DNA of 33,200 bases from an uncultured Lachnospiraceae bacterium (lineage in GTDB: Bacteria; Bacillota; Clostridia; Lachnospirales; Lachnospiraceae), in the NCBI GenBank assembly GCA_905235845.1, contig CAJONG010000010.1:1-33200 (forward strand). The letters run 5' to 3'. A program made the position numbers and the translations under genes. Under the pieces are notes generated by a model. It ran no database searches and was not told the origin of the DNA. It was given only the letters and a program-made list of their open reading frames with translations. Shown in pieces: positions 1-33,200 of the stretch (positions within the stretch are counted from its first letter, which is position 1; each line of letters starts with the position of its first letter).

Positions 1-994
1 CTGACAGCCCACCCACATAGGATGATGCCATCACACCGCCTTTCTTGACCTGATCATTAAGAAGCGCAAGCGCTGCGGTGGTTCCCGGCGCTCCGGTCTG
101 CTCCAGTCCCATGGCACAGAGTATATCCGCAACACTGTCTCCGATCGCAGGCGTAGGCGCTAGCGACAGATCCACTATTCCGAAGGGAATACCCAGTCTT
201 CTGCTGGCCTCCTTTGCCACAAGCTGCCCTACCCTTGTCACCTTGAACGCAGTCTTTTTGATAGTCTCACACAGAACCTCGAAGGATTCACCCTTCACGC
301 TTCCAAGCACATGCTTGACCACTCCCGGGCCGCTTACTCCCACATTGATTATGGAATCGGTCTCGGTCACGCCGTGGAATGCTCCAGCCATAAAAGGATT
401 GTCATCCGGTGCATTACACAGTACCACAAGCTTAGTACAGCCTATGGAATCACTGTCCTTAGTAGCCTTAGCCGTCTCCTTGATGATATCGCCCATCAGC
501 CTTACACCGTCCATATTAAGACCTGTACGTGTAGAACCAAGCACGACGGAACTCATTATCCTCTCCGTGGATGAGAGAGCCACCGGTATTGAGCGTATGA
601 GCAATTCCTCTGCCTTAGTCATACCCTTGGCTGAAAGTGCCGTATATCCTCCGATAAAATTAACCCCGACTGCCTTAGCCGCCTTATCAAGCGTAAGCGC
701 TATCTTCACGAAATCCTCCGTGCTCCTGCAGGCAGATGCTCCGATAAGCCCTATAGGGGTAACGGATATCCTCCTATTGACTATAGGTACTCCAAGCTCC
801 GTGGATATATCCTCACCGGTCTTCACAAGATCCTTCGCAACCGTTGTGATCTTATTGAATATATTGTCACACAGCTTCGTAATATCATCCGATATACAGT
901 CATGCAGGCTTATCCCCAATGTGATGGTCCTCACATCGAGATTCTCCCGCTCGATCATCTTATTAGTCTCTTCTACCTCAAATATATTAACCAT
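1..994 (-). CDS. PFL family protein (UPF0210/DUF711-like), C-terminus cut by the window edge
   Basis: Minus-strand translation from the ATG at 994 reads [42 protein letters not shown]...VNFIGGYSALSAKGM...[25 protein letters not shown]..., open to the window start; adjacent to an ACT-domain partner. Confidence 0.9.
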
Positions 995-1082
995 GTCATT
1001 TACTCTGCTCTTTCTGTATCATATAGTTCATACACCAAGTCAGTCGTATTATATGGGAATTACGACACATGGATCATATGGC

Positions 1083-1355
1083 TTAGATTCTGTGCATTGC
1101 CGAGAAGATATCCTCGCTCTGGCACTTGATCTGTACTCCGATATCCTCACCGAGCTTCTCAAGCTCCGATGCGATATCCCCGAAGGCCTTGGTGGCAGCG
1201 GAAAAGTCTGTTATCATCATCATATTGAACCATCCCTGTACAATGGTCTGCGAGATATCCAGTATATTGATCCCGTTATCTGCAAGATATGTACATACCT
1301 TTGCGATTATCCCGACTGCATCATGCCCTACTACAGTGATTATTGTCTTTTTCAT
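1083..1355 (-). CDS. ACT domain-containing protein (UPF0237 family)
   Basis: 90 aa, MKKTIITVVGHDAVGIIAKVCTYLADNGINILDISQTIVQGWFNMMMI; canonical ACT start and usual neighbour of UPF0210. Confidence 0.9.
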   Translation of the reverse strand: MKKTIITVVGHDAVGIIAKVCTYLADNGINILDISQTIVQGWFNMMMITDFSAATKAFGDIASELEKLGEDIGVQIKCQSEDIFSAMHRI

Positions 1356-1426
1356 TATTATCTGTTCTCCTGACCGCTATATTATTATATTCCGCTTATG
1401 CGCTTATGCTTCCGGACAAGCGTATC

Positions 1427-2143
1427 CTACAGGTCCTCAAGCAATTTTATCAGATCCGCGAACGTACCCTTAGGGCCATCCCACGGATGCTCCTTGCTTG
1501 CTATCATCGTATCCGTCACAAGATATCCGTCCATTCCCGTAAGAGTACATGCAGCATACATATCCTCTTCCTCATCATTGCCTATCATAAGGCACTCTGA
1601 CGCTGATACCTTAAGTCTGTCGCATACGGTCTCAAAATACTTCGGATTGGGCTTACAATAGCTGTCTGACTCATATGAAGTCACAAGGTCAAAATCCTCC
1701 GGCTTAAGCCCTACCCAGCCCATACGCGTCACCTGCCCGACCATAGGGAACAAAGGATTGGTGGCAAGTGCCACTAAATCAGCCTTTTTACGGGATAATT
1801 CCACTGCCTTTACCGCATATGGATTATCCTGCGTGAACATCCTGGCATCCTTAAATTCCTTACAATAGAAGTCATCACACTCTGCCATTATGCCCTTATC
1901 GGTCACTCCGGTCTCCCTATAGAAGCATTCCCAGAACGCATCCAGATTACTTCGGCTTCCGTCATTACGGACCATGGCCGCCGTACCCTTCCATACGGAT
2001 GCGATGAGCTTATCCGCAGGTATCCCGTAGGGCGCCAGCCTCTTAGCTAAAAGCTCAAAATATCCGTCCGTAAATTCCTTCATATCCATCGGTACCAGCG
2101 TTCCGTCCATATCATACAGAATTGCCTTATATCTCTTACTCAC
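1427..2143 (-). CDS. HAD family hydrolase (phosphoglycolate phosphatase-like)
   Basis: DMDGTL motif near the N-terminus, CKPNPKYF and MIGNDEEEDMYAA motifs. Confidence 0.9.
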   Translation of the reverse strand: MSKRYKAILYDMDGTLVPMDMKEFTDGYFELLAKRLAPYGIPADKLIASVWKGTAAMVRNDGSRSNLDAFWECFYRETGVTDKGIMAECDDFYCKEFKDARMFTQDNPYAVKAVELSRKKADLVALATNPLFPMVGQVTRMGWVGLKPEDFDLVTSYESDSYCKPNPKYFETVCDRLKVSASECLMIGNDEEEDMYAACTLTGMDGYLVTDTMIASKEHPWDGPKGTFADLIKLLEDL

Positions 2144-2249
2144 ATATACTCCTTATGTCTTTATATATTCGGCTTATATTAACCGCTTTTATTTATCCCC
2201 CTTTTTATCCGCCAGGATCTATCATGCAGCAGCGGTCTGTCCTTTAAGT

Positions 2250-3047
2250 CTACAGTTCGATAATACAGGTCGGTTCGCTTCTCTTAGCCACGATCATCTC
2301 AAAATCATTGGCATGGTATTCATTATCTCCGGCCTCTATCTCAAGTCTTACAGTCTCATAGGCAAGCTCAGGCAGATTATTCTCCTTACTTAAATGTCCT
2401 AATACTATGGTACTTAACCTGTCACAGGCGATATCGCTTAGAAGTCTTCCCGCTGTCTCATTGGAGAGATGTCCGCGTTCCGACAGTATCCTCTGCTTAA
2501 GCTGGTATGGATAGGGACCTACCTGCAGCATCCTGATATCATGATTGGCCTCCAATAGGAGCACATCCATCCCCTTAAGATGTTCCACCACGTAGTCATC
2601 ATATATGCCCATATCCGTAGCTATCGCGATCCTTTTGCCGCCTCCATCAAAGCTGTATGCCACAGGGTCTGCCGCATCATGGGAAACCCTCATGGAACTG
2701 ACACTAATGTCACCCAGCGTAAAATCCCTGTCCGGAGTGATCTCTACGAACAGCTCCGGCGGTATATATCCCAGAGTGGGATTAAGCTGGATCTGCTTAA
2801 GAGTGGCCGCAGTACCGTATATTGGCACGGGATACTTGCGTACGAATACCCCAAGCCCCTGAATATGATCGGCATGCTCATGAGTTATCAGTATCGCATC
2901 TATATCTCCGCCCTTAAGTCCCGTCGTCTTAAGCCCCTCTTCGATCTTCTTCTTGCTTATCCCCGCATCTACTAACAGATGAGTTCTCTCGCTTCCGATA
3001 TATATGGAATTACCGCTGCTTCCGCTGGCTATGGGACACATTCTCAT
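2250..3047 (-). CDS. MBL fold metallo-hydrolase, YycJ/WalJ-like
   Basis: MRMCPIASGSSGNSIYIGSERTHLLVDAGIS start and ITHEHADHIQGL metal-binding motif. Confidence 0.9.
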   Translation of the reverse strand: MRMCPIASGSSGNSIYIGSERTHLLVDAGISKKKIEEGLKTTGLKGGDIDAILITHEHADHIQGLGVFVRKYPVPIYGTAATLKQIQLNPTLGYIPPELFVEITPDRDFTLGDISVSSMRVSHDAADPVAYSFDGGGKRIAIATDMGIYDDYVVEHLKGMDVLLLEANHDIRMLQVGPYPYQLKQRILSERGHLSNETAGRLLSDIACDRLSTIVLGHLSKENNLPELAYETVRLEIEAGDNEYHANDFEMIVAKRSEPTCIIEL

Positions 3048-5137
3048 GATTTTCTTTCCTTATCCCAGTATATCTCTATATTCTCATCGCCATGCAACTG
3101 CTCCATATATTCGGCATTGTGCCCGTTAATGGTCGTTATGAGCGTACCCTTGGCCTTAGTCCTGTCAAAGTCTATCTCATCGAATACATCCACGAATACA
3201 TACCTGCTCTTGCCCTTAAGCTCAATCGGCTTGCCGTTTACCATGACAGATATATTGAACGCCGGACGCTCCACAGATTTTACTTCGTCCTCATCGATAT
3301 CCTTCTCTATCACTTCCTCCACATAATTGGTCGGCACATATGCACTGCCATCAAAGTTCCCGTCCGTAACCTCCCATGATACGGTAAAATTCTCATATAC
3401 CTTGGTATCCTCATCGGCAGGAGAATTATTCACCATGCATACGCTGTCAGGTGCCACTGTTATATCCATGAAGGTCTCTATCTGCGATACCGTATAATAA
3501 TCAAGGATCTCTATCACATCATCGCTTACTATATCATAATATTCCGACTGAAGTGTACCGTTGACGGAAGCATACTTGGGGAGATCCACACTGTTGCCGT
3601 TGACGTTTATCGTAAGTATCGCCTTGTACTCCGGCAGTTCGCCTATTGTCATATGAGCAGCTTCGCCGGCCGTAGACTCCTCAACCACTATGATGTCATT
3701 CTCTTTAATGGGCGAATGCAGATTAGCTGCTACACCATTGACCTTGATAACAGCCGCTTCACCCATCTGTCCCCTGATAATGCGCTTATTACCGTTAATT
3801 GTAAATTCAAGCTCCGGACCGCTCTTAGGGAAGAAGCCTCCGCCCTGGAAGTCCGTCTGCATCGCCGCATCCATTACCGACAGGTTATTGTTATTATATA
3901 GCTTTACCTTACTGCCGTTGAAGCTGACCATTACGAAGTTATTGCTCTCTTCATAGTAATTAAGGCATATACCTATCGGAGTAACTAAAAGCGAATCTAT
4001 GGGAAGCTCCGTATGCTCGAATACAATATCCTGCATCACTTCCTTACCCCTTAGTGCCACTCTCTCGGATGCAAGTCCAAGCTTCTTGGCAAGACTCTCC
4101 GTATATCCCGGCACCATACCGCCGCCGCCTACGACGAAGACGGCTCCCACGCTTTTACCGCCGTTTAATTCCTTGATCTTATTCGCCGCAAGCTTGGCCA
4201 TCTCATCCACATCCTTAGCCAGAAGTGTCTTGATCTGCTTCTGGGTGATGGTCAGCTTAGTTCCCATTATATCTTCATATTCTATCACCTGCTCGGTGTC
4301 GGCCTTACGCTTGATTATCTCTGCGCCATTGAAGTCGACCATGCAGTGGTTGGCTATACGCTCAGTCAGGCTGTCTCCGGCTGTGGGTATCATTCCAAAA
4401 GCGATTATGGAGCCATCCTTGGTGACCGATATATCCGATGTACCTGCTCCCACATCCACAAGTGCGATATTAAGAAGCCTGAACCTCTCCGGGATAGCAA
4501 GCTGTATGGCTGCTATAGGCTCCAGAGTCAGATTGGCTACTTCAAGCCCGGCCATCTCCACGGATTTATACAGGCCGTCCACCACATCATCCGGCAGGAA
4601 TGTGGCGATCATATCCACACCTATGACCTTAGCCTTGTGATTCTCCAGATTGGATATAATGAAGTCATTAAGATAATATCTCACCGGACTGCTTCCAACG
4701 CAGTAGAAGTGCATATCCGTCTTATTCTCATCAAGGAATTCCTTATATGCGTCTTCGATAGCTACGGAATTAAGAGTATATATATCCTCTGCCGTGACCG
4801 TTCTCTCTTCCTCAAGATCTATCTCCGAGTGTGTCTGCATGGTCTGCAGCACACGTCCGGCAGCCGCTATACATACGCGCTTTAATTCTCCGCCGATCTG
4901 TTTCTCCAGCCTTCGTTTAACATCCGATATGGTCTCGGCTACCCGTCCGATATCATGAATCTGTCCGTCTAACATGGAGCGGGTATCATGCTCCTTATTG
5001 CACTGAGCAACGACCACGAAATTCTTGCCCTGCTTATATCCGACCGTACCTACTATGCTTCTGGTTCCTATGTCCAGTCCGAATACCATCTGATTAGGAT
5101 TGCCGCTATCTTCCATCTCTACCTCCAAGCCTTTCAT
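3044..5137 (-). CDS. FtsA-like / PilM-superfamily actin-fold ATPase with long C-terminal extension
   Basis: 697 aa; GLDIGTRSIVGTVGY, VDVGAGTSDISV and VFVVGGGGMVPGYTE actin-fold phosphate motifs in the first ~400 aa; extra ~300 aa beyond. Confidence 0.85.
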   Translation of the reverse strand: MKGLEVEMEDSGNPNQMVFGLDIGTRSIVGTVGYKQGKNFVVVAQCNKEHDTRSMLDGQIHDIGRVAETISDVKRRLEKQIGGELKRVCIAAAGRVLQTMQTHSEIDLEEERTVTAEDIYTLNSVAIEDAYKEFLDENKTDMHFYCVGSSPVRYYLNDFIISNLENHKAKVIGVDMIATFLPDDVVDGLYKSVEMAGLEVANLTLEPIAAIQLAIPERFRLLNIALVDVGAGTSDISVTKDGSIIAFGMIPTAGDSLTERIANHCMVDFNGAEIIKRKADTEQVIEYEDIMGTKLTITQKQIKTLLAKDVDEMAKLAANKIKELNGGKSVGAVFVVGGGGMVPGYTESLAKKLGLASERVALRGKEVMQDIVFEHTELPIDSLLVTPIGICLNYYEESNNFVMVSFNGSKVKLYNNNNLSVMDAAMQTDFQGGGFFPKSGPELEFTINGNKRIIRGQMGEAAVIKVNGVAANLHSPIKENDIIVVEESTAGEAAHMTIGELPEYKAILTINVNGNSVDLPKYASVNGTLQSEYYDIVSDDVIEILDYYTVSQIETFMDITVAPDSVCMVNNSPADEDTKVYENFTVSWEVTDGNFDGSAYVPTNYVEEVIEKDIDEDEVKSVERPAFNISVMVNGKPIELKGKSRYVFVDVFDEIDFDRTKAKGTLITTINGHNAEYMEQLHGDENIEIYWDKERKS

Positions 5138-5708
5138 CTATCTGCTTAATTGTGACACTCATGTCACCGCTATTATCTATCACATAGTCACTGCCTGCTC
5201 TGAACATCGAATCGCTTAACTGACTGGCCATAATATTGTCGATCTTCTCATCGCTGTATCCCCTGCCCTCCTTAAGTCGTCTGCGCCTCACCTCTTCGTC
5301 AGCATATATATACCACATCTCATCCACATAATCACCAAAACCGCACTCTATAAGCAGTGCCGCTTCTATGAAAAAAAACTCCGGTCTGCCTTCACTCCTC
5401 GCCTTATTGCCCTTATCCTTTATACGACCTATGACAGCCGGGTGGATGATGTCATTGACCCTCTTACGCAGGCTCTCATCGACATATATGGCCGATGCCA
5501 TCTTCTTCCTGTCGATATATCCGTCATCATCAAGTACCTCTCTGCCAAGAAGAGCCACTATGTCTTCATAGCATTCTTCTCCCGGCTCTTTGACCTCATT
5601 ACCTATATCGTCCGCCGTGATGACCTCACAGTCATAGCTGTCTCTTATATACTTAAGTATTCTGCTTTTGCCGGAACCTACACCGCCGGTTACACCTATT
5701 ATCTTCAA
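5106..5708 (-). CDS. coaE: Dephospho-CoA kinase
   Basis: MKIIGVTGGVGSGKS P-loop, ADDIGNEVKEPG, FFIEAALLIECGF; 200 aa. Confidence 0.95.
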   Translation of the reverse strand: MKIIGVTGGVGSGKSRILKYIRDSYDCEVITADDIGNEVKEPGEECYEDIVALLGREVLDDDGYIDRKKMASAIYVDESLRKRVNDIIHPAVIGRIKDKGNKARSEGRPEFFFIEAALLIECGFGDYVDEMWYIYADEEVRRRRLKEGRGYSDEKIDNIMASQLSDSMFRAGSDYVIDNSGDMSVTIKQIDERLGGRDGR

Positions 5709-5763
5709 CCTCGTTTCCCCTATAAGCCTTCATCATCGGATATGACAGGGCGCCAAGCGAAGA

Positions 5764-8451
5764 TCACTTGGCTTCGTACCAGTCATTGCCGTCATGGACA
5801 TCAACCTCAAGCCTTACGGCAAGCTTCGCCGCATTCTCCATCTCACGCTTAAGAAGCATTGCTGCCTTGGCAGCATCCTCCTGCTTAACCTCTATAAGGA
5901 GTTCGTCATGCACCTGTATGAGTATCCTTGCATCCGGCAATTCCTTATTAAGGGTATTATACACCCTTATCATGGCTATCTTCATGATATCCGCGGCAGT
6001 GCCCTGAATGGGGCTGTTCATGGCTACTCTCTCTCCGAACTGCCTCATCATATAATTGCTGTTCTTAAGCTCGGGGATCGGTCTTCGCCTTCCGTACATA
6101 GTAGTCACATAGCCCTTATCCTTGGCATCCGATACCTGCTTATCAAGGAAAGCCTTGACTCCCGGATAGGTCACAAAATATTCCTCTATATACTCCGTTG
6201 CTTCCTTGCGTGATATGCCAAGATCCTGACTTAATCCGAATGAGCTGATGCCGTATACAAGGCCGAAATTCACTGCCTTGGCATCCCTTCTTTTCTCCGG
6301 TGTCACCTCATCAAAGGGAATATGGAAGACCTTGCTCGCTGTTATCTTATGTATGTCCGCATCCATTCCGTATGCTTCTATAAGTCCTTCATCCTGTGAC
6401 ATATGAGCAAGCAGTCTTAGCTCTATCTGGGAATAGTCCGCATCTACGAAGACATATCCGTCCTTCGGCACGAAGCACTTCCTTATCTTCCTGCCAAGCT
6501 CCGTCCTTATGGGTATATTCTGAAGGTTGGGGTCCGTAGAGCTTATGCGTCCCGTAGCCGTTATGGTCTGATTGAAGGTCGTATGTATCCTTCCGTCCTC
6601 TGCTATGCAGTCAAGCAATCCTTCTGCGTATGTACTCTTAAGCTTGGTAAGTCCTCTGTATTCGAGTATATCATTTACTATTGGATAGTCCGGTGCAAGC
6701 TTCTCAAGCACATCCGCCGCCGTTGAATATCCGCTCTTGGTCTTCTTGCCTCCCTGTATCCCAAGCTTTTCAAAAAGGATCTCTCCAAGCTGCTTCGGAG
6801 AATTGATGTTGAATTCCTCTCCGGCCTGCCTGTAGATGGCCTCTTCAAGCTCACCTATACGACCCGTGAGCGAATCACCGTATTCCATAAGCTTACCACG
6901 GTCTACGGCTATACCCTCCTTCTCGCAAGCGTATAAGACTCTGCCAAGAGGAAGCTCTATATCCGTATAGAGCTCATACATGCCCTCATCCTTAAGCCTC
7001 TTAATCATATCATCCCTGTCGGAAGCAAGCATATGGGTTATCGTACCCGGAGCCATGACATATTCCTTGGCCTTGATGGGATTAAGAAGATATGCCACAA
7101 GCTCCATATCATCTATATGTGGCTTGATATGGCCCTTATCATCTATTATCACCTCAACACCTGCTTCGCTTAAAGCTTCATATGCAGCCTTGAGGTCATA
7201 TGTGTATGCCTTTACATTAGGAGAGCCTATTGCAGATGCAAGTCCCTTCAGGATATCGGTACACTTGATCCCATCACCGGGAGTGACCGTATATGTCCTG
7301 CCCCCACAGGTTAATGACAGGCAGTCTATAAGCATCTTATCCTCAGAGTCTGCTTCATCCCCCGCTGTGCCATCCGGATTAAAGCCCAGTGCTTCAAGGT
7401 TAAGACCTATCTGACCGTTCTCCTCTTCCTTAACCCTTTTATCCGTCTTAAGAGATCCTGCCCTATGTATATAAAAAGCAAGCTCACCCTTAATACCTTC
7501 AATTATCCTCTTATATGCTTCTCTGTCGTTTACTTCCGTTATATCTGCGGTGTTATCATCTTCTGTGGATCCGACCTTACCCTCGAATCGGGTAAGTATA
7601 CGCTTAAGTCCCAGAGTCTTAAGCAGTTCGTATGCCTTATCTGTATACAGATTGCCGACCTTTATATCATCCCAGTTGACACCTGTGTCACAATCCGTCT
7701 TGATAGTGGCAAGCCATTTACTCAACTCTGCCTTGTCCCTGTTGGCCTCCAGCGTATCATGAAGTCCCTTCTTGGTTATCTTGTCAAGATTGGCATATAT
7801 ATTGTCTACACTGCCGTATTCCACAAGCAGAGCTGTGGCTGTCTTCTCGCCGACTTTTGGTACTCCCGGGATATTATCCGACGAATCGCCCATCAGTGCC
7901 TTAAGCTCAATTATCCCGGCAGGAGGAACCTGATACTTATCTATCACATCCTGTGTGTGATACATCTCCACCTCGGTCTTGCCGCCCTTGGTCTTGGGCA
8001 GCACTATCTTGACCTTATCCGATGCGATCTGCAGAAGATCCCTGTCACCGGATACAAGGCTCACCTCCATCCCCTCACTCTCCGCCTTTCTTGCAAGAGA
8101 ACCAAGGATATCATCCGCTTCCCAGCCTTCATGCGTCACTATGGTTATACCCATGGCTGTAAGTACATCCTTAAGCACGGGCACCTGCTCCCTAAGCTCC
8201 TCCGGCATGGGCTTACGCGTACCCTTGTATTCGGCATATCTCTCATGTCTGAAGGTCGGAGCACTCATATCGAATGCCACGCAGAGATGATCCGGCTTCT
8301 CATCATCCATGAGCTTGAAGAGTATATTAAGAAAACCATATATGGCATTGACATGCAGACCTGACTCATTGCTAAGCTCCGGCACGCCGTAGAAAGCCCT
8401 GTTCACTATGCTATGCCCGTCTATAAGCATCAGTTTACTCATATTTTTCAC
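5764..8451 (-). CDS. polA: DNA polymerase I
   Basis: 5' nuclease domain at the N-terminus (LMLIDGHSIVNRAFYG) and family A polymerase motifs (DADYSQIELRLLAHMSQD, RRDAKAVNFGLVYGISSFGL, QVHDELLIEV). Confidence 0.97.
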   Translation of the reverse strand: MKNMSKLMLIDGHSIVNRAFYGVPELSNESGLHVNAIYGFLNILFKLMDDEKPDHLCVAFDMSAPTFRHERYAEYKGTRKPMPEELREQVPVLKDVLTAMGITIVTHEGWEADDILGSLARKAESEGMEVSLVSGDRDLLQIASDKVKIVLPKTKGGKTEVEMYHTQDVIDKYQVPPAGIIELKALMGDSSDNIPGVPKVGEKTATALLVEYGSVDNIYANLDKITKKGLHDTLEANRDKAELSKWLATIKTDCDTGVNWDDIKVGNLYTDKAYELLKTLGLKRILTRFEGKVGSTEDDNTADITEVNDREAYKRIIEGIKGELAFYIHRAGSLKTDKRVKEEENGQIGLNLEALGFNPDGTAGDEADSEDKMLIDCLSLTCGGRTYTVTPGDGIKCTDILKGLASAIGSPNVKAYTYDLKAAYEALSEAGVEVIIDDKGHIKPHIDDMELVAYLLNPIKAKEYVMAPGTITHMLASDRDDMIKRLKDEGMYELYTDIELPLGRVLYACEKEGIAVDRGKLMEYGDSLTGRIGELEEAIYRQAGEEFNINSPKQLGEILFEKLGIQGGKKTKSGYSTAADVLEKLAPDYPIVNDILEYRGLTKLKSTYAEGLLDCIAEDGRIHTTFNQTITATGRISSTDPNLQNIPIRTELGRKIRKCFVPKDGYVFVDADYSQIELRLLAHMSQDEGLIEAYGMDADIHKITASKVFHIPFDEVTPEKRRDAKAVNFGLVYGISSFGLSQDLGISRKEATEYIEEYFVTYPGVKAFLDKQVSDAKDKGYVTTMYGRRRPIPELKNSNYMMRQFGERVAMNSPIQGTAADIMKIAMIRVYNTLNKELPDARILIQVHDELLIEVKQEDAAKAAMLLKREMENAAKLAVRLEVDVHDGNDWYEAK

Positions 8452-8466
8452 ACTAATCCCATGTCA

Positions 8467-8814
8467 CTACATCAGAATGAATACAAGCACCAGAATGAAG
8501 ATGATAGCAGCTCCTGCTATGGCTTCCATCCAGTATATGATCACATTCTCGGTGTGCTTACGCTTAAGCTTTTTCCTGTAAGCAGCCACCTTCTCCGACA
8601 ATTCCCTATCCAGATTGAAGCTCATCCCACTCTCAAGTCTGGCTGTTCCTTCCTTAACAAGGTACTGTATATGCAGTTCCTCCCGACACTCCTTGCATTC
8701 CTCCATGTGCTCTAAGAATCTTCCGCCTCTCTTACCGTCAAGCTTGCCGTCAAGCCATACTGGAATGAGCCTTATGAACTCCTTATGATCCATGGATGCA
8801 TTGTGCTTTTTCAT
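8467..8814 (-). CDS. zf-HC2 domain membrane protein (anti-sigma-factor-like)
   Basis: HMEECKECREEL zinc-finger-like H-x3-C-x2-C motif plus one C-terminal TM helix (AIAGAAIIFILVLVFILM); 115 aa. Confidence 0.75.
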   Translation of the reverse strand: MKKHNASMDHKEFIRLIPVWLDGKLDGKRGGRFLEHMEECKECREELHIQYLVKEGTARLESGMSFNLDRELSEKVAAYRKKLKRKHTENVIIYWMEAIAGAAIIFILVLVFILM

Positions 8815-10085
8815 CAGTGCTTGAGTTCCTCTCTGTAATAATCCCTGAATTCGGTATATCCCTGCTCTTCAAGCTGTGTTCTCTGGAACTTCTTATTCTT
8901 ATTCATACGCGACACCATGACCTGCTTACCCTTTGTGCGCTCAACTGCCGCTTCCTTCATTATCTCACTCATCCTATCGGATGACATTCCTTTCTCTATG
9001 AGAAAAGCAACCTTCTCCTTCTCATCCGGTATCTTATAGTCATTCTCCAAAAGAAGCAGCACTATCCTCTCGAATCCGATGGAGAATCCGCAGGCCGGTA
9101 CACTCTGTCCCGTGAACCTGCCAACCATTTCATCATATCTTCCGCCTCCGCCGCAGCTTCCGCCGAATTCAGGCATGGATACCTCGAATATGGGGCCTGT
9201 ATAGTAGTTCATGCCGCGTACCAGTGTGGGATCGAATTCTATGGCAAAATCAGCCGCTTTAGCTGCATCTACACTTTCCATTATCTCAGATAGTCCGGCG
9301 GACACCTCTGCATCCATATATTCACCGAGCTTATCCGTTATAAGCTTAAGGGCTCCTGCCTTATCATTCTCTGCCATAGCGAAGAGCTCAAGATACTTAT
9401 CCACGGAAGCCGCATCATATCCGCTCCCGATCAGTTCTTCCTTCACTCCGTCGATACCGATCTTGTCCATCTTATCAAGAGTAATGAACACATCATCATA
9501 CTTATCTTCATCAAAGCCCGCATACGCTGCCATGGCCTTAAGCATCCTTCTGTCATTAAGCCTAATTATGAAGTTCTTAAAGCCAAGCTTGCCCAGGGTG
9601 GTGGTGGTCGCTGTTATGAGCTCGATCTCCGCCAGATCGGAAGCCTCTCCCAGTATGTCGATATCGCACTGATAGAACTGTCTGTATCGGCCTCTCTGGG
9701 GTCTGTCTGCTCTCCATACCGGCCCGATCTGCAATGCCTTGAATGGACTCGGAAGATTAGACGCATTATTGGAATAGAATCTGACCAAAGGAACAGTAAG
9801 ATCATAACGCAGTCCTAAGTCCGTAACATCATCCTCAGTCTGTGCATCGGCAAGATTAAACTTCTCACCTCTCTTAAGTATCCTAAAGATCAGCTTCTCA
9901 TTCTCACCGCCTGCCTTACAGTTGAGATTGGCGATATTCTCCACACACGGTGTCTCGATATGCGTAAATCCAAAGCTGTCATACGTCTCCTGAATCACCC
10001 TTATCACATGATCCCTAATACGCATCTCCCGTGGCAGTATATCCTTCATGCCCGTTACAGGCTTCTTATTAAGTGTCATTTTCAC
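8814..10085 (-). CDS. hisS: Histidine--tRNA ligase
   Basis: GMKDILPREMRIRDHV, QIGPVWRADRPQRGRYRQFYQCDIDILG, GGRYDEMVGRF, PACGFSIGFERI motifs. Confidence 0.97.
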   Translation of the reverse strand: MKMTLNKKPVTGMKDILPREMRIRDHVIRVIQETYDSFGFTHIETPCVENIANLNCKAGGENEKLIFRILKRGEKFNLADAQTEDDVTDLGLRYDLTVPLVRFYSNNASNLPSPFKALQIGPVWRADRPQRGRYRQFYQCDIDILGEASDLAEIELITATTTTLGKLGFKNFIIRLNDRRMLKAMAAYAGFDEDKYDDVFITLDKMDKIGIDGVKEELIGSGYDAASVDKYLELFAMAENDKAGALKLITDKLGEYMDAEVSAGLSEIMESVDAAKAADFAIEFDPTLVRGMNYYTGPIFEVSMPEFGGSCGGGGRYDEMVGRFTGQSVPACGFSIGFERIVLLLLENDYKIPDEKEKVAFLIEKGMSSDRMSEIMKEAAVERTKGKQVMVSRMNKNKKFQRTQLEEQGYTEFRDYYREELKH

Positions 10086-10176
10086 ATCCTCACATTTAAT
10101 TCACATAATCCTAATTATTTTACTATCTTTTTCACTTTTTCACAACATCCACATAATATTTCTTATCTGTCGCATA

Positions 10177-10401
10177 GCATGAGATGATAAAAGAATGCAC
10201 CGGATTCACGCATCCTGCGGCTAATAACATAACGAAAATGCATATACTATATCTCCCTTTACGGGTCGCCGCCAACGGCATCCCTGCCGTAGGGCGGCTT
10301 GGAAGTACATCCCTGTACTTCCATCCCTTGTGCGATAAGCATTTTCTATGTTATTACGCCTCGGCTGAAAGTGAATCCGGTGCATTCTTTTCATCTCATG
10401 C
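10177..10401 (+). repeat. Structured inverted-repeat element, copy 1
   Basis: Outer arms 10177-10209 / 10371-10401 pair over 31 bp with one 2-nt bulge; inner arms (taataacataacgaaaatgc / gcattttctatgttatta) pair with a 2-nt bulge; head has GCCGCC(10268)/GGCGGC(10293), hairpin ACGGC-ATCCCT-GCCGT and hairpin GGAAGTAC-ATCCCT-GTACTTCC. Confidence 0.85.
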
Positions 10402-10418
10402 CATACCGATATATAAGT

Positions 10419-10647
10419 CAGGCGAGGATAAATGCAATACACCCACATGTCCTTAAGGTGAGGCTTAGTATTATCTAAAAATGCGTAAATGATCAGGGCA
10501 AAAGGCACAGGGATGTGCCTTTTAGCCGACTCATCGCATGGATGCGATTGGAGGCGGCCCGTTAAGTGCAATATCCTGATCGCATTTTTATGATAATACT
10601 TGCCGATCTGGTTCGGACTGTGGGTGTATTGCATTTACCCTCACCTG
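10419..10647 (-). repeat. Structured inverted-repeat element, copy 2 (opposite orientation)
   Basis: Outer arms 10419-10447 / 10619-10647 match 27 of 29 (both mismatches are G-U pairs on the minus strand); inner arms AGTATTATC..AAAAATGCG..GATCAGG paired; head hairpins on the minus strand ATCGC-ATCCAT-GCGAT and AAAAGGCAC-ATCCCT-GTGCCTTTT; aligns with copy 1. Confidence 0.85.
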
Positions 10648-10673
10648 ACGGTGTAAGGGCAAGAAATGTAACA

Positions 10674-12161
10674 CTAAAGCGTTACCCCATCCTTGAATAT
10701 GGATATCTCTCTGTATCCTCCAAGCTCCTGTTTTGTCTTTTCTCCGCTTGCCACACTAAGGACATAGTCAAGCAGTCTCTCTCCTGCTTCATCCAGTGTC
10801 TCCTTGCCCTCCGCAACTGTTCCCGCATTGAAGTCGATCCAGCCCTTTTTCTTCTCAAACAATGCTGTATTGGTGGATATCTTCACAGTGGGTGCCGGAG
10901 CCCCGAAGGGAGTACCTCTGCCTGTTGTAAAAAGTATCATGTGAACTCCTGCCGCCGTCAGATCCGTAGTGGATACCATATCATTGCCCGGTCCTGACAG
11001 AAGCGAAAGCCCCTTTTTCTTAATGGGATCGGCATATTCAAGCACATCAACCACAGGTGCACTTCCGCCCTTCTGCACGCAGCCGCAGGACTTATCCTCC
11101 AATGTCGTGATGCCACCTGCCTTATTGCCGGGACTTGGATTCTCATAGACCACCTGGCCATGATCCGTAAAATACTTCTTGAACCTTTCTACCATTGCTA
11201 CAGCCTTTTCGAAGGTCTCTACGTCCTTACACCTGTTGAAGAGTATCGACTCCGCTCCGAACATCTCCGGAACCTCGGTCAACACCGTAGAACCTCCTAG
11301 TGCTATCAGCCTGTCCGAGAACCTTCCCACGGTGGGATTGGCTGTTATTCCCGATAATCCGTCAGAACCGCCGCATTTCATTCCCACGATAAGTTCAGAT
11401 GCATCAATCTCTTCTCTTCTTGCATTCCCTGCATATTCCGCCAGTTCCTTAAGAAGCCTGCCGCCCTCTTTGATCTCATCCTCTACATTCTGGCATGTAA
11501 GGAACTTAACCCTGTCGCCGTTCCACTCTCTTAGCTCTTCTTTGAACTGTTCCGCAGTCAGATTCTCACATCCGAGTGACAGTACCAGTACGCCTCCCGC
11601 ATTGGGATGATGTACTAAGGATGCAAGCACCTTCCTTGTGGTAGCATGATCATCGCCCATCTGTGAACATCCGTAAGGGTGAGTAAAGGTATACAGACCC
11701 TCAACCGTACCTTCCACCAGATGTTGATTCTCCTTAACCAGTCTCTCTGCTATGGAATTGACACACCCCACAGTCGGAATTATCCACAGCTCATTCCTTA
11801 TGCCTACCTTGCCCTTGGCTCTGCGATATCCCATGAATGTCCTGCCGGAAAGCTTTGGAAGCTCATGGCTTACAGGCTCGTAAGCATAAGTACCTTCCTC
11901 AGACAGTGCAGTCTTCACATTGTGTACATGCACGAAGCTTCCGGCCGGGATGTCTTCGGATGCTACACCGATCTGATTGCCGTATTTTATGATCGCATCC
12001 TTACTTGCTATGTCGCATAGTGCGACTTTATGACCTCTTCCTATTTTTTCCTTGGTTATGACACCGATGTCATCTATATCTATTTTATCACCCGGTACCA
12101 AATCCTCAAGAGCAACCGCCACATTATCCGACGGATGTATCTTAATGTATTTCATCTGCAC
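10674..12161 (-). CDS. uxaA: Altronate dehydratase family protein
   Basis: 495 aa; SAF-like N-terminus followed by GYRRAKGKVGIRNELWIIPTVGCVN, MKCGGSDGLSGITANPTVG, TTGRGTPFGAPAPTVKISTN. Confidence 0.93.
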   Translation of the reverse strand: MQMKYIKIHPSDNVAVALEDLVPGDKIDIDDIGVITKEKIGRGHKVALCDIASKDAIIKYGNQIGVASEDIPAGSFVHVHNVKTALSEEGTYAYEPVSHELPKLSGRTFMGYRRAKGKVGIRNELWIIPTVGCVNSIAERLVKENQHLVEGTVEGLYTFTHPYGCSQMGDDHATTRKVLASLVHHPNAGGVLVLSLGCENLTAEQFKEELREWNGDRVKFLTCQNVEDEIKEGGRLLKELAEYAGNARREEIDASELIVGMKCGGSDGLSGITANPTVGRFSDRLIALGGSTVLTEVPEMFGAESILFNRCKDVETFEKAVAMVERFKKYFTDHGQVVYENPSPGNKAGGITTLEDKSCGCVQKGGSAPVVDVLEYADPIKKKGLSLLSGPGNDMVSTTDLTAAGVHMILFTTGRGTPFGAPAPTVKISTNTALFEKKKGWIDFNAGTVAEGKETLDEAGERLLDYVLSVASGEKTKQELGGYREISIFKDGVTL

Positions 12162-12176
12162 TGCTCCTTATATCCA

Positions 12177-13658
12177 TTATCCGGCAATCTCCTTCATAGC
12201 CTCATACATACCCTTATCCGCTATGAGCTTAAGATCATTAACCACTGCCTCTTCAAAGCCCGGCAGATTCTTAAGCGAGTCATCCCACATCTTCTCATTA
12301 CCGATTATCTCTGCCGCAAGGCTTTCATCAGAGGCATCCTTAAGCTTTAAGAATGCTTCGAGCACCCATTCATCATCCTTTATAAGGAATTCCTTACCCG
12401 ACCTGTCTGCCACCAGAGCACCGTCCTTAAGCTCCCTACCCATATGATAGAAGCATAGGAATGCCGCGAATGAGAATGTCAGCACCTTGGGAAGCTCTTT
12501 CTTCTGCTCATGGTATTCAAGCACAGTGGGCATTACTCTTGCCTTCCACTTGGAAGCGGAATTAAGAGATATCGACAAAAGCTCATGATCTATGAAAGGA
12601 TTGGAGAATCTGTCCGTAACTGCTGCCGCAAAGTCCTCTAAGTCCTTCCTGTCAAGTCCCTTAAGCACAGGGATTATCTCATCATACAGAGCCTTATTCA
12701 TGAAGCCTCTGATGACATCGTCCTTCATACAATCCCTTACGATATCCTGACCTGCAATGAATGCACCCATGATCATTGAGGTATGAGCTCCGTTAAGAAT
12801 CCTTACCTTACGCTTCTTATACGGATCTACATTATCTACTACCAGTATGGGGAGTCCTGCCTTGTCTACCGGGAATTCATCCTTAATGGACTGTGGTCCC
12901 TCTATTACCCATGCTCCAAACACCTCGGCGGTGTCGATAAGGTTATCCTGATATCCGAGCTCCTTACATATGTCCTCGGCTTCCGCTCTGGGATATCCGG
13001 GAACTATCCTGTCCACAAGGGTAGAGCAGAAGATATTATCTTTCTCAACCCAGTTCTTAAAGTCCTCGGGCAGCTCCCACTGCCTGATATACTCATTCAC
13101 ACATCTTAGAAGCTCGTCACCGTTACGGTCTATAAGCTCGCACGACAGTATTATGAATCCCGGAAGCTTATTATTATATCTCTCGTATAAAAGCTGTGTG
13201 AGTTTACCGGGGAAGCTTGATGCCGGTCTGTCAGTGAGGCTGCATGCCGGATCATATGCTATGCCCGCTTCCGTCGTGTTACTTACTATGAATCTGAGAT
13301 CCGGATTCTTGGCACATGCAAGATAATCCTCGAATCCGCTGTAGGGACTGATACATCTTGACACACATGAGATCACTCTCTTCTTGTTGACCTTTTGACC
13401 GTTCTCCTGTCCTCTTAAGAAGAGGGTATATAGCCCCTCCTGAGCATTGATCATATCGGAAAGTCCCTGACCTATAGGCTGGCAAAGTATAACCTTACTG
13501 TTAAAGCCTGCCTTCTCATTGAGCATATCTATGAAGTAATCCACAAAGGCACGCAGGAAATTGCCTTCACCGAACTGTAATACCCTCTCCGGAGCATCCT
13601 TAAGGAGATAGCCGTCATACCCCTGTTCTTCAAGTAGTCTGTAGCTTAGCTTTTCCAT
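12177..13658 (-). CDS. uxaB: Tagaturonate reductase (mannitol dehydrogenase family)
   Basis: VLQFGEGNFLRAFVDYFIDMLNEK, RKVRILNGAHTSMI; located between uxaA and uxaC. Confidence 0.92.
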   Translation of the reverse strand: MEKLSYRLLEEQGYDGYLLKDAPERVLQFGEGNFLRAFVDYFIDMLNEKAGFNSKVILCQPIGQGLSDMINAQEGLYTLFLRGQENGQKVNKKRVISCVSRCISPYSGFEDYLACAKNPDLRFIVSNTTEAGIAYDPACSLTDRPASSFPGKLTQLLYERYNNKLPGFIILSCELIDRNGDELLRCVNEYIRQWELPEDFKNWVEKDNIFCSTLVDRIVPGYPRAEAEDICKELGYQDNLIDTAEVFGAWVIEGPQSIKDEFPVDKAGLPILVVDNVDPYKKRKVRILNGAHTSMIMGAFIAGQDIVRDCMKDDVIRGFMNKALYDEIIPVLKGLDRKDLEDFAAAVTDRFSNPFIDHELLSISLNSASKWKARVMPTVLEYHEQKKELPKVLTFSFAAFLCFYHMGRELKDGALVADRSGKEFLIKDDEWVLEAFLKLKDASDESLAAEIIGNEKMWDDSLKNLPGFEEAVVNDLKLIADKGMYEAMKEIAG

Positions 13659-13688
13659 TTTAATAATCCTCCAATATTGATTCCGATA

Positions 13689-15122
13689 CTATATTCCGAA
13701 ATATCTCTTGGCGTTGTAATACGATATGCCTTCCACGATCCTCTTAAGCGCCGCATCGTCATTGGGATATTCACCGTTCTCTACCCATTCACCTATGAGA
13801 TTACACATTATCCTTCTGAAATAATCATGTCTTGTGTATGACAAAAACGATCTGGAATCCGTCAGCATTCCGATGAAATTACCAAGCAGCCCTAAGTTCG
13901 CAAGAGACTTCATCTGATCCTCCATACCTGACTTGGTATCATTGAACCACCATGCCGGTCCGTGCTGTATCTTGCCCGGAACCTCCGATGACTGGAAGCA
14001 GCCTAATATAGTCCCTATCTGCTCATTGTCCGCAGGATTAAGTGAGAATATGATGGTCTTAGGTAATTCTCCCGTCTTATCAAGCTCTGACAGAAGCGCC
14101 GCTATGCTTCCGCCGCAGGAATTATTGGCGATCATATCAAAGCCCGTATCGGGACCCTCAGCCGCGAACATCCTCTCATTCATATTACGCAGGCATGAAT
14201 AGTGAAGCTCCATGGCTATATTATGCTTGTGATACGCCTTGCCTATAGCTATAAGAAGCGCTGTCTGATAGCCTTCCGCTTCCTCTGTGGTAACAGCCTC
14301 ACCCTTCATTGCTTTCTTAAATGCATTATCACATACCTCCATGGGAAGCTTCCTGAAAGGTATATAATCAAGTCCGTGATCCGATGCCACACAACCGTGT
14401 GCAGCGAAGAATTCTATCCGGTTAATAAGCGCATCTATCACATCCTGTGTGGAATCAAGACTGTCCTTACCCACAGCCTTGGCCAGACTCTCTATATATT
14501 CCTTAAAGCCGGCCTTGGTTATATTGATAGCCTTATCAGGTCTGAAGGAAGGTCTTACCATGAAGTCGATGCTCTTATCCGCAGCAATCTTCTCATGCCA
14601 TTCTAAAGTGTCTATGGGGTCATCTGTCGTACCCACATATGCCACGTTACTCTGCCTTATAAGTCCTCTTACCGACATATCGGGATCATTCCTAAGCTTA
14701 TCGTTGCACTTATTCCATATTGCCTCAGCGTTGTCTGTATTAAGAGGCTCTGTTATGCCAAAATACTTCTTAAGCTCAAGGTTACACCAATGGTGCATGG
14801 GATTACCTATGGCCATTGTAAGCGTATCGGCAAAGCCCTTGAATCTCTTAAGCTCGTCGCCTCTGCCTGTTACTTCCTCCTCCGGCATTCCGTTAGAACG
14901 CATGAGTCTCCACTTATAATGGTCTCCGAAGTAATGCCCGTCGGCTTCTCTGCCTCCGAACCATACATCTCCAAGATTGTCAAAACGTCTGTCCTCATAT
15001 ATCTCCCTGGGCGAGATATGGCAATGGTAGTCGATTATGGGAAGAGCTTCTGCATAATCATGAAAAAGGTGTTTTGCCGTATCATTGCCAAGTATAAAAT
15101 CATCATCCATAAAAGGTTTCAA
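13689..15122 (-). CDS. uxaC: Glucuronate isomerase (uronate isomerase)
   Basis: MKPFMDDDFILGNDTAKHLFHDYAEALPIIDYHCHISPREIYEDRRFDNL; TTG start at 15122 preferred over the ORF-track start 15161 because GGAGG lies about 7 nt upstream of TTG. Confidence 0.93.
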   Translation of the reverse strand: MKPFMDDDFILGNDTAKHLFHDYAEALPIIDYHCHISPREIYEDRRFDNLGDVWFGGREADGHYFGDHYKWRLMRSNGMPEEEVTGRGDELKRFKGFADTLTMAIGNPMHHWCNLELKKYFGITEPLNTDNAEAIWNKCNDKLRNDPDMSVRGLIRQSNVAYVGTTDDPIDTLEWHEKIAADKSIDFMVRPSFRPDKAINITKAGFKEYIESLAKAVGKDSLDSTQDVIDALINRIEFFAAHGCVASDHGLDYIPFRKLPMEVCDNAFKKAMKGEAVTTEEAEGYQTALLIAIGKAYHKHNIAMELHYSCLRNMNERMFAAEGPDTGFDMIANNSCGGSIAALLSELDKTGELPKTIIFSLNPADNEQIGTILGCFQSSEVPGKIQHGPAWWFNDTKSGMEDQMKSLANLGLLGNFIGMLTDSRSFLSYTRHDYFRRIMCNLIGEWVENGEYPNDDAALKRIVEGISYYNAKRYFGI

Positions 15123-15209
15123 TGTCGTTCCTCCTTTTTTACAGCAGACGGAACAAGGCATACTCCGTCCGAAGTATCCAACGCAATATATGTCTTATGA
15201 TCGTATCTG

Positions 15210-16232
15210 CTAACGCTGTACCCTGCCCGATGCGTCTCCGCCTGCAAGCTTCTTAACCTCATCTACCGTCACTCTGTTGAAATCTCCTTCTATAGAGTGC
15301 TTAAGTGCCGACGCAGCCACAGCAAATTCTATGGCATCCTGTGTCGAATAACCGTTTATAAGAGAGTAGATAAGTCCGCCGCCGAAGCTGTCTCCGCCGC
15401 CTACTCTGTCTACTATATGCAGATGATACTGCTTGGAGAAGCAATAGTCCTTACCGTCATATAACATACCCTGCCAGTCATTATCATTGGCAGATATTGA
15501 TGTACGAAGCGTGATAGCCACCTTCTCGAATCCGAATTTATCCGCAAGCTGCTTGGCCACTGACTTATATCCGTCCGTATTGAGCTTGCCTCCGGTAATA
15601 TCACTTCCCTCGGCTTCAATACCGAACACATCCTTGGCATCCTCTTCATTGGAGATACATACATCCACATATTCGCAGAGCTTGGTCATAGCCTCCCTTG
15701 CCTGCTCCCTTGTCCAGAGCTTGCCTCTGTAATTAAGGTCACAGCTTATCTTAACGCCCTTGGCCTTGGCTGCCTTACATGCATCGAGACAGATATTCAC
15801 AAGATTCTCTCCAAGTGCCGGTGTGATACCCGTGAAATGGAACCACTCTGCTCCGTCGAAGATCTTATCCCAGTCAAAGTCCGAAGCCGATGCCTCCTGA
15901 ATAGCAGAATGAGCTCTGTCATATATGCATACGCTACCTCTCTGTGAAGCGCCCTTCTCAAGATAATAGATACCTATCCTGTCGCCTCCTCTTGCAATGA
16001 AGCTTGTATCCACCCCGAAGTATCTTAAGCTGTTAACAGCAGCCTGTCCTATGGCATGCTGCGGAAGCTTTGTAACGAATGCCGTATCAAGGCCGTAATT
16101 GGCAAGTGATACCGACACATTAGCCTCTCCTCCTCCGAAGGTTGCCTGCAACTGATCGTCTTGAAAGAACCTGTAATACCCGTTAGGTGCCAGACGAAGC
16201 ATGATCTCGCCGAATGTAACTACTCTACCCAT
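15210..16232 (-). CDS. kdgK: 2-dehydro-3-deoxygluconokinase (PfkB family sugar kinase)
   Basis: GRVVTFGEIMLRLAPNGY start, GGGEANVSVSLANYGL, VDRVGGGDSFGGGLIY PfkB signature. Confidence 0.92.
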   Translation of the reverse strand: MGRVVTFGEIMLRLAPNGYYRFFQDDQLQATFGGGEANVSVSLANYGLDTAFVTKLPQHAIGQAAVNSLRYFGVDTSFIARGGDRIGIYYLEKGASQRGSVCIYDRAHSAIQEASASDFDWDKIFDGAEWFHFTGITPALGENLVNICLDACKAAKAKGVKISCDLNYRGKLWTREQAREAMTKLCEYVDVCISNEEDAKDVFGIEAEGSDITGGKLNTDGYKSVAKQLADKFGFEKVAITLRTSISANDNDWQGMLYDGKDYCFSKQYHLHIVDRVGGGDSFGGGLIYSLINGYSTQDAIEFAVAASALKHSIEGDFNRVTVDEVKKLAGGDASGRVQR

Positions 16233-16295
16233 TTTGTAATTCCTTCCTTTCTCATCGAATGTATTGTATTGGTACTCTGATCGGATATCTTACTT

Positions 16296-17255
16296 TTATT
16301 TTCTGATCAGATGTATTGCGAATCCACCGAACTCACCGTTAAGATAGATGAACTTTGTGCCCTTCTCATCGGTCGTTCTTGTACTTTCATCGAAGGTGAC
16401 ACCGTTTTTGCCTATATGATATATGGCTCTGTCCACATCATTGGTGGATATAGCTATATGACCGTGTGTGCCCTTACCCATGGACTTCATTATCTCGAAT
16501 TCCTTACCGGCGAAGATCGAGCTGTTGCCGGGCTTATACTCAAGTCCGAAGAGTCCGCAGAGAGTACGGGCGATATCCGCAGCCTCATCCTCATTCGCAC
16601 TGTTGATACCGATGTGACGAAGTTCAAGACCCAGCATATTCTTAACAGCCGCCTTACATATGGATGTTATCTCATCCCACTTCTCGCCTTCTATGAGATC
16701 CTTCTTGACCATCCATGTACCGCCGCAGGCAAGTACCTGATGGAAGCTTAAGTAATTGGCAAGATTACCTGTATTGACGCCGCCTGTGGGCATCCAGCGA
16801 AGATTCTTATAAGGACCTGCCAGAGCTTTAAGTTTATCCACTCCACCGTTCTGCTCCGCAGGGAAGAACTTTACCGCTTCAAGTCCCAGTGCCATTGCCT
16901 GCTCCATCTCTCCGGCTGTTGCCGTACCCGGAAGCATGCATACGCCCTTATCAAGCACATACTTTGTTATCTCAGGATTGAAGCCGGGACTTACTATGAA
17001 GCTTACCCCAGCCGCGATAGCCCTGTCTGCCTGATCCTTGGTAAGTACGGTTCCTGCTCCGACTACCATCTCGGGAACCTCCTTAACTATGGCCTTGATG
17101 GCATCCTCTGCTGCCGCCGTACGGAATGTAACCTCTGCCGCCGGAAGTCCGCCTGCCACCAACGCCTTCGCAAGCGGTACTGCCTTGCTAGCATCATCAA
17201 TGGCTATTACCGGTACGATACCGATGTCATGGATCTTCTTAAGTAATTCGTTCAT
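16296..17255 (-). CDS. kdgA: KDPG/KHG aldolase fused to a C-terminal VOC (glyoxalase-like) domain
   Basis: Residues ~1-210 KDPG aldolase (GIVPVIAIDDASKAVPLAKALVAGGLPAAEVTFRT, VGAGTVLT, FFPAEQNGG, MPTGGVN); residues ~210-319 VOC-like (LELRHIGINSANEDEAADIARTLCGLFGL...HGHIAISTNDVDRAIYHI...GGFAIHLI). Confidence 0.9.
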   Translation of the reverse strand: MNELLKKIHDIGIVPVIAIDDASKAVPLAKALVAGGLPAAEVTFRTAAAEDAIKAIVKEVPEMVVGAGTVLTKDQADRAIAAGVSFIVSPGFNPEITKYVLDKGVCMLPGTATAGEMEQAMALGLEAVKFFPAEQNGGVDKLKALAGPYKNLRWMPTGGVNTGNLANYLSFHQVLACGGTWMVKKDLIEGEKWDEITSICKAAVKNMLGLELRHIGINSANEDEAADIARTLCGLFGLEYKPGNSSIFAGKEFEIMKSMGKGTHGHIAISTNDVDRAIYHIGKNGVTFDESTRTTDEKGTKFIYLNGEFGGFAIHLIRK

Positions 17256-17391
17256 ATTTCCCTCTTTTCTTGCGGTGCCTTATACACATGCACCCTATGC
17301 CTTTTTACTGAATACATACTAACCCTTTTAATGCAAAATAACCATACTGACAGGCCTTATAACGCAACTGATACAACAAGTAGCGCAAGAT

Positions 17392-18255
17392 TTACAATAG
17401 GTCTTTCATATCCACATCATCCATATCATCGAAGTCCTGATTTTCTCCTACCATACCCCATATGAAGGTGTATGCCTGCGTACCTGCGCCGGAATGGATA
17501 GACCAACTGGGACTTATGACAGCCTGCTCATTGCGCATGATGATATGTCTGGTCTCCTGAGGCTCACCCATGAAGTGACATACGAATGCATCATCGGGGA
17601 TATCGAAGTACAGATACACCTCCATTCTCCTGTCATGTGTGTGACAAGGCATGGTATTCCATATGCTTCCGGGCTTAAGCTCCGTCATGCCCATCTCAAG
17701 CTGGCAGCTCTCCACCTGTCCTGGCAGTATATACTTATTGATGACTCTGTGATTGGAACCTTCAAGCGAACCAAGCTCCTTCTTATTCTCATCCTTGATT
17801 ATCACCACATCCTCAGAGGGCGTGCCCTCTCTCCTTATAAGAACCGTGGGATATGTCATATGTGCAGGTGCCGAATTGATATAGAACTTGGCCGGTTTTT
17901 CACCTGATACGGACGCAAAGCTTATATCTCTCTTGCCCATTCCTATATACATGCCTTCCTTGTATCCCACCTCATAGTCCTTGCCGTCTATGGTGATGAT
18001 ACCGGCACCGCCTATATTGATGACTCCCATCTCTCTTCTTTGCAGAAAATACTCCGCTCTCAGTTCTTCTCTCGCCTTAAGTATAAGCTTCTCCTTAACG
18101 GGCACCGCAGAGCCTGTGATTATCCTGTCTATATGGCTGTACACAAGCTTGATATCATCGGGCTTAAAGAGGTCATCAATGAGAAATTCCTTTCTGAGTC
18201 TCTGTGTGTCATAGTACTTTTCGTCTGCGGGTGAACAAGCTGTTCTTAATTCCAT
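17392..18255 (-). CDS. kduI: 5-dehydro-4-deoxy-D-glucuronate isomerase
   Basis: 287 aa; PTVLIRREGTPSEDVVIIKDENKKELGSLEGSNHRVINKYILPG, MPCHTHDRRMEVYLYFDIP, PSWSIHSGAGTQAYTFIWGM. Confidence 0.94.
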   Translation of the reverse strand: MELRTACSPADEKYYDTQRLRKEFLIDDLFKPDDIKLVYSHIDRIITGSAVPVKEKLILKAREELRAEYFLQRREMGVINIGGAGIITIDGKDYEVGYKEGMYIGMGKRDISFASVSGEKPAKFYINSAPAHMTYPTVLIRREGTPSEDVVIIKDENKKELGSLEGSNHRVINKYILPGQVESCQLEMGMTELKPGSIWNTMPCHTHDRRMEVYLYFDIPDDAFVCHFMGEPQETRHIIMRNEQAVISPSWSIHSGAGTQAYTFIWGMVGENQDFDDMDDVDMKDLL

Positions 18256-18420
18256 TTTTCTTACCTAACCTTTCTTATGTTCGTCTGTTTTTTTGTATTA
18301 ACGTCTATTTGCTTTTCTTCTGCTACACCTAAACTGTAACCCAAACTGTAAACTGCATAACATACAGTGATATGCCATTTCATATCCTGTCATACAGCTC
18401 CTAAATATATTCTCTTGTCC

Positions 18421-18504
18421 TTACCGCATTATCCGGCGAGGTGTCTTCAAGTGTACATTGTACATTTACACGGGTACAAAAGTACCTGTCAAGTTATGCG
18501 GTAA
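18421..18504. promoter_or_regulatory. Nested inverted repeats in the divergent kduI/kduD intergenic region (putative operator)
   Basis: Perfect 9-bp inverted repeat TTACCGCAT (18421-18429) / ATGCGGTAA (18496-18504) enclosing GTGTACATTGTACATTTACAC and GGTACAAAAGTACC. Confidence 0.5.
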
Positions 18505-18584
18505 TTATAAAGGCTTAAAACAAAATACTACAATGATAAACTTGTTTACTACTTTGCGTTTTTTGCTTAAACCGATATTTTCCT

Positions 18585-18612
18585 TTGCATTTTTTCCAAA
18601 ATAAAATATGAT
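18585..18612 (+). promoter_or_regulatory. Candidate sigma70-type promoter for kduD
   Basis: TTGCAT - 16 nt - TATGAT. Confidence 0.5.
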
Positions 18613-18688
18613 AAGCATGTGGCAGAAATTGTTCTGCCATTGCATTTTAACAGACTACACTATATGTATATGAATGGAGGAATTGATT

Positions 18689-19555
18689 ATGGCAGGAATT
18701 ATTGACACTTTCCGCTTAGACGGTAAGGTTGCATGGATCACAGGCGCTTCTTACGGGCTCGGACTTGCTTATGCCAAAGCATACGCAGAGGTAGGAGCCA
18801 AGATCGTCTTCAATGATATCAATCAGGAGCTTGTGGACAGAGGTCTTAATGAATATAAGAAGCTCGGCATCGATGCGTACGGCGCAGTATGTGATGTGAC
18901 CAAGGAGGAGCAGGTCACAGCTTTTGTTAAGGATGTAGAGGACAAGGTCGGTGTTATAGACATACTTGTCAATAACGCAGGTATAATCAAGAGGATACCC
19001 ATGACAGAGATGACCGTGGATCAGTGGAATCAGGTCATCGGCGTAGACCTGACAGGTCCTTTCATATGTTCTAAGGCAGTTATCCCCGGGATGATGAAGA
19101 AGGGTGCAGGTAAGATCATCAACGCCTGCTCTATGATGAGTGAATTCGGTCGTGAGACCGTATCCGCTTATGCCGCAGCTAAGGGCGGACTTAAGATGCT
19201 TACAAGGAATATCTGCTCTGAGTACGGACAGTACAACATCCAGTGTAATGCGATCGGACCCGGCTACATAGCTACTCCCCAGACCGCTCCTCTTCGTGCC
19301 AGAGGCGAGGATGGTTCCATGAATCCCTTCGATCGTTTCATCCGTTCCAAGACTCCCGCTCAGCGTTGGGGACGTACGGAAGACCTTCAGGGACTTGCCA
19401 TCTTCCTTGCATCTAAGGCTTCAGACTTCATCAACGGTCAGGTTGTCTACATAGATGGTGGAATCTCGGCTTACATCGGTCAAGATCCCAGCAATCTCGA
19501 CGAGTCTAAGTTCGCAGCCGAGGAAGAGACAGAGGACGTTGTAGTCAACGACTGA
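18689..19555 (+). CDS. kduD: 2-dehydro-3-deoxy-D-gluconate 5-dehydrogenase (SDR family)
   Basis: MAGIIDTFRLDGKVAWITGASYGLGLAYAKAYAEVGAKIVFND, VNNAGIIKR, YAAAKGGLKMLTRN; start at 18689 because ATGGAGGAATTGATTATG places the Shine-Dalgarno GGAGG over the upstream ATG. Confidence 0.93.
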   Translation: MAGIIDTFRLDGKVAWITGASYGLGLAYAKAYAEVGAKIVFNDINQELVDRGLNEYKKLGIDAYGAVCDVTKEEQVTAFVKDVEDKVGVIDILVNNAGIIKRIPMTEMTVDQWNQVIGVDLTGPFICSKAVIPGMMKKGAGKIINACSMMSEFGRETVSAYAAAKGGLKMLTRNICSEYGQYNIQCNAIGPGYIATPQTAPLRARGEDGSMNPFDRFIRSKTPAQRWGRTEDLQGLAIFLASKASDFINGQVVYIDGGISAYIGQDPSNLDESKFAAEEETEDVVVND

Positions 19556-19600
19556 TCATACTGTAAGACTGTCTTAGGTTGCTTTATTTTATCCAATATT

Positions 19601-19638
19601 ACCCTCTTATCCGCTCACCCGGCTAAGAGGGTATTTTA
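19601..19638 (+). terminator. Rho-independent terminator downstream of kduD
   Basis: ACCCTCTTA (19601-19609) / TAAGAGGGT (19624-19632) followed by ATTTTA. Confidence 0.7.
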
Positions 19639-19674
19639 CTTGCAGATATGTGGATTATCGGATAGAATATATGC

Positions 19675-20586
19675 ATGAAAAAAGATCTGACTACATATTA
19701 TGATGACAGACAATACATGCAGTCCGGCGACTTTGAGCTCTATTATTACCATGATACGGTTCCTAACAGCCGTACCGGTCTGCATACACATCAGTACTAT
19801 GAGTTCTATTTTTTTCTTGAGGGACATGCCGAAGCACAGGTCAAGCAGGAACACTATATGCTTAGCTACGGCGATATAATGGTAGTCCCTCCCAAGGTCT
19901 CCCACGGTGTCTTCGTGCATGATTTTGACATCCCCTACAGACGCTTCGATCTGTGGGTAAGTGTACCCTTCTTCAACAGGCTCCTTGCCCTTAATAAGGA
20001 TTACGGATATGCCACGGATATGGCATATAATGAGGACAGACATGTCATCCATACCGACAGGATCACCTTTAATTCTATCCTGTCCAAGCTCTTCTATATA
20101 ATCGAGGAAGAGAAGGGCAACCGTTTCGGACGTACAAGCCAGCTTGTATTAAGCGTATCCGAGCTTGTGCTTACCATAAGCAGACTTGCGCACGAACAGT
20201 TTAACCAGCACAAGATCACTCAGGATGCCCTGTATCAGAATATCTGTGATTATATCGAGCATAATATAGACGAGGATCTGTCCCTTGACAATATTGCCGG
20301 ACACTTCTTCTTAAGCAAGTTTTATATCTCCCATGTATTCAAGGACAATATAGGCATATCCATACACAAATACATCGCCAAAAAAAGGCTCCAACTCTGC
20401 CATGAAGCCATCATGGGAGGGGAGCCTATCTCTCAGGTATATAATAACTACGGATTCGACGATTACTCAAGCTTCTATCGTGCCTTCAAGAAAGAATACG
20501 GTATGTCGCCCAAGGAGCTCGTCCAACGTTCCAAGCTTAATACTTCAGGGGCGATGTCCAGTACCTCTGACCGTACAAATCTGTGA
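19675..20586 (+). CDS. AraC family transcriptional regulator
   Basis: N-terminal cupin (HTHQYYEFYFFLEGHAE...DIMVVPPKVSHGVF) and C-terminal HTH (LSLDNIAGHFFLSKFYISHVFKDNIG...ISQVYNNYGFDDYSSFYRAFKKEYGMSPKEL). Confidence 0.93.
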   Translation: MKKDLTTYYDDRQYMQSGDFELYYYHDTVPNSRTGLHTHQYYEFYFFLEGHAEAQVKQEHYMLSYGDIMVVPPKVSHGVFVHDFDIPYRRFDLWVSVPFFNRLLALNKDYGYATDMAYNEDRHVIHTDRITFNSILSKLFYIIEEEKGNRFGRTSQLVLSVSELVLTISRLAHEQFNQHKITQDALYQNICDYIEHNIDEDLSLDNIAGHFFLSKFYISHVFKDNIGISIHKYIAKKRLQLCHEAIMGGEPISQVYNNYGFDDYSSFYRAFKKEYGMSPKELVQRSKLNTSGAMSSTSDRTNL

Positions 20587-20689
20587 AGCAATAGGTCATA
20601 AGTGCCGTTCCTTCACCCACATCCGTATTGCTTATAAGCATATCTTCCATGTTTGCAGATACGGTAAGCGTATCCCCAGATAATAACTG
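20537..20689 (-). pseudogene. Possible C-terminal remnant of a protein-coding gene
   Basis: 50-codon open stretch without an N-terminal start: QLLSGDTLTVSANMEDMLISNTDVGEGTALMTYCFTDLYGQRYWTSPLKY*; overlaps the 3' end of the AraC gene on the other strand. Confidence 0.35.
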
Positions 20690-20718
20690 TCACTGTATTC
20701 TCTGTCATATGCATCCTG

Positions 20719-20994
20719 TCAGTCGATCAGTATCACTTCAAGCTCCGGACACTCTCTTGATGTGTTCTCGAACATTCTGCGTAATGTCCTGAAGTACTTA
20801 CCAAGTATCGCCTCGGCATCGGAACATCCTGTGAATGTGATATGCCAGTTCCTTCCCTCATCCGTTAGTACATCATGCAATGCATCCAATGTCCCTCCGT
20901 AATACTCCGGAAGAGGAAGCTCTTCTCTTAATACATCATGGAATTCGTCTACCGAATATATATTGCTTAAGTCTATATTGAATTCATTCTCCAT
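20719..20994 (-). CDS. Barstar family protein (barnase inhibitor)
   Basis: MENEFNIDLSNIYSVDEFHDVLREELPLPEYYGGTLDALHDVLTDEG...; barstar-typical LPxYYGxNLDALWD-like motif; start at 20994 favoured by an upstream purine-rich RBS. Confidence 0.92.
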   Translation of the reverse strand: MENEFNIDLSNIYSVDEFHDVLREELPLPEYYGGTLDALHDVLTDEGRNWHITFTGCSDAEAILGKYFRTLRRMFENTSRECPELEVILID

Positions 20995-21010
20995 CCTTTT
21001 TTCCTTCCGT

Positions 21011-21649
21011 TTAACCATCCGTCTTAGGATCACCGTACAACAGCGTGAACGAAGCATAATGATCCGAAGTGTAATATATCAATCCGTCATTGGAATATAT
21101 TATGCGTTTTGCCCCGCGCTTGCTCTTACCAAGCGTATCGATGTCACATTCGTGATACTCTCTTCCGGCAGCATCGGGCAGTAATCCCTCATAATTACCG
21201 AAGTAGTCGCCGCCTATGCACATACCCGGTGCATAAGGTTCAAGGGAACCTCCTTCCCATCCAAGCTTCTCTGCTTCCTTCTTGGTAATGAAATTTGACG
21301 GCAGATGCCCGTATGCATAGATATAGACAGCCACATCCGATGCAGTCGTGTATACCCCGTCCTCTTTAGGCAACACATCCGTATTCGAGGTCTCTTCCTC
21401 TGTAGCCTTATCCCCAGTTGTATCCTCTGTTTCAGCAGATTCGGATTCAGGCCGCTCTGCTACAATGAATTCGGATTCAGGCTGCCCGGATACAACGGAC
21501 TCTGCTTCAACACCCTCAGATACAGTTGGTTCCGCAAGAGTTACATGCTCAGAAGCGGCAGGCTTAGGTTTCCCACAGCCTGCCGTCAGTATACAGATAC
21601 CTGCGAGCAATATGCATATGCTTTTACTTAATCCGTATTTGATATTCAT
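21011..21649 (-). CDS. Barnase-like guanyl-specific ribonuclease with lipoprotein signal peptide
   Basis: N-terminal signal with lipobox LTAGC, Ser/Glu/Thr-rich linker, then LPSNFITKKEAEKLGW...IGGDYFGNYEGLLPDAAGREYHECDID...AKRIIYSNDGLIYYTSDHYASFTLLYG; barnase catalytic Glu, Arg and His positions conserved. Confidence 0.92.
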   Translation of the reverse strand: MNIKYGLSKSICILLAGICILTAGCGKPKPAASEHVTLAEPTVSEGVEAESVVSGQPESEFIVAERPESESAETEDTTGDKATEEETSNTDVLPKEDGVYTTASDVAVYIYAYGHLPSNFITKKEAEKLGWEGGSLEPYAPGMCIGGDYFGNYEGLLPDAAGREYHECDIDTLGKSKRGAKRIIYSNDGLIYYTSDHYASFTLLYGDPKTDG

Positions 21650-21674
21650 ATTTTATGTCATGATAGTACCGGTA

Positions 21675-22991
21675 CTATGAATTCTGCGTCTTTTCCTTAC
21701 GCTCGGTCTTGGTATACAGGAATCTGTCAATGGGAGCCCGCATCTTAACGGATGTCTCCACCAGATATTTTGTTGCCTGCTGCTGTATGGATATATTCTT
21801 CATGGCTCCCTTAAGGATACCGCCTCTGATAAATCCAACGATAAGAGCTACCACGAGACATGCTATGGCAGCTTTGCCTGATATTCCTCCATTACGTCCG
21901 AAGAAGAATACCAACGCAAATAAAATGATGAAAGTAACAACAGTTCCCAGTGCCACCTGTATCCAATATTTGCCCTTATCCACGGGAAGCTCGCCCACCA
22001 TCCTGCCGGACTGGCCGTTAACGGCGAACTGATATGTCTTGCCCTCGAACTGCCCCGACATCATCCATACAGGAAGCATGGCATACTCTGACTTACCACG
22101 GCTTAAGCTTATGCTTTCCGCTTTCTGTGTCACTTCCTCGTAGCCCTTAACCTCATCACGCATCTTGCTTCTGAAGGTATTCTGAACTCTCTCATTGGCT
22201 CTGGGCTCCGAGTCTTTGCTTGTCACATCATATTTGTCAGCCAGATATCCGCTGAAGTAAGCGGCATCATAAGCCACCGCCTTGGACATATCATATGGCT
22301 CTAAGGAATCCATCGTGGCATCATCCATCTGTGTGGCAGCATCCACCGGGATCCTGTCAAAGTCCATCTCACCGCTTCTTTTTAGGCTGTAGTAGTCCTT
22401 CTTCACATAATCCGCCTTGGCATCTGACCATTTCTTATCCTTATGTCCCTCGAAATTAACAAAGCCTTCGGCATGGCACGAAAAAAGCCAGAAAGGAACA
22501 TAAAGCCCCGTTATATTATCTATCCTGTTACCGTTAGCAAAATTGGCAGGAAGAAGCTTCTTACCCTTAATGAATTCCTTAAGCTTACTCTTGGCCGTCT
22601 CCTTATCCACTGCGAAGGGAACAACCACATCCGGCTTATACACACCTTCAAAAGCCTGCTCCACTATGGCCTGATTGCCGCAATAAGGGCATTCAGTCGC
22701 TGCCGTTAAGTCAGTCGCCACCATCTCCGCATTACATGACGGACACTTATATCCCATTATCTTGCCGTTCTCGTCCGTAAGGGTACCCTGGGTGGAATGC
22801 TCCCACGAAAGAGCAGAACCGGTTCCGTTCTCCTTCTCCGCTTCCTCCGCAGCCTTGACCTGTTCCATATCAAAGCTTGCACCGCAGTACTCACATGTCA
22901 TCTCTCCCGTACTTCCCGAGAATCCAAGCTTTGCACCGCAACAGGGGCACTTAAAATTAGTTACATCGCTCATACTTAACTCTCCCTTCAC
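21675..22991 (-). CDS. TFIIB-type zinc-ribbon membrane protein
   Basis: Two zinc ribbons CPCCGAKLGF..CEYCGASF and CPSCNAEM..CPYCGNQ; two C-terminal TM segments; true start possibly MSDVTNF at 22973. Confidence 0.8.
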   Translation of the reverse strand: MKGELSMSDVTNFKCPCCGAKLGFSGSTGEMTCEYCGASFDMEQVKAAEEAEKENGTGSALSWEHSTQGTLTDENGKIMGYKCPSCNAEMVATDLTAATECPYCGNQAIVEQAFEGVYKPDVVVPFAVDKETAKSKLKEFIKGKKLLPANFANGNRIDNITGLYVPFWLFSCHAEGFVNFEGHKDKKWSDAKADYVKKDYYSLKRSGEMDFDRIPVDAATQMDDATMDSLEPYDMSKAVAYDAAYFSGYLADKYDVTSKDSEPRANERVQNTFRSKMRDEVKGYEEVTQKAESISLSRGKSEYAMLPVWMMSGQFEGKTYQFAVNGQSGRMVGELPVDKGKYWIQVALGTVVTFIILFALVFFFGRNGGISGKAAIACLVVALIVGFIRGGILKGAMKNISIQQQATKYLVETSVKMRAPIDRFLYTKTERKEKTQNS

Positions 22992-22999
22992 ACTTTTTA

Positions 23000-23173
23000 C
23001 TAAATCTGATGTCTTACTACAGCGTATTCATCGCCGTTCTTATAAAAAGGACACTCCTTATGCCCACCGGATATGAACCGGTAATAATCATCCTCATCCA
23101 TATCCACGGAGCAGTAGTACTCCTCGTCCTCTTCATCATATTCATTATATGCGCAATCATCACATCCGGCCAT
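23000..23173 (-). CDS. Small acidic Cys-containing protein (DUF6472-like)
   Basis: 57 aa not in the ORF track: MAGCDDCAYNEYDEEDEEYYCSVDMDEDDYYRFISGGHKECPFYKNGDEYAVVRHQI*. Confidence 0.8.
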   Translation of the reverse strand: MAGCDDCAYNEYDEEDEEYYCSVDMDEDDYYRFISGGHKECPFYKNGDEYAVVRHQI

Positions 23174-23204
23174 CGTCTCACCTTATCTCACGGAGCCTGC
23201 CAAT

Positions 23205-24365
23205 CTATATCTGTTCCTCTACCGGCGATTCATAACCGTACTTAACCGCTGTCATGACCTTATCGAAGGAATCCAGAAGCTCATTGACCTCGAATTCCTT
23301 TAGGTTAAAATTATTGGTTCCGATAGACACCGACAGCTTATATGGCTTCCCTGATGTTCGGTTGTATGCTTCAATGGCATTCAAAACAGCGAACCTGCAA
23401 TTCGAAAGCGTTTCTTCGGAAAAGGAATCCATCAGGATAAAAAATCTGTCCGCAGTTATCCTCATGACCGCCCCGGATGACCTGACAATATCCGCTAAAA
23501 AGCCCGCAAAGGTTATAAGAAGCTTATCTCCCTCCGAATGACCGTATTCGTCATTGATCTGTCTGAAACCGTCAATATCTAACATCATGCCGGAGAAATC
23601 CCCCGAATGATCCTTGCGAAGAGATTCCTTGACGTTATCAAAATAATACCGATTATATACACCGGTAAGTCTGTCGGTTACTATGCATTCATTCTTAAGT
23701 CCGATGACGAGTCCGCCCACGGATATTCCCACACAGGGCCATATAAGTGATACCCCGTAGGACAGCCCCTGAACAAGCGACCCTATGCCGATAGGAACTA
23801 TGAAAAACCACAGGGGAATATACTTACGTGCCCTTCCGTGATGCTTTGCTTTCAGGAATATGATAATACCGTCGAATAAAAGCACCACCTCCATGGTCAG
23901 ATATACCCAGAAGAAGAAGCGCCTGCTATATACATTATCATCACTTACATCAAATACGATCGGTACAAACAGATTAACCAGAAGAAGAAGTGCTTCAAAC
24001 GCACACAGAATGTATATAAGGTTAATATGAATCGTCGATATGCGTTCATTGATATACTTATATACGATCGCTACAAAGCATGGACCTATAATGATATTGA
24101 GCAGATAGAGAAGGGAATTACCGGCATATACCAAGAAAAAATTGCCCCATCCCGGTCTTCCGTCCGCCCAAAAAACAAGCGGATCAAGTATACATCCCAA
24201 AAGGACCGAGATTATCATCACCTGTAGGATTATACTTGTCAGTCTTCTGGTATGTATCTTCCATCCTCTGTAAAACAGAAGCATGATCATCATAAGTATG
24301 CCTATGAGATTGGTCATATAGATTGACGTCAGATTGATCGATTCATTCATGATCATATACCCCAC
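23205..24365 (-). CDS. Membrane GGDEF-domain protein with degenerate signature
   Basis: Multiple N-terminal TM helices, then LTGVYNRYYFDN, LDIDGFRQINDEYGHSEGDKLL; GGDEF position reads TADRF. Confidence 0.88.
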   Translation of the reverse strand: MGYMIMNESINLTSIYMTNLIGILMMIMLLFYRGWKIHTRRLTSIILQVMIISVLLGCILDPLVFWADGRPGWGNFFLVYAGNSLLYLLNIIIGPCFVAIVYKYINERISTIHINLIYILCAFEALLLLVNLFVPIVFDVSDDNVYSRRFFFWVYLTMEVVLLFDGIIIFLKAKHHGRARKYIPLWFFIVPIGIGSLVQGLSYGVSLIWPCVGISVGGLVIGLKNECIVTDRLTGVYNRYYFDNVKESLRKDHSGDFSGMMLDIDGFRQINDEYGHSEGDKLLITFAGFLADIVRSSGAVMRITADRFFILMDSFSEETLSNCRFAVLNAIEAYNRTSGKPYKLSVSIGTNNFNLKEFEVNELLDSFDKVMTAVKYGYESPVEEQI

Positions 24366-24502
24366 ATATCTTAAAATAGCCGCATTACATCAAAATGCCG
24401 TTAACGATTACTGACCCTGTACGAACTACACCATGATAGATAATTATATAGCATATTCAATACAATATCCAGTAAAAATAAGATATGGTATAATAAAATA
24501 AT

Positions 24503-25996
24503 ATGATATACATAACCGTTAATGACGAAAGTTTCATATATGATGTTCATTCTCTCTTCAAGGCCTTTTATCCCGCAGAAGATATAAGGGTCATTCCCGA
24601 AGATAAAGAGGGGCCGAAGGATACTGAGCCGCGGTTTAAGGTATATGCCGGAAAGGACAAAATATCCGTTAGGGAATGCATACCTGACAGCTATTCCCAT
24701 GAGATAACCGTTGATAAATGGCTAAGTGATGACAGATCTGTCTATAAAAGTGAACTGAAGAGACAGATATACAATGCCCTCTCTGATTATTCGGGACATA
24801 CTCTTCCATGGGGAACTCTTACGGGCATTCGCCCTACCAAGCTTGCCATGAGCTGTCTGGACAGAGGCCTTGATGAAGAAGAAGCTGTCTCTTACATGAA
24901 GGATTACTATCTCTGCTCCGATAGTAAGTCACATCTTGCCACGGATATCGCAGCAAGGGAGCGAACGATCATGCAAAGTATCGCAGCAGAACCGTCCGGA
25001 CTTGCTAAAGGCTACAGCCTGTATATAGGCATCCCATTCTGTCCGAGCAGATGCCTGTACTGTTCTTTCATGTCCTATCCCATCGCTTCTTACGAAAAGG
25101 CGGTCGACCTCTATATGGAAGCCCTGAAAAAGGAGATAGACTATGTAGCCTCAGCTTTTGCCGGAAGGAGACTTGACAGCATATATATAGGCGGAGGAAC
25201 CCCGACCACGTTAAGTGCCGTGCAGTTATCCGGGCTTATAAGCTATGTGAGGGATAATATCGATATATCCGCCTTAAGGGAATTCACTGTGGAGGCAGGA
25301 AGGGCCGATTCCATAGACAGAGAGAAGCTAAGCGTATTAAAGGAACTGGGAGTCGACAGGATATCCGTCAATCCCCAGACCTTCAACGAAGAGACACTTA
25401 AGCTTATAGGCAGGAAAGCCACTGCCGCCCAGACCATTGACGCTTATTATCTTGCAAGGGAAGCAGGCTTTGACAATATCAATATGGACATTATTCTGGG
25501 ACTTCCGGGAGAATCCATGGAGGATATAAGATATACTCTTAAAAAAGTGTCTGAACTTAAGCCCGATGACCTTACAGTGCATTCTCTTGCTGTAAAGCGC
25601 GGAAGCAGACTCTCAGAGATGCTTATGGAATCAAAGGATACCGATAGTATGCTGCGTAACACGGACATTGATTATGAGATGGCAATGGAACTTACCGAAG
25701 AGACGGCAATGTCCATCGGTCTTAGACCATACTATCTCTACAGGCAGAAAAATATAAGCGGTAATCTGGAGAATACGGGATATGCAGCGACAGGCCGCGA
25801 AGGGATATACAATATCCTTATGATGGAAGAGGTTCAGGATATAGTAGCCTGCGGCGCAGGTACAGTATCCAAGCATGTTGCGATACAGTCTGACGGCAGT
25901 GCTCTGATCACCCGATGCGATACCCACAAGGATCTGAAGCTCTATATCAATGATATAGACATGATGATAGAACGCAAGAAGAAAATGTATGCCTGA
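24503..25996 (+). CDS. hemZ: Coproporphyrinogen dehydrogenase HemZ (radical SAM)
   Basis: 497 aa; YIGIPFCPSRCLYCSFMSYPI CxxxCxxC cluster motif, YIGGGTPTTLSA, TVEAGRADSI, INPQT-like VNPQTFN. Confidence 0.93.
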   Translation: MIYITVNDESFIYDVHSLFKAFYPAEDIRVIPEDKEGPKDTEPRFKVYAGKDKISVRECIPDSYSHEITVDKWLSDDRSVYKSELKRQIYNALSDYSGHTLPWGTLTGIRPTKLAMSCLDRGLDEEEAVSYMKDYYLCSDSKSHLATDIAARERTIMQSIAAEPSGLAKGYSLYIGIPFCPSRCLYCSFMSYPIASYEKAVDLYMEALKKEIDYVASAFAGRRLDSIYIGGGTPTTLSAVQLSGLISYVRDNIDISALREFTVEAGRADSIDREKLSVLKELGVDRISVNPQTFNEETLKLIGRKATAAQTIDAYYLAREAGFDNINMDIILGLPGESMEDIRYTLKKVSELKPDDLTVHSLAVKRGSRLSEMLMESKDTDSMLRNTDIDYEMAMELTEETAMSIGLRPYYLYRQKNISGNLENTGYAATGREGIYNILMMEEVQDIVACGAGTVSKHVAIQSDGSALITRCDTHKDLKLYINDIDMMIERKKKMYA

Positions 25997-26018
25997 TGAC
26001 TACTGCGTCAGGCATTTT
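25989..26018. terminator. Bidirectional terminator shared by hemZ and the converging MBL hydrolase gene
   Basis: ATGCCTGA / TCAGGCAT 8-bp stem followed by TTTT; stem includes the hemZ stop codon; mirrored A-tract on the other side. Confidence 0.65.
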
Positions 26019-26650
26019 CATCTCACCGGCCAGAAGGGATTATACTGCCTCTCATGACCTATGGTGGTCTGATCTCCGTGTCCCGGGTAGACCTTAGTCT
26101 CATCGGGAAGAGGCGCTAACTTCTCTTCTATGGAATGAGTAAGCTTACTCATACTTCCCGTAGGAAGATCCGTACGTCCCACACTTTCATTAAAAAGCGT
26201 ATCTCCGCTTATAAGTATGCCCTCATCCTTAATGTAATAGCAGCACGAACCCTTGGTGTGTCCGGGAGTCGCAAGTACCTGTATCTTAAATCCGTTAAGC
26301 TCTAATACATCCCCATCCTTAACATAGTTATTGACCTTCACGGTGCATGCCCTGCCTGCGGCCTCTGAAGAATTAAGCATGGCATCTTCAAGCACCTCCT
26401 GCTCCAGATCAAGCGCATACACGGGAGCGCTCGTAAGGCTTCTTAGCTTAGAGCATCCCCATATGTGATCAAAATGCCCGTGAGTTAAGAGTATATGCGT
26501 CACATTAAAGCCCTTATCCTTAAGAACCTCATATATATAGTCCCCTCTGTCCGCGGGGTCTATGAATATGCAGTCGCTCTGTCCTTCATGATATATGAAG
26601 TAACAATTGGTGGCACATACACTAAGTACTATTCTTCCTATCTTCAACAT
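26018..26650 (-). CDS. MBL fold metallo-hydrolase (glyoxalase II-like)
   Basis: LLTHGHFDHIWG, TPGHTKGSCCYYI, SGDTLFNESVGRTDLP. Confidence 0.93.
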   Translation of the reverse strand: MLKIGRIVLSVCATNCYFIYHEGQSDCIFIDPADRGDYIYEVLKDKGFNVTHILLTHGHFDHIWGCSKLRSLTSAPVYALDLEQEVLEDAMLNSSEAAGRACTVKVNNYVKDGDVLELNGFKIQVLATPGHTKGSCCYYIKDEGILISGDTLFNESVGRTDLPTGSMSKLTHSIEEKLAPLPDETKVYPGHGDQTTIGHERQYNPFWPVR

Positions 26651-26712
26651 GATCTTAATTCTCCCATGATCCGCTATCGCCTGCCATGATCTGCTCAGAC
26701 CGGACCCTGCAT

Positions 26713-27207
26713 TTAACCTGTCCTTCTCTCGATATCTATAATTCCCTGAATGGAATTAAGCTTCTCTATTATCCTGTTAAGCTCTTCTCTTCCCTTGGTC
26801 TCAAAGGAAAGCATCATGGTACATACACCCTGCTTGCTGACCCTTGTATTAAGCGAGGTGATGCTTATATTCTTCTCCGTAAGTGCCCTTGATACATCCA
26901 CCAAAAGCCCGTTGCGGTTATTGGCATATATGACGATCTCGGCCTGATACATACTGTTATCATCCACCGCATCATCCTGCCACTCGGCATCAATTAACCT
27001 CACACGCTCCGATTCCGTAAGGCTTAGGATATTGATACAGTCATTACGATGGATGGATATGCCTCTGCCTCTTGTGACAAAGCCCACGATCTCATCACCC
27101 GGAAGGGGATTACAGCACTTGGAGAATCTGACAGACACATCATGTACCCCCTTGACGACGATACCGCTGCTGTTCTTGTCATTATTCTTCTTGGCCTTGG
27201 CTGCTGC
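26713..27207 (-). CDS. C-terminal fragment of a RelA/SpoT-family (p)ppGpp synthetase/hydrolase, truncated at the assembly junction
   Basis: GIVVKGVHDVSVRFSKCCNPLPGDEIVGFVTRGRGISIHRNDCINI and ACT domain QAEIVIYANNRNGLLVDVSRALTEKNISITSLNTRVS; no synthetase or hydrolase domain present. Confidence 0.9.
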   Translation of the reverse strand, partial: AAAKAKKNNDKNSSGIVVKGVHDVSVRFSKCCNPLPGDEIVGFVTRGRGISIHRNDCINILSLTESERVRLIDAEWQDDAVDDNSMYQAEIVIYANNRNGLLVDVSRALTEKNISITSLNTRVSKQGVCTMMLSFETKGREELNRIIEKLNSIQGIIDIERRTG

Positions 27208-27600
27208 ATCGGCTATTATCTCCGACACCTTGCGTTTCGACTGGTAGGAACGTCGCAGATAGGGTGCCTTCAACACCACCGAAGTGCCTTTGGCTTTCAA
27301 CAGGGTGGTATAAGGCGAATATTTTTCCGTGTCGAGATAGAAGTAGCTCGAACGGTCGCGGTTGTTGTGAAACGAGATGGGAGCCAAGTCGTTAAGGTAG
27401 TTTAGGAATTGCAGGCCTACCGGCTTGTCGCGTCCGAGGTCGCGGTTGATGACCTCGATGCTTTCGGCATCGGCCCGCTGTCCGAGCATCATACGCGCAG
27501 GGTCGCCGGGCAGGATATTGAAAAGGAAAAACACCAGAGTGACAACCCCCAGTATAACAAGAAGTCCGTAGAGCAGCCGTTTTAGAGTATAGCGAAGCAT
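27208..27600 (-). CDS. N-terminal fragment of a DppB/OppB-type ABC transporter permease, truncated at the assembly junction
   Basis: MLRYTLKRLLYGLLVILGVVTLVFFLFNILPGDPARMMLGQRAD...APYLRRSYQSKRKVSEIIAD; remaining TM helices and EAA loop absent. Confidence 0.88.
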
Positions 27601-27601
27601 T

Positions 27602-28294
27602 TTATCTTAATCCTCTTACGGTTGATTTCTTGGCTACAAAATCTTTGAGATAAAACGGCTCATAGTAGGCCACATCCTCGGTCTTGCCATCACGCAGCCG
27701 TGCTTCGGCTATCGGGAGCATGTGTACCGCCGAGATACGGTAAGCTGTGTCGAACCGTGCGTTAGGGTGTGCTCCCAAGACGTCACGACACTTTTCGGCC
27801 CCGTCGCCGACGAAAACCACTGACCCAGAGTCGAGCCACCGATCGTAAATGCCGGCTTCGATTATGTCAGCTGCAACGGTCTTTTCCTCGCTGAGCGCAG
27901 AATTGTAGATGGCGGTGTAGCACTCCATGCGCCGTGCATCAATCATAGGGCAGACCAATCCGCCGTAGTCGGGATGCAGCTGATAGTAGCCAGCGGCCAT
28001 GTTTTCAAGCGTCGGCACCGCTATGAGCGGTATATTCAAACCATAGCACAATCCCTTGGCTCCACTCACACCGATACGCAGACCCGTGTAGCTGCCAGGA
28101 CCGCCACTTACGCATACGGCGGTCAGGTCGGAAGGTTTGAGACCCGTCTCGTCAAACAACTCGCCAACAAACACATTCATCTTGGAGCTGTGCGCGTTGG
28201 GTTGGTCAGTTTCTCGTTTGGCGGCTATGTGCCCGTCTGCACCAAGCGCGACCGAGCAAACGGTTGTGGCCGTTTCGATTAGCAGTATCGCCAT
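27602..28294 (-). CDS. tsaB: tRNA threonylcarbamoyladenosine biosynthesis protein TsaB
   Basis: MAILLIETATTVCSVAL, VCVSGGPGSYTGLRIGVSGAKGLCY. Confidence 0.95.
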   Translation of the reverse strand: MAILLIETATTVCSVALGADGHIAAKRETDQPNAHSSKMNVFVGELFDETGLKPSDLTAVCVSGGPGSYTGLRIGVSGAKGLCYGLNIPLIAVPTLENMAAGYYQLHPDYGGLVCPMIDARRMECYTAIYNSALSEEKTVAADIIEAGIYDRWLDSGSVVFVGDGAEKCRDVLGAHPNARFDTAYRISAVHMLPIAEARLRDGKTEDVAYYEPFYLKDFVAKKSTVRGLR

Positions 28295-28329
28295 GTTTTT
28301 TCTGTTCGTTTTCCGGTTTTGTTTCGGTT

Positions 28330-29217
28330 CTATCGCGAGGCCAACTGGTCTGGCTTTGCGCCCAACTGGTTGAAATAGGCGGCCACCACGCCATCCTCGA
28401 CAAGATATGGGCGTATCTCGTCAACAGTCAGCACAATATCGATTGGGCCGTAGCAGTAAGCAGCAATCTCGTATTGGTTGAACCTGAAGGTCACGCCATC
28501 GGCGCTTACCATGAAATTGGACGCTGTCGGCTTCACGGCGTCCCACGACACATCCATATCGCCATAGCCCTCTTCTTTCGCGATCATCTGCTCGAGGCGG
28601 CTGTGCATTAGTTTCAACAAGCCGGCACGCGACTGCGCGTCGGCAAGAAACACATCGTCCACCTGCTGTCGCTTGCCGTTGATGGTGGAGTACACTGCAT
28701 ATTCGGCTGCTCCATAGCCATGTGCCCCGCCCGTATAGTTGTAGTTTGTGGTCTGGCAAACCAGCAGCGGGTCGCAATAAAGCGCCACCGTAGTATGTAG
28801 TTCCGACTCCCAGTTGAACATATAGCCCATTCCGTCGGCAGCGTCGGCAGGGTCATAGTCCATCTCGGCCATAGACTCTTCAAACTGTTTCTGCAAGTCG
28901 CCGACGTAGGCACGCAACGCTTCGGCAGCATCGCCCTGAACGGCATATTTCTCACCAAGCGCGTCGGCCACCACCTGCTTGCGCAACAAAAGCGAAACAG
29001 GATTCGAGGGGTTTTCGTTGGGCAGCACCAACACAGCGTCGACAGACAACGACGGTTCCGCATCAGGATGGTCGTGATATGCTATTGAGTCGAATGTCAG
29101 CTCCATGGATTCCGCCGCAGGAGTCTCGGCAACCGCTGCGGCTTCAGTGGCCGGCTTGCGGTGGCATGCCGTCGAAATAAAGCAGCAAGCCACCAGTATT
29201 GCAAATATCTTCTTCAT
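28330..29217 (-). CDS. DUF3298-type lipoprotein (RsiV-like)
   Basis: Signal peptide with Cys, TTNYNYTGGAHGYGAAEYAVYSTINGKRQQVDDVFL, FRFNQYEIAAYCYGPIDIVLTVDEIRPYL. Confidence 0.85.
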   Translation of the reverse strand: MKKIFAILVACCFISTACHRKPATEAAAVAETPAAESMELTFDSIAYHDHPDAEPSLSVDAVLVLPNENPSNPVSLLLRKQVVADALGEKYAVQGDAAEALRAYVGDLQKQFEESMAEMDYDPADAADGMGYMFNWESELHTTVALYCDPLLVCQTTNYNYTGGAHGYGAAEYAVYSTINGKRQQVDDVFLADAQSRAGLLKLMHSRLEQMIAKEEGYGDMDVSWDAVKPTASNFMVSADGVTFRFNQYEIAAYCYGPIDIVLTVDEIRPYLVEDGVVAAYFNQLGAKPDQLASR

Positions 29218-29251
29218 ATATTGACTGATTTTATGGATTTGTTTTTGTTTT

Positions 29252-29908
29252 CTATCTCATGTCGATTATCTCTACACCCTTGTTGGCAGAAGCGTCGAAC
29301 ATGAAGTCTCCGTCATTGCACTTGGCTCCTGATTTGAAGGCCGAAACCTGGTATATGCCCTCCGACGAATCGTAGTTATGAAGCTCCATCTGCTTGATAT
29401 AGCCGTTATTTGAGTTGATAAGCATACGTATCTTATAGTAACTCTTAGGTTTGAGCGGCGTGAGGTCGACAACCGCAGTGCCGTCGTCTTCCTGACGGAT
29501 AAACTTGACTTTGAAGTTCTTGCTGTAGGTGGCGAGCAATGCAGCAGGGTTCATAAGGTCGTCGCCGCCCTGAGCCAGAGTGTTCACAGTCACCTCGCTG
29601 GTCTGTTTGTCCCATTGCCACACGCTCTTGCCGTCGCAGTAGAGCGTCTGGCTGCCGCTCACCACACGATAGCGGCCCTTGCTGTACAGCACCTCAGCCT
29701 TCTGGCGGGCGGTCTCCTTTTTCTGGCTGTCGCGATTTATCATTGTTACCGTAAAACTCACAGCCGACTTCTCAAACACCGACGAGGCTTTCTTCAGCAC
29801 CTTGTTGGCATTTTCGTCTACTTCGCCCTTGGCGGTATGAGTTATTTGGGCCGTGGCGCAGAGCTGCAGACTGCATAAGGCTACTATAAGCGTGAAAAGT
29901 CGTTTCAT
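29252..29908 (-). CDS. LolA-like outer membrane lipoprotein carrier
   Basis: Signal peptide; AKGEVDENANKVLKKASSVFEKSAVSFTVTMIN...QTLYCDGKSVWQWDKQTSEVTVN. Confidence 0.85.
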   Translation of the reverse strand: MKRLFTLIVALCSLQLCATAQITHTAKGEVDENANKVLKKASSVFEKSAVSFTVTMINRDSQKKETARQKAEVLYSKGRYRVVSGSQTLYCDGKSVWQWDKQTSEVTVNTLAQGGDDLMNPAALLATYSKNFKVKFIRQEDDGTAVVDLTPLKPKSYYKIRMLINSNNGYIKQMELHNYDSSEGIYQVSAFKSGAKCNDGDFMFDASANKGVEIIDMR

Positions 29909-29958
29909 GGTTAGGTGTTTTTATTGATTTGTGCTGTTTTGCGAAAGTTTCTTGCTTG

Positions 29959-30570
29959 TCAATGCAGGTTGACACCTATTATATGCATAAACTCCTCGCG
30001 GGTTTTGGGGTCTTTCATAAAGGCACCGGTGAAGTCGCTGGTGGTGGTCACGGAGTTCTGCTTCTGCACGCCGCGCATCGACATGCACATGTGCTGTGCC
30101 TCGATCACCACGGCCACGCCGAGCGGTTGGAGGGTTGACTGTATGCAGTCCTTGATTTGTTTGGTGAGCCGCTCCTGCACCTGTAAACGTCTCGCGTAGG
30201 CATCAACCACACGCGGTATCTTACTCAAACCCACTATCTTGCCGTTTGGAATATAAGCCACGTGAGCCTTGCCCACAAAGGGCACCATGTGGTGTTCGCA
30301 AAGCGAGTATATCTCAATGTCCTTCACCACAACCATCTGCTTATAGTCCTCGCTGAACATAGCCGAACGCAGGATTTCCTCAGGGTTGAGGTCATAGCCG
30401 TTGGTAAAAAAAAGCATCGCCTTTGCAATGCGTTCGGGCGACTTGACCAGCCCCTCGCGATCGGGGTTCTCGCCCAGCAGACGGATAATCTGCTTGTAGT
30501 GCACGGCTAACTCGCCCACGCAAGCCTCGTCAAACTTGTCGATTTTCTGATAACCTAATTCTTGCGACAT
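29959..30570 (-). CDS. folE: GTP cyclohydrolase I
   Basis: [65 protein letters not shown]. Confidence 0.96.
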
Positions 30571-30646
30571 ATCTTTTTACATTACTTTGCGTATAAAAAA
30601 TAGTGTGTTAGAAAACTTGGCAGTATTTTTAGTCATATTTTATCTT

Positions 30647-31840
30647 CTATTCCACCTCCAATAGCAGGCCTTTCAAGTATTCGCCCTCAGGGTGGTAGAT
30701 GCTCACTGGATGGTCGGCGGCGTGCTGCAGGTGTTTCACTATGCGCACGTTGCGTCCGGCAGTGGCGGCGGCGGTGAACGCCATTGTCTGGAAATCGGCT
30801 TGACTCACGGCCTGCGAGCAGCTGAACGTGAACAGCAGGCCGCCTGGCTTGATGCGCTCCATTGCCCGCTGGTTGATGTTGCGGTAGCCTTTCAGTCCGT
30901 TTTGCAGCGAGCGGTGGTTCTTGGCAAAGGCCGGCGGGTCGAGGATAATCAGGTCGTAGCAGTCATCAATGGTGTCGAGGTATTTCGTCACATCGGCCAC
31001 GACGCCGTTGTGGTTTGCATTCGGGAAATTCATCTCCACATGCCGGTTGCAGAGGTCGATGGCTTTTCTCGATATGTCGACCGTGTCTACTTGTTTGGCG
31101 CCTCCGCGCAATGCGTTGAGCGTGAATCCGCCCGTGTAGCCGAAACAGTTCAAGACACAACGGTTTTTAGACCATTCGCCCACCATGCGACGGTTTTCGC
31201 GTTGGTCGAGAAAAAAACCGGTCTTCTGCCCCTCGTCGAAATTTATCTTGTAGCGATTTCCCCACTCCTTGGCTTCCCACTCCGAAGGCATCTCGCCCTC
31301 GAAAGTCACCACATAGCCGTTGTCGCAGCCGCCTGGAACGGTTGTCGCACTCTTGTCGTAGACGGCTTTCAGGTCGGGCAGCAGCTCCTTGAGCAGTTGC
31401 GCAAAGGCCGTAAACTCACGGTGCATGCCGGCGCTGTGGGCTTGAAGCACCACAATGCCATTGTAATAGTCGGCTATCAGTCCGGGCATCCGGTCGCCCT
31501 CGCCGTTCACAAGACGAAACATGTTGGTCGGCAGACCCTGTGCATAATCAAACAACCCGATCGCCCGCCTGTAATCGACAGCCTTTCGCAAGCGTTCGCG
31601 CCAAAACGCCCCGTCGATGTCGCAAGGCACAAACGAGAGCACTTTGCACACTATGCTGTCACTCTGGTAATGGCCCACGGCCAGCCACTGTCGGTCGGCA
31701 GAGACAACATCAACGAGGTCGCCGTCGACGGCATGTCCCTCAACACGAGCCACGGCTCCCGAAAACAGCCACGGATGACGACGGAACAACGATTTCTCTT
31801 TCCCCCTGTGAAGTATCAGTTTTGCACGGCTCATACGCAC
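30647..31840 (-). CDS. Class I SAM-dependent rRNA methyltransferase, RlmI-like (PUA + Rossmann)
   Basis: KSLFRRHPWLFSGAVARVEG PUA start; TGFFLDQRENRRMVGEWSKNRCVLNCFGYTGGFTL; DPPAFAK. Confidence 0.93.
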   Translation of the reverse strand: MRMSRAKLILHRGKEKSLFRRHPWLFSGAVARVEGHAVDGDLVDVVSADRQWLAVGHYQSDSIVCKVLSFVPCDIDGAFWRERLRKAVDYRRAIGLFDYAQGLPTNMFRLVNGEGDRMPGLIADYYNGIVVLQAHSAGMHREFTAFAQLLKELLPDLKAVYDKSATTVPGGCDNGYVVTFEGEMPSEWEAKEWGNRYKINFDEGQKTGFFLDQRENRRMVGEWSKNRCVLNCFGYTGGFTLNALRGGAKQVDTVDISRKAIDLCNRHVEMNFPNANHNGVVADVTKYLDTIDDCYDLIILDPPAFAKNHRSLQNGLKGYRNINQRAMERIKPGGLLFTFSCSQAVSQADFQTMAFTAAATAGRNVRIVKHLQHAADHPVSIYHPEGEYLKGLLLEVE

Positions 31841-31842
31841 AG

Positions 31843-31995
31843 TCAGTCTTTATTCAATACAACCAAAGCCGCAATCACGCCGGGAACCCAGCCAGCAAGG
31901 GTTAGGAGAAAGACAATGAGAATCGAGCCGCAACCACGGTCTATTACGGCCAGCGGCGGAAAAATGATTGCCAGAAGCACTCGCAAAAAAGACAT
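31843..31995 (-). CDS. YqaE/Pmp3 family small membrane protein
   Basis: 50 aa not in the ORF track: MSFLRVLLAIIFPPLAVIDRGCGSILIVFLLTLAGWVPGVIAALVVLNKD*. Confidence 0.9.
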   Translation of the reverse strand: MSFLRVLLAIIFPPLAVIDRGCGSILIVFLLTLAGWVPGVIAALVVLNKD

Positions 31996-32009
31996 AAGCG
32001 TTTCGTTTT

Positions 32010-32699
32010 TTACGATTTCAGATCAAGAATAGTCTGCTGCGGGTTTTCGGACTTGAACACCGCGTTGCCTGCCACCAGCACGTCGGCACCGGCCTCGTAG
32101 AGCAACGGCGCGTTGCTGGTGTTTACGCCGCCGTCCACCTCAATCAGGCATTCGGGGTTCTTTCGCTCGCACAACTCGCGAAGCTGACGCACCTTGCTGT
32201 AGGTGTTCTCGATGAATTTCTGTCCGCCAAAACCTGGATTCACACTCATAAGCAGGACGAGGTCGCACATCTGCACCGTGTCCTCAAGCAACGACACCGG
32301 CGAGTGGGGATTGAGCACCACACCGCACTTCACGCCCGCGTCGCGTATGGCGGCCAGCGTGCGGTTGAGATGTGTGCAGGCTTCGTAGTGCACGGTCACA
32401 ATATCGGCCCCGCACTCTTTGAAATCAGCCACATAGCGACCTGGATCCATTATCATCAAATGAACGTCGAGCGGCTTGCACGCATATTTTTTTATATACT
32501 TTATAACCGGCTGCCCGAAAGATATGTTCGGCACAAACATTCCGTCCATCACATCTATATGCAGCCAGTCGCAACAGCTGCCGTTCAGCATCTCTATGTC
32601 GCGCTGCAGGTTGGCAAAATCGGCCGAAAGCAGCGACGGCGACACCATCTTTGTCTTTTTTTTGCTCATTACTGTTTTATCCGTTTTCTCACGACGCAA
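32010..32699 (-). CDS. rpe: Ribulose-phosphate 3-epimerase
   Basis: VSPSLLSADFANLQRDIEMLNG, LHIDVMDGMFVPNISFGQPV, LLMSVNPGFGGQKFI, EVDGGVN. Confidence 0.96.
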   Translation of the reverse strand: MRREKTDKTVMSKKKTKMVSPSLLSADFANLQRDIEMLNGSCCDWLHIDVMDGMFVPNISFGQPVIKYIKKYACKPLDVHLMIMDPGRYVADFKECGADIVTVHYEACTHLNRTLAAIRDAGVKCGVVLNPHSPVSLLEDTVQMCDLVLLMSVNPGFGGQKFIENTYSKVRQLRELCERKNPECLIEVDGGVNTSNAPLLYEAGADVLVAGNAVFKSENPQQTILDLKS

Positions 32700-32802
32700 T
32701 TCAGCGTCGCATCTTTACACATTAATTAACGCACTCGACAGCGTAATATTATTCAAATATCCACAAATTCGCAAACATTGAAGCCGAAACCTTTTATTTT
32801 TT

Positions 32803-32810
32803 TATCTTTG
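32803..32810 (+). promoter_or_regulatory. Bacteroidetes-type -7 promoter motif (TAnnTTTG) upstream of xseA
   Basis: TATCTTTG shortly before the xseA start. Confidence 0.5.
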
Positions 32811-32836
32811 CAATGATTAATGCAGAATGGCATCGA

Positions 32837-33104
32837 ATGGAAAAAACCAGACTTACGCTATACGAACTCAACCTGTGCGTCGGCGAGACTATAGAGCACG
32901 GAATGCCCGGCCCCTACTGGGTAGAGGCCGAGTTGTCGGAATGTCGCGAAAACACCAACGGCCACTGCTACATGAACCTTATCGAGAAAAGCGACAACAG
33001 CACAACCCCTATCGCAAGCGCCCGTGCCATCTGCTGGAAATCGAACTGGCCAACCATACGCAATTGTTTCGAGAATGCCACAGGACAGCGGTTGCAGGCT
33101 GGCA
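32837..33104 (+). pseudogene. xseA: Exodeoxyribonuclease VII large subunit, 5' fragment (N-terminal OB-fold only)
   Basis: MEKTRLTLYELNLCVGETIEHGMPGPYWVEAELSECRENTNGHCYMNLIEKSDNSTTPIASARAICWKSNWPTIRNCFENATGQRLQAG then abrupt stop. Confidence 0.88.
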
Positions 33105-33200
33105 TGTAGACTCAACTACCAAGTGCAACACAGTTGTGCAAATATAGCATAAATTTAAGTTTGGGGGTATCGAAGTTCAAAAGTTTTCTCGGTCGGAGGT
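33105..33200 (+). mobile_element. Putative left end of an IS30-family insertion sequence (terminal inverted repeat plus leader), continuing off-window
   Basis: TGTAGACTCAACTACCAAGTGCAACA at the xseA break resembles the IS30 terminal repeat as recalled (TGTAGATTCAATTGGTCAACGCAACA); sequence after it is non-coding. Confidence 0.6.

Follow-up and report, generated by a model that had tools for sequence, protein, structure and literature searches.

Paired TwoAYGGAY RNAs in MITE-like units suggest dispersal of putative CsrA docking sites across gut clostridial genomes by mobile DNA

The region between hisS (histidyl-tRNA synthetase; 8814..10085, minus strand) and a uxaA-like altronate dehydratase gene (10674..12161, minus strand), both assigned by Pfam, is occupied in the window (i.e., the whole 33.2-kb stretch of DNA analyzed here) by two structured elements of opposite orientation. 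Inspection of the sequence alone had offered a structured non-coding RNA, a mobile repeat, or both, and the outcome of the present analysis is that they are both. Elsewhere in the window, a single ORF (26713-27600) begins as an ABC-transporter permease (N-terminal part, PF19300) and finishes as the terminal part of a RelA/SpoT protein (RelA_AH_RIS, ACT_4), the GC content over this interval rises from about 0.45 to 0.53, and the right-hand ~6 kb (on to 33200) appears Bacteroidales-like by eye; this join is a probable assembly chimera.

Family identity, strand and structure of the two copies

Both copies match the Rfam family RF01731 (TwoAYGGAY) over its full length and above the curated 43-bit cut-off, with scores of 65.2 bits for the core of copy 1 (10209..10370, minus strand) and 70.1 bits for that of copy 2 (10453..10614, plus strand), and their membership of this family is considered virtually certain. 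The sequence-only reading, in which the elements could not be assigned to a known family, was therefore wrong on this point, and the match refutes any novelty of the RNA as such. Ref68 and PhotoRC-I, which returned weak Rfam matches below the cut-off that overlap those of RF01731, were rejected as identities.

Including their full outer stems, the copies extend across 10177..10401 (copy 1, minus strand) and 10417..10649 (copy 2, plus strand) and are ~63% identical. The analysis recovered the opposite orientation described from the sequence, as well as the extended outer stems and the two hairpins with compensatory changes, and folding of the two copies yielded -122.9 kcal/mol (z = -13.1) and -121.1 kcal/mol (z = -12.3), respectively, each approximately 60 kcal/mol better than dinucleotide shuffles. 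The strands had been chosen the wrong way round: Rfam assigns the minus strand to copy 1 and the plus strand to copy 2, and the loops ATCCCT and ATCCAT, from which the strands had been assigned, are the antisense of AGGGAU and AUGGAU. Family-wide hairpin-stem wobbles agree with the Rfam sense (41 G-U versus 5 A-C), a count that is supportive only, because the stem finder slightly favors G-U. Outer-stem pairing had also been taken as a guide to strand, and the antisense fold is indeed the better one for copy 2, whereas for copy 1 it is the sense fold; the fold energies of the window copies give no decision on strand.

Each copy presents two ANGGAN hexaloops. In copy 1 these are AGGGAU in hairpin 1 (GGAAGTACAGGGATGTACTTCC; 10301..10322, minus strand) and again AGGGAU in hairpin 2 (ACGGCAGGGATGCCGT; 10275..10290, minus strand), and in copy 2 they are AGGGAU in hairpin 1 (AAAAGGCACAGGGATGTGCCTTTT; 10500..10523, plus strand) and AUGGAU in hairpin 2 (ATCGCATGGATGCGAT; 10533..10548, plus strand). 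Relative to the AYGGAY-type loop, three of the four window loops carry a G at the Y position, as do loops of other members. A model (R1) built from 58 copies retrieved 103 copies in 81 loci; the RNAalifold consensus behind it holds 20 pairs only, and served to find copies rather than to assess covariation. Among these 103 copies, hairpin 1 is 84-99% Watson-Crick paired at each of eight positions, nearly all of which exhibit four pair types, and seventy distinct stems are 87% paired as compared to 44% (maximum 49%) when partners are shuffled, a comparison that is uncorrected for relatedness. The selection on structure proposed earlier is supported. GGA is present in hairpin 1 of 90 of the 103 copies and in both hairpins of 71, and in 63 of the latter the two GGA motifs are 28-30 nt apart, indicating a nearly fixed spacing of ~29 nt. 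Of separate note, four copies have ACGAN pentaloops rather than ANGGAN hexaloops in each of their two hairpins (L079 and L080 in genome G027; L125 in G139), and an ACGAN pentaloop in hairpin 1 is also present at L099, L107, L110, L136 and L140.

Mobility of the unit and of the family

The two copies are contained in a unit of ~518 bp (10154..10671), located between the 3' end of uxaA and the promoter-like site of hisS and bounded on both sides by terminal inverted repeats. The left repeat, TAATATTTCTTATCTG (10154..10169, plus strand), was shown by pattern search and alignment to have a second exact copy at C48:3414-3429 of the same genome (G000). The right repeat is degenerate, reads TTACATTTCTTGCCCT on the minus strand (10656..10671), was located by alignment with its intact counterparts at C48 and in a second species (G010), and is separated by 2 nt from the stop codon of uxaA. 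A further instance of the unit, with 85% identity and unrelated flanks, is found at G000:C48, while G010 possesses it at two sites; all four aligned units of G000 and G010 are sharply delimited by the TAATATTTCTTATCTG terminal inverted repeats.

Two sites are each occupied in two species. One lies upstream of hisS (the window and G010:C158), and the other follows a carboxylase-like gene (G000:C48 and G010:C48), where the element comes directly after the stop codon. Most sister species are without the unit at both sites, and at the C48 site several of them show a conventional terminator-like hairpin and T run instead. Furthermore, both orientations at one locus were seen between the two species: at the C48 site, where both flanks are collinear, G000 and G010 are 88% identical in reverse complement and 65% in forward orientation, and at hisS the proximal flank shared by the window and G010 is attached to one end of the element in the window and to the other end in G010 (86% versus 67%), the other flank not being shared. 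Inversion in place at both sites appears to be the simplest account, although two insertions in opposite directions at one target could produce the same arrangement. The sole target duplication visible at the window unit is TA, a dinucleotide likely to recur frequently in flanks this rich in A and T. A search by end sequence for an autonomous partner in G000 returned five end-like sites, comprising three element ends and two stray matches, and no second repeat or core was observed alongside the stray sites (two in G000, one in G010).

Further copies in relatives were found, RF01731 being detected in 65 of 397 Lachnospiraceae genomes. The window's own genome contains six copies, which form three divergent pairs; the third pair (L063; G000:C8:63820-64319) lacks the terminal repeats seen in the others and differs in its outer stems. 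At G000:C107:2729-2825, two sequences matching the left and the right outer arm of copy 1 adjoin each other with no core, perhaps representing a core-less deletion derivative of the stem. All fourteen pairs of copies less than 1 kb apart, in ten genomes, are divergent with their 5' ends facing, where approximately one quarter would be expected by chance, although two of the fourteen are orthologous repeats of two others. The distribution is patchy, with the RNA present in five of the twenty genomes within the genus and 2 to 20 copies per genome in carrier relatives; for example, the 19 dispersed copies of G023 have ~240 bp in common, and their flanks are unrelated.

Element ends were fixed by alignment in G474, the complete genome of a member of another family (f61), in which core-bearing elements of 283-284 or about 396 bp lie between CTGYRATTCGTAATAT and ATTACGAATYGCAG. 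Identical direct repeats of 8-10 bp (for example ATCATATAA, TTACCAAAAC and ATGGAATGG) flank six of the ten core-bearing elements for which both ends were found, and versions that lack the core, 106 and 133 bp in length, were likewise observed. At the level of sequence, such terminal repeats and target duplications are the signature of transposition. This MITE family, at about 30 sites with matching ends and target duplications, appears to be recent, and G474 represents a good system for tracing the transposase. A blind scan for target duplications, covering 123 copies and employing a cross-pair control that did not preserve terminal repeats, returned many matches that are palindromic extensions of the stem, besides single suggestive cases in G357, G400 and G408. 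Proof by target duplication is thus limited to G474, because the ends were fixed by alignment in that genome and blind-scan matches are often palindromic. Taken together, the TwoAYGGAY family is very probably mobile.

CsrA-type sites and co-occurrence with CsrA

The TwoAYGGAY motif was discovered in 2010 by Weinberg et al., who assigned it no function (PMC2864571). Its resemblance to CsrA sites was subsequently pointed out in 2014 as a testable hypothesis by Gardner and Eldai, who also noted that sRNAs sequestering CsrA had been described only in Gammaproteobacteria (PMC4333381). As CsrA binding by TwoAYGGAY is a hypothesis already in print (PMC4333381), it does not constitute a discovery of the present study. 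In Rfam 15, RF01731 and CsrB share clan CL00106. No mention of mobility or pairing of TwoAYGGAY was found in the available portions of earlier published accounts, and no paper tying CsrA to MITEs or to Lachnospiraceae in this way was found in the open-access literature. While the RNA family is known, what is new is its identification as cargo of MITE-like mobile units, together with independent support for the CsrA hypothesis.

The CsrA consensus obtained by SELEX is RUACARGGAUGU (PMC7652899). According to the same source, sites follow an ANGGAN hexaloop rule, with ANGGAN also given elsewhere (PMC3791407), and one CsrA dimer bridges two sites 10-63 nt apart (PMC7652899). Hairpin 1 of copy 1 contains GUACAGGGAUGU, the sole exact match to this consensus in the 33.2-kb window, and hairpin 1 of copy 2 matches it with one mismatch. 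With up to two mismatches allowed, the copies contain 2.99 matches per kb on their sense strand versus 0.164 per kb outside, i.e., 18 times more densely, with 50 in sense and one in antisense. Two features of the hairpins count against the CsrA reading: the stem of hairpin 1 comprises 9-10 pairs, as opposed to four or fewer in most SELEX-selected hairpins (PMC7652899), and the ACGAN-loop copies argue against CsrA as the only partner, because CsrA should not recognize loops without GGA.

The window's own genome encodes CsrA (G000:C71:2749-2904). Among Lachnospiraceae, CsrA (PF02599) was detected in 62 of the 65 carriers of RF01731 compared to 149 of the 332 non-carriers (Fisher p = 5.5e-16, related genomes being counted separately), the three carriers without a CsrA match being G211, G361 and G400. 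G361 is a one-contig genome and represents the best test of the association among such carriers. Outside Lachnospiraceae, 376 Clostridia genomes include 31 carriers, of which 26 have CsrA as compared to 87 of the 345 non-carriers (p = 1.2e-10); all nineteen carrier genera, from eleven families, include a CsrA-bearing genome, and the five carriers without a CsrA match are all drafts. In this many-genome search, only the best candidates per genome were scored. CsrA travels with flagellar genes, and co-occurrence cannot separate it from motility genes. Given this linkage, the non-independence of related genomes and the best-candidate scoring, the result is a strong association and not proof of binding. 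The 2014 hypothesis rested on the loop motif, and co-occurrence across about 790 Clostridia genomes represents an independent test, which it passed. CsrA is likely to be the partner of TwoAYGGAY RNA.

Gene context, alternative explanations and comparison with known systems

The copies are intergenic, and simple ORF calling identified both neighbors for 91 of them, for which the downstream gene is antisense in 56 cases and sense in 35; convergent gaps around copies outnumber divergent ones by 27 to 10. A promoter scan around the two copies in the window gave six promoter-like sites, a single one of which lies inside the element (10275-10246, minus strand), and that one is within copy 1 rather than ahead of it. 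The hisS promoter-like site (10145-10117, minus strand; a consensus match from a promoter scan) lies between hisS and the element, i.e., beyond the latter. A single terminator-like match is located inside a window copy. This context does not fit a leader or the Rfam 'cis-regulatory' label, and would fit an element that is tolerated or useful at gene ends.

Accordingly, the Rfam reading of the family as cis-regulatory was rejected on the count of 35 sense versus 56 antisense downstream neighbors. That the element acts as a 5' leader of hisS or other genes would be in keeping with the Rfam type 'Cis-reg' and with copy 1 pointing towards hisS, yet it is highly improbable, since the downstream gene is in sense orientation for the minority of copies, the hisS promoter-like site is beyond the element, orientation relative to hisS is reversed in G010 and most sister species have no element there. 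A role confined to the 3' end, in which the long stems are kept as a bidirectional terminator or mRNA stabilizer and CsrA is irrelevant, draws on the terminator-like hairpin with a T run that sister species have at the C48 site, on the excess of convergent gaps and on the terminator-like match in the window. It leaves the conserved GGA loops, their spacing and the CsrA co-occurrence unexplained and is, as a complete explanation, distinctly unlikely, although a 3'-end function may well exist as a side function.

Ordinary CsrB-like RNA genes, i.e., independently transcribed CsrA-sequestering sRNAs duplicated like any gene, would agree with the CsrB clan (CL00106), the ANGGAN loops and the CsrA co-occurrence, and were suggested for TwoAYGGAY by Gardner and Eldai (PMC4333381). 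Target duplications, terminal repeats, unrelated flanks and patchy copy number are, however, traits of transposons, the sole promoter-like site inside the element is not positioned ahead of copy 1, and each RNA has two sites only, making this explanation unlikely. A mobile palindrome whose hairpins are read as single-stranded DNA by a transposase, in the style of REP/RAYT or IS200/IS605, with the likeness to CsrA sites being incidental, would account for strand-specific structure, for dispersed copies and for the four copies in which both loops miss a G together, as expected if one partner reads both. The 8-10-bp duplications and terminal repeats of G474 suggest double-strand DDE-type transposition, for which no internal hairpins are needed, and the CsrA association across eleven further families would be left unexplained; this alternative is regarded as improbable.

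The favored reading, to which a probability of roughly 0.7 is assigned, is that a MITE-like mobile element (~518 bp, with terminal inverted repeats and without a transposase gene of its own) takes two divergent, predicted CsrA-binding TwoAYGGAY RNAs into the 3' ends of genes. A host transposase acting in trans would probably move the unit, whose terminal repeats could double as crossover points for inversion in place. Transcription of a neighboring gene would run into the element and, because the two copies point away from each other, one copy would be read in sense from either side. The transcribed copy would present two CsrA-type hairpins 29 nt apart, both of which could be held by one CsrA dimer, and the outcome would be a 3' end bound by CsrA, acting as a local decoy or in 3'UTR control, rather than a leader of the next gene. 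The long stems probably have an additional role in ending or insulating transcripts. The sponge or 3'-end role is proposed tentatively. It is likewise a possibility, and a speculative one, that TwoAYGGAY elements act as transposons and disseminate CsrA-binding sites across Clostridia, with read-through generating a distributed CsrA sponge or CsrA-controlled 3' ends.

Carriage on MITE-like units recasts TwoAYGGAY as mobile DNA that may scatter docking sites for a regulator, rather than as the leader of particular genes, and raises the possibility that CsrA control in Clostridia includes an RNA arm. If true, this would represent a CsrA-antagonizing RNA outside Gammaproteobacteria, and mobile DNA tied to a global regulator of its host.

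With respect to known systems, the window copies are members of TwoAYGGAY (RF01731) by score, structure and paired GGA loops. Rfam models a 168-nt inner part under a cis-regulatory label, whereas the outer stem is longer here, the copies form divergent pairs in a mobile unit and their context is at odds with cis-regulation. The CsrB/RsmZ sRNAs (CL00106) similarly expose GGA in hexaloop hairpins at more than one site per RNA, but as discrete RNAs with many GGA motifs, whereas the window RNAs have two GGA sites per copy on a long-stem scaffold and the copies are dispersed. As in MITEs, the units are short, non-coding and present in multiple dispersed copies, with terminal inverted repeats and, in G474, target duplications; unlike MITEs, they carry a conserved structured RNA across twelve Clostridia families despite differing terminal repeats, and are found in both orientations at orthologous sites.
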